Source: Polytrichum commune (lineage: Eukaryota; Streptophyta; Polytrichopsida; Polytrichales; Polytrichaceae). Taken from it: 64,000 nt of DNA. The position numbers and the translations under genes are program-made. The stretch spans positions 49,438,758 through 49,502,757 of the forward strand of contig OX485805.1 in the NCBI GenBank assembly GCA_950295325.1, read 5' to 3'. The notes under the pieces are model-generated. The model was not told the origin of the DNA and made no database searches. It saw only the letters and a program-made list of their open reading frames with translations. Positions 1 through 64,000 of this stretch are shown piece by piece (positions within the stretch are counted from its first letter, which is position 1; each line of letters starts with the position of its first letter).

Positions 1-430
1 AATTGCGGGCAGTTTGGGTCGGTCGACCCAAACTGTCTGCTTGGTTTGGGTCGGTCGATCCAAACTGTCTGCCTGGTTTGGGTCGACCGACCCAAACTGT
101 GGACCTAGTTTGGGTCGAGCGACCCAAACTGTCCGCCTAGTTTGGGTCGACCGACCCAAACTGTCGACCTAGTTTGGGTTGACCGACCCAAACTGTCACC
201 CTAGTTTGGGTCGCTCGACCCAAACTGTCCGTCTAGTTTGGGTCGGTCGATCCAAACTGTCCGTCTAGTTTGGGTCGCTCGACCCAAACTGTCCGTCTAG
301 TTTGGGTCGCTCGACCCAAACTGTCCGTCTAGTTTGGGTCGCTCGACCCAAACTGGCTGTAGGTGGTTTGGGTCGCTCGATCGAAACCGCGTGGACAGTT
401 TGGGTCGTTCGACCCAAACCTCGCGCCCAA
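1..430. repeat. 32-bp tandem array of palindromic units
   Basis: The motif TTTGGGTCG-NN-CGACCCAAA recurs every 32 bp (TTTGGG at 13, 45, 77, 109 and so on to 333), then twice more at about 367 and 397 with looser spacing. That makes about 13 units. Each unit is a 20-bp palindrome plus a 12-bp linker such as CTGTCCGTCTAG. The two central bases vary (GT, AC, AG, CT, TT) while the arms are nearly fixed. The array is cut by the window start, so its full length is unknown. The same palindromic motif sits at the centre of the MITE at 38033-38406. It lies just upstream of the ParB/methyltransferase-like gene. Confidence 0.93.
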
Positions 431-456
431 CTTTTGTAGACCTGTAGTTGGACACA

Positions 457-486
457 CAGACCCTGTGCGTTAACGCACAGGGTCTG
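457..486. promoter_or_regulatory. 30-bp perfect palindrome upstream of the 706 gene
   Basis: A gapless palindrome is centred on GTTAAC (centre 471/472), with 15-bp arms running CAGACCC inward. It sits between the tandem array and the first coding exon. It could be a protein-binding site, a cruciform-forming sequence or a small transposon footprint. The palindrome is seen directly; the regulatory role is inference. Confidence 0.4.
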
Positions 487-705
487 CCCTTGTAGTTTTG
501 GGGTGAGCGGCCACCCTTATCGTACAATATTTAAAGGTGCAAATGGTAGTGTCTAGAATAATTTTTGTTATTCTTCCCTGTGTTCGTGGTATTCTGTTGT
601 TATGGTTTTTGCTATTGCTGTTGTTTTTGTAATGTTATTGCTAATGTGTTTCTACTGGTTTTGAAATATTTATGAAACTTATTTCATTTGTTTTAGGACC
701 AATCA

Positions 706-3700
706 ATGGATTTGGAGAGAACGACTGTTATTTCTACTGGTGATGATTCTACAATGCATTCAACTCAAGATCGTCCATTTCAACAAGTTCATGTTCATCA
801 GGATATATCGTCAAATCTTCATAATAAGAAAAAGAAAAAAATAAATGAATCTCTCGATGATTTTGACTCGGATGAAGATAATGATGGTGACAATAAAACC
901 TATCAACAGAAAGTTTGGGAGCTTACGGACAAGCGAAAGGTTAATTCCACTTCAACAATTTCCTCAATCCGTGCTGGACCGAAATCTCGTTTACGTGTAC
1001 CCTTATGTCGCATGGTTCCAATGCCTATTGTGCGTCCTGCTTTGAAAGGCGACATCACTACATTGGAGGCTGATTTTTTCAATGGTTATCGTGATGGTGA
1101 CCGTGTGTTTTATCTATCGGCTACCGACTTTAAGGGAAATTTTCAATTTGTGGATGATGAGGTTCGTGCATCTTGGAGCCCAAATTGGGCTCAAGCTAAT
1201 GCGGTGTTTGAACCTGAATTAGATGCCGATCCTTCATTTACATCATACAAGAACAAGATGTTATTCATATGGGATGGTAATCACAGATTTTTTTCTTGGA
1301 AAAGTTATATTGACCGCTTGCATACCGAAGATTACGAGCGTCATGTCTTTGTGGATTCCATCATTTTGGCGCCCGAGCTTGATGACATTCCAAGTTTGTT
1401 GACTGCTATGCACGACATCAACAAGTAATGTTTTTACTTCTTTATTTTCATTTATTTCTGGTTTGTATTTTGTTATTTGAATTATATCATCCTAAATCCA
1501 TGAATTCAATATTTTTTCAGGTCAACAGAAAACTCTCACGTTTCTACCAATTTGGTGCATACTTTGTATCGGATGCAAAGTATTGGCACCATGCCTTTGA
1601 CTTCTTTTAAAAAACAACTGGATCCTAGAAGTTATAAGCGATGTGAGGAGAAGTCCGTTGAAACTTGGTATTCTTTGACGCGGCCAATTTTTCTTGATTA
1701 TATGTACAGTGTAAGTTTTTCTAGCATTTCCTACTATGTTTTTAATGTTTATTTATCTTTCATTTACATCACATCTATATGTACTTATTAATTTTGGATT
1801 TTGTTTGATTTTTCAGCAAGAACTTGCCGAGGCTAGCGATATTGCTCTCAACCTTTACAATGAAACCCATCCTCTTGAACGAACTTCAGAAGGAGTTTCT
1901 AAAGCAATGTCCGCAGCTGTCAACAAAAAACGTGCAATGTTGTCTTCTAGTTTTACAAAACAACTAGCAATTGCTGACATCAACCTTACCCCTGCTTTTC
2001 TTGAAGAAGTTAAGCACCATTGGGGTTCATTTTCGGTGCCTGAAATGTTACAAGAGAAACTTCATCGTGTTGCTGTTAGTAATATGGATCCAGATGTCAA
2101 AGTCGGATGGCTCAAGCTTTGGAATGGCAATAGATTTGACAAAGATGCATTGCATTTCCCGAAATCACCCCTCTCTGATTCTGCACTTGATGATTGGTTA
2201 TCAAAGGCTACATATTGGGCACAGTTAGAGAAAAAAGCTATTGAAGAGCTTCAAAGTATTATTTCATCTCCTCTTCAATTGCCTGCAGATGTACCTACTC
2301 TCTCCGAATATATCCAAACCTGGAAGTTTGCGGCTTTCAATTCAATATTCGATCGTGAATTCAAAAGCGGAAAAGTAAAAAAACACAACGTTTGGGATGA
2401 GCAACCGAATATTGATCTTGCTATGAAGCGTGTTCTATACAGGTACAACTTATTCTTTACTATTTCTTGATATTTTTTCATTACATTTTACTTTTCATTC
2501 AATATTTGGCTCATAATATTTTTGTGTGTAGGTATTTCCGATATGTTTTGATTCCGCACAAATGCGTTATAGGAGAACCTCATTTTTTTCCAAATTGGCG
2601 TGACACTGGTGCGGAAGACTCATGCATGTTCACTACTGAGATTTGTTTGGATTGGTCGCTCCCACACTATGAGGATTGTGGTTGGTATCTTGATTGTCCT
2701 AAGGATGCATGTCCGTCAAGTGAGAAGACAATCCGTCAGATAAATGATGCCAAAAATGTAGATCCTCGTGATACTGCAATTTTGCAAGCACAAATTGTGC
2801 AGCTTAAACTTAGAGAGCCAGAACCAAAAGAGACAAAACGTCGTAAGAGAAAACATGTTCCTGAAACCAAAATACAAGGTCAATCGGAAATTTCACAACA
2901 TAAAGAATTGCTTGTTCTTTCCAATGATTTGGATAAGAATACACTTGGAGGCGAAAGTTCAAAATCCGGATGCGATGTATTGGAATTTCATTACTCCAGC
3001 ACCTATGACGCTATTCATCGTGCGCCAACGAATGTTTTGAGAAAAAAGTTATTCATACTGAAGAACTTTCTTACGCTCTCTTTTGCTCGATCTACTGCTG
3101 TCAAGAACAAGTCTGAAGGGGTTGAAGTAGGCCCTCCTGAGTGGATCCAATGGCGGGCATTTCTTGAAAATGTAAGTAATCTTCATTTTGTATTTTCTGT
3201 AATGTTCTTACTTTCATTTGGATTTTATTTTGTGTCTTATATTGTGATATGTTGTGGTATTTCAGTTCAAAGACAATCGCGAATTTCATGTCATGGGAAG
3301 TCCGACTCCATTTGCCGTTGACTTGGTTTTTCTGCAATTTCCGGACGGTTTTGACTTCAACCTCTCCAATAGACCTGCTGAAATTCCTCTTTGGAATAAA
3401 TATGACAAGAACTGGATGGTTGCAACAATGTCCTTGTGCAAGTCCATCTTGTCTGATGATGGCGTCCTCATAGTATTTTCTGCTATCGATATGCAAACCA
3501 AGAAGGTTTTGAATTCAACCTTACACAACGGCAACATGAAAGTTCTTAGGACTTTTATTTGCCTCAATTCGTACATGGTGTTCAAGGATCCGGAGTCTCC
3601 AACCTACACCGTAAGTATAACACATCACAATTGTTTCTATTTAATTATTTTGGTGTTATTTGCATTGTATATAGTTTTAATACAATTTACATTTTTTTGT

Positions 3701-4521
3701 GGACTCCGGCATTTATGGCTCATGTCTTGGTAAGGGATTTTACTACCAAAAAATCCACAAGACAACCAAACTCCACTTTTTTCGACACTGGATTGAAAAG
3801 CAAAAACTTGCTTTTCAATTTTGTGGATGAAAAAAACACGCTTCTTCAAAAATCGGGAAGACCTTGGAGGGGGCCATATAAAAAATCGCCGCGTTTTTTT
3901 CAAGATCTTATTGAATTGTTTACACCATCGAATGGACGCGTTGTTGATTTGACATGTTCTACTGGAGCTTCTATCCTAGCAACACGCGCATGTGGCAGAC
4001 ATCTTCTTGCATTTGAGGGTGATAATGACATGTTTGAGCACATATTGAAACCGCTTTTGGAAAAGGTTTTCAAAGAGGGGTCATCTAAGGAGAATATACA
4101 AAATCTCACAAAAGAAGATGATGACCTCTCGGATGAGGAGATGCTTGAATTTGAGTGTGAGTAAGTTTTGATACAATAAATTTTTATTCAATTCATTTGT
4201 TTCATTCAATTCATTGGTTCATTTTTATTTCTTCACATTATTTACATGTTTCATCGATTTGATTTCAGGAATACGATTGGAAAGAGGACATGTCTCCCGT
4301 TTTGGGCACATAGACAATTCCTACGAAGTCCAAGTCGTAGCCCGCGTCTCCCATCATATGCCGAGAATGTTGCAATTGCAATGTTGAATCTCGAAGATTC
4401 GGATCCAAATGAAGAATCTTGCTATAGTTCCAAAATCAATTCGCAATGCAAAGGTGCTCGAATATATATAGATGACGAGGCAAAAGATAGTTTCATGTCT
4501 AGTGCTACTACTTATGAATAA
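706..4521 (+). CDS. ParB-like domain / degenerate DNA methyltransferase fusion protein
   Basis: Seven exons: 706-1424, 1521-1710, 1817-2442, 2532-3171, 3266-3610, about 3703-4160, 4269-4521. Joined, they give about 1076 aa. Phases agree at every junction. All junctions are GT-AG except the acceptor of intron 5, where no in-phase AG is present near 3702 (GTGG is found instead). The ATG follows a likely splice acceptor (TTTTAG at 690-695), so a 5' UTR intron is probable. Residues about 97-260 resemble ParB/Srx-type domains: WDGNHR at 189-194, then an alternating hydrophobic stretch and HDINKS. Residues about 726-960 have the circular order of beta-class amino-methyltransferases. A motif IV-like strand comes first (VDLVFLQFPDG, 743-753), then motif I (VVDLTCSTGAS, 920-930) and a ribose-binding acidic residue (E945). 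The catalytic [DNS]PP[YFW] is replaced by QFPD, so activity is doubtful. The middle contains a lysine/arginine-rich segment. ParB-methyltransferase fusions are known from phages and mobile elements; a spliced plant version is unusual. Function is unknown. Confidence 0.62.
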
Positions 4522-4996
4522 ATTTTTGGACTTCATGTTGTTTATCCTTCTCAACCCTCTTATTACTAAACCCTAAAATCATCATTTTTAAGGCCACAAT
4601 TCCACAGTTATAGGATATTGGTGGCCCTATTACCAAAATTTTCATCTTCCTCACTGCTCATAAGTTACCGCTCATCGCTCACCGCTCATTGCTCACCGCT
4701 CATAAGATAGCACTCCCCATGCCAGACGTTCACTATTTGCATATAGAGGACTACATATAGTCATAGAGGTATGACTATATAGAGTCAAATGGAGCCAAGT
4801 CTCATTGCAGGTCCCGTTTTGAGGTCCCAAAGCACTGTGGGAACGCAACATCGGGAACAAGAAGTGTCCGATATGACCTCTAGTCAGATTGTCCGAAGCG
4901 ACTAAGTCGAAATGACTACAAACAGTGCTAGTCACATTTCGGTTAATGCTCTATTGCAGTCATAAAACCTAGTCACATTGGGTTGGTTTTCTTGTT
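4522..4996. other. intergenic, short GCTCA-type repeats
   Basis: Coding stops at 4521. Positions 4660-4706 carry a short tandem repeat of the type CCGCTCATCGCTCA. The complementary type (GAGCGATGAGCAGTGAGCAA) recurs at about 20691-20720, so it is probably a dispersed element end. No gene is seen. Confidence 0.55.
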
Positions 4997-5491
4997 GTGG
5001 AGGGAATCACAACACACAAGTGTGTCTTTCAATCATCCAATATAGAAGCACTATAATAGAAAACAATCCATATTTTACTATTTGTAGTTAGTTAGACACC
5101 GGATTCATAATTAAATGCCATAAATTGGTCTAGTCCAGGTCATTTGAAATGAATTTGCCAAAAATCTACATGGGACAAGGTTTATGTTGGATGGATGAGA
5201 GGTACTATACCTAATCAATCCTTACATTTCAAGGTAAATCCCTACTTGATAATCCTTACATTTCAAGGGAAAAGTGGCCTTCTCGTATAGAAAGTTTTGA
5301 AGCACTTTATTATACATGTGTAATGCAATGAGTTAGCGGCTAAGGCATCCAAGAGGGGGCCACGAGGTTCAAGGTTTGAATCCCTTGGCCACCACCCATG
5401 CCTTGTAGGTGGTTACGTTCCTAAGGTATAGTAGGTGGAGGCCTACCACCATGTATGTTATGCATGCTATTTAACAAGATAACTATAAGTA
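4997..5491. repeat. dispersed repeat, left part (interrupted copy)
   Basis: This stretch matches 25724-26212 almost base for base, starting at GGGAATCACAACACACAAGT and running to AACTATAAGTA. At 5492 the match breaks off. In the other copy the sequence continues directly into what is found here only at 13056. Confidence 0.88.
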
Positions 5492-5617
5492 CAAGTATTG
5501 AATTGGTGATGGCATTATCAATGTCTCCTTCATTCTTGATTAAGGCATGACACACAATTAATGTACTTCAAGTAGAATGATGAAAACAGACACACAGATG
5601 CAACATTGTTGGGTTAT

Positions 5618-5928
5618 TAGTAAGGGGCACATTCCCGCTCGGGTCCTTAAACTGCTCACTAGACCTATCCAAACAAGAGGTACATTATAGCTTCGTACCT
5701 CAAATTTCTATGTAATCATGGTGTACATTTTTGGGGTGAGTGGTTTTGGGTATCCCTATGAGTTCTCCTTCCAAAATTCATAACTAATTCAATATTAATC
5801 CAAAATTAATTATTCCAATTGGTCCAATTTCCAATGTACTTTGCACATCTTCCAAGATTGATTCCTCCTTAATAACTCCCCAATGAACATGCCAATCTGA
5901 AATTCGAGCGGGAATGTGCCCCTCTACC
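5618..5928. repeat. short inverted-repeat element (MITE-like)
   Basis: AGGGGCACATTCCCGCTCG near 5622 is matched in reverse complement by CGAGCGGGAATGTGCCCCT near 5905, about 280 bp away. This is typical of a small MITE. It lies just upstream of the first RELCH exon retained here. Confidence 0.55.
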
Positions 5929-5999
5929 TTAGTACTTCTCTGCACTCTTGAAAGTTTTAATATTTTCACCCTCTTAATGTTGTATTGTACTATATGCAG

Positions 6000-7385
6000 G
6001 TGAACCGCAACTTGGATGAGTGGCCAAAGACAGTTGCACATGTGCCAGATGCTCTTCGCCGTTATTATGTTGCATTTCTTGCATCGACAAAGGAAGCTGT
6101 GCAGGTGAGTGATTTATTGATTCCTTTATGCAGGTTCAGTGATTCAGTGAGGGAATGAGTCTCTTGATCAAGTATTAGCTCTACTATGTGATTTATTTGC
6201 TATATCCACCTTTCCAAGGCTAAGTGCAAGGTTTCACTCTTGTGCTCGTGTTATATCCAGGAAAGGGAGACTCTTCAGCAGCAGAAAGACTTGTTGTTGG
6301 AAGAGAAAGAAGCACTTGAGGTCGAGAAATTGTACTTTGTCAGAACCCTTGATAGCTTGAGGAGAGATGCTAAGGAGAGGGAGAAACAGGTGAGTAGTTT
6401 GGTACCTCATGTTATCAGTTTAGCATATGATTGCAAATCACATTATTCAAGTTCCTCCTTCATGGGTCGTCATTGTTAACAACAGTATATTAAGCTCTTG
6501 AAGCTTGGTGGTCCCCCAGTGGATGGGAGCTCATCACGTATTTTTACTCTTTGGCCAGTCCTTGATTGAGAATGCTGTGAACTTTCAATAGGGGTACCCT
6601 CTCTGAGGATTAATCAGTGCATTGTGTTGATTAGGCTCAGCACATGAAGGAGTCATTGGATTTTTCTACGAGACAACTCAATGAATGTAGATTGGAGGTG
6701 ACATCCTTGAAATTAGAGCTAGAGAGCTTGATGGCCAGGTTAGCAAGTGGAAATATTTCAACAGTAGTGGATGAGGCAGTGGTTGTGCAAGTAGACCTCT
6801 CTCAGAGTGTACCAGAGTCAGAATTGAAAAAAGAAGCGGAGGAAGACTTTCACTGTGTGGATGATCTCAATGAGCCGGTGGCTTCTGGAAAACTTCAAGG
6901 AAGAGAAGTACAGGTACTTGACCTGATTCTCCATCATGGCAAATTAGGAGGTGGAAAACTCACTATACCAATGACATGTGGTGGCTTTGACTTCAATTGT
7001 TTGATTGAAAATTAGTCCATGAAGTGCACCACTAATTGGATTGACTCTGTTTGTAGTAGGAACTTGCAACTGTGCAGATCTTGGCAGATGCTTTACCAAA
7101 GATAGTTCCTTATGTCCTCATCAATCACAGAGAGGTCTTGTAGCTCCTTCTTTCCTGATCTCTGAATGGTGATGTAGTTCCTATTGGCATTAGTTGATTT
7201 GCTTTGTTTGACTTTGGTTCTTCAGAAATTCTCAATTGCTTTTGTTGCACTTGTAGGAACTATAGCCACTTATTGTGTGTGCTATTGAGAGGCATCCGGA
7301 AAGCAGTGTGCGGGATTCACTTACACATCTCTTCTGTAATCTTATCAAGCGGCCTGATGAAGAGCAACGACGCCTAATTATGGAT
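6000..7385 (+). pseudogene. RELCH-like (LisH and HEAT repeat protein) gene fragment
   Basis: Five exons can be read in one frame, all with phase-0 introns: 6000-6104, 6261-6389, 6635-6913, 7060-7134, 7257-7385 (239 codons). The first encodes the end of a LisH region (DEWPKTVAHVPDALRRYY). The second and third encode a coiled coil rich in Glu, Lys and Leu. The last two encode the start of the HEAT-repeat region (LPKIVPYVLINHRE; AIERHPESSVRDSLTH; LIKRPDEEQRR). This order matches the plant homologue of RELCH/KIAA1468 (Arabidopsis At5g16210 type), a tethering protein acting in endosome-to-Golgi lipid transport in animals. The N terminus and most HEAT repeats are absent. Exon 5 has an in-frame TAG at 7263 where the family has leucine, and the exon 4 donor (GTCTTG) is poor. 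Retained introns show DNA-level capture rather than retroposition. Confidence 0.75.
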
Positions 7386-7947
7386 GTAAGGACATTCATC
7401 TATAAATTTACAGTGTCAGAATTTGGGAATCCAGCTTTGATGAACCGTATCAAGATTTGCAGAACAGAGGTTGTGTCACCAAGTTGAGGGCCACATTGGT
7501 TTTGTTAGGGTCCAACATAATTTTGACCTTGTGTGACAACATCTGCACAATAAGTACAAATTGATTTTAAGAAAGTCCACCACCTTAGCATCAGCCTCCT
7601 GGAATTTAGGATAGTTCCCAACAACCATTAATTTCTTGTTCTCATTACAATTTCTAATTTTACACCTAATTTCAACCACATTCAGATTAAACTATTGCTT
7701 GGGTGGAGTAGTTGCATGCGACATCGATGTAGATGGTTCCTCCGAAGTAGCGGCAACTGATTTTGCTCCATTGTTGTGTTAATTTGTTGTCGCAAGTATG
7801 GCTTGTATCAACTTGCCACTCTCAAGAGTCTCAGCTTTGATCGCATCCATGTCCACATTCTCTAGCAGCCTCAGTTTCTTATGCAGTCGAACGCTGCTAG
7901 GAGAAGCTAGGTTTAAGTTCCCCCTACATCAACTGCACAAGCTACGT
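7386..7947. other. junction between RELCH fragment and transposase end
   Basis: After the last RELCH exon the sequence runs into the 3' side of the minus-strand transposase. A short minus-strand open stretch (7476-7679) contains NYPKFQEADAKVVDFLKI and resembles no domain I can name. No complete gene and no clear terminal inverted repeat are seen. Confidence 0.4.
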
Positions 7948-8946
7948 TTAAGTTTCCTCCACATCAACTGCAAGACACTCACTAACAATGTTGTTAAGTG
8001 GTATTGTAGAATCTGAGATGTTATCTTCTTCAATATTTTCTTCAATTTCTGGAGTCACTTTGAAGAGTGGAGATTCAGCATTTGCTACCATAGCCTTGAG
8101 TTGAAATTCATGTATGAATGCCTTGTCTATCCCACACTTGTCCCAGCCTTTGATAATCATGTTTTGCTTGTTCTTAACTTGTGTCCATGCATTGTGAAGC
8201 CATTCACAAATTAGTGGCTTCAAATTGCTCATCCTCAAATCTACATCTCCTTCTCTGGCACCCTCAATTTGAGTTCTGACTTGTGATGTGGTCCATTTGT
8301 TAAACTGTAGCTTAAATGCATGTTTCAAAGGCCTTTGGAGAATCATATCATAAGGCTGCAACTTTGAGGAACAATTGGCTGGAACAAATAGAACTAGGAC
8401 ATTGGCATGCTCATTCTTGATCCAATTTAAAAATTCATAATTCTTATGTATTGACCATGACTCTATTAACCAAACAAATTTTTGATTCTTTGGCAGATTG
8501 TGCAAGTTGATCATAGAGGCTAAGTAAGGTTCAAAAACCTTCTCCACGAATTGCTTTGAAGTCTCCAATGTGCTCCAATGATTACCTGAAAAGGTAAGAT
8601 GCCAACCTTCTTCTAAACACCTTGTTTTTGCTTCAGTGAACTTTGGCAAACACCGATTAATAATACCTGTAAATATCAGTTGAGGAGGTAAAAACTCTCC
8701 CGATGCATTGGAACACCGGTTTCGTTAAAAGCGCACATTAGCATGTGTATTTTTGGGGGGAATTATTTTTTAATATTTTATTCTTAACTTTTGGAATGAT
8801 TGCGCAATAAATTCATATTTTGACACAAATATTTTCAAATATTATTAGTTTCAAATAATTCCAAGACAAGTCTTATACACTATATAACCATCATATTTAT
8901 ATTGTGTTTCACTTTTTTAGTAAAAAAATTTAGGTTATAAAATAAA

Positions 8947-9556
8947 TCAAAAGAATAAAACACATCCGTTTGTGCATAGCTTAAAATACATTATTTCTAA
9001 ACCTAATAAAAAATGCGATACATACACCTCACCCTTGAACCAAACACATGAAAATAAATTGAAACTAAGTGACACAACATTTGCTTCACCATAGAAGTAA
9101 TAATATTGAAGTTGATGATTCCAAAGAAAATAATGACATACTTGTGTTACCTTATATTGAAATATCAATATATAATATAACAAAAAAAAAATTCCAAACT
9201 ATATAAAAACTTTTCAACAACATCTCCAATGATGTTGGCGCATTTCAAAACATAAGAAGAAATTGCATTTGAGGCTTTTGAAACAACGAATATGTCGCAA
9301 AAATCCATATCATGTCTATAGGCAGGAGTAACAATTTTTTGAACAATTTCTCCTTTGGACCATGCTTTAAAACACCATACTTGTTTTCCATCCACGGATA
9401 AGTATAAATTTTTAGGAGCACATGTTTGTCATCGCGTGTGAGAAACCATCCATAATCCTTAAACACATTCGAAGGCTTCAAATATTTATTCGGAGGGCCC
9501 TCAAAGGCCCAACCCCTTGTCCCGCGTAATATCACCTCCAACCTCACTTCCTACAA
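8947..9556 (-). pseudogene. unrecognised coding-like fragment in the nested element
   Basis: Minus-strand open frames overlap at 9245-9547 and 9165-9395. The first contains RGTRGWAFEGPPNKYLKPSN and KDYGWFLTRDDKHVLLKIYT. The second continues plausibly, one frame off, with WSKGEIVQKIVTPAYRHDMD and ISSYVLKCANIIGDVVEKF. This suggests one ancestral protein broken by a frameshift near 9370. A splice-acceptor-like GTAG precedes it at about 9551. I do not recognise the family. It could be a captured host exon or part of the element's own ancient gene. Confidence 0.35.
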
Positions 9557-9639
9557 GCACACATAAACTATTTCAATGACATAAAAATATCCTCTAAGCA
9601 CATTACATTTTATACAATCACAACAAAATTTGATTTTCT

Positions 9640-10560
9640 CACTAAAGGTAAGGCATGTGCCTCACTTCTAAACACAAGCATAAGGAAAAATTCAGATTTC
9701 TTAAGGAGGGTGATGCATGTGCCTCACCCCCAAAACACAAATTCAAAATATAAAATTTGGTTTATAAGGGTGAGGCATGTGCCTCAGCTCTAAACACAAG
9801 TTTAAGGAGAAATTCAAATTTCTCAAAGGGGGTGAGCCATGTGTCTCACCCCAAAAAAAACAAATTCAAAACATAGAATTTTATTTCATAAGGGTGAGGC
9901 ATGTCCCTCAGCTCTAAGCACATGCTTAAAAAGATATTCAGATTTTTTAAAGAGGGTGAGGCATGTGTCTCAGCTCTAAGCATAAGTTTAAGGGGAAATT
10001 CATATTTTTCAAGGAGAGTGAGACATGTGCCTCACCCCAAGAAAACAAATTCAAAACATAAAATTTTGTTTCATAAGGATGAGGCATGTGCCTCACCTCT
10101 AAGTACAAGCTTAAGGAGAAATTCAGATTTCTTAAGGACGGTGAGGCATGTGCCTCACCTCTAAGCACAAGCTTAAGGAGATATTTAGATTTTTCAAGGA
10201 GGGTGAGGCATTAGCCTCACCCCAAAAAAACAAATTCAAAATATAAAATTTTGTTTCATAAGAGTGAGGCATGTGCCTCACTCCAAGAAAACAAATTCAA
10301 AACATATAATTTTGTTTGATAAGAGTGAGGCCTGTGCCTCACCTAGCCTCTAAGCATAAGTTTAAGGAAAAATTCATATTTCTTAAGGAAGGTGAGGTAT
10401 GTGCCTCACTTCTTAGTACAAACTTAAGGAGAAATTCATATTTTTCAAGGAGGGTAAGGCATGTGCCTCACTCCAAAAAAACAAATTCAAAACATAGAAT
10501 TTTGTTTGATAAGGGTGAGGCATGTGCCTCATTTCTAAGTACAAGCTCAAGGAGAAATTC
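9640..10560. repeat. about 61-bp minisatellite with palindromic core
   Basis: About 15 copies are spaced 60-63 bp apart. Each is centred on GTGAGGCA-TG-TGCCTCAC, an inverted repeat with 8-bp arms. The spacer alternates between a type with CTCTAAGCACAAGCTTAAGG and a type with CCCCAAAAAAACAAATTC. Long open frames on both strands here are artefacts of the periodicity. Confidence 0.9.
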
Positions 10561-11347
10561 ATATTAAAATACGATGGTATTTGAATATTGAATAAGAGTT
10601 TGTATGGAAGCGCCTATATAAGTAGGAAGTAGAGTCGAAGATCAATTGAGGTGCAAAGGAAGATATTAGAGCTATTGGATAGTGGATTGAACGCAATAAA
10701 ATGATAGAGAGTTGAATGATCAAAAATATGCAACAATTGGGTAGATGATGTACTACTAGAAAAACTTCTAAACTTTGGAGAAATAACAATTAGAAGAAGG
10801 AGTGAAGAGGTACCATCGGAGAGAAACAAGAAGGTGTTGGTGTAAGAGTTGCAGGTGTAAGAGGCGCCGAAGTAGATCGGTGTTGGAGAAGAGAGGCATT
10901 GGAAAAAATCGGCGTTGGAAAAGAACTGCGTTGGAAAAGAGTGGCGGCTAAAAAACTTGACCTAACCCTAAGCGGCGTTTTAGGTTAGTTCAAACGTTTA
11001 TTGTTTAATCTTATATGTGTGGACAAACTTTGTATTGGTCTATCACGCACAAATTTAAGAATTTACACTTGAATTTTTTAGGTGGGTCAGTGGCACTATT
11101 TTATTCATACGTAGCAATGTTTTTAGTTTTTTGGAAATAAAATAGAATTTATATAAATATTTAATTTAATTTACATAAATATTATAAATACAACTTAAAA
11201 ATATGATTTATTGTAATACATATTATAAAAACATATTTATATCAATATCCATATTTGTTCAAATTCAATTCAAGTATTGCTCATTTTAACTTAGGGGTAA
11301 CGAGAGGTTGTTTATATTATATTATCCCATATTTGGTATTTACCCTT

Positions 11348-11620
11348 ATATATTTTAGAGCGATGAAGCACATGCCACACCTTGTGGAGCCTTAACTGTT
11401 TTTTTAAGATTTAAAGGGGTGAGACATATGCCATACCTTGTGGAGCCGTAATTAATTTTTGTTCAAGTTTTAAGGGGGTGGGGCATATGCCTGACCTTAT
11501 GGAGCCGTAATTAGTTTTTGTTCTAGTTTTAAGGGGGTGGGATATATGCCTCACCTTGTGAAGCAGTAATTAATTTTTCTTTTAAGTTTTAAGGGGGTGG
11601 GGCATATGGTCATATGGTCA
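11348..11620. repeat. second 61-bp minisatellite, related core
   Basis: About four copies contain GGGGCATATGCCTCACCTT, GGAGCCGTAATTAATTTTTG and TTTTAAGGGGGTG. The core is a diverged version of the GGCATGTGCCTCAC core at 9.6-10.6 kb, so both ends of the nested element carry related palindromic repeats. Confidence 0.8.
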
Positions 11621-12689
11621 TATTTTAATTAAAATCTATGCATTTGCAATAATTTGTTCATGTGCACTTTTACATATTGAATTGCACTTTTAACAAAACC
11701 GGTGGTTTGGTAGAAACAACGCATTGGTAGAAATAATGCATGTTATTTATCTCTTGTCCTCTAAACCTAAGATTTTGACATCTTTGACTCCTTTGACATC
11801 CCAGGTTCTTCTTCCTACTGATGGTACTAAATGCATACCGGTTTGGTCTGAGTTTATCACCAAGTATGGAGAAATGTTGTACACTTTCACAAGATAAGCT
11901 ATTTTATAATTCATATTCAATCATTGTTCCATCCAATCAGTAGGAACTTTGCTTGCAGTTGTAGGTTCTTTACGAAATGTCCAATTCATATAGAATTCAA
12001 CAAATTCTTTTGTCCATCTCATTGACACAAAGAAGCCTCTAGGAGTGTCATCTATTAATTCAGGTGCTACAACTTCAATCATGCCTCTCAAGATTGGTTG
12101 GACAATGCTAAGCGAAAGAGTGTGACCTCCATTCCTCAATTTTTAATTTTAAACACCAACTGATCCCCCACATGAGGGTGATTCTCTAGGAGATGAAGAT
12201 TTTGTTTTTGATGTTTCATATGATGTCCTAGCTCTGATGCTTCTTTGAAATTAGGTCTTAGATCACCTTTGTCATCAAACCAATTCCATAGACTTGCTCT
12301 ACTTAACTTCTCATAAGGACTTGAAGCGTGAGGAGTTTTGAATGCTAGTTTCAAGTAATTGACAGCATCAATGTTTCTCCCATACCTTTTGACATCCCTC
12401 TCAATAGGAGGAAAGAACTCTTTTGTGAACCATTTATTGTGTGGTCCTCTTTTCTTCTTGTGTTGATTGCCTTATTTGTGCTCTTCATTACCTTCCTTAT
12501 CTTTCTTGATTTGTTGAGATTGAAGTAGAATTGAAGACTTTCTAGGACGACCTATTGGACGTTTTTCTGGGCTCTTTTTTTCCAAACTTTTGTGAATTTC
12601 AGCTGCCTCATTCAAAACCTGAATTTCTTTTGCAAGAACTACTTCTCTCTCTTCTTGTGTGATTGTTCTGAATGTAGAAGTGAGCATTG

Positions 12690-13055
12690 TTTGTTTCTTC
12701 TCACTGTGAAATGCCGTTGTAATCTAGGAAACCTCTCACTATCACATTATTCTACACATACATACTAAATTTTTGCATCGAAATTGTTCATACATACAAC
12801 CCCATCCTCAGAATGTGAACTATTTCATGAAAACATATTGTCTACAAAAATCACAGTATTTTTGAGCTTAAAGCGTTAAGAGGAGGGATGAATGTAATAG
12901 AAATAACAAACTACAGTTATAATGCCAAATTTTCTATTAATATTGTTCATGGGTGTCGAATAATGATTAAAATATTGTTGTAACTGTAGAATGACCTTGC
13001 AGTAATTAAAATAATTATTCGGCACTTAAGTGTCGAATTGGCCATGCATGTACGG
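12690..13055. other. upstream of the transposase, AT-rich
   Basis: This lies between the transposase start and the resumption of the dispersed repeat at 13056. It shows no open frame of note. TGCAGTAATTAAAATAATTA and GGCACTTAAGTGTCGAATTG near its end include a short palindrome (CACTTAAGTG). Confidence 0.4.
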
Positions 13056-13680
13056 TATTGGATTAATAAAATTACCACTAAAATTTCCCAACATAAATTA
13101 CCATCTAAACTTATCACAAACTAAAATTTACCATGTCAGAATGAAGAATTTGTCAATGTTTTAAAATAAAATAAATCTAAGAGTGGTTGTGTCCAAAATT
13201 AAAACAAGTTCAAGATGATTGATGGCTCACAAGATGACCACATTGGTACACAATCGTGGGGGGTGCACCTACACTTGATTTATAATACACGTGCAAGAAA
13301 ACACTATTTAATGGGGGGGGGGGGTATTTACCTTCCTTTACTGAATAGTTTCCACCTTACAAGTAGCTAAATTTCTATTGGATTGTATTTTCTAACACCA
13401 TGTCATTATACATACATACATATATCTATATCTATATCTATATCTATATATTAGAGTCGCATAATTATTATACCCTATCTTATTTATAAGTAGCAAAAAA
13501 CTTCGTATGAACAATCTACACATACAATACACTATGCATACATTACATTGCGCAAATAATACTATGCACATTACGCACATACAACCATCATATTATAAAC
13601 TTTAGCATATTGTGTATGGTTCTTGAACCCCCTAGGAATCCCTAAATAAGCTAGACAACCCTTTCATTGCCAGATGATGA
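13056..13680. repeat. dispersed repeat, right part (interrupted copy)
   Basis: Collinear with 26211-26835: TATTGGATTAATAAAATTAC, then a G-run at 13314-13324, then a TATATC/TATATA microsatellite (13420-13451), and on to GCCAGATGATGATCCAAA. The homology ends near 13686. Confidence 0.88.
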
Positions 13681-13686
13681 TCCAAA

Positions 13687-14037
13687 AATTTCAAGAGCAT
13701 GTCTTGAAATGAGTGACATGTCTTGAAATGAGTGACATATCTTGAAATGAGTGACATGGCAACCGCCGTTTTGAGTTGGTGGCGTGGTTGGTGGTTTTTC
13801 TAGTGTTGTGCATTAGTATATTTCAATAGTAAATGGTGTGTGTAGTGCCCAGTTTTGTCATTATTAGATTTTAATAGTAAATGTTGTGGGTTGTCTCGGA
13901 GTACATTATTAGGGTTTTCGCCCAGATTGGGTCCTGGGTTACTTTGCCACACATATACCGGCGTATTCTACTTGGGATATGTAGCCCTTTTTTGAGGCAG
14001 TGAGTGCGACTTTAATAGTAAAGTTTCGTAGGTTGTG
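13687..14037. other. start of the duplicated segment (copy A flank)
   Basis: Contains three repeats of CTTGAAATGAGTGACAT (13700-13760). From about 13770 (GTTGGTGGTTTTTCTAG) it is related to 38555-38840, including the ACTTTAATAGTAAAGTTTCG motif. No gene is seen. Confidence 0.5.
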
Positions 14038-14045
14038 TCCGTGAG

Positions 14046-15252
14046 GGCGAACATTAAATTCGCCCTTACGAACTATGGGGGTGTCAGATCCGGGCGGGGG
14101 CAGCCTCCAGGGAAATTTTTGAACCCGACCGAAAACTGTTGCCCGCCCCGCCCAACTTCGAAAAAAAATATTGCCCTTGCATTCTTGAAGGCTGCTTGAC
14201 TACAAATCCCATATTGAGTGCACTTCGCCTTCAAGGTCTAAAATCCAATATATATGTGCACTTCCAATTAGCAAATAAGCAATTCATTGGGACTTCATTT
14301 TGGAAATGAAACCATCAATGAAGCACGTAATTAACTTGGAAGTCAAATAAAATTACAAAAAAATCCTCATTAACATTGAGGTTATAATTTTTACGACTTA
14401 CCATTTGAAATTGTCTTTGTCATTCTAAAATGACACTTCAATTTAGTGTGCTGATTTAGTATGTATATTTTATAATATTTTAGTAACGCCGCCTACTTTC
14501 ACAAGTATTCATACACAATTAATTAATTAATTAAATGTGATTACTGGAATTAATTAATAAATTCATTTAATTACTGAAATGATTACTGGAATGAATTAAT
14601 TACTGGAATGAATTGGTTCATTTAATTACTGGAATTATTTCTAATTAATTCCAGTAATTAAAATTTTATAATTAATTAGTCTTACTTAATTTGGTAAGCA
14701 TACTTTTCTGATTTATTTGGGCTTAACTAGGATTAATCAGAATTAATTAGACCTAATGACATTAAATCACACTTAATTGTTTTGAATGTGTATGAATACT
14801 TGTGAAAGTAGGCGGCGTTACTAAAATATTATAAAATATACATACTAAATCAGCACACTAAATTGAAGTGTCATTTTAGAATGACAAAGACAATTTCAAA
14901 TGGTAAGTTATAAAAATTATAACCTCGATGTTAATGAGGATTTTGTAATTTTATTTGACATCCAAGTTAATTACGTGCTTCATTGATGGTTTCATTTCCG
15001 GAATGAAGTCCCAATGAATTGCTTATTTGCTAATTGGAAGTGCAAATATATATTGGATTTTAGACCTTGAAGGCGAAGTGCACTCAATATGGGATTTGTA
15101 GTCAAGCAGCCTTCAAGAATGCAAGGGCAATATTTTTTTCGAAGTTGGGCGGGGCGGGCAGCAGTTTTCGGGTTCAAAAATTTCCCTGGAGGCTGCCCCG
15201 CCCGGATCTGACACCCCCATAGTTCGTATGGGCGAACTTTTAATGTCTGCCC
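14046..15252. mobile_element. foldback (long inverted repeat) element, copy 1
   Basis: The first roughly 450 bp are repeated in reverse complement at the other end, around a short unique AT-rich centre near 14.6 kb. Landmarks are TTACGAACTATGGGGGTGTC (14065 onward) and its mirror ending at about 15235, plus the GC-rich GATCCGGGCGGGGGCAG and its mirror near 15210. The direct repeat TCCGTGAG flanks it (14038-14045 and 15253-15260). The paralogous locus near 38840 has only one such site (TCCATGAG) and no insert. It carries no transposase. Confidence 0.88.
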
Positions 15253-15260
15253 TCCGTGAG

Positions 15261-16402
15261 CAGCTTTAGGGCATCTCCTATATAAACAAAGTGATGAGAA
15301 TATCTCTGTGCCACTCCCACTTCTGCAACTCATTCCATTTCTCTCTTCACTCTCACTCTTCCAGTGGTCAGGAGGCGATCTTCAACCAATAATCGGTGCA
15401 CATGATCGCTCATTTGTTGAAGTTTTGCTGTTTTGAGAATATTGCTGGTCCTCACGCAACTCATGCATTTCCCATAATGAGAAGTGGTAGGAAGATCGGA
15501 GTGCATTGCAATGGCGAGCAGGCTCCCGGTCCAAAAATTGCCATCCTTCCTTCATCGTGTTCCCATCGTGTTACCGCATGCCTTGCCGCTTCTACTCAAC
15601 TCCATCTCCATGATTTTGAGCTTAATTTGTAGACAGCTTAGTTACCAACGTAGTTCAGCCCACGTACTCAGTGTGTCGCTAGAAGAATGAAGCAGCAACA
15701 CGAATGCTAGGTTGTGAAACGGAAGGTGGACTTGGAAGCGGGATGATCCGGAGGGAGAAGTTGCATCCAAAATGAGCGCGTACCATGGGCTTACCACAGT
15801 TTTGTGAGTGATTCTTTCTGTATGTGTTTCCCGAATTTTCTTAATTTTGAGCATTCTCTAGGTTCTGCGCAATTAGTCTCTATTGGCTGGCTTACACTAA
15901 TTTCCGCATCTCATGAACAAATTTCTTTAAGTGTGAACACTGGACTGACATTCAACGTTAATCTGACTTTGAAGGAAAAATTTGAGTTTGCACTTAAATT
16001 GTTCGTAGTCAGATTGAGACGGTCCATTCAGTGTCCAGTGTCCACACTTTACGTTATTCGACCTCAATACCCCGGACCTGATTTGGTTGACACTTGATTT
16101 GAGCATAATATGCTGGACCAACTTTGCGTTTTCCTTTGTATTTTCTGTGCTTTTCGGAGCTACGCTTCATAGGAAAAGCTACCTGCTTCTCTATTAATTA
16201 ATTGTGCGATCTTATATGTACAAAGTGTTGATGCATTTGTCTTGTTGTACAGAGTCTTCTTCCACACGAGGCAGAAAACAGCTCGAGATCGGCAATCACG
16301 CACGTTTCCTTGCCAAAATCTGTCTGCCAAGACTTTTCAGGAGCTAGAAACTAGCAGTAGAAACTAGAACAGATCGCCCGTCCTTTGTCTATCCAACTCA
16401 AG
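15261..16402. other. conserved upstream region of the trihelix-like gene
   Basis: This region is duplicated in copy B (about 39313-41344). It contains candidate non-coding or leader exons: a donor-like GTGAGTG at 15806 after ATGAGCGCGTACCATGGGC, and a TATATAA at 15280-15286 that could be a promoter element. No convincing protein is encoded. Confidence 0.4.
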
Positions 16403-18693
16403 ATGGAATATACCTCGCACCCTTCCGCTGCAGACGACTTCGACAGAGCAGCAGGATTGATCTCCACCTCGAGGTTTCATCCATTCATTAAATACTCCAA
16501 ATCATCTCGAGAATTAGGATCCTTTAATCCATCCTTGTTCGTTCATCTTTTACCATTACTCAATGGTGGAGTTTATTATAGCCTGTCTTAATTTCCATCT
16601 CCTCTGCTCTGAAATTATTGGCAATAATCTTTCATGCAGAAGCGGGGCATCTCAGCTGAGTAGGCAACGTCGGGGCCGGGGGGATCGTCCAACACGCATG
16701 TGAGTTTTCAGATCTCCACTGTAATGAACAGGAATGACATACAATTGAGGTTAACAGAATCATGAATATGTGTCAGCAGACAGATGATCAACATTTGCTG
16801 AGAGTTAGAAGTTTCAGTGGTTGTCAAGGATTATGAATGTAAGAGGCCTTCGGAATCTTGTTGTCAAAAAAATAAAGAGAACTCTAATGATGTATATTTG
16901 GTTTGCTATAACACAAGAGTTAGAGTGTCTACAGTGGTACCTTTCTCATGAATGTCAGGCACGACAGTGTGCATATTTCCAAGTCTAGCAGCATATGTGG
17001 CTGCTGCTAACACGCTATAATTCTTGAGTTATAATTTCATTGTGGATGACATACTTGGGCGGTTAGGTCGTTTGTCTCCTCAGCATATGAAAGATTGTGT
17101 TCAAAATTCTAACTGATTCTCTGTTTCTTTTTAACTAGATCAAGAGCAAATGCAGAAAGTTCAGAGCGGGGGCAAGAGCAGGGTCCGGTAGTGATGGAAC
17201 TTCTGGAGAAATTAAATAATTTATTGCGGGTTCCTGGCGCTCTAGGTGCTCCTTCGAATAGATCGAGTAGTCAAGACCGTCTTGAAGGTATTGTCATAAT
17301 TTACTCCACTTCCTCGTATTCAACGGTGCAAAATCTTCCGTTACATTGCAAATCAAATTCTTGCGGCTATAGAAACCCCCAGGCTTTGAATATTTCCTGA
17401 GATGTAGTATTTCACAATAAGTTGAAAAGAACCTTGTGAGCAATGTCTTTTGGCATCTAATACTCCGTGGTTAAGTCGACTTTCGAAAACTCAGTCGGTT
17501 CGAGATGTTTTACCAGTTTTCTTGCGGTTACTATGTCCACCATTTCAATATGGTGGTTGTTTCCGCGTGCGACTTAGAAGATTTACGAGATACAATTATT
17601 GAGATTTTTACACCTTGGCATGTCTGTGCTTGGCAGGTGAACGGTCTGAGCAGAGAGATCAGACGGAATTGGCAATTCCAACGCAAAAGAATATCAGCAG
17701 GCGAGCTCAGGCATCTCCATCCTACCATCGACTACGTCGTGGTGAAAAGGACATTTCAAGTGATGAGGTAGGGATGACAACCTCGCTTGCTCTAAATTTT
17801 GTTGTCGGTATGTGTTGGTTTGGGTGTGTGAAATCTGATACTTCTTTCAAGTTTTTCTCCTAATCTAGGGAACCCTTAATTATGATCAATGTTAGGTAGA
17901 CAAAATGATTGCTTACCGATTTACGGGTAAATGATATATTTATGTGAAGGATGATGCGGAAATGTGCACTAGAGGGATATTTGCTCCACCGACTCATGAG
18001 CATGGGAGGAATGAGAGTAGCATGAACCGTCCTCCACAGAACCCCTCATTAGTCCAAATCAGAGGCAAGAATTGGACCAATCTGGAGGATAAACTCCTGA
18101 TACAAGCCCATGGCGCCCCTTATAACCGCAGGAGAAAGAGGAATTGGACGGATATTGCATCGAACATTCCCGGGAGAACCGGAGATCAATGTCGGTTGCG
18201 GTGGGACACACTTCTTAAAAATTACAAAAAAGAGCACTTCAACCAAGGGAGAAGCGAAGAAGAGTACTTTAAAGATTTGCTGTCTGGAAGAATTTCTTGT
18301 GGCCAAGGAGAATCGAGCCAAAGGGATCACCCCCAAGAACGAGCGGGGGAGAGCTGCAAGAAGAGGAAAACCCTAGAGAGTGATGTGGCTCAGGACTGTC
18401 ATTGCAAACGAGAGATATTAATTGAAGTCCATAAAATAACTTCAATCTTACAATTAGTACAGCGCCTCCTCAAAACACAGGAGAGAATTTTGGAGCTGAA
18501 GGAGCTAAAGTATGAAAGGAAAACCTCTGGGGCTGAGCAGGCAACTAGTCAAGGTAATTTCCCTCATCCATAATGGTCAATAACGGCTTAATATACCAGA
18601 AGCACATTTCACTCTTTGGATGTGTCTCTATTGTTGAGTTGCACTATCTGATTAGACTTATTTATGCTTTTGTTGTCTCAAGTCATGGGCTAA
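16403..18693 (+). CDS. trihelix/Myb-like DNA-binding protein, copy A (3' end altered)
   Basis: Exons 16403-16473, 16640-16699, 17139-17287, 17637-17767 and 17950-18553 join in phase. Residues about 175-232 form a single Myb/SANT-trihelix-type domain. Its three tryptophans are in WTNLEDKLLIQAH, NWTDIASNIPGRTGDQ and RLRWDTLLKNYKK. A lysine-rich stretch and a leucine-rich helix (LKTQERILELKELKYERK) follow, as in trihelix factors that dimerise. The family acts as nuclear transcription regulators. The last exon is damaged relative to copy B. The acceptor reads CTCAAG instead of CTCAGG, moving the AG one base downstream and giving a TAA after three codons (about 341 aa). Exon 2 ends CGCAT|GTGAG where copy B has CGCAG|GTGAG. 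The start is the first in-frame ATG; upstream conserved sequence from about 15.3 kb may hold a spliced 5' UTR. Confidence 0.65.
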
Positions 18694-19957
18694 GAGCTGC
18701 AGGGGTTGGCACTACACATTGTTCAAGTGGACAAACGAATTTTGTGGTGCCTCTTCATCAGGACACTGGTGGGCAACTATTTGGAGCTTACCCCTTTGTG
18801 GGTTGTGAAGGTGTACCCCAGTCGAATTTCAATAGCATTTAAAATTTCTAATTTTGTTGAGAAGTAGTTTTGTTTGTACATATTAAGGAACAGAAGGTAT
18901 AAGGTAGTGCATAACCAGCTTCTGGTGACTTAACCTAGCATATTTCAATATGCTTGCACAGTTTACGTTTTTGCACAGTTCAATGTCCCACTGAGCAGCA
19001 AAGCCACATTTAGGTGGTTGAGAATCATTAGATTAGTTGGGGCACCCCATTCCACCATTTTACCATCCTTTGTGGATCAGGAAGGGCTTCTCTGCTTGAA
19101 TTTCTCTGGCATTTGGGTAGTGTAAAGCTCGTTGGAAATTCATATAGGTTCTTTATTATGAAAGCTGCATCAGAAGTAGAGGATGTAGCAAGCAGTCTGT
19201 GGAGTGGCTTTCTTTTAGTGGAAGAACAGCTTATGAAGCCTGAGGGGGCTCACATGAATGTAACATATTATAGCTGGTTGACAGGAGAGTACAATGAAAT
19301 TCAACGTTCTTTCAAGCGTGAATTGTAGTATCTACTTTCTTTTAGTAGGTGATGTATCAAAATGGTGACTCTTTGGTGCTTGTAAAGTTTCAATCGTCAA
19401 ATCAATTTCATGCTCAGATCGGATGGGTGTCAGTTCCTATGTAGTGACCTTTTGCAGATTGTGTGAACAATAGAATAAAGATTTCCCCACAATGGACCCC
19501 AGATTCCTCTATTGAGATCCTACGAGATAAAAGTGCATGATATAAACATGAAAGTACTCTCTCCTCTACACTGATGAAGGGATTTCTAAATGCAGGTAGC
19601 ATACATTGGCGAGCAATCTGTCAGCTAAGCTTTGGACACACTTCCGCAGATAGGCTGGTGGTTGGGCATGTACTGAAATAAGGTTGGCTAAAAGCCTGGT
19701 CATCCTCAGGCTCAGGCGGTCTTTGTCCAAATATCATCCGGCAACTCAAATCTTCAAAGTTGGGCTCCATTGTCAAAGGCATTCTGTCAACAATATTCAG
19801 ACATTATTTGTCACATCCTGATGTGCAGCAAACCTGCAAATCATATTGGCCATATAACATTTGGAGCTACACATCTTACAGGTTGCAGGACGGTCTTCAA
19901 AGAAATGCAATGTCCTCCACAGAGATATATACTGCAAAAGTGGAAGGTTACCGGTTT
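18694..19957 (+). other. conserved downstream region of copy A, no recognised gene
   Basis: Well conserved with 43763-44818. A splice-acceptor-like AATGCAG at 19594 is followed by an open stretch including [18 protein letters not shown] and HITFGATHLTGCRTVFKEMQ. Both copies have stop codons just upstream in that frame. It may be a 3' UTR exon, or a fragment of a gene cut at the duplication end. Confidence 0.35.
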
Positions 19958-20133
19958 TACAGAGAAATTACCGGTTTTGGGACGGGTTGATATATTTTTT
20001 GCCTTTCAATTCAAGGTTTTTGGACGTGGATGGGCAAAAACTTTGTAAAAAATCAGCCCTGCCCATAGTCCTTGTTCCTACAGCTCCCATGCCCGTTTTC
20101 TGGGCGTTGTCTCGTCCACGGCTCTTATGGTGC

Positions 20134-20299
20134 GTTCCCAAGCTCCCATTATGTGTTCCCCAGCTCCCATGATGCGTTCCCGAGCTCCCATGCTGTGTTC
20201 CCCAGCTCCCATGATGTCTTCCCGAGCTCCCATGATGTGTTCCCAAACTCTCATGATGTGTGCCCAAGCTCCCATGATGTGTTCCCAAGCTCCCATGCC
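20134..20299. repeat. 21-bp minisatellite, 8 copies
   Basis: The unit is GTTCCC-A/C/G-AGCTCCCATGATGT. Because 21 is a multiple of three, all frames stay open on both strands and give repetitive translations. These are not genes. Confidence 0.88.
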
Positions 20300-21694
20300 C
20301 ATTCTTTGGGTGACACCTTGTTCCCGGGGTCTCGTGCTACATCCTCAAGCTTTCCATATGCTTCCTCGTTCCTTGGCTCCTCTCACATATTCAGAGTCCT
20401 AGTCCATTTTATGGTTGTGCACCTTCCATAGATAGATATAAACTCCAACCCCTTTCAAGCAAGGGGCCGGCGTAAATAAAGTGTCCGTTCGTAATGCCAA
20501 TGACCCGATGCCCACTGGACAAGGGGACATTGGGATACCTTCCATAGATACTACTAAACACACTTTTGGAAGCCATGGGAGAAAGGGTGGGTCTCCTTCT
20601 ATCTTGTCTTATTTTGTCAAGAAAGCAAAAAAAAAAACTTTCAAAGGGTTTTTGAGGAGATTGAAGGAAGCTAAGACATGAGCGATGAGCAGTGAGCAAC
20701 GAACAATGAGCGGTAATAAGTGAACAGTGAACACAATACTTACCAAATATAGTAAATAATCGTGATATATATATATATATATATTCTAAAATTGGTACTT
20801 GTGTTTTTTTCTGTTCAATTATTAAGTACTTGCATTTTGATAGAACAAGAGTAAAGGAAGCCTATTCCTTGGATACTTTCAAGGACTATCATTATATTGC
20901 TTATTTTTATTATAACAATCCACACCAATACATGTCACTTATTGAAATTTTCAAACTTGTGGATGAACACAACACTTGGGCTATTACTCACACTCTATTA
21001 CACCTTTAAGTTCAAGTAGTTACTACGACACTCGTTTATACGACACCCTCGATATTATGACACATTTTTGCAGGACCAAACCTTTTAGACCAAAACTCCC
21101 TCTTTTATATGACTACGACACTCGACAAAGCGACATTTAGAATCTTCATTTTGTCATATTAAAGAGGTAGCTAATGCTCAAATTCCTTTCAACTATGTTA
21201 TATACATCTAAAATACATCCATTTTCACTTGGGAACTACTTGGGAACTTCACTTATCATTGGGAACCTAAGAAGAATTAGGGTTACTAGTGCAAAATGGA
21301 CACAGTTAGGGTTAGAGTGACCTCCTGCCTAGTATGTTGCCTTGTACATGGATGATATAATATCGCCAGTATCTTGATGCTAAACATCATGCATCCTTGT
21401 TGTCTAGTTTCTTATTACAGAACTCTTTACATCTAGGTGTTAATTGAATGGATTAGTTTTCAAAAGTTAATAGGAAATTTATATAAGATGGCAGTTGATA
21501 ACTTGGGTAGGCAACACCAAAGATCTTTGAACTCCTATTTCAAGAGTTCTTGAGAATATTTGTATTTGTTTGGAGACCTAAGCTATTATTTCATACCATC
21601 TACATTGCTGAAGCTCGTTGTATATATGTTTAAGCTCGTATTACTTATGTTCTTATATTCCCTCAATAATACGACAACTTTACGCCAGTTGGCA
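20300..21694. other. intergenic, no gene recognised
   Basis: AT-rich from 20.7 kb on, with a TA microsatellite at 20766-20784. A short GCGATGAGCAGTGAGCAACG motif at about 20691 echoes 4.66 kb in reverse complement. Nothing with coding character stands out. Confidence 0.45.
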
Positions 21695-21930
21695 TACTAA
21701 AGAGTAACACAATGGACAACAGTAACCTGAAACGACTGGATCCTGTGCAGAATTCACGCCCATATGGATAGATACTAAAGAGTAACATAATGGACAACAG
21801 TAACATAAAGCAACTGAATCCTGTGCAGAATTCACGCCCATATGGATGGATACTAAAGAGTAACATAATGGACAACAGTAACATAAAGCAACTGAATCCT
21901 GTGCAGAATTCACGCCCATATGGATGGATA
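21695..21930. repeat. 77-bp tandem repeat, 3 copies
   Basis: Units start ATACTAAAGAGTAACA at 21695, 21772 and 21850. Each ends GAATTCACGCCCATATGGAT. Copies 2 and 3 are nearly identical, copy 1 more diverged. The open frames here come from the repeat. Confidence 0.92.
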
Positions 21931-22943
21931 GCTTTGACCAAATATTCGGCCTCATTCAAAAAATGTTTGAAAGGGGTGGCACTGGCGGAGTGGCACCACC
22001 AGTGTTTCACAATTCATAGGTTTATAATAATACTCAGTTTATATTAAACAACCAGAAATGCAATTAAGTAATGCAACCAGAAGTACAGAACAGAGTCAGA
22101 ATACAAAGTATATATAGATTGCAGTTAGTATACAAAGTATATATAGATTGCAGTGAGTACTAACATGTTAGTATATATATAGACCGTATATATATAAGTA
22201 CAGACAGATATTGAAGGAAAATACAGAGTATATCTGTTAGTATAGACAGAATATAGATCAGAAACAGAAAATGCACATAGAAATGACAGGGTCAGTATAT
22301 ATATATATATATATATATATATCACTATATATATCACTATATTTGTTAATTTGGGACTTTTTCGGCATTTTGAGACAGTTACAAATATAAGAACATGAAT
22401 AAAATCACACAGATATTGGAGAATGTTGTAAGATGCAAATACTTTGAAGCGGGTGTTCATATCAAGAACCCAATTAAGAACTCGTATCAAGATGGTTTAG
22501 GTAGGACGACCCAAACATTAGACCATGTTGTTGTGGTCCATATATTAATTTGAGACAAGAGAAAGTCTCAAATTAACGAATATATTATATATATATCAGG
22601 AAGATATACTGAATTTATACAGTATATTTAGTATCAACAGTTAGTTAATCAAACTTCAAGCAATCAAAATAGGAATTAGAAAGTTATACAGAAAGGAAGG
22701 TAAAGGGAAAAAAACTGACCTGGATTAAGCAAACTCAAAAGAGTTTAAGCAAAACAGGGCATGGTTAGTAAGAAAGAAACAGAACAGATTCAGCAAAGTA
22801 ATGTTGTTCTTAAGTGAAATTGGTTAAGGTAAGTAGAACATACCTTAATTATAAGCAGAGAGGGTTAGTAAAGCAAAACAGATTAACATAACCTGGGTTA
22901 GGCCAAAAAACAGGGGATTAGTATAAGAGTGTATATATATGTA

Positions 22944-22997
<54 letters not shown>

Positions 22998-23405
22998 AGT
23001 CAAAGTAATACAAATCAGAAACACATGCATATAAACATAATTATAAACTGAGTGTATGATAATATTCAGTTTGCGCGCGCACTGATCATTAGTTGTCCAC
23101 TTTCGCGGCGTCTGGGGAGGTGTCACTGTTGTTAGGGCCTCGTGATGAGTAAGCAAACCTCGTGATGCGTGATGGACTATATGGCTTGGTTCAATGATCG
23201 GGGAGAACCGGCATGCATATATAAACATTCGGATGATCTCAACCGATTATATATGCATGCCCAAAAATCTCCCGGATCACTGGCTTGGCTGTGGAGCTTT
23301 GCAAGAGATTGCATTAAAATGTCTAAATTAATGAGGACCACAGTACGATGCATCCGATGCCTTAACCCCTTACCCTCCGAGCGTTTTTTTCCCCATCAAA
23401 TTAGA
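21931..23405. other. AT-rich intergenic with TA microsatellites
   Basis: TA-dinucleotide tracts lie at about 22297-22322 and 22949-22995, with repeated AGTATATATAGATTGCAGT near 22110-22150. No gene is recognised. Confidence 0.5.
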
Positions 23406-23410
23406 GGACA

Positions 23411-23690
23411 ATAGAGTTATCCTTTAACTCAACCGGAGTTTTAGTAGGGAGATGGTTGTTTCGCATGCATAACTTTCCATGTTCGGTAAGTTGTGGGTGC
23501 ATGCTTGGAGTCAATGTGGAGGTTTGAACGAAGAACCTTCCATATTAGTTTATTGGGTACCAAACTCATTTTGGCATGCCAAGAGACGCCAAAATGAGTT
23601 TGATACCCAATGAACCAATATGGAATGTCCTTCGTTTCATGGTCGACCATCCCAATTCTTAGAGATAAGAGTTAAAGTGCCACTTTTACT
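23411..23690. mobile_element. palindromic MITE, family P, copy 1
   Basis: Begins AATAGAGTTATCCTTTAACT and ends in a degraded reverse complement. It folds back about TTTGGCATGCCAAGAGACGC, with arms containing CCAAACTCATTTTGGCATGC / GCCAAAATGAGTTTGATACC. Related copies lie at about 51225, 52866, 60625 and 61688. Confidence 0.75.
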
Positions 23691-23988
23691 CTTATAATGT
23701 AGTTGAAAATGAGGCGCATTTTTATGATGGAGTGTGCTCTCTATAACTCTATTAACAATAGGTTTCCTTCCATGGAAAATTGTCAGTCCCATAAAACATT
23801 GTTATGGATTTGAATAATGTTATGATGCATTTTGATACTCTAGAGAAGTAATCCCTTTGTCACAATCCTTCATGTACTTTTAGTCCCTTAAGCCTTTTCA
23901 CTTCCCGGACTTTAAAATCAATTTCATTTCAAAGTGGATTTCCTTTTTGAGACGTTTGCCCTTGACAAAAGTTGGAAGTTTGAACTTA

Positions 23989-24054
<66 letters not shown>

Positions 24055-25723
24055 TTTGTTTTTACCATGCCTTAAACAAATCGCACAAAAGGTAAAATAT
24101 AACCCCAAAGGATTAATTGCCTTAGAATTAGGTAATTTTTACCTAACAAATGTCCACCCTAGATCCGATACTATGCATCTACGGAAAAGGATAGTTACCT
24201 AATCATATATTAAGTGAAAGGAAACATGGGAACATCCTTTCAAAGTTTAAGCCACATGAGCAGTTTACCCTTGGCAACTTCTAGGATTAGAATAAATTGT
24301 GCGGACGTGTGGAAGGCGTAGGCTAAGTGCTTCATTCTTTGATCACACAAAAGGGCTAAAGAACAAGTAGAATGCTCAAGGATAGTTTGAGTATGTTTTG
24401 ATACAAAATGTATGATTTTGCCTTGTATGATTGTGTGACATAGATAACAATTGGGTTTTGTTGTTATTCATCTCGTGTACGTTCCTAACCCTCTCTTTGG
24501 ATTCGGTTGGTGGCATGGGCACATGTGAGGCAGACCCTTCACAACCTTGACGGCATCATTAGGTTTTGTATTTCATCTTATTACAAAAGTAATGTGTGGA
24601 CAATGTTTAGGTATTATGTAATGATAAAGAATACATAGCATGAAATGATATGAGAGGGAACCATTGGAGTATATGTTAGACTTAGTCCTTATACCTTCTT
24701 TTGAAATTTGACTATGAAAGCCTTGGATATGAAATATCAACATCTAATAAAACCTTAGACATGTGAATGCTCAAAGGTTGTATTCTTTAACTTATTAGAC
24801 ATACTCCAAGATAAAATAATTCCAAGGATATGATGATAGATATTTAATGATGTAACCTTGAGGGATGGTCCCACCCACCCAAGTCTTGCAAAGAAACATG
24901 GATATGTAGAAGAATGGTTTGGCCTCTAAATAAGAGGATGTATTTTGAAAGGTTTATCCTTGGAAATAATCTCTCTCTCTCTCTCCCTCCGTCCCCCAAA
25001 AACATCAATGACTCATGCACTTTCTCTCTCTCTCGTCGAGAAGAAGTCTATGGGTGATGAAAGTAGCTTCTGGTTTCTGGTGAGACCACGTTGCATGTGC
25101 TTTCTCGACCGTCGGATTTGACTGATGTAACCCTCCTCCCTTGATCTCCTCCGTCCACTGTTCATTGACATGCACAAACCCCCACCCCCCCAAAAAAAAT
25201 TAAAAAAAATTAAAAATCAATGAGGCATGCGCTTGAAGCTTACCTTATACATGGACATTGCAGAACTAAGGCAAGTTAGTATATGGGCCTTAAATGGACA
25301 TTTAAAGCTCTATACCCACTTCTCGTGGGATAGGAAGCACGTAATGTATAATGCAAGATGATTGCCAAATTCATATTGTGTCAATAGCCATTTTTCCTTG
25401 TAAAATTTGAGTTCATATTAGCATGTTAATATTCATTGTCAAAGTTAAGATTCTCTTTCTTATTAAATGATGATGTACCTCTAAGGCCTTACATGTTTAC
25501 CAAAAAAAACGGGGTTCGGAATGGAATTTGGTGGGCCAAGGTTAAAGAATTTTGGCCTTGACATGGGAGGAGGAGAAGGAGATGTGCCTAACCTCACTAC
25601 AACGAGGTGGGGGTACTTTGACTTGTCCCTATGACATAAAAAAAAACTTTTGTGTGGACGCCAACAAGGATGAATGATGTTCAGTGATTTTTCTTCCATA
25701 TACAACAAGGAGGTGGGAGAGAG
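23691..25723. other. intergenic, CT microsatellite and remnants
   Basis: A (CT)n tract spans about 23993-24051. Positions 25240-25480 contain a diverged copy of the repeat with ACCCACTTCT-GGGATAGGAAGC seen also at 56.4 and 59.8 kb. No coding gene is recognised. Confidence 0.5.
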
Positions 25724-26835
25724 GGAATCACAACACACAAGTGTGTCTTTCAATCATCCAATATAGAAGCACTATAATAGAAAGAAATCCATATTTTACT
25801 ATTTGTAGTTAGTTAGACACCGGATTCATATTTAAATACCATAAATTGGTCTAGTCCAGGTCATTTGAAATGAATATGCCAAAAATCTACATGGGACAAG
25901 GTTTATGTTGGATGGATGAGAGGTACTATACCTAATGAATCCTTACATTTCAAGGTAAATCCCTACTTGATAATCCTTACATTTCAAGGGAAAAGTGGCC
26001 TTCTCGTATAGAAAGCTTTGAAGCACTTTATTATACATGTGTAATGCAATGAGTTAGCGGCTAAGGCATCCAAGAGGGGGCCATGAGGTTCAAGGTTTGA
26101 ATCCCTTGGCCACCACCCATGCCTTGTAGGTGGTTACGTTCCCAAGGTATAGTAGGTGGAGGCCTACCACCATGTATGTTATGCATGCTATTTAACAAGA
26201 TAACTATAAGTATTGGATTAATAAAATTACCACTAAAATTTTCCAACATAAATTACCATCTAAACTTACCACAAACTAAAATTTACCATGTCAGAATGAA
26301 GAATTTGTCAATGTTTTAAAATAAAACAATTCTAGAGGGGCCGTGTCCAAAATTAAAACAAGTTCAAGATGATTGATGGCTAACAAGATGGCCACATTGG
26401 TACACAATCATGGGGGGTGCACCTACACTTGATTTATGTATACACATGCAAGAACACACTATTTAATTGGGGGGGGGGGTATTTACCTTCCTTCATTGAA
26501 TAGTTTCCACCTTACAGGTAGCTAAATTTCTATTGAATTGTATTTTCTAACACCTTGTCATTATATATATATATATATATATATATTAGAGTCGCATAAT
26601 TATTATACCCTATCTTATTATAAGTAGCAAAAAACTTCGTATGAACAATCTACACATACATTACACATACAATACACTATGCATATTACATTACACTGCG
26701 CAAATATTACTATGCACATTACGCACATACAACCATCATATTATAAACTTTAGCATATTGTGTATGGTTCTTGAACCCCCTAGGAAACCCTAAAGAAGCT
26801 AGACAACCCTTTCATTGCCAGATGATGATCCAAAG
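25724..26835. repeat. dispersed repeat, uninterrupted copy
   Basis: The left half equals 4997-5491 and the right half equals 13056-13680, joined at 26211. It includes a G-run at 26470-26479 and a TA tract at 26565-26586. Because it lacks the 7.56-kb insert it serves as the reference empty site. Confidence 0.88.
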
Positions 26836-28163
26836 GTGACCGTTTCAACAAATTCATCAACATGTCCACATACATTTGCTTATTTCTTATCCAATGCCAC
26901 TACTGATAGATCATTTATGTTGAACCTATAAATAAATAAATATTTTATTTTATTTTATTTATGCTACTTTACTTCTTCTTCTTCTTATACCATAACTTAA
27001 ACCACACCGTACATTAAATATAATTTTCAAATTCAAATTTAGAGGATGTTATTGTATATCTAAGAAAAATGTAAAAATTATGTGTCTTGAATAAAATCCA
27101 CCCTACATTTTCTCGCATGTGGTTTTCTACATTTTCGCCAGTGCCTACCCCTAGCACACAATATGTCATGCTTGGCCATTTGTAACTTATTAGTGTTCAA
27201 AAAGTATCATAAGGGCTTGGCTTTCCTACTAGTGCCTCAAAGAGAGGAGAAAGTATTTAGGTTGAATGTTTGAGTGCACACCTCCCCCCCCCCCTCTTGA
27301 CCTTGATTTGGATGTTAAGGGATTTAATACTCTTGTAATCACGACAATCGTTGGTACCAATCACTAGGTTCTCATCGGTACCACTGATCACTACACTAAA
27401 TATACCATTTAGCGAGTGTGGGAAATTAATTAAGGTGATACTCAATTCCTTTACGCTGTGAATGAATGCCACCAAAAGATATAGGAAACATTATTCATCT
27501 CAACACTTGACATGACAGTACCGGCACTTGGTACTATTCACTAAAGTATTGGCACTTGAAAATAATCACTAAAAGTATTGACACTTGACACTATTCACTA
27601 ACAAACACGTGGCATGCACTAATCACAAACATGCATTCATTTAAAAAAAATCTATGGTAAATGAACATAGAATTTATTGTCGTCATGAAGCAACTTTAGA
27701 AGCAACTTCAGCCCTCGGTAACTTTGAGATTTGACTAGATTGTACATGTGACTTGAATTAGTAACCCCCTCACTAATAAGTACAAGGTAGAGGGTGCTAA
27801 AACCAACACCCCACCCAAAACCAACGCCTATAAATGCCTCCCAATCACCAACACTCTACTACCTTGAAGCGGTCCCCATGGTGTAGGAGTGTATGGGCCC
27901 ACATAGTGACGCTTTCATAGCGGCATGCACTACCTTCATGCAGGGTAGGTAATGGGCTCCACTTCATCTCGGATTGGTTCAAGGTGAGTAAAGAGTGACT
28001 AGTCAATGCCTATTCTGATCATTCTATACACCTTGGGGGGGGGGGGGGGGGGGGCATATAGCCATTCTATTCACAAAGTCACGGAGGTAGGCCCACAAAG
28101 CACCAAGGGGTTGGTATCCAAGATGCGAGGTCATGAAGCTAGTGGGATACTTGATTGGGACGC
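26836..28163. other. intergenic, no gene recognised
   Basis: AT-rich remnants and a repeated GGCACTTG-(G/A)-(T/A)A-(C/T)TATTCACTAA motif around 27525-27600. A long G-run lies at 28036-28054. I see no protein-coding signal. Confidence 0.45.
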
Positions 28164-28172
28164 TTACATGAT

Positions 28173-29459
28173 GGAGGACGCTAAACACCCCCCCACGAAC
28201 TTCTAGGGATTCCATATTCGGGCGGGGGCAGCCCTCCCACGAAATTTCTGGCCCCGCCCGGATTTTTTCCAAACCCGCCCGAAAATAGCTGCCCGCCCCG
28301 CCCGAAAACGAAAAAAACATTGCTCTTCCATTCTTGAAGGCCGCTTGACTACAAATCCCATATTGAGTGCACTTCACCTTCAAGGTCTCAAATCCAATAT
28401 ATATGTGCACTTCCACCTAGTAAATAAGGCATTAAATGGGATTTCATTCCGGAAGTGAAACCATCAACCAAGAATGTAATTAACTTGGAAGTCAAAAAAT
28501 TAGAAAATCCTCATCAACATTGAGGTTATAATTTTTATGACTTCCCATTTGAAATTGTCTTCGTCATTCTTAAATGACACTTAAATTTAGTGTGCTGATG
28601 TGGTATGTATATTTTATAATATTTTAGATAATTCTGGCTACTTTCAAGAATATTCATACGCACTTATTTATAAAATATACTTAATGGAACTAATTAATAA
28701 ATTATTTTAATTACCGGATTTACTTGGAGTTAATTCCATTAATTAAATTTTAGGGTTAATTAGGCTTACTGGATATAAAAATTGAGTATTGTAATTACTG
28801 AAATTGATTGGACTTAATTGGAGTTAATTCCAGTAATTAAATTTTAGGATTAATTAGTCTTACTTAATTTGGAAAGAATACTTTCTGATTTATTTGGGAT
28901 TAATTAGGATTAATCAGAATTAATTAGACATAATTACATTAAATCACACTTAATTAGAATAAGTGCGTATGAATATTCTTGAAAGTAGCCAGAATTATCT
29001 AAAATATTATAAAATATACATACCACATCAGCACACTAAATTTAAGTGTCATTTACGAATGACGAAGACAATTTCAAATGGGAAGTCATAAAAATTATAA
29101 CCTCAATGTTGATGAGGATTTTCTAATTTTTTGACTTCCAAGTTAATTACATTCTTGGTTGATGGTTTCACTTCCGGAATGAAATCCCATTTAATGCCTT
29201 ATTTACTAGGTGGAAGTGCACATATATATTGGATTTGAGACCTTGAAGGTGAAGTGCACTCAATATGGGATTTGTAGTCAAGCGGCCTTCAAGAATGGAA
29301 GAGCAATGTTTTTTTCGTTTTCGGGCGGGGCGGGCAGCTATTTTCGGGCGGGTTTGGAAAAACTCCGGGCGAGGCCAGAAATTTCGTGGGAGGGCTGCCC
29401 CCGCCCGAATATGGAATCCCTAGAAGTTCGTGGGGGGGGGGGGGGGTTTAGCGTCCTCC
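28173..29459. mobile_element. foldback element, copy 2, with perfect 9-bp target duplication
   Basis: Starts GGAGGACGCTAAAC and ends GTTTAGCGTCCTCC. The arms extend inward for more than 500 bp through the GC-rich GGGCGGGGGCAGCCCTCC block. TTACATGAT occurs directly on both sides (28164-28172 and 29460-29468). The arms share long stretches with the 14046-15252 element (for example CCATATTGAGTGCACTTC). There is no transposase. A 9-bp duplication with long inverted repeats points to the Mutator-like (MULE) group. Confidence 0.93.
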
Positions 29460-29468
29460 TTACATGAT

Positions 29469-30876
29469 CCACTAGTATAATTGAGGTTGTAGAGTATCTA
29501 ATTTTCTTCATCATCATCATGTGTTGGAGTGGGATATGAGTTCAAGGTTGGAATCCTTGGCCCGTGTGAGCCCAAAAAGGGATGCACACATTTCAGTAAT
29601 GCTTAAATTGATAGTAAAACTTATTATTAATAGTTAGTTGCATGTGTTTGAGAGAGTAAGTTGAGTTGGAGTGAAGTAAGTTAGTTTTGTTGAGTTTTGA
29701 ATGGATTGTCAAGAAGGGGAATAGAAAAGAAGAGAAAAACAAGGTAAAGCCAAGTTGGTCGTAGTTAAAACCTATGGCATTAGGATTGAGTAGTTTTGTG
29801 GCTAATTGTCCGATTAAGGACGGGTTCTGGTTAGTTTAGGAGAGCCCAACTTTCGGTTCGGGGAAACAGGGCCCGATTCTAGGATCAGGAACGGTTGGGC
29901 CAGCAAAGGCTGGGGGGGGGGGGTGTGTGTTTCTCTCTCTTGCTGCTCCAAAACGGAGTAGCCACCGCCGCCGCCGCAGCGGTGCACAAGAGAGGCATCT
30001 GCTTGAAGCAAAAGGGAGAAAGACGATGTTGATGGCCGATTGAGGAAGGGGGGAGAATCAGGGACAATACTGAGGCTGAGACCTCAGAAATTGAAGAAGA
30101 ATGTGGCAGGGGATTCGATTCGAGGAAGTGTTGAAGGGGGTGCTAGCTTCTGAAGGGATGGCTGGGATTCGGAAGGAGGAGTGTGCGCATTCCAACAACG
30201 AATGCGAGGTCGTATGTGCCAATGTGGCTGAGAAGTGCATCTGAATTGAGCGGGACTCGTAAGGCATTTTGGCTTTAAGATGCCGAGGATTAAAGAGTTC
30301 GGCACCCAGATATTGTAAATTTTGATGGCATCCAGTCTGCTTGAGTGAGGAGGCGGAAGGGTTGGGCTTCGGTAACCCGAGGCATTGCTGCAATTGTATT
30401 TGATGCCTCCGAATCAGAATGGGAAGAGGGCGAAGAGGGTTGACCCGGGGGCATCCGCCTGGATTGGGAAGTGGCCGAGCTCTAGTGAGGTCGTGGACAG
30501 ACCGAGAGAGACCATCCTCGGCAGCTGCAAGCAGCTGGGACTTTGACAGGCTGGGGAGACGTTCCAGAAGGGGTTGAGAGGCTAGGACAGGGGCAAAGCC
30601 GCATTACTCAGCAGTCCTAAGCCACTGCACTGGCTGCCTAATGAGGAAGGAACAAGGTGGTATGTAGGCATAATAAGAGGCCATACCATACTAGGGTGTG
30701 GAATTAGGTGGGTATACGGGCATTAGAATTAGTGGGGCTTAGCACAACTTGGGTATAGGCAAGCTTGTGCAATTAGGAGAGTAGAGTTTGGATTTGTTTC
30801 CATCATGGCTTAGAGTGTGGGGTTAAGGAGCATTGTACAAGTATTCCTAAATACTGGTACCCCAAACTATTTAAAT
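29469..30876. other. probable 5' LTR upstream part, boundary not found
   Basis: This lies immediately before the part of the 5' LTR that is duplicated downstream (30877-31011). An AATAAA at 30871-30876 would be the LTR polyadenylation signal. The 3' LTR is too short to fix the 5' LTR start by comparison. No gene is seen; a G-run lies at 29912-29921. Confidence 0.4.
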
Positions 30877-31016
30877 AAAGAATTGTGAGTTCAATATTTG
30901 CATGGTGACCCCTGGGGAATCGAGCATCCGGGGATAAGGAGTTAACAAATGGATGTTGGCTACGAACTCTCACCTGGACTAAGACGCTAAAGGTGGGGGT
31001 TTGTGGCTGACATAAA

Positions 31017-31034
31017 TGGTGCGTCCGCCGGGAG
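31017..31034 (+). other. candidate primer binding site
   Basis: TGGTGCGTCCGCCGGGAG starts five bases after the LTR end (CTGACA). The position and the TGG start are as expected for a tRNA 3'-end complement; I cannot assign the tRNA. Confidence 0.4.
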
Positions 31035-31917
31035 TGAAGCGAGATTAGGAGACAAGACTTGGAGGCGATTAGGAAAGACTTGGAGGCACGAACGTGTGAG
31101 AGAGGAAGAAACACTTGGTGTGTGGTAAATGTTCACATTGATTTTTCGGGTTTTTGGGTTTAATTAGATTAGTGGCCTTTCAATTCTTCCTTGGAACGAA
31201 TTGCATATTTTAATTATGCATTTTGTTTTGAGGAAGGAGCGCGGCTTGAGGTAATTACTAAATTCTCTTGGGAATGACATAAGGACATAACACTAAGCTT
31301 GCGATCATTAGCTCACTAAGATTTTAGAGGGATAATTAAATTTAGGAAGAGTCAACTTCGACACTCACCTTGGGTGAGTCTCCAAGTTAGGGAACTTTTG
31401 AATTTGATGTGTACACTAGAATTGTTAGTTAGAATTATTGTGTCGATGTCACATTGAGTCACGGTCGAGGGTGAGTGCTAACATGCAGGGGGAGGCGAAT
31501 TGCTTGAGGTATGACATTCTTCAAAGTGAAATTGCTAATTAATTAAGGAAGGATTTTAGTACCTGTCTTTGTCGTTATCCGTTGTAGAGGATAATTACCT
31601 AGTCATCGCATTGTGTTGGAGATGAGAGGGTGATGCCTCAGTCTTTAATGCGGTGCATGGCGAAGGTCAGCCCCTCACTCTCGATATTGTGGTGAGTGCC
31701 AATTTGAGGAAGAATGTGGAGGTGATTCTCCGGCTTGACTAAGAATTGGCATAAACATGTCTATCCCCTGTTTGGGATTTTTCACTTAAGTGGGCTTGCA
31801 GGTTTTTTTTCCTCACTTCTTCAACTTTAAACCACATCAAGAAAAGTGAAAACATTAATGAATGAAGGTAGTGAGGGGTATGTTTGGTCAAGTGAGGGGT
31901 GATCGATTCCTTGGGGG

Positions 31918-33758
31918 ATGCAAGGTAAGACTCGATCTAAAAAACCAAGGTTGGAATTAGGAGTAGATAAATTTACACGTAGAAGGAGATCATCTAGGAT
32001 TGCTGAGGTTGCGGAGAAAATTGGAGTTAGATTAGAAAGTTGCTTGAATGTGGAGCTTAGTGTCACTCCATTGCTAGAAATAGTACAGGAAGAGGCTCAA
32101 GTTGAGAACGAAGAAATTCTTTCTAAGTTGGGCGGCGATATATCATCAGAGACTAATACACTTAGGGAAGGCATTTCAATAGGAATTGATAAGGACATAG
32201 GAGGGGATACACCAGTCACCATGGTTCAGGATGGAGGCGGAGACGGGCCCATACCACCGGTGGATCCCATTGATCCATTGGTTAGACCAAGAAGTCTGCC
32301 AATTGTGGTTCCACAAAACTTAGCGGCGGTGGACATGCCATCCCACCTCCCTAAGTTTTATGGAACTAAAGATGAGGATCCATCTAGGCATATGGAGAGG
32401 TACATTGAGAGGTTGGCTAGTTCTCTTATGACCAATCAAGGGTATTGGTTGGTTTGGTTCCCGACCACCTTAGAAGATGAATTCTAGGAGTGGTATAGAG
32501 ACCATGCCGAGGGACATTTTAGAGATTGGAAGCAATTGCAAAGGGAGTTTCTCAATGAATTTAGGCCAGAGGTTGGCCAAAACACGGCTTTGAGAGCATT
32601 GAAGTAAGGTAGGGAAGAGGAGATTTCGGCTTACATTAGGAGGTTTTATTTAGTGTGTACACAATTTGTGGGCGCCATACTCAATGATGACATACCAAAA
32701 CAATTCTTCATTCAAGGTTTCTTTAAATCGGGAACAATTAGAGGTGTTCTTGAGAGGAATCCTCAAACCTTGGTGGATGCCAAGAGGGCGGCTAAAGAGA
32801 TAGAGAATCTAGATAGGGATCATGAGATATTGTGGAGAAGGGAGGATGAATTAATCCCTCAATTCATGCCCCTTCGGCCGCGAATGGTGGAGGGAGAGCA
32901 AGGTAGGTATGGGAGTCAAGCTCCATATGCTCTCATTGATGCAGGTCCACGTCCTTTGGCGGTTAGGGAACCGACACCACTGTTAGCATTGCCGGCCCCT
33001 AGAGTAGATCCTCATCTAGAGAAAGTGAAGAAGAGGTTGGGTGCTAGTCAGTTGGGATTTCAAGAGGCCATGATTAAACATATGCAAAGTCTTACGGATC
33101 AAATGTCATTGATGGTTAGGAGCCAACAACCTGGTCCTCCTCCTCAAGTTGAGTCGGGTAGACATGCCTCGGAATTGTGGTGTGTTCAGTGTGGCCAACC
33201 GGGTTACACTCGTCAGTTTTGTAGGAATGGACCAAACCGAGATCAAATGATGAACGGTGGTCCACTTCTACAAAACCAAAGAGGTCAAGGGCAAATTCAG
33301 TATGAACATGGTAACAATAGGGGATCTCCTCCTAGAGGACAAGGTGGTCAAAATGTGAAGATGAAGGAATTCAATTTTTTTTGTGAAAGATGACATGCAC
33401 AAGGTCAATGTTGGTCCGAGGGACAAGGTTATGGTTGTGGTAATTGTGGGGAAAACCATCCTTCGGACGAATGTCGTCAACTGGATGAGATTATCAATAT
33501 ACCTTACCCGGTAGCCAATCCACAACAACAAGCTAGGGACAACATGAGGGGAGTGAGGCCACAAGGTGGACCACCGAATGAGCTTAGGCCACCGAATTTG
33601 TACTATGACCATGGGAATGCAAGACAAACTTTTCATCCTCCGTCGGGATTGCAAACGACAAACAGATATATCCCGATTCAAAATAGGCAAGGGGTCCCAC
33701 AGAATTTCAACAATAGGAGGCAAGCTCCTCCCATGGATCCGGGTCCGTTAAATTCTTA
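31918..33758 (+). pseudogene. retrotransposon gag with stop codons
   Basis: The start ATG at 31918 opens a basic N terminus. It is followed by a retrotransposon-gag core (DMPSHLPKFYGTKDEDPSRH; then EWYRDHAEGHFRDWKQLQ). TAG at 32485 and TAA near 32605 interrupt the same frame; a third stop (TGA) is near 33391. Zinc-knuckle-like cysteines follow: WCVQCGQPGYTRQFC, where Tyr replaces the usual His, and later CGNCGENHPSDEC. At least one of the stops could come from a C-to-T change (CAA to TAA), common in methylated plant repeats. Confidence 0.8.
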
Positions 33759-33955
33759 GGATGTCAAGTTCATGGAGGGTGTGGTGGAGTCACATCATGA
33801 GGAGTCTATTCCTTTTCAAATGGATGTTGGTGAAGAACAAGGTCAATGGCCTCCACACACCAATGCCATTACCTATGAGTTGAGGAGTTTTAATGATGAG
33901 GTCGTTCATGAGGCACCGACATTGGCGGTCACCACTAGGGCTATGAGAGGAAGAG

Positions 33956-36900
33956 GTGGAGCCACAGGAGGACGATTCTTCGAGAGAGGCTCCCGAATTG
34001 TTAGATTTAGAGAAGGCAGCTAGGACAGCTAGGAGAGCCACTGAGGCACTAGAGAGGGAGAATGTGATTCTCCAAGATAGGGAGAGGCCTAATGTCATTC
34101 ATGATTTAGAGGGTAGTGACATGGGAGAATGGGAAGGACCGGGAATCCCTTTGGATGAATTTGATGGTGTGGGCAATGTAAAGGTGAAAAAACCGAATGG
34201 CTATGATCTATGGGCCGATCTTAGCTCATTTAAGGCCGACATTACCTTTGGACAATTGTTGGAGATACCACTCATGGCTCATAAAACTCTCAAGGAAGGA
34301 TTGCCGGTGAATAGAAGGACTAGGAAGGTGAAGACTAGGGTGGCCGCTAGAATTCAACTGCAAGGAGGAGGACGTAATATCAAGGCAATTGAAATTGAAG
34401 TTATGGTGGTAGACAAGGTGGTTCCGAATGTGTTAGTGGATGGAGGTAGTGGTCTAAACATCTTGCCGGAGCACACCATGAAGAGGTTGGGTCTTAGTCT
34501 TACGGGTCCATCACCTTTCATCATCAACATGGCGAATCAAACTCCGGCTGTGCCCTTAGGAATGATTAAGGATTGTAGGATTAGCACCGAAGGAGAAGAA
34601 TATGTAGTGACTTTTCATGTCATCAAGATACACTCCAACAAAGATATATCACGGGGAGGTCACTTCATTGTCAAGTTGACACCACGTGCGGACAAAGTTT
34701 GCTACCCTTATATTACATGTCATATATAATTTTAAAATGTATGATATTTTTTCTACATATACATAACTATTGATAGTATTTTTTGTATATTTTTTGAAAT
34801 TTTTAGTCATCTTTATTTTTTTAATAAATATTTTAGTTCAATTATGTGTCATTCTAGTTAGAAACGGTATGTTTTATGAAAAAACAAATCATCAAATTTA
34901 GTTACCACTTTTACCTATATCATAAGTACTGTGTATATCTACTTATGAAAAAAATTTGATAAAATTTTGACCCATTTTGGTGGTGCAACTTACCAAAAGA
35001 AGATTTTTTTTTGTCGCACGTGGTGTTCAATTTGACAATGGAGTGATCTACCCGTGAGATATATTTCCTATTTTGTTAGATAGGCCATGGTTGAGAATGT
35101 CGGAGGCTATTGTGGAGTGGGGAGGAGCCAAGCCTTCCATTACTTATGGTCCTAAGGATAATAGGGTCAAGATTTCTATAGGGTCATTAGGTAGTTGGGT
35201 GAGAAAGGAGATCTCCTCATCCTCGGAGGATGAAATTGATGATAAAGGAGACGACATGGATGGTGAGGCATTGGTAGAAGTCGTCCACTTGGATAGTCAT
35301 AGAAAAATCACAGATTCATAATCGGGTGGTTTAGGTCCTAGTTTCTATCATTATGGGAATGATGGGGAGTATGCATAGTGGTTAAGAGATTATCCCGAGT
35401 CGGAGTTTGATGTGATGGTGACGTCTCACCATGCATATTTACACGATGAGATTATTGGTTCTATGACGAAGAATATTCCTTGTTGGAGCCATGTGAGGTA
35501 CTCACCGAGGATGAGTGGATTTTAAGGGGGTTGACACCTTGGGTAGATGGTATGGAAGAAAGTGACGTTAGTTTAGTACATGTGGATGGGATTCAAGACG
35601 ATGAGGCTATTATGGACGCTGCGAGGTTGGAGGAGCCTTTGCACTTCAAGACTACATCGACGAGGATAATGGTTGGACAGGATGTCAAGGATTATCTTAA
35701 AGTATCTCCAGATTGGTATAGGAACAAGGATGAACAAATTCTTGTATTTGAAGCGGATTGGAAGTATGTGGATGTGACAACGCGCAATGAAAATGTTAGA
35801 CAAATGAAGATGGGGTCTAAGTTGGATGAGGAGGAGATCAAGGAATATAGTGAGTTGCTCGATGAATTTAGTGACACCTTCGTTTGGTCATACAATGAGC
35901 TTAAAGGAATTCCTAGAGAGATGGTGGAGCATCGCATTCCCTTGATTCCGGGTGCTAGGCCAATTAGGCAAAATGAGAGAAGGATGAACCCACAATTACA
36001 ATTGTTGGTTAAGGCGGAATTAGAGAGATTGTTGAAGGCCGAATTTATTAAGCCGGTGGTGATTACGGATTGAATTTCTCCGATGGTCTTGGTGAAGAAA
36101 AAAAATGGGAAGTTGAGGGTGTGTATAAATTATAGGAAACTAAATGCTTGCACACAAAATGATCATTTTTTTTATCACTCTTCTTTTAGAGGAGGTAGGA
36201 GGGCATGCTCGTTATACGTTCATGGATGGTTATGTGGGTTATAACCAAATCGCCATAGCATTACAAGACATCCACAAGACGGCCTTTATTACTCCGTGGG
36301 GCACGTTTGTGTGGGTGGTCATACTATTTGGTTTGTGTAACGCTTCCGCCACGTTTCAGAGGCTCGTCATGTATATCTTCACCGACTTGTTATACAAATT
36401 CATGACAGTCTTCATCGATGATTTCAACACTCAGTCGAGTTCTAGTCAACATATAAGATGTGTGCGAGAGACTTTGGTGAGGTATAGACAGATGAGGCTA
36501 GCTTTGAACCCGGATAAACATTCTTGGGTGTACATAAGGGAGTTCTATTGGGTTATGTGGTGAGCAAGAAGGGTAGAGAGCCGGATTCCGACAAGATCAC
36601 GGTGATTGATCAGTTGCCTACTCCCACAAATGCGAAGGGTATAGCCAAGTTGTTAGGACATGTGGGTTGGTATAGGGAGTTGATTACTAATTTTTCTAAG
36701 ATAGCAGTTCCCATCACTCAGTTGCTTAAGAAGGATTGTAGGTTTGAGTGGACAGAGGCTTGCCAAAGGGCATTCGAGGAATTGAGAGATAAATTGAGCA
36801 CCTATCCGGTGTTGGTGCTACGGACTGGAGAAAACATTTTTATATTTTTTGTGATGCTAGCTCAGTAGCTATAGGTAGTGCATTATGTCAGGCGACAGGA

Positions 36901-37320
36901 GAAAAAGAGAAGGATCAACCGGTGGCTTATGCGAGTCGACAGTTGACACCGGCCGAAAGAAATTATTCTACCACCGAGAGGGAGTGCTTAGCAATGGTCT
37001 TTTCAGTCAAGAAATTCCGACATTACCTTATGTGTAATCCAGTAGTTTTCTTTGTCGATCACATGGCGATCAAGTTCTTGGTCAACAAAGCGGAGTTGAG
37101 TGGTAGGTTGGCTAGATGGGTGCTACTATTGGAGGAGTTCGACTATACTGTTGAGTATAAACCTGGCTGTATGCACTTACAAGCCGATCATTTGTCAAGG
37201 CTGTCCGAGGAGGCGGGCGACAGTTCGGTGGATGATAGCTTGAGAGACAACAATCTTTTCTTAGTCACGGCTAAGATTGGTACTCGGGCATCGTGGAATT
37301 TCTCACAACTCAACAATTGA
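33956..37320 (+). pseudogene. retrotransposon pol (protease, RT, RNase H), broken
   Basis: The aspartic protease active site is of the plant Ty3 type DGGS (VLVDGGSGLNILPE). The protease region is interrupted at 34650-35057 by a MITE, after which LLDRPWLRM resumes. Reverse transcriptase is read at 35480-36563. It has a stop at 36072, a frameshift around 36160 and the polymerase motif FIDDF. RNase H-type sequence (AYASRQLTPAERNYSTTERE; YKPGCMHLQADHLSRL) runs to 37320 with another frame change near 36870. No integrase is present. It is clearly inactive. Confidence 0.85.
34650..35057. mobile_element. 408-bp MITE inserted in the retrotransposon
   Basis: The element starts CACGGGGAGGTCACTTCATT and ends with the imperfect reverse complement (…AATGGAGTGATCTACCCGTGA). 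The terminal inverted repeats are about 50 bp and reach CACCACGTGCG. GATATAT flanks both sides (34643-34649 and 35058-35064). Taking out the element and one GATATAT makes the protease frame continuous, which proves the insertion limits. The interior is AT-rich and non-coding. Confidence 0.92.
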
Positions 37321-37415
37321 CTGGGGATAGGACAAAGGAGGAGAGGAGAAAAGTTAGAGTGAATAGTCGGCATTATACAGTCATAGGCCATAGACTATGA
37401 GTGTACAAATCCAAA

Positions 37416-37552
37416 AGAATTGTGAGTTCAATATTTGCATGGTGACCCCTGGGGAATCGAGCATCCGGGGATAAGGAGTTAACAAGTGGATGTTGGCTAC
37501 GAACTCTCACCTGGACTAAGACGCTAAAGGTGGGGGTTTGTGGCTGACATAA
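37416..37552 (+). repeat. 3' LTR remnant
   Basis: Matches the last 135-137 bp of the 5' LTR. The left edge shares AAAG with the 5' LTR at the breakpoint (CCAAAAGAATTG versus AATAAAGAATTG), suggesting deletion through short homology. Confidence 0.88.
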
Positions 37553-38032
37553 AGGCACTCCTTGGCCTCATCTTGTCGGTCGGAGGCCCGACATGTGTGT
37601 CGGATTTAGTTTTAATGAATATATTCATTCTTTAAAATTTATCACAAAAATTTACCGCAAACCAAAAATTACCTTGTCAGAAAATGAATTTGGTAAGTAC
37701 TAAAAACAAGATCACCGTTTGCATACAAGAATACATCTGTGTCAGGAGTCATCATAATTAATTTGTCATTAAATTTGAGGTGAACCAAAGCAATCTAACA
37801 ATGCCAACAATAAGAGGGGTTTGTGTCAAAGGGGGCATGACCCTTAGAACATGACCTGAACAACATTTTTTGGACCAGCTGGACCAAATTTGAAACACTA
37901 GTCAAAATGGCTCTTTTAATGTTAAAATGGCTTTTTTTTCATGTTCAAAAAAGCCATGATATGTACTAGTGAAGTGTCCAAAAGAACCATGGTCTCTACT
38001 AGTGGTATGTGCAATAGCTTAAGGGCCGGTTC
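37553..38032. other. intergenic, repeat remnants
   Basis: ATTACCTTGTCAGAAAATGA and nearby words echo the dispersed repeat at 13.1 and 26.3 kb in degraded form. No gene is recognised. Confidence 0.4.
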
Positions 38033-38406
38033 ACACTATGGCCAAACTTCGAGAGGAGAAGCGTTTGGACCAATGAAAATGCAGAAATGTCCAAAGTCTT
38101 TCCTCTCGGCCTTCACAGTAGAGGCCGAAGTCCAAAGGACGTCGCCTCCAAAAGAGCCTAGGTGGCAACACTTTTAGGAAGTTATGGCGCCAAGAGTTCG
38201 GCCTCTCGAGCAAAGTTTGGGTCGAGCAAAATGCTCGACCCAAACTTCCGTCGAGAGGCCGGAATTTTTTTTCCATTAAAATATTCAAAATTGACAGTGG
38301 ATTATTTTAATATATTTTTTCAGCCCAAAGGCTTCTCCTCTCGACATAGTTTGGTCCAGAAAAGTGACGCTTCTCCTCTCAACTTGGGCATAGTGTGAAC
38401 TGGCCC
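38033..38406. mobile_element. 374-bp MITE with TTAA target duplication
   Basis: The left end GGGCCGGTTCACACTATGGC is mirrored by GCATAGTGTGAACTGGCCC at the right end. The arms continue through CGAGAGGAGAAGCG. TTAA flanks both sides (38029-38032 and 38407-38410). The centre holds AGTTTGGGTCGAGC / GCTCGACCCAAACT, the same palindromic word as the 32-bp array at 1-430. TTAA suggests a piggyBac-type mechanism; a Tourist-like element is the alternative. Confidence 0.87.
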
Positions 38407-38589
38407 TTAAAGCACCCTCCACCTCGGTCAGTGTGACTTCTAAGCAGTTGCAGTCACTGGAACATGTGGAACATGGAATCAGGGTTGGAATGCGTAATTT
38501 CCAAGTAAATTACGCATGTCACTGCATCTCAGGCATCTCCAGTGACAGCCATTTTGGTTGGCGGTTTTTCTGGTCTTGTAAATGATTAG

Positions 38590-38840
38590 ATTTTAATAGT
38601 AACTTTTGTCGGTTGTGTCCCCTCTTGTAAACAATTAGACTTTAATAGTAAAGTTTCGTAGGCTGCGTCTGCTTTTGTCGGTTGTGTCCCCTCTTGTAAA
38701 CAATTAGACTTTAATAGTAAAGTTTCGTAGGTTGCGTCTGCTCTTGTAAACGATTAGACTTTAATAGTAAAGTTTCGTAGGTTGTGTCCGCTCTTGTAAA
38801 TTATTAGTGATTTAATACTAAAGTTTGGTAGGTTGTGTCC
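38590..38840. repeat. about 50-bp tandem repeat, 5 copies
   Basis: TTTAATAGTAAAGTTTCGTA plus GGTTGTGTCC and CTCTTGTAAACAATTAGAC repeats five times, one copy being longer by about 18 bp. Copy A of the duplication has fewer units (13.85-14.04 kb). Confidence 0.85.
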
Positions 38841-38869
38841 ATGAGCAGGTTTAGGGCATCCCCTATATA

Positions 38870-39305
38870 CAGTCCACCCTCTATAAATGTTACATCTATA
38901 AGTGTTACCCTCTCTAAATGTTAAATTTCTTCTACTCCCCACATATTGCACACTATAAATGTTAAACGTGTTAACTGTTAACAAAATGATACTCGCTTCT
39001 TTGTAAATTTGACTCTATAAATGTTAACGAATGAAATACAACCATAATATGGATCTCACCAAAGAACCATTGATTCATACTTCACCTGTGATTTGTAAAC
39101 TTGATATTGAATAAAGTTTTGATTGGGTTTGCAATTTTATGAATGGTATTCTCTCACAAGGACTCTTCACAATTGCTTATATTTATAAATGTTAAGATTT
39201 GTATATTGCTCAAAAAAATAATTTTATAATTGTTAATTGTTAACACCTTTATAAATGTTAACTTTGATCCACTCCCGAGGGTTAACATTTATAGAGGGTA
39301 GACTG
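38870..39305. mobile_element. pogo-type MITE (Emigrant/Lemi1-like)
   Basis: Begins CAGTCCACCCTCTATAAATG and ends CATTTATAGAGGGTAGACTG, with TA on both sides (38868-38869, 39306-39307). Internal repeats of CTATAAATGTTAAC are spread along it. The CAGT…CCTCTATAAAT ends are typical of plant Emigrant/Lemi1 elements, which move with pogo-like transposases. The copy A locus (about 15285) reads straight through without it. Confidence 0.88.
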
Positions 39306-39671
39306 TATGCTGGTAAACAAAGTGATGAGAACATCTCTGTGCCACTCCCACTTCTGCAACTCATTCCATTTCTCTCTCACTCTCACTCTTCCAGTGGTCA
39401 GGAGGCGATCTTCAACCAATGATCGGTGCACATGATCGCTCAACTTATTGTTGTTTTGAGAATATTGGTGGTCCTCACACAACTCATGCATTTCCCATAA
39501 TGAGAAGTGGTAGGCAGATCATAGTGCATTGCAATGGCGAGCAGGCTCCCGGTCCAAAAATTGCCATCCTTCCTTCATCGTGTTACCGCATGCCTTGCCG
39601 CTTCTACTCAACTCCATCTCCATGATTTTGAGCTTAATTTGTAGACAGCTTAGTTACCAACGTAGTTCAAC

Positions 39672-40900
39672 CACTTTATACTTGGGGCCGGATTGAGGGC
39701 CGGCCGGAACTCTCAAAATTTGGGCCAAGAGGATCGCTCGATTTCATCAAATCGGGCCCAAGGATTTTATACTTGGGGTCGGCCCGAACACTCGCTCATC
39801 CCATGTGGCGTCCTAGGTGGCATAATATTGGCGCCTAACCATCGGGCCCTAGATGAGAGTTCGGGACGAGCTTTTCCTCATCCCGAACTCCCATCTAGGG
39901 CCCGATTGGGCTCCTCCGTTAGATTGAGTTCATCTTCTCCGTCAATCACTACCGGGGTAAATTATTTTCCTCTCCTCTTCACTCCACTCTTCTAATAACA
40001 CAACAATTAGCATAAATACGATTGCATTAGACTAATAAGGCAACAATTAAGGCGTTAATCACACACTTAAGATAATAGTGAAACATTCAAGCATTTAATC
40101 AAGCGTGTAGTATGGCTTAGGCTATAGGTTAGTCTAATAAGGCAACAATTAGTATAGGTATGTTACCAATAGGTAAGAACACAACAATTAAGACGCTAAT
40201 CATATACTTAAGATAAAAATAAAACATTTTAAGTTGTCAATCAAGAATTTGGCGTGCATTATTCAATGGGTTAGTCCACTAACACAATAATTAGCACAAA
40301 TATGGTACAATTAGGCTAAAACCACAACAATTAGGGTGCTAATCACACACTTAAGATAGAAATGAAACATTTAAGCATTTAATCAAGCATATGGTATGGC
40401 TTAGGCTATGGATTAGTCTAATAAGATAACAATTAGTGTAAATATGATAACATTAGGCTAATAACACAAAAATTAAGGTGCTAATTATGCACTTAAGACA
40501 AAATGAAACATTTAAGCCGATAATCAAGAATATGGTGTGCCTTCTAAACCACACCCATTGGTCAATCCATTGAACATGGTAGATAAATTTATAGGAGCAT
40601 TTTGACGCTAGAATAAATTCAAAGGCCCCAATTTAGTCTAGTGGGACCCAATTTCGATTCGCTAACCACAACCCTATAGATATTCTGCAACCCAAACCCT
40701 CAAAATTGGGTCCTGTGTACCTCATAGAGCATTGGGCCCTGTGTATATGGACTAAAGATTTTTGAAAGTTCATGAAGTGGGGCCGGATTGAGACTTAATC
40801 GACAAAAAGTTCATGAAAGTTCATGAAGTGGGGCCGGATTGAGGGCTTAATCGGGTCAATGCTCCGCCCGGCCCCAGGCCGTGTATATATAGAAGCCACC
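39672..40900. mobile_element. about 1.2-kb insertion in copy B
   Basis: Copy A goes directly from ACCAACGTAGTTCAGCCCAC to TCAGTGTGTC; copy B has about 1.2 kb in between. The ends (TTTATACTTGGGGCCGG and, reversed, TATATATACACGGCCTGGGG) are loosely inverted. A CCAC lies on each side. Inside is a hairpin at 39840-39905 (GGGCCCTAGATGAGAGTTCGGG and partner) and AT-rich sequence with repeated ACACAACAATTA. No transposase is seen. Confidence 0.65.
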
Positions 40901-41344
40901 CTCAGTGTGTCCCTAGAAGATTGAAGCAGCAACACGAATGCTAGGTTGTGAAATGGACTTGGAAGCAGGATGATCCAGAGGGAGAAGTTGCATTCAAAAT
41001 GAGCGTGTACCATGGGCGTACCACAGTTTTGTGAGTGATTCCTTTCTGTATGTGTTTCCCGAATTTTCTTAATTTTCAGCATTCTCTAGGTTCTGTGCAA
41101 TTAGTCCCTCTTGGCTGGGTTACACTAATTTCCGCATCTCTTGAACAAATTTCTGTAAGTGTGAACACTGGACTGACCTTCAACGTTAATCTGACTTTGA
41201 AGGAAAAATTTGAGTTTGCGCTTAAATTGTTCGTAGTCAGATTGATTGGGGTCAGGGACACACCGATACCAGACTATTCAAGGAGCTAGAAACTAGCAGT
41301 AGAAACTAGAACAGATCGCCCGTCCTTTGTCTATCCAACTCAAG

Positions 41345-43762
41345 ATGTCATGTCCCTTGCGCCCTTCCGCTGCGGACGACTTCGACAGAGCAGCAGGACT
41401 GACCTCCACCTCGAGGTTTCATCCATTCCTTATATACTCCAAAGATTTCGAGATTAATTTCCTTTAATCCATCCTTGTTAGTTCATCCTTTACCATTACT
41501 CAAGGTGGAGTTTGTTATAGCCTGTCTTAATTTCCATCTTCTCTGCTCTGAAATTATTGGCAATAATCTTTCATGCAGAAAAGGGACATCTCAGCTGAGT
41601 AGGCAACGTCGGGGCCGGGGGGATCGTCCAACACGCAGGTGAGTTTTCAGATCTCCACTGTAATGAACAGGAATGACGTAAAATTGAGGATAACAGAATC
41701 ATGAATATGTGTCAGCAGACAGATGATCAACATTTGCTGAGAATTAGAAGTTTCAGTGGTCGTCAAGAATTATGAATGTAAGAGGCCTTCGGAATCTTGC
41801 TGTCAAAAAAGTATAGAGAACTCTAACGATGTATATTTGGTTTGCTATAACACAAGAGTTAGAGTGTCTACGGTGGTACCTTCCTCATGAATGTCGGTCA
41901 CGACAGTGTGCACATTTCCAGGTCTTGCAGCATATGTGGCTGCTGCTAACACGCTATAATTTATTGTGGATGACATACTTGGGCGGTTAGGTCGCTTGTC
42001 TCCTCAGCATATGAAAGATTGTGTTCAAAACTCTAACTGATTCTCTGTTTCTTTTTAACTAGATCAAGAGCAAATGCAGAAAGTTCAGAGCGGGGGCAAG
42101 AGCAGGGTCGGCTAATGATGGAATTTCTGGAGAGATTTAAATTATTGCAGGTTCCTGGCGCTCTAGGTGCTCCTTCGAATAGATCGAGTAATCAAGACCG
42201 TCTTGAAGGTATTGTCATAATTTACTCCACTTCCTCGTATTCAACGGTGCAAAATCTTCCGTTTCATTGCAAATCAAATTCTTGCGGCTATAGAAACCCC
42301 CAGGCTTTGAATATTTCCCTGAGATGTAGGATTTCACAATGAATTGAAAAAAACCTTGTGAGCAATGTCTTTTGGCATCTAATACTCCGTGGTTAAGTTG
42401 ACTTTCGAAAACTCACAGACGAATCGAGATGTTTACCACTTCTCTTGTGGTTACTATGTCCACCATTTCAATATGGTGGTTGTTTCCGCGTGTGACTTGG
42501 AAGATTGACGAGATACAATTATTGAGATTCTCACACCTTGGCATTTCTGCGCTTGGCAGGTGAACGGGCTGAGGATAGAGATCAGACGGAATTGGCAATT
42601 CTAACGCAAAAGAATACCGGCAGGCGAGCTCAGGCATCTCCATCCTACCATCGACTACGTCGTGGTGAAAAGGACATTTCAAGTGATGAGGTAGGGATGA
42701 CAACCTCGCTTGCTCTAAATTTTGTTGTCGGTATGTGTTGGTTTGGGTGTGTGAAATCTGATACTTCTTTCAAGTTTTTCTCCTAATCTAGGGAACCCTT
42801 AATTATGGTCAATGTTAGGTAGACAAAATATTTGCTTACCGATTTACAGGTGAATGATATATTAATGTGAAGGACGATGCGGAAATGTGCACTGGAAGGA
42901 TATTTGCTCCACCGACTCATGAGCATGGGAGGAATGAGAGTAGCATGAACCGTCCTCCACAGAACCCCTCATCAGTCCAAAGCAGAGGCAAGAATTGGAC
43001 CAATCCGGAAGATAAACTCCTGATACAAGCCCATGGCGCCCCATACCGCAGGAAAAAGAAGAGTTGGACGGATATTGCATCGAGCATTCCCGGGAGAACC
43101 GGAGATCAATGTCGGTTGCGGTGGGACACACTTCTTAGAATTTACAGAAAAGAGCACCTCAACCAAGGGAGAAGCGAAGAAGAGTACTTTCAGGATTTGC
43201 TGTCTGGAAGAATTTCTTGTGGCCAAGGGGAATCGAGCCAAAGGGATCACCTCCAAGAACGAGCGGGGGAGAGCTGCAAGAAGAGGAAAACCCTAGAGAG
43301 TGATGTGGCTCAGGACTGTCATTGCAAACGAGAGAGATTGATTGAAGTCCATGAAAGAACTTCAATCTTACAATCAGTACAGCGCTTCCTCGAAATACAG
43401 GAGAGAATTTTGAAGCTGAAGGAGCTAAAGTATGAAAGGAAAACCTCTGGGGCTGAGCAGGCAACAAGTCAAGGTAATTTCCCTCATCCATAATGGCCAA
43501 TAACGGCTTAATATACCAGAAGCACATTTCACACTTTGGGTGAGTCTCTATTGTTGAGTTGCACTATCCGATTAGACTTATTTATGCTTTTGTTGTCTCA
43601 GGTGATGGGTTAAGAGCTGCAGGGGTTGGCACTACACATTGTTTAAGTGGACAAACGAATTTTGTGGTGCCTCTTCATCAGGACCCTGTTGGGCAACTAT
43701 TTCCAGTTTTCCCCTTTGTGGGTTGTGAAGGTGTACCCCAGTCAAATTTCGATGGCATTTAA
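41345..43762 (+). CDS. trihelix/Myb-like DNA-binding protein, copy B (intact)
   Basis: Six exons with consistent phases: 41345-41415, 41579-41638, 42063-42208, 42560-42690, 42873-43473, 43602-43762; 389 aa. The order is an acidic/Arg-rich N terminus (RQRRGRGDRPTR), then a linker. One Myb/SANT-trihelix-like domain follows (WTNPEDKLLIQAH, SWTDIASSIPGRTGDQ, RLRWDTLLRIYRK), then a leucine-rich helix near residues 290-325. The C-terminal exon is rich in Gly, Val and Phe (VGTTHCLSGQTNFVVPLHQD). Likely a nuclear transcription factor of the trihelix class; targets are unknown. It differs from copy A mainly by substitutions and by one fewer codon in exons 3 and 5. The preserved frame across six exons suggests it is or was recently functional. 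The ATG is the first in frame after ACTCAAG; a 5' UTR exon may lie upstream. Confidence 0.75.
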
Positions 43763-44818
43763 AAATTCTAATTTTGTTGAAAAATAGTTTTGTTTGTACA
43801 TGTCAAGGAACAGAAGGTATAAGACAGTGCATAACCAGCTTTGCTTGCACAGTTTATGTTTTTGCACAGTTCAATGTCCCACTGAGCAGAAAAACCACAT
43901 TTAGGTGGTTGAGAATCATTAGATTAGTTGGGGCACCCCATGCCACCGTATTACCATCCTTTGTGGATCAGGAAGGGCTTCCTTGCTCGATTTTCTCTGG
44001 CATTGGGGTAGTGTACAGCTTGTTGGAATTCACAACGCTTGAAAGCTGCATCAGGAGTAGAGGATGTAGCAAGCAGTCTGTGGACTTAGCTTTCTTTCAG
44101 CTTAGGAAGCCTGAGAAGGCTCACATGAATGTAACATATTATAGCTGGTTGACAGCAGAGTACAATGAAATTTAACATTCTTTCAAGTGTGGATTGTAGT
44201 ATCTACTTTCTTTTAGTAGGTGATGTATCAAAATGGTGACTCTTTGGTGCTTGTAAAGTTTCAATCGTCAAATCAATTTCATGCTCAGATCGGATGGGTG
44301 TCAGTTCCTATGTAGTGACCTTTTGCAGATTGTGTGAACAATAGAATAAAGATTTCCCCACAATGGACCCCAGGTTCCTCTATTGAGATCCTACGAGATA
44401 AAAGTACATGATATAAACATGAAAGTAATCTCTCCTCTACACTGATGAAGGGATTTCTAAATGCAGGTAGCATACATTGGCGAGCAATCTGTCATCTAAG
44501 CTTTGGACACACTTCCGCAGATAGGCTGGTGGTTGGGCATGTACTGAAACAAGGTTGCTTAAAAGCCTTGTCATCCTCAGGCTCAGGCGGTCTTTGTCCA
44601 AATATCATCCGGCAACTCAAATCTTCAAAGTTGGGCTCCATTGTCAAAGGCATTCTGTCAACAATATTCAGACATTATTTGTCACATCCTCATGTGCAAC
44701 AAACCTGCAAATCATATTGGCCATATAACATTTGGAGCTACACATCTTACAGGTTGCAGGACGGTCTTCAAAGAAATGCAATGTCCTCCACAGAAATATA
44801 TACTGCAAAAGTGGAAGG
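43763..44818 (+). other. conserved downstream region of copy B
   Basis: Counterpart of 18694-19957, with the same acceptor-like AATGCAG at 44465 and the same broken open stretch after it. A 3' UTR or a truncated neighbouring gene are the two readings; I cannot choose between them. Confidence 0.35.
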
Positions 44819-44824
44819 TCATAC

Positions 44825-46678
44825 CCTAGCTCAGTTGTGAAGAAGTATTGTGTGGGCATCTTGCATGAGTTTACACAGAGTCCTGTGCAACCACTTGTTT
44901 CGAGATAGCGACATTTCTCTATTTGAACACCACTCCTCAGTTTCTTGCCTCCTACGTCCACCTCAACTACCTGCATAGACACCACAGAACCTGTTTCCTA
45001 ATGAGCCAGTATGAAGACTGATAGAAGTTTCATGTCCACTTACAAATGAGCCAATTGAGGGGCTTCAGATATCCTGCCCAACAAACTGAACTTCTCTGAG
45101 GTGCTTCGTAGATGTCCAGAAGTATGCATTAGGCAATCACAAGGAGAGTGTCACCTACAGACATTCTTTCAAGATCGCTCCCAAGATTGCTGCCAAGGTG
45201 TTCCTCAGCAAAGGAGAAACTGTTTTGAGGCAAGAGATGGATACAGTACCTCACAAGGACCTACAAGCCATGAGAAGAAGAGAGGGGTGATGCTGGCGTT
45301 CAGCTCAGCTCCCCAGTCTGAATACGGAAACAGCTTCCGAAACCAGTCCGGCACTTTTGGAAAACCCTTTACACAAAAATCAACATCTTTGTCAACTCCA
45401 ACATGTGAGTAAAGCTTCCCCCTGCTTCAGATTTCATATATAGATGAGCACACTCTTTCTTGGATCACGGTAACAAAAACATAACAAATGAAATGCACCA
45501 TAGCTGAGGTCACTGGAAGGTCATAACTATTAGCAACACTTGACAGCTGCATCGACATGACTAGAAACCGATTCACCATAAAGACCAACTTCCAAAAACA
45601 TAGAATGCAAGAACAGAGAATGTAAGAACTGGAGAGTGTGAGCAGGAGTAGATAGTGTCCTCCTATGAATCCCTATCTGAATTTCAAGATAATCGAAATT
45701 CCTTGTAGCAAATAAATTGAAGGTGTGTTTGGGCTTTCCAATCGTGAATAGGAAGCTGTTGTTGATGAATCTGGCAGATTGCAAATCACCGAACCAAGAG
45801 TGGTAGACTTGACAGTTTCATTGATATGATTGGAAACCAATTCACCAGTAAGACCAAAAAAACTCCCAAAACATATGAATAGAATATGAGCAGGAATAGA
45901 GAATATGAGCAGGAGTAGACAGCGTCCTCCCTCCACGAATTCATGTGTAGAATTCAAGACAATAAAAACTCCTTGTAGTAATTGTATTAGCTGTGTGTTT
46001 GGGCTTTCCAATGGTGAATAGATACGTGTTTAATGATGATGAATCTGGCATATTGCAAATCACCAGACCAAGGGTGGTCGAATTTAACGGTAATAAACAG
46101 TCGAGTACAATTCATGAAGCATTGCTACGGTCAAATTTATGCAGGTAGGGTTGAGTTCTGCACCTTCAGCACTGCAGCTTGTTGCTCTGCGGAGGTTTTA
46201 TTCCTCGCCAACGCATGCGAAACTTCCACCATACCCTCATACCCCTCCTCCCAGCTCCGTGAAGACTAGAATTCGGAACATGAGCGAGGTAGGAGGGTGA
46301 ATTTCATGGTGAGCAGGGTTGTCAGATACAACTCCAGACAAAAACCCTCATGCCAAATTGGTGAGAACAAAGTACCCGGTAGTCTCGGAAACACAACTTC
46401 CCCACTTAGAATATTGAAGAACAACGGAACGAATGTTGACCATTTACCTGCCAACCAGCAACTTTGCCAAATGCTTCTCGGCATCCGTTGATGAAAATTA
46501 GGTCGGTCAGGGAGTCCTGGTACTTCCGTTTCTCACCAGGGCTACCCACTTCAGCGGTTTGCAGTTTGGAGCAGCGAACTCTAATTGGCATTCTCCCTCC
46601 TGAAAAGTTCAGTTGCCGCAATGTGAAGTGTTGTGGTAACCTCTGGCAACAAGGGTAAGTGGTCATCATGGCAGCCAT
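44825..46678 (-). pseudogene. DWARF27-like (DUF4033) gene, 3'-truncated
   Basis: Four exons on the minus strand: 46678-46448, 46265-46143, 45366-45250 and 44970-44825 (205 codons plus 2 nt). Exon 1 encodes a transit-peptide-like start (MAAMMTTYPCCQRL) and KYQDSLTDLIFINGCREAFG. Exon 2 gives GYEGMVEVSHALARNKTSAE. Exon 3 gives VPDWFRKLFPYSDWGAELNA and FFSWLVGPCE. Exon 4 gives the family's cysteine cluster KCRYLETSGCTGLCVNSCK and MPTQYFF. D27 proteins are plastid carotenoid isomerases or relatives; D27 itself starts strigolactone synthesis. The final exons (NFEDMSCEM… and the Cys-rich tail) are missing: copy B of the duplication begins a few bases inside the intron after exon 4. The intron after exon 2 uses a GC donor (CCT|GCATAA). 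Presumably non-functional, but it could still be transcribed. Confidence 0.8.
45545..46062. repeat. imperfect 260-bp tandem duplication in a D27-like intron
   Basis: About 45545-45790 and 45808-46062 share GAAACCGATTCACCATAAAG / GAAACCAATTCACCAGTAAG, the GGCTTTCCAAT-GTGAATAG words and AATCTGGCA-ATTGCAAATCACC in the same order. Both lie within the intron between exons 2 and 3 of the minus-strand gene. Confidence 0.7.
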
Positions 46679-48599
46679 GACTAGTTTGTGATGGTCAAAG
46701 CGGAATGCAAGAATTGTTTATTTTTGGGCACCAAAATCACTTGTTTAGTGTAGATCTGTGAAGAGAATCGCAGGAAATAGGAGCAGAATACCAGGATACT
46801 TGAAAGCCAAAGCTAATTTTAAAGAGGCGTCAAAGACGAGAAGGGCAGAGTAGTCAAGACTCGGCCGGAGATGCCCCCAACTCTTTGGCATGATGACCTA
46901 AATAGATCACCATATCTTGGAGAATGGCCAGAAATATGGTGGGCTATGGAGTCTGGATAGGTAAATATTTCACAAACCGTCGTAATTGAAGATTTCACGA
47001 AGGTTTTAATATCGACATGGACTGGAGAATGGTTTGCTTCGACTAACTTACTTACTTGAGTTACGTCAATTACAGCGTTCCAATGACTAAAGTAGTCTAG
47101 GACGGACGACGTGAAGAAAATTGTGGTGAAGGAGGCAGATAAATTCCGGTACCAAGAAGCAGAAAGTTGCACTTCGACTTTGAAGCTGCTGACAGTTTGT
47201 GGTCAGCGAATTGGCCACATCTGAAAGGTGGGTCCTATGCAATGTAGAAGTTCTGAGTCAAACATACGAGGAGGACCCAGTGGACGGGGAGAAAGGTGAG
47301 GGAACTCGGTCGCTATCCTTGCTTCCTTATTATCAACCGTTTATGTATTCATTTTGACATGCTTTGGTTATCCCTTCTATATTGAAATAAAATAGGGCTA
47401 TTTTCCAAAATATGGTTTCGGTTCATTTCCTAAAGTTTTGATTTTGAACCGGTAACTTGGGAAAACAAACTGGTTCGTTTGTAACTACTGTAGTAGCCGG
47501 TTCTCCCGTTCATTGGTAGGACCATAACATCTATCAAAATGCCACCTACACACCATGATCGTACTAACACTTACAAACAGAAGAATTCGTCGAAATAAAA
47601 TGCACCTGTTTTTCCCAATATGATAAGGGGAGGATAAGGTGCGAGAGAATTCAGTTGCAGACCAGGGTGCACGTGCAGGGAGCCTGGAATTCAACTAGAT
47701 CTGATCACCATGATACCAAGGCGGCGGTAAGGTACCGTATACACAAAAGAAGGACGAAATTTTTGGCGTAAATACCTATTCCAGATCTGCGGTGGGTTTT
47801 AACTTAACATTTAACCCATTGGTGATGAGTTAAGTTTCATTTTTTGACTTAAAGCTTAACTTTCCATCGCCATTCTGCTTCCACGTTTCACTCATCAATT
47901 GTAGCGCTTCATCTCAAATGCCTGCCTCCCTGCCTGCCTGCTGAGAACGTTCGGGCCTCTCCTCTGCCTGGGCACGGTTTGAAGAATCCGGCTTGGCGGT
48001 TCCAGGATTCCTTGAGGACCGACTCTGCAAAGGTTCAGTTGATCCTTTGAGAGCTCGTGTGGCAGGTGCGGAAGTAAGTCTAAGTAGGCATTCTCTCCGA
48101 TTCAGACACTTCGAACTTGGAATGAGTGCTGCTTTGTAAGCATCTCTTCTTAAAAGTTGTTCCATCATTTCTTTCTTCTTCACAACTAGGAAATTTAGCG
48201 TGTCGTTAGGGAGGTACCCAATTTTGAGGCAGGAACGTAGGTGTCCCCTCGCTTCTTATAGCTTTTACTCGGACAATCGCTTTAAGAACCATCTCGCTGA
48301 TGCCAAACCCAAAGATCCAAAACCCGTATAAGTTTTAGATTGTGGAATTCACCCGAATTTCAGGCTGCCGGTTGTTTGTTTCTACCCAAAACTGTTTTGG
48401 TTGGGTGGGTTAACCCACATTTTGGAGACTTTGCGGCTTGATGTTGCAGACAGTCCTGCGGATGCAAATGTTTCTGGAAACTCAAAACTCAAAACTCGGA
48501 GGAGTGTTTCTGGAAACCCAAAACTCGGAGGAGTTTCTGATTGTGGAGTCTGAATCCCAGACTGCCGGATTTGTCACACCATAAATTCAGTACATCAGA
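46679..48599. other. 1.9-kb intergenic region between head-to-head D27-like genes
   Basis: Lies between two divergent ATGs, so it should contain both promoters. Long open stretches on the minus strand (46819-47172, 47914-48183) lack recognisable domains and I leave them uncalled. A direct repeat CTCAAAACTCGGAGGAGT lies at about 48484-48530. Confidence 0.5.
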
Positions 48600-51500
48600 A
48601 TGCAGGCTGTGTCCATCCGAGCACCATGGGAGGGCGCCTGCACCAGTTTGAAGAGCAGGGGTGAGGGTCGGGTGATGAGTATTCGACCATTTGTAGTGCG
48701 ATGTGGGGTAGCCGAACCTTCAGGGAAGCCGGCGCCCTTTGGGCAGGTCACTCGATACAATGACAACATTATTGATCGAGCCTTCATGGCCCTGTTTCGT
48801 AGCAAAATGGAGAAATTCACAGGTGATTCACACGCCCACTTCTTCTTCTTCTACTGCTTTCATGCTACGCTTTTCTAGCATAGACTCCTAGAACCATTTC
48901 TCATTTTTCCAGGACTTGCAAATGTGGAGCACCCTTTGGTAGTGGTTTTTACGACATGAATTTTGTTACCAAGAGGTAGGCTGGAATCGTCAGTAACTTG
49001 GAATGACCCATTTCTCTGCGGCTGGTCTTTTCGTTGTGGTGAGTTTGTTTCTCGATAATCACACGGAACTTCTGGTTGTAATTTCACGATGTGTAATAGT
49101 GGGGACAAATATGATACTTCATATAGAACAAACCCTCGTCCTGTAATTGAAACTAAACTCAGGAAGCAAAATGTGTGAAGTATCATCTCTGTCCCCATTG
49201 ACATTAGAACCAGAAGTTCCATGTAATTATCAACACAAAAATGGGCACAATGGATTTGCCAGTGACATGTATGGTACTTGCAATACATGTGACTTATCCT
49301 AGGTTTAGTTTCAATTGCAGGAAGGTGATTTATCTTACAGATCACTCCCTTGAGGTTTCTTTGGTACTCGAAATGAAGAGGTCTTGCATTGTCAGTAATT
49401 TGGAATGACTAATTTTTATGTCGCTGGCAAATTCATTGTGTGGGTTTTTAAACACGGATTGTGATGTTTTGGTTCATATGTGCAAAATGGAGACAGATGA
49501 TACTTCACACATTTTGCTTCCAGAGTTTGGTTCGAATTGCAGGAAGATGATTTGTTTTACAAATGACTCTATCATATGAATCCATGCACCATTTTGCAAA
49601 CCCTGAGGAGAAGAGGAGAATTTTCTGGTAACCAGACTAAAAACATAGCTGGTTACTACCAGTGTTGGTCTGGTATTGTCTTTTTTTTAATACCATTCGG
49701 GTATCTATAATGAGGATTTTACATTTTTTGATACAAGTAGGGTATGGGTATTTGCCGATATTGTTGTGTTTGATACCATTCAGGTCTATATACCATGCGT
49801 CAAGCTCCATACCTAGACAATATCTAGACAATATCGTGCTAGTATCAATATGGTTTAGAACGGCATTGACTCAAATATTCACTCGGGTATACAATACCCG
49901 CCAATCATCAATATTTGACTAATGCAAATTTAATACTCACAGGTAGGTTCTTTGTTACCATTATAAATGTTCATCATTGATACCCTTGTTCACCTATGTA
50001 CCAGAGCAACACTGGCTATTACCTCTTGCTTTTGTTGTTTTTAGGAAAAATCGAACTAACTTAGTCGCAATTTCTTTTTGCAGGCAAGTCAACAGATCTG
50101 CAAGGATATGAGGGTTTTGTAGACGTCTCGAAGAAAGTAATGCAGGGCCGCACAGCAGTTGAACAAAGAGCAGCCGTCCGGGAAGTTCTTCTTTCACTTC
50201 TTCCCCCTGGCGCTCCCAAAACAGTAAAATTTCTCAACTTGTTTGCTCCCTAGTTTCTTTTTCTCAAATTGCGCTTTGGGTGTTACTAAATTGCTCATGT
50301 GTCAAGTAATATTCCTACAGAGAGATGACTCTGATGTTGCCACGGGTGTGAATTATGATGTTGCTTCATCTCTGAGCTGGTCCAAGTCTAAATGTAATCC
50401 CGAAATGTGCACCACGAGAAATAGAGATAGTTCCCATGGGATCCAGGTCAAGGGCTTGGGTTTAAGCCACCCTGTAATATTCCTACCTTATTGCACCTCA
50501 AATGCTTCATCCTTCACACTTAGGCCTTTACGGTGCAAAATCACACCTGATTCTCATCTTGTTCCTGCATTGTCTGCATTCTTTGCTGACACAAGGCCAT
50601 GCTTGCAACATGTCACAGTTCAGAAAGCTGTTTCCTCCAACAAAATGGTCTGCGGAGATTAATGCGGCCATCACTGTGCCCTTCTTCCAATGGCTTGTGG
50701 GACCAGCACAGGTAGCTAAACTATACTTCTTCCTTCAAATACCCTCAAATGTTGGTTGCTTTCTGACAGTCAATCTTCCATAGGGCCTGGAACTGCAAAA
50801 TTTGAGTGCCATTAATGTAATCCTTGAAGACCCTTAAAAACCCAGACTTTGGTAGGGAGGTTTGGTCCACTTTTGACATTTTATGATGTTTGAGAGTTCA
50901 AGTGGTTTCCAATTTTAGTGAAATGACAGAGAGGCATTTGACTTTGGAAAAAGACGGCTATATATAAGTGCACATATCAAACTCTCAAGAGCATCATTTG
51001 CCATTAAAAATCCGCCATGATATTCAGTTTTAAATAGTCGCCTTTTGGCCAAAATCAAGTGCCTCCCCTTCATTTCACTAGAATTGGCCTATTCTGAGAC
51101 CACTTGAACACACACTCCTTAAACACCATAAAGTGTAAAAAGTGGGCCAAAACTCCCTACCAAACCATGACTTCTTGAGAGACTTCAAGAGAATTTTATT
51201 AAAGGGATCCACTAATTGAGCATGAGATTTGGTCAGGAGTTGGTTATTTTGCATACAACACCTTCCATGTTCAGTAAGTTTGTGGTGCATGCTTGGAGGT
51301 AGTCATGTGGAGGTTTGAACGAAGAACATTCACTATTGTCAGTTCATTGAGGGCCAAGCTCATTTTGGCATGCACCTTGGCTCTTGATGAACCGAAATAA
51401 ATTACCCTTCATTCAAATTCAAACACTACCTCCAAGCATGCACTAAATGTGGAAAGAATTTATTGGTTTTGTATGCAAATCAAACAATGAAAGAATGATC

Positions 51501-53387
51501 AATTATGTGGAGTTTGTTCGAACTGGGTCTTGAGAGATGATCATGCAGTCAAATGGACATCTTTAACTCACACAAATTGGACGATGGATGGGTGAACAGC
51601 TGGTGGAAGTAGAAGTAAATGGAGTTAAACAAATGAGCGGCGTGAAAATCACAAAGTGCAGGTATATCTTGTTTGCTTAACAGCACTTTTTGTGACTTCT
51701 TTCAAGGGTCAAGTACTTTTTTACACCTAAACCCAAGCTTTTGAAACACAGTTGAACCACCATCACCTTTCTTCTTTCACAGATGTAACCATTACCTAAC
51801 CCTAGGCCATCTCATACGCAGTTTGAGATTTCGGTAGGAATTCGATGTGCAAAAACTCTTGCAAAATACCACTTACAGATGGCATCTGGGTTGTTTGTTG
51901 AGCAGGTATTTGGAGAATAGTGGATGTGTGGGGATGTGCGTAAACATGTGTAAAATACCAACACAAGATTTCTTCACCAACGAGTTCGGCCTACCACTTA
52001 CCATGACACCCAGTACACTCATCTCACATTTAATCTGCGGACTTGTGGAAAATTTGTGCTTTTTTAGTATCCAGTTCTTTGATTTGTTGCTTGGGACCTG
52101 AGGTTTATCCATTCTACATTTTTTTTCTTACAAAAAAAAGGGGATAGGAGGTTTACCTGCTCAGATGTGATAACTGCATAAGGGTAGATGGGTCTTAAGT
52201 GGGTACTTTTCTTAATTGGACCCCTAAATTTGATTGATCTGTGGTTCCATGAGGATCAAAGAGCAAACATCATAAAGACACATGTTTAAAAGAGATTGGA
52301 CTATGTCTTCAAATATTAATAACTACTCTACACTAAATAGTGTACACAATTGGGAGCACCTATGTATCCAGTTCAGAAATCAACAAACTTGCACTTCCGA
52401 TAACCATAAGTAATGCAGGGGAGGTCGGATTTTTGCAGATGTTTCTTTGTAGATTTGCTAATGCAATGCGAGTTTTTTTTGTGTAAATTCAATCAGTAGA
52501 AGTTGGAGAACATGAGAAAGGAACCACATAACACCCACATACCTTACTCTGCCTGTGTAGATTTTGAAGACATGAGTTGTGAGATGATTTATGGGCAAAA
52601 ACCACTCCCTCTCGAAGAAGACACTTCTCTTCAACAGCCCTGCTATGCTTCCATGTGTAAGTCCATCTGCTTTGCTTTTGTTTTGAGGCTGAAAAACACA
52701 GGAATAGCTCACAAACTTCAACTCCTCCATGGCTACTGTGAAAATGATGGCATTTGCACTTGATATCAGTTATCTCTAAAACATCCCTACTTTTGGTAAT
52801 GCAAGTATTGCAGTCTGATCTTTTCGTCTCCTTATCCTCACTCAAGCCTAATCCTTCCTGTTCTAATAGAGCTATCCTTCAATTCAATGGGACATTTTGT
52901 TGGGAGTTGGTTGTTTTGCTTACAACAACTTCCATGTCCAGTAAGTTTTTGGTGCATGCTTGGAGGTAGTTGTATGGAGGTTTAAATGAAAAACGTTCCT
53001 CTATTGCTTCATTGAGGGTCAAAATCATTTTGGCATGCAAAGAGGTGCTATAAAATGAGTTTGGCCGTCCATGAACCAATTTAGAGTGTTCCTTCTTTCA
53101 AACCTCCACACTATATCCAAGCATGCACCAAAAACTTGGGGAACAATTACGATGTTGTATGCAAATCAACCAACTCTCCACCAAAAGCCACGTTAAGTTA
53201 AGAGGATAACTCTGATGTTGCTTTGCATTCAAAGAATTGAGAGTCCCATGAACTTTGTTTTCCAAGAGACTGATTCTTCTCTGACTTGTCTTTTGGGAAT
53301 TTTTTTTTTTTTCTTTTCATTCCAGGTTCACTGGCACCACCAAAGTCCACTGCATGTCCCAAGCTACAAACAGCGATAAGAGGATGA
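48600..53387 (+). CDS. DWARF27-like protein (DUF4033), plastid
   Basis: Seven exons: 48600-48822, 50084-50223, 50619-50711, 51600-51661, 51906-52012, 52561-52656, 53326-53387. All are GT-AG and phase-consistent; 260 aa, the usual length. The first about 45 residues look like a plastid transit peptide (basic, Ser/Ala-rich). Then come RYNDNIIDRAFMALFRSKME (family N-terminal motif), GYEGFVDVSKKVMQGR and FRKLFPPTKWSAEINAA. FFQWLVGPAQ and VEVEVNGVKQMSG follow. The cysteine cluster has C172, C180, C184 and C188 (KCRYLENSGCVGMCVNMCK), then IPTQDFF, NFEDMSCEM with C215, QQPC with C236, C241 and a terminal ACPKL. D27 is an iron-containing all-trans/9-cis beta-carotene isomerase at the start of strigolactone synthesis. 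This sequence is nearer to the D27-like paralogues, whose roles are less settled, so substrate is uncertain. The introns hold several MITEs. Confidence 0.9.
48930..49570. repeat. inverted-repeat material in D27-like intron 1
   Basis: GTCAGTAACTTGGAATGACC (about 48989) recurs as GTCAGTAATTTGGAATGACT (about 49393). ACAAATATGATACTTCATAT (about 49107) is mirrored by GTGTGAAGTATCATCTCTGT (about 49176). Probably one or two nested MITEs. No coding signal. Confidence 0.55.
51225..51500. mobile_element. palindromic MITE, family P, copy 2 (in an intron)
   Basis: Contains GGTCAGGAGTTGGTTATTTT, GGTGCATGCTTGGAGGTAG and, mirrored, CTACCTCCAAGCATGCAC, folding near CATTTTGGCATGCACC. It sits in the intron between exons 3 and 4 of the D27-like gene; the ends are diverged. 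Confidence 0.7.
52866..53212. mobile_element. palindromic MITE, family P, copy 3 (in an intron)
   Basis: Starts AATAGAGCTATCCTTCAATT and ends AAGTTAAGAGGATAACTCTG. The arms share GGTGCATGCTTGGAGGTAG and its mirror near 53108. It lies in the last intron of the D27-like gene. Confidence 0.78.
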
Positions 53388-54822
53388 TTGTTCCTTACTT
53401 TTAGGACAAATCAACAAATTGAATCACCACAAATTACTATTTTGAGGATCAATATACAGGCTTTTGCATCAAATGTGAGAGCTGAGCAATCTGCCTTGTA
53501 TTGTAGCATATAGACAACCCTTATTCGGTTCCATTTTCTTATTAAAACCAATATTTGGGTAGTATGTGGCTTGGAGTGGCTCCTAGCTCAAACACCAAAC
53601 AGACATGTGTTTAAGAGATCAGATCGCATGCCCAAAATACGATAAACCACTCTAGACTCAATAGCTCAACATAATTGGGGGGGGGGGGGAGCTATATGAT
53701 GGTTTAATGAGCACAAGAATCTTCACTTTGATAGTGAACGAGATAATCACATGACCTTTGAAATTTATGATGAAAGTGGCTACACCCTCGATTTCGATCT
53801 GCTTATCATCTTGTATTTATTGTGTGTTTCATGTCCCGAGGAGTAGGCCAGTTTGAAAAAGTAACCATTTAAGACCCATCTACCTTTGAAGATAGCTTCC
53901 TGGTTATATGTTAACTGTAGCACATGGTTGGGTATGTGAGCACAAGGATTCACATGCTTTAAGGGAATGTTGTAAAAGATACATTGCAGTGCTATCATGA
54001 TTTTATGTCTTTGGAGCATTCTGAGAAAATCGGAAAGATACACAGAAGATCACCATAGCCACACACAAGGATTAACAGGGATTGACACACTAATTGAAAA
54101 GAAGTTTATCTTTCATTCCAAGTGTCATTTTTGGGGTCCTCAACCTCCCCTGCCTGAGCCTATAAAAGAGAAATATAATCTTAAATTAGTGTTAGCTGCA
54201 GAAATTACCACTACACTGTATATGGTATTGTGTAATAGTGTCACTTACCATATTATGAGGCATAGGTACACCCTAAACTTCGTAATATCAACCTCCATAG
54301 TGTCACTCGTTCACTCTCTAATATTCTGAAACCCTAGGGAATGGGTGTTTGTAGTTCAAATCCCACTTCTTATTGTCACATTTCTCTCCCTTATATCATG
54401 AATTATATCATTAATGCAAACCACCAAAGAAGTCAACCCACACCTTGGCATTGTGCCATGTGTCAATATGTGGAGTGTCTTCTTCTTCTTTTTCTTCTTC
54501 TTCTGCTACCACTTGTTGAATGTTGGTGTATGCATATGCCACATTGCCCAAGAAGGCCAACTGAAATGGACCACACTAGACCATTAAAATGTTGCACTTT
54601 GTGTTATTCCATAGTATCACATGCTACACTAATTTTATAGTATCACGCATCCATGTTAACACTACAAAACTCCGTAATATCACGTGCACTTTGGTTGCCA
54701 TAGGTGTGATACTACGGAGTTTAGAGTGTGTGTTGGGGCTACAATGATGATCAACAACTTGACCATTAGTGTAACTTCATGACACGTTGGGTTAGTGTGT
54801 TTAATAATATCTCTTATACTAA
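53388..54822. other. intergenic downstream of the D27-like gene
   Basis: Contains a G-run at 53679-53689, diverged copies of the 56/60-kb repeat (AACAGACATGTGTTTAAGAG near 53600) and a TCTTCTTC tract near 54480. ACTCCGTAATATCAC at 54669 and GTGATACTACGGAGT at 54707 form an inverted pair. No gene is recognised. Confidence 0.45.
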
Positions 54823-54985
54823 TGTAATGTAACTACACCTAGTTACCATCCTACGATGACGAGGCGTCCTCAACGACGAGGCTAATTGATAATATGATAT
54901 TGTAAAGTAACTACACCTAGTTGCCATCCTACGACGACGAGGCGTCCTCAACGACAAGGCTAATTGACAATGTGACATTTAATGT
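54823..54985. repeat. about 77-bp tandem pair
   Basis: TGTAACTACACCTAGTTACC…GAGGCTAATTGATAAT is followed by a second copy with ACGACGACGAGGCGTCCTCA. A diverged third (GATGACGAGGTTGGG) follows at about 54993. Confidence 0.85.
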
Positions 54986-55124
54986 ATACCATGATGACGA
55001 GGTTGGGTGTATGGACACCTAGTCATCGACGGTAGTGTCATTGTAAGGTAAATACCAATATTGATGGATAATTGAATATTCTAACCACATGTGCCAGTGT
55101 GTAAGCGGAGGATGATGGGAGCTA

Positions 55125-55490
55125 GACAACTCCTAGTTGAAGATGGATGGATTGGAGTTAGACAACTTCAGATTGACAACATGTACACTGGAGTTAGACA
55201 GCTCCGCATATAGTGCATTGGAATTAGACCATTCCATATTGAGAACATGTGCACATGAGTTAGACAACTCTCGATGAGGTGCATTGGAGTTGGACCGCTC
55301 CAGAATTGGAAAGATGAATGTTATCCATTGGAGTTAGACAACTCTTAATGAATAGATGGATCTAGTTGGAATTAGACAATTCCAACTAGAAGAATGAATG
55401 GATGAATTTAGTTGGAATTAGAGAGTTCCAACTAGAAAGAAGGATGGATGAATCCAATTGGAATTAGACAATTCCAATTGGAAGAATGAG
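55125..55490. repeat. degenerate tandem repeat with GGAGTTAGACAACTC
   Basis: About nine units contain TTGGA(G/A)TTAGACAA(C/T)TCC. Spacing is irregular (about 35-60 bp) and the right half of each word tends to mirror the left (GGAATTAGACAATTCC). No coding signal. Confidence 0.8.
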
Positions 55491-55789
55491 ATTGAGATAA
55501 GAGATGAAAGAAGGTTCTAGAAGAACCAAAGATAGAAGATTCATAGTAGGACTAAAAGATAGAGCTATGAATATGATACTTTTACTATATGTAAAGATAG
55601 AAAGTAAAAGTAGTGCTTCGGCATAAGAAGAAGCTCGGGGGAGGAGAGAACATCTTTTGTCTCTCTCCTATGGTCGGGTGGTTGAGCTTTAACCAAGACC
55701 TACTTGGTCTATGATTGTTTTGGGTTGATACGTGTTAGTGTGGAAGTTGGTGATAAACCGGTGAGAGGTTTGTTACAACTAACCACATA

Positions 55790-56760
55790 GGTCCTCCCAT
55801 TTGTGTTATGTACTAAAAATAGAATGTATTTTATATAGTGAGCACATAATCTAATCTCATTACTCATTAGCACATGTCTTTTTAGTGTCTATTTTAAACT
55901 ACAAGCTTTGCCATACATGATTGAAATATAGGCGTTTGATGAAGAAGAGTGACCACATCAAGTCCGCATATTTTAAACCCCCCCCCTTATTTGGGGCCCC
56001 CTCAATAAAGATTTCAATTGTGACTAAGCATGCCTTACCCACATACTACTTTACCACACATCTATATTTAAGTGGTGTGTGGTTTGATGTGGATCTAAAG
56101 ATTGACTCAGAATACAAGAGATTGGGCTACATGCTCATTGTTTCTTAACCATTACAAGCTCAATAGTCAAATAAAGGAAGGGGGGGGACCTATAATGAAG
56201 TGGAGAATCTTCAATATGATAACATATATGATATTGATATGAGTTCCAAAAATAATGAGGAAAATGACTATGGGCATGATTTGGGATTTACTGATTATCT
56301 TGCACTAATTGTGTGTTTTATATCCTACAAGAAGTGGGTACAAAGAGAAAAATGTTCTATCAAGGTCCACTTAAGGTGAGTGGATCTTAGAACTTGGACA
56401 CTTTTCTCTCTGCACCCACTTCTTGTAGGATATGAAAAGCACAATTAGTGTGAGATGATTAGCAAATCCAAATCATGCACATAACCACTTTCCTCATATT
56501 TTCAAAGCTCATATTAATAACCTATTCATTATCAAACTGCAGATTCCTGACTTGATAAATGATCATATAGTCCTCCCGCCCCCCAAATTATGTTGACTGC
56601 TGCATTAAAAGAAGTTAACAAATTTTGAGCACGTAGTCCAATCTCTTTTCAACACATGCCTTTTAGTGTCCATTCTTAGATTCACACCTAACCCTACACC
56701 ACTTAAACATAGGTGTCCGTTTAAGATCAGCAATCGAAGTAGGCACATCTATATTACCTT
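55790..56760. mobile_element. nested foldback repeat cluster
   Basis: The centre near 56375 (AAGGTCCACTTAAGGTGAGTGGATCTTAGA) folds so that AATTGTGTGTTTTATATCCT (about 56308) pairs with AGGATATGAAAAGCACAATT (about 56427). A second layer, TTTAAGTGGTGTGTGGTTTG (about 56068), is mirrored near 56690. The same family, unfolded, is in the PPR gene intron at about 59745-60130 and degraded near 25.24 kb. Confidence 0.68.
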
Positions 56761-57034
56761 GTAAAAATTAAATTAAAAATTAAATTAAAAAATAAAAAAA
56801 AATTGGCAACTTGGATTTTTAAGAAAACCTGAAGCCAGTGGAACCTCATTGGGGAACGTGGGAACTCTGTATCTTCTCTCTACTTTCTCTTTCTAAACCC
56901 CTTATCCTCTGCGCATTGCCTATACCGCAATTAGCCGTCTTCTTCATCATCACTCCCGCAGCTTCCCCATAGCCAAATTGGTACAAATTTCTCACGAGCA
57001 CAGACTCATATGCGGTAGGATTCCATTTCCTTCA

Positions 57035-60000
57035 ATGTGTTGGCTTCCTTTCACCTTGCTCAAGAATTGTTGCTTTTCACCCTTATCCCCTGTTGTGCGA
57101 GGAGAGGAGAAGAGATTGAATCCGCAACTGGGTGGATTTTTTGGGGGTTTAGTTAAGCCCACTTGGAGCACCTCTGCGGTCACAATAAGGTCTTATAAGG
57201 TTTGTCCAGAAATTTTGTTGGGTGTTTTTTTTTTCAAGCTTGGGACTCAAGTTTCTGACTTAGACATCATCTTCTTCTGGAGAATCCAGAATTTTTTTCT
57301 TGAAGGTTTACCTCAGCCGGTCATGTTGTGGAGTGCGAGGGAGAACAGAATTAGTTCAATATAATTTTTTGCAGTACGCCAGGGGTGAGTCATGGCCATT
57401 CTCAAGAATTCAGACCAGTATAGTGGTTGTTATAGGAGACATGATATTTTTTTTTTGTTGCGCATATTATTGAAAAGAGGAAGTCACTGTTGAATTTTAT
57501 GCCGGTTTTTGGGTCTGAAGGTGTCCACCACTTGGTTATTGCTCCTCCTTGTGCTTAATCTTTCAGGGGTTAATGATTGCCTTTTATGTCAGGGTTTAGC
57601 ATGTAGTTCGAGTGATCTCACACGGGTTTGCCGCATTTTTGCAGAATAGTTACACATTGTCATGGCTACCTCGAATCTCCTGCACTTAAACCTGCAAGCG
57701 AGGTACACATACTGATGTTGCACATGTTTCCATCCTCAAATCTGTCCAATTTTGCCTCACATTTGTCAATTGGAATTCAGGATAAGTCATTCTCTGTTTC
57801 TTCACTTATGTGCTTCTTCACATAGGTATAAAGTATGGTGCATCATTTTTTATTCTCAAGTCTGTCATGTTTTGCTTCCTGTGCTTCTTCACATAGATTG
57901 ATGGTGCACATTTTTTATTCTTAAGTCTATCATAATTTGCTTCACATTTGTCAACTGGAATGGAAAGTAGGTTATTTTGTGCTTCTTCAGATAGGTATTG
58001 TGGGCCACGTTTTTCATTCTCAAGTCTGTCATGTTTTGCTTCACATTTTGTAGGATAGGTTATGTTGTGCTTCTTCACCACCTAATGTGGTATGCATGCT
58101 TGGCAGGTTCGATGGATACCAACCACTAGAGACAAGTAAACTGCAGTGCAGGGGTTTGAGTTCTACCAATTTGGTTTGTTTGAGGCACTCCTCCCTAGTA
58201 TTGTTGCAGAGGGATGCCTCACCATTGCAAGCTGTGGCGTCGGCATCGGCAGAAGGGCATGCCTCAAAACAAATGTTTCAAATGTCGAAACAAATAGAGA
58301 GGCCTGGGCCTGGAGAACCGTGGACGAAGGAGATGAGGAAACAAGTGAAGTGGGAGAAGATGATGAGGGAGATTGAAGAATCAGACTCCGCTGTCCCTGT
58401 GTTGCAGACTCACCGAGAAGCAAAGACACTTTCAAAGAAAGCCATATTGGGGACCCTCATGCGCCTTAGGCAGCTCAAGAAGTGGTCAAGTATTGTTGAG
58501 GTGGGTTTAGGGTTTGGTGACTGCATTCTGTGTTGTATGTATGTTTGTGATTCAAGGTGAAGAAGAGATGACTCTGATGTTGTCACCGGCGTGAAATATA
58601 GCGTTGCTTAATATATGAGTTGGTCTAAGTCTATATGTGCTCCAGAAACTGGCATCGCAAGAATAAGAGCCCCCCTCCTCCCCCCAAGACTATTGCCTCC
58701 TTTCTTAGGTGAACACCTTGAACGGGTGCGGACAAGCCGGCATGCACCTATCTCCCCAAAGGGCAAGCCCCTAGGTGCCCACATGGTTGGTTCACCTAGA
58801 TACCCTCACTATGATTGAGTGGACCATAGGTGGTAGAGTGCACCGGAAATGGAGTGCTAGGAAGGTCACCCATTCGAATAATATTCTGGACATAGGCGGC
58901 TTAACCTTGGATTTTTCATGGGATCCTGGTTAAGGCCTTGGGTTTAGCCACCCTTGTGATACTTAGATCTTTAAATTAGCGGATCTTTTGTTGCAGGTGC
59001 AATTTCTAATCATTTGCTAGTATAAATAGGAAATCGTTTTTGTCATTGTAAGATACCCATGCGTGAGGGCAGCAGTCCTACAGTAGTATTTTTCTATCTG
59101 ACTCTCTTGTGACCCAAGTTTAGTGATCCCTTCCATTTGAAGCAAAGTGAAAAGAGGTGTTTCTACTTATGCTGTGGAGGTGATGGATTTCTCCTGCGCC
59201 TCTTGGAAAAAAAACATGATCAAGCATCAAGCTGGGGATATTTATAGCATTCAAGAGTATGGGGTTGGGGAGGTTGTTTTGCACCCAAAAGAAGGTGTGG
59301 TTTTCTATGTATTCCAGTATGCGAGTGGTTGAGATTTGTTCCCAAAGTACTGATGTTTGATGTGCATGGCAGGCTTTGGATTGGCTGAAGGAGCAAGAGT
59401 GGTGGAATTTTGGTGTTCAAGATTATAACCTTCTTGTGACGGCATATGGGAAGTTAGGTCAACCTGAAAAAGCAGAGTCCAGCATCAGTATGATGCGTGA
59501 TTCTGGGTTAGAACCTAATGTGGCAATTTTGACTTCATTACTCGAGGCGTATGCACGAATGGGTAATTTTATCCAGGCTGAAACCATTTTGACGCAAATG
59601 CTTGAAGCAGGCCCTGCTCCTACGGAAGTTACTTACCAAACGTATATCAATATGCTATGCAAGGTATAATTCCTCCTTGATGAAACTGAACTATATTCAT
59701 GTATATCTAAAGTAAATCTCTGTTATCTACTTCATAGATTTGGATGTTTGGACACAACAAGATTGAGTAAGGTAAGTGGGTCTTGAACGTACACTTATTA
59801 CCCTATACCCACTTCTCATAGGATATGAAATGCTCAACTAGTGCAAGAGGACAAGGAAATTTAAATTGTGCCCTTAAAAATTTTTCTCATAATTTCTGGA
59901 GCTCATATGAGTATCTTAAGTGGAGATTCTCTTTCTCATTAAATGGTCACATAGGTCCCCCTAATTATGTTGACTATTTAATCTAGAATGGTTAACAAAT

Positions 60001-63000
60001 TCTGAACATTTAGTCCAATCTTGTCTAAACACGTGTATGTTTGGTGTCCATTCTTAGATCCACACCTAACCACACATCACTCAAATATAGGTGTCCATTT
60101 AAGATAAGCAGCCAAATTAGGCCCGCTTAACTCATGACCGTTCTTTCCAGAAGCTTATGTTTCATTAGAGTCCCCTTTGTTCATGATTCAAATCACATTT
60201 GACCAGTCATGTGGCTATTTTTTAGGCTAAACAATATGAAGATGCAGAGAGGATTTTTAAAAGTATGGAGGATAGGGATGGAGCAAAGCCTGATGCTCGG
60301 TTGTTCAATCTTATGATACACACATACGGCAAAGCTGGAAAGATCACAGAATCACAAAACCTGTTCCGAAAGATGAAGAGCTTGGGTTTTCCTCTGTCGG
60401 CAGTCACATTCAATAGTTTGATGGCTTTTCAAAATACTGTTCCAGATGCAGAGGCTTGTCTGCGGCAGGTGATCTTCAAACAACTCTTTGTTAGTTGAAT
60501 CTGCCAAACCTGGATCTGATTTCCAAGCCTGTGATAAAGTGGAATCAACTTTATGTCTACCTTTACCTTTTCTACAATGCTTGAATATTAGATGCATTTG
60601 CAACTTCTCAAACAATGAAGCACAATAGAGTTATCCTTTTAACTCAATGGGACCTTTTTGGCAGGAGGTGGTCCCATATGATCTTGTATTGGTTGTTCTA
60701 CATACAAAATCAATAAAAACATTTCCACCTGTGGTGCATGCTCAGAGGTAGCTATCGGATTTGAATGAAGAACAACCTATCTTGTGAGCTTCATTGAGGA
60801 CCAAACTCATTTTAGGACCTTTTTGGCATGCCAAAATGAGTTTGACCCTCAATGAACCAATATAGAATTTTTTTTCCAATCAAACCTCCTCATGACTACC
60901 TCCAAGCATGCACCAAAATCACACCAAACATGGAAGGTGTTGTATACAAAACAACTAACTCCGAAAAAGTCAAATTGAGTTAGAGGATAAGTCTAATGTG
61001 TCATGAGTTTAAGACAACCCATTGTTTTGTCTGGTTTGTCTCCCTCATGGAAATCTTGTGCAGACTGACAAAGGACCTAACATCGTAGAGCATGTTTTTG
61101 TTGTTGATAGTATCATACGTGTGGCTTTTTGAACACTGTAATATAAAATCCCAAGCTTTTCCAGTGGTACTTGGGTGTTTCAGTGTTGTCATTTCCCAAA
61201 CTCCTCAAAAAGCCCTTACAGGTTGTTCTCAAGCATGTGGTTGGTTGTTTTCATACATTGATCAACAACATTGTCAAGCTATCAAGGGCCGAATACCTTT
61301 GGTGGAATCTTAGGCTAACTTTGACAATGCCCAAGATGATGGTACTTACAAAATCATGCTTCTTCCTGTAGTAGGAAGCTGATCAGGGATGATGTAATAT
61401 CTGACAGGTCGCTCTCTCTCTCAGATGCAACTTGCTAATATCAACCCAGACGTCGTCACATACACGGGGCTAATGAAAGTGTACGCTAAAGCCAGACGAG
61501 TGGAAGAAGCTCAAGAACTTTTTCGCGAAATGGTTGCTTCTGGGGTCAGGTGTGCACTTGAAATCAGTGGTCTTGTCTTTTGAGTTCAGGGTGCAAGACT
61601 CTTTTTGAGCACCCCTCCATGCCATCTATTTGCAGGACCAGCGCAGTGCATCAGCTGAATTTTTAAGCTAGAATGACACTACCCTATAGAGTCATCCTTT
61701 AATTCAGTGAGAATTTCCGTCAGGAGTTGGTCCCTATGATGTTCTATGAATTGTTTTGCATACAATGTCAACAATTTCTTTCCACTTGTGGTGCGTGCTC
61801 GGAGGTAGTATTTGAATTTGAATGAAGAGCAACCTATTTCAGTTCATTGAGGGCCAAAGTCATTTTAGCTACTCTTGGCATGCCTAAATGAGTTAGACCC
61901 TCAATGAGACAATATATAATGTTCTTCGGGATCCACACTATCTTCAAGCATGCACTCAAAGCTTACCAAACATGAAAGGTGGTGTTTCCAAAACAACCAA
62001 CTCCCGACCAAAAGTCCCTTCAAATTGAAGTCCCTATGATACCACATTCTTTGGTTGGACTTGAATCTAGTGTGTCAGGGTCTTAAATAAACCATTCCAC
62101 ACTCGCTATCATAATTCTAACAACCATGTTATAGTAATTCCATTCATCAATGCAGAAGACATTATTTTGTGTAGCTCAAGTATGATTTGGTTCTCCTGTG
62201 AGTATTTCTCGTCCTCCCAGAAAAGTAAAGAAAAATGATTGTGGTGTTTTGTTCCCGAAAACATGATTTTGAGCCTGTTGGTCCAATAGCTGTGAAGGGA
62301 CATTCCTTTGTAGCACTTAGGGGGAGTAATTCATCCCTCCTGTAGGTGGGCTTAGTGTGTGTCTTGTCTGTTATCAACTTATCTTTTGTTTTGGATTCAA
62401 TTTGTTAGAAATTTTATGGATGCTTGGTGTATGTTGTTCATTGCTTTTGAAATATGTGGTAGTTTCGTCCTCTATATAATGGGTGTACAAGTAACCTACA
62501 ATTTTTTGTTATTTTGCCCAGGCCCTCACGGACAGCATACAACACCTTACTGGACGCCTATGCTAAAAGCAAAGATGTTCAAGGGGCAGAGTCCGTCTTC
62601 AAGAAGATGGGTCAGGATAAGTACGTCAAGAGGCCCATTCCTTTTCATGATAACAACGATGACTCCTAATCCATCTTGAATATTGCTCAGTACCATCTTT
62701 CTATTTTGGCCAACTCTAAGGTGGCTCATCAAACCCTAAATCCTAAACCCTAAATTTTACACCCAAAAACTCTTTACTCACAGGCCTTGTTGAAATGTAG
62801 GTGCCGACCTGATGTACACTCGTACACGACTCTTTTGGCAGCATATGCAAATACCGGAGACATGAAAAAGGCGAAGCAATTGTTGGTGAGGATGAAGAAG
62901 GATGGAATAGAACCAAATGTAGTAACATATGGGACTCTCATGTTGGGCTACACGAGTGTGAATGACACAGACGCACTACTTCAAACCTTTGAAGACCTAA

Positions 63001-63215
63001 AAACGGCAGGCTTGAAACCTAACGAGACCATCTTCACCTTGTTGGTGCGCACTTTTGGGCAGATGGAGGATTTCGAGGCTGCGTTCTCGTGGTTTAAGGA
63101 TATGATTGCCTCGGGTTGCTCTCCAGACCAAAGGTCAAGGTCAGCTCTCATGGATGCTTGTCAAAGTAGTGAACAGAAGCAATTAGTTCTAGAATACCTT
63201 GGTAGTATAGCCTAA
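57035..63215 (+). CDS. P-class pentatricopeptide repeat protein (At3g59040-like)
   Basis: Seven exons, all phase-consistent: 57035-57199, 58210-58500, 59373-59663, 60226-60468, 61425-61549, 62522-62620, 62801-63215; 542 aa. Residues 1-55 look like an organelle targeting peptide. Residues about 80-150 hold the conserved lead-in (LMRLRQLKKWSSIVE, then ALDWLKEQEWWNF). About ten 35-residue PPR motifs follow to near the C terminus, for example YNLLVTAYGKLGQPEKAE, VTYTGLMKVYAKARRVEEAQ, AYNTLLDAYAKSKDVQGAE and VTYGTLMLGYTSVND. There is no E or DYW extension, so RNA stabilisation, splicing or translation is more likely than editing. The architecture and the WWNF lead-in match Arabidopsis At3g59040, a plastid PPR. 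Exon 1 is the least certain: its start is chosen as the in-frame ATG and its donor is GTTTGT. Exon 2 might instead begin at 58107. Several introns contain MITEs. Confidence 0.88.
59745..60130. repeat. dispersed repeat in PPR intron 3
   Basis: ACCCACTTCTCATAGGATATGA, ATGGTCACATAGGTCC and TTAGATCCACACCTAACCAC occur in the same order as one arm of the 56.4-56.75 kb cluster. Confidence 0.7.
60625..60995. mobile_element. palindromic MITE, family P, copy 4 (in an intron)
   Basis: The best preserved member. TAGAGTTATCCTTTTAACTC at the left is mirrored by GAGTTAGAGGATAAGTCTA at the right. It folds at GGCATGCCAAAATGAG with arms CCAAACTCATTTTAGGACC / AAAATGAGTTTGACC. It lies in the intron between PPR exons 4 and 5. 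Confidence 0.83.
61688..62040. mobile_element. palindromic MITE, family P, copy 5 (in an intron)
   Basis: Starts TAGAGTCATCCTTTAATTCA. It contains GTGGTGCGTGCTCGGAGGTAG and the mirrored TTCAAGCATGCACTC, folding near CTTGGCATGCCTAAATGAG, and ends at AAATTGAAGTCCCTATGAT. It lies in the intron between PPR exons 5 and 6. Confidence 0.75.
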
Positions 63216-64000
63216 CTGCAGCACTATCATATTTTAATACAATCATGTAGAATCCATTTTTAACCTTTTAGGTCTGTCATGCAAGATTCTGTAGTATAGG
63301 AATGTTCTCAGAGCCCCAGTCAGTAATTTTAAGTTGAGTGAGGAGGTTGGAAAAGACGAATAGGGTACTCAAACGGCGTGGTTACAATCCGAATTAATTC
63401 AATTCAAAAGGGACAGGATGGTACAAGTTGACATAAAGCTTTGAATCCTTGAGCTCTTTTGCGGGACGGAAGAAGTGGCATCCTGTAGTTGTGTGTTGGT
63501 GTAAGATATGGTAATAGAACAACATTGAGTTGCTCTATCAATAACTTGTTACTAAAAGTATTATTTGGCTGCTATCCTAACTTGTAGGTTATCAATCAGC
63601 TGTTTATTGCAATGCTTCAGTTACTTAAAGGTTCTCCATGTTTTTCAGCCTATAACAGAATTCTAAATTGAAGTTATCAAAAGTTCATGCAGTTTATGGG
63701 GATCGCAGGCCAGAAAACCAAAAACAACTTGATCACTGGGATATTATGGACTAGAGACAATTCGTACCACTACCCAAACATTTTACATGTATGGGTCAAT
63801 GACTCTCAATTTTTCCAACAATATTTGTCTTTCTTACAAATACTGACAGTGGCCTTCATAGTAAGGACTAGAGATATTTGTGGCATAAGTAGTACCACTA
63901 GGAGTAATTACTGTCAAAGGGCCATTGCTATGGGTTGAGATCCAGAGCATCCTGACTCCTGATGAAAAATTGGGACCCAGCTAAGGTATGTGGGTGTTAT
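63216..64000. other. 3' flank of the PPR gene
   Basis: Follows the stop codon; presumably the 3' UTR and then intergenic sequence to the window end. No further gene is recognised, and the open stretch at 63687-63938 has no domain. Confidence 0.5.

Follow-up and report, generated by a model that had tools for sequence, protein, structure and literature searches.

The feature examined here is a seven-exon gene on the plus strand of a 64,000-nucleotide stretch of Polytrichum commune DNA (contig OX485805.1, positions 49,438,758 to 49,502,757; hereafter the window), and it is the second, accessory gene of an approximately 11.6-kb moss DNA transposon. Joining of the exon chain 706-4521 gives a product of 1076 aa with one stop, as a reading made earlier from the letters of the window (the sequence-only reading) had described with seven phase-consistent exons, except that this model needs a non-canonical GG acceptor: five of the six introns of the window copy have GT-AG borders and intron 5 ends in GG (Table 1). 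The intron 5 acceptor is AG in 18 of 18 other aligned copies versus GG in the window copy; the exon model therefore holds for the family as a whole, and poor splicing at this acceptor probably impairs the window copy. Within the product, FIWDGNHRF begins at residue 187, motif IV of the methyltransferase-like half lies at residue 743 and motif I at residues 920-947, so the spacing of about 550 residues between WDGNHR and motif IV reported earlier is confirmed.

Table 1. Features of the transposon within the window (positions in the window; a dot marks features without strand)
Feature	Position	Strand	Content	Evidence
Tandem array, 32-bp units	11..420	.	Palindrome TTTGGGTCGNNCGACCCAAA, 13 matches with at most 3 mismatches	
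16-bp palindrome TGTGCGTTAACGCACA	464..479	.	About 230 bp upstream of the start codon; further copies in the 64-bp array	
Exon 1	706..1424	+	Acidic N-terminus, ParB-like segment with FIWDGNHRF	Frame, splice sites in 19 copies, motif
Exon 2	1521..1710	+		Frame, splice sites in 19 copies
Exon 3	1817..2442	+	Middle region	Frame, splice sites in 19 copies
Exon 4	2532..3171	+	Middle region, basic linker	Frame, splice sites in 19 copies
Exon 5	3266..3610	+	Methyltransferase-like domain, first half; degenerate motif IV (VDLVFLQFPDGF)	Profile, hhalign, motif tables
Intron 5	3611..3702	+	Non-canonical GG acceptor	Splice-site alignment
Exon 6	3703..4160	+	Methyltransferase-like domain, second half; motif I (VVDLTCSTGAS)	Profile, hhalign, motif tables
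Exon 7 with stop	4269..4521	+		Frame, splice sites in 19 copies
Right terminal inverted repeat	4697..4718	.	Left end at C3:49431899, outside the window	
10-bp target-site duplication ATGCCAGACG, right copy	4719..4728	.		

The borders of the element were taken from the homology of three long copies, chosen for identity, which place it between C3:49431899 and window position 4718, with its left half outside the window. The two ends (GAGGGAAGCTATCTTATGAGCG and, reversed, GGGGAGTGCTATCTTATGAGCG) form short inverted repeats. Target-site duplications were read in 13 copies with both ends, 10 of them picked because both ends had appeared in end searches, and were exact over 10 bp in nine copies, 9 bp long in two and absent in two. 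The family was found on all seven large contigs, which hold nearly all of the 408-Mb assembly, by a search of the moss's own genome, and its copy number is high: a 63-aa probe from exon 6 gave at least 150 matches genome-wide at 40-100% identity (150 scored of 799 candidates). A moss host is also indicated by PsaB of contig C8, whose best-scoring PDB chains (8htu, 6l35 and 7ksq) are from the moss Physcomitrium patens; this supports the plant host given in the sequence-only reading. A host gene was ruled out by the position of the gene within element ends with duplications and by its many copies; of the two fates named in the sequence-only reading, retention by the host or spread as a mobile gene, the second holds.

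The left half of the element also carries a candidate transposase gene, on the minus strand, whose two long exons are open in copies A and B; in copy C the gene is broken. A weak SWIM zinc finger was matched in its product below the cut-off (16.0 bits, E 0.0087, cut-off 19.6), the MULE transposase profile (PF10551) gave no Pfam match in it, and an hhalign comparison to a MULE protein encoded by this genome yielded no match either. Mutator-like DNA transposons make target-site duplications of 8-11 bp, a criterion that the 9-10-bp duplications of the element fit, and Sola elements make duplications of 4 bp. On duplication length, the SWIM finger and a D...CxxH pattern read by eye, the element is probably Mutator-like.

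Frame integrity was scored in 19 copies, comprising the window copy and 18 others picked non-randomly for high identity or divergence. The frame is unbroken in three: the window copy, L014, in which the intron-2 donor is changed, and L019, which has GT-AG at six of six introns. Between the window copy and L019, dS is 0.196, dN 0.027 and dN/dS 0.14. Two subfamilies differing at this ratio indicate that the protein was under purifying selection, and together with the three unbroken copies the ratio shows that the open frame is no chance reading. By residues, dN/dS for this pair is 0.14 (1-80), 0.11 (81-320), 0.09 (321-580), 0.15 (581-700) and 0.26 (701-960), and 0.75 at residues 961-1076, the last value coming from just one synonymous and three other changes. 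Along the gene dS declines, with 0.41 in the ParB-like region and 0.015 at the C-terminal end, a pattern that points to recombination between subfamilies. Comparison of the window copy with its closest copies gave dN/dS of 0.42-0.57, the range to be expected of recent copies in partial decay. Retrotransposed or processed copies were absent from the 19, all with introns retained apart from one case in L023, where a 207-bp deletion spans exon 2, intron 2 and the beginning of exon 3. Five divergent copies were also read (L037, L038, L039, L040 and L042); by segment their identity to the main family is roughly 21-55%, with a few short pieces higher.

Plant Mutator-like elements capture genes, and the accessory gene might on that precedent be a captured host gene, a Pack-MULE-like hitchhiker without a role for the element. 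We regard this as highly improbable. Of 654 candidate left ends, 40 were scored; an exon-6 match in the same orientation lies within 14 kb in 35 of these and within 23 kb in 39, and at the remaining one (C3:8.74M) just exons 1 and 3 are present. Besides this linkage, the retention of the gene in divergent subfamilies and the dN/dS of 0.14 argue against a passenger, and a single-copy host homologue was not recognised among the exon-6 matches listed (at least 150).

The methyltransferase half of the protein (the METHYLTRANSFERASE half) is supported by profile and hhalign comparisons. The sequence-only reading had suggested the N6_N4_Mtase profile (PF01555) for comparison; it matched the whole protein at E 0.073 and the trimmed domain of the window copy at E 6.4e-4, with a score (20.2 bits) under the curated cut-off of 26.7, and it matched three of four family members (best E 1.1e-6). 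For hhalign, a family profile of four members, which the program counts as effectively two, was aligned with six sequences of ParB or ParB-methyltransferase type, drawn from contig C12 (one), viral contigs (three) and phages (two); one of the six (L047) had originally matched in its ParB part only. Residues 717-957 aligned at P 5e-6, motif IV facing DPPY and motif I facing the glycine loop in the same order, which is the beta-class IV-then-I order. With the domain only, the score was 48.6 over 60 aligned columns; the highest of 100 column shuffles reached 33.0, and the reversed alignment scored 18.1. The earlier description of a methyltransferase-like domain in IV-then-I order is upheld by these comparisons. 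A PDB profile search gave DpnA as its best match (E 0.41, over motif I), and the domain of the divergent copies gave weak DNA-methyltransferase matches in PHROGs (best E 0.0015).

The catalytic motif of N6_N4_Mtase enzymes is (D/N/S)PP(Y/F/W), and it was absent from every copy read (the 19 copies and the five divergent ones). Motif IV reads QFPD in 17 of the 19, QFSD in L031 and is interrupted by a stop in L024; among divergent copies it reads DIPD (L037, L038), DIND (L040), DIYD (L042) and, in the broken copy L039, DTQY. The main family has CSTGAS as motif I, an altered glycine pattern, and L037 and L038 have VGTGAS. With the catalytic DPPY degenerate almost throughout the copies read, the domain is probably catalytically inactive. 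An enzyme still active on N4 of cytosine or N6 of adenine, placing a bacterial-type mark on the element that encodes it, would be consistent with the motif order and the domain match, with the adenines in the central GTTAAC of one of the palindromes described below, and with algal precedents predicted to make 4mC or 6mA (PMC12477816, excerpted text). The replacement of (D/N/S)PP(Y/F/W) by QFPD, DIPD, DIND, DIYD or DTQY and the altered motif I of the main family nevertheless make such an enzyme improbable.

ParB homology, as claimed in the sequence-only reading, was not recovered by profile methods. The ParB N-terminal domain (PF02195) had no Pfam match in the protein, and a PDB search with the DGNHR segment had no match. 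The ParB N-terminal domain carries a conserved basic motif of GxxR type; a first ParB hhalign comparison scored 19.0, versus 18.5 for the best of 60 shuffles, with the segment misplaced, and a comparison with more members fell on the GxxR motif at a non-significant P of 0.28. AlphaFold2 in single-sequence mode on exon 1 alone gave a pLDDT of 35, and two ParB-like segments matched only families of unknown function and head proteins in PHROGs (best E 0.014). The ParB half stays unproven; what speaks for it is the WDGNHRF motif and the two-domain architecture, for which the algal proteins described below are a published precedent. DGNHR (residues 190-194) is intact in 16 of the 19 copies and reads DGNYK in L014, whose frame is unbroken, DGSHN in L025 and DGNHK in L033. 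Among the divergent copies, WDGNHRF.AW is kept in L038 and L040, with exon-1 segments at about 37% identity to the main family; it reads NGNHR in L037 and is broken in L039 and L042.

Phage-type ParB-methyltransferase fusions have the same domain order as the moss protein. Two of these, L043 (contig C12) and WBK39746.1 (Desulfofustis phage), are encoded in one open frame of 443 and 430 aa, respectively, and L043 has an intact DPPY, unlike the moss protein; the methyltransferase domains align with moss residues 717-957 and the ParB parts align without significance. Among viral contigs, eight stretches fit a pattern and none encodes a relative, in a search with a single-sequence query that reaches close relatives only. 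Transposon proteins combining ParB and methyltransferase domains are known from brown, green and red algae (PMC12477816, which in its excerpted text cites Iyer 2011 and Petroll 2025 on this topic), and no land-plant case was found in the literature searched; the sequence-only reading likewise named no characterised plant protein of this kind. The closest likeness is the accessory protein of Sola1-1_Ec32 from Ectocarpus (PMC12477816, excerpted text), which is also about 1100 aa long (1104 versus 1076), also joins a ParB-like to an N4/N6 methyltransferase domain, and is likewise encoded on the strand opposite the transposase (a candidate in the moss). The moss element differs in host, in its 9-10-bp duplications and in its degenerate catalytic motif, and the two are likened by layout, not sequence. 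The moss element would carry algal-type ParB-methyltransferase transposon proteins into land plants.

Two tandem arrays, built on perfect palindromes, lie between the two genes of the element. One, of 64-bp units, occupies element positions 5688-6116, left of the window, and contains the palindrome AAACCCTGTGCGTTAACGCACAGGGTTT; the other consists of 32-bp units (Table 1), whose palindrome AGTTTGGGTCGNNCGACCCAAACT is also present in an intron of the candidate transposase gene, outside the window. In 60 distinct 32-base units, information content was 1.4-2.0 bits per position in the palindrome arms, 0.1-0.4 at the two central bases and 0.15-1.6 elsewhere, a contrast that is partly built in, since the units were picked by arm resemblance (at most 5 mismatches) and include some hits outside arrays. 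In a second subfamily (L037, L038) the units measure 104 bp, lie upstream of the gene and carry TTTGTGCGCTGGCGCACAAA; in a third (L039, L040, L042) they measure 116 bp, with GATAGGGCGTTAACGCCCTATC in the L042 array and partly decayed arrays in L039 and L040. Palindrome arms in the four array consensus units measure 14, 11, 9 and 11, lengths equalled by 0, 0, 4 and 0 of 3000 dinucleotide shuffles, respectively. The 64-bp and 104-bp units have nothing longer than 7 bases in common, the half-sites being among these short matches, and the three subfamilies have a common 16-bp form, xGxGCG-N4-CGCxCx, in otherwise different repeats. What is new here is that three protein subfamilies each have a GCG-N4-CGC palindrome array on the 5' side of the gene. 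The palindromes TGTGCGTTAACGCACA, TGTGCGCTGGCGCACA, AGGGCGTTAACGCCCT and TTTGGGTCGNNCGACCCAAA are candidate binding sites for the transposon protein.

Observed/expected CpG ratios were 1.06 (32-bp array) and 0.71 (64-bp array), versus 0.36-0.60 in six window stretches outside the element. High CpG was considered as a sign of unmethylated arrays and is a weak one, since stretches elsewhere in the element, surrounding the 64-bp array and exon 1, are equally high at 0.96-1.12.

Genome-wide, TGTGCGNNNNCGCACA (TGTGCGN4CGCACA) occurs at 852 places, versus 4 for the reversed control. The first 50 of these sites, all on C1, fall into six groups, five of which are 3.4-8.3 kb 5' of an exon-6 match, a distance of which the gene itself occupies about 3 kb; the sixth group among the sites listed is about 20 kb from an exon-6 match. 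AGGGCGNNNNCGCCCT occurs at 10 places (control 0), seven with a TTAA centre. Of these seven, the exact places of AGGGCGTTAACGCCCT, six (C1:45.60M, C2:33.98M twice, C3:15.91M, C3:42.41M and C7:9.39M) are 0.9-6.9 kb 5' of a divergent exon-6 match, the one at 0.9 kb being a site that would sit inside a full-length gene, and one (C3:16.07M) is without an exon-6 partner; four of the six partnered sites lie in the three loci used for motif discovery, so the independent count is two of three. Conversely, of six exon-6 matches at 48-55% identity, five have a AGGGCGTTAACGCCCT site and one (C4:26.76M) is without. Part of this association of palindrome and gene is accounted for by the shared ancestry of the copies.

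TTTGGGTCGNNCGACCCAAA behaves differently from a site private to the element, which was ruled out by its 9731 exact places genome-wide (control 0), in tandem units of many lengths; it is also found at L082, a locus with unrelated open frames, and in the flank of L019. This abundance would fit if the 20-bp and 16-bp palindromes were sites for a host protein, such as an origin, insulator or telomere/centromere factor, which transposons exploit and the accessory protein does not bind. We consider that explanation unlikely, as the GCG-N4-CGC palindromes go with the gene, in five of six TGTGCG clusters among the sites listed and at six of seven AGGGCGTTAACGCCCT places.

On these observations we lean, with slightly better than even confidence, towards an accessory gene of a probable Mutator-like moss transposon whose product, a ParB-like protein with an inactive methyltransferase-type domain, binds palindromes as a dimer and marks its own element. 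The protein would bind the array palindromes as a dimer, its methyltransferase fold contacting DNA rather than catalysing, and binding would provide self-recognition by marking the element that encodes it. Such marking would most likely either keep the element free of host silencing, by analogy with VANC, or assemble the transposase there; GCG-N4-CGC arrays in three subfamilies fit a VANC-like self-recognition role, and the anti-silencing step is inferred with less weight than the palindrome binding.

ParB proteins load on palindromic parS sites, and a protein that gathers the transposase on the palindromes in a ParB-parS-like complex, as a transposition co-factor with no part in silencing, would suit that behaviour as well as the presence of arrays in the candidate-transposase intron and between the two genes. 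We hold this to be fairly unlikely: the arrays are internal, away from the element ends, and ParB homology is unproven. As to the arrays themselves, they could also serve the transposase or a host factor.

The self-recognition reading has its nearest known counterpart in VANC, which recognises motifs repeated in tandem within introns and upstream sequence of the VANDAL elements of Arabidopsis (PMC5735166, excerpted text). Both are accessory proteins of plant transposons associated with tandem-repeat motifs that differ between related elements; they are likened by layout, not sequence, the anti-silencing function is inferred for the moss protein, and PMC5735166 nowhere uses the word palindrome. 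A VANC-type anti-silencing protein would be expected to cause methylation loss at those elements that bear its motif. If anti-silencing is true of the moss element, two kinds of plant transposon protein would have reached the same design, tandem arrays with a dedicated binder. A wider and more tentative proposal, which we put forward as possible rather than probable, is that a bacterial-type ParB-methyltransferase fusion entered plant transposons, lost catalysis and became a sequence-specific self-recognition protein. It would co-evolve with arrays of parS-like palindromes and, with a dead DNA methyltransferase as its tool, would be a counterpart of VANC that arose independently. Compared with the excerpted text of the algal report (PMC12477816), where they do not appear, the moss family adds subfamily-matched candidate binding sites within a single genome.

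The palindrome TTTGGGTCGNNCGACCCAAA, from the 32-bp tandem array between the element's two genes, was found at 9731 exact places genome-wide in the assembly (G000), and its reversed pattern at 0. It was also present outside the window gene's element, and the tandem units holding it were 32, 57, 64 and 78 bp long, among other lengths. Coding exons with coiled-coil-like peptides (VNRNLDEWPKTVAHVPDALRRYYVAF... and ERETLQQQKDLLLEEKEAL...) lie beside the element in the window.

Between two subfamilies of the window gene, dS fell along the gene from 0.41 in residues 81-320 to 0.015 at the C-terminus (residues 701-1076 set against 81-320), a drop that would indicate that the subfamilies have recombined or undergone gene conversion. 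Two copies of the family on contig C7 lie in opposite orientation ~40 kb apart; in the genome search their match scores were identical for the exons listed, which suggests an inverted duplication.

Two further chromosomal N6_N4_Mtase matches, each in a 577-aa open frame, were absent from the 150 scored genome matches to the exon-6 probe; these frames may be N4/N6 methyltransferase genes of the host. On the small contigs C12 (L043) and C23 (L044), single open frames encode ParB and methyltransferase proteins resembling those of prokaryotes or phages, and C10 gave matches of this kind; such contigs probably derive from an associated microbe.

Coordinates of the palindrome places, gene copies and matches
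Feature	Sequence	Position	Strand
TTTGGGTCGNNCGACCCAAA places	L082 (locus with unrelated open frames)	590-1839	
TTTGGGTCGNNCGACCCAAA places	L082	5038-7471	
TTTGGGTCGNNCGACCCAAA places	L019 (flank of a window-gene copy with an unbroken frame)	7450-8233	
Coiled-coil-like coding exons	window	5990-7000	plus
Window-gene family copy	G000:C7	12032769-12036164	
Window-gene family copy	G000:C7	12076292-12079687	
N6_N4_Mtase match	G000:C1	9662150-9662797	
N6_N4_Mtase match	G000:C4	44111740-44111898
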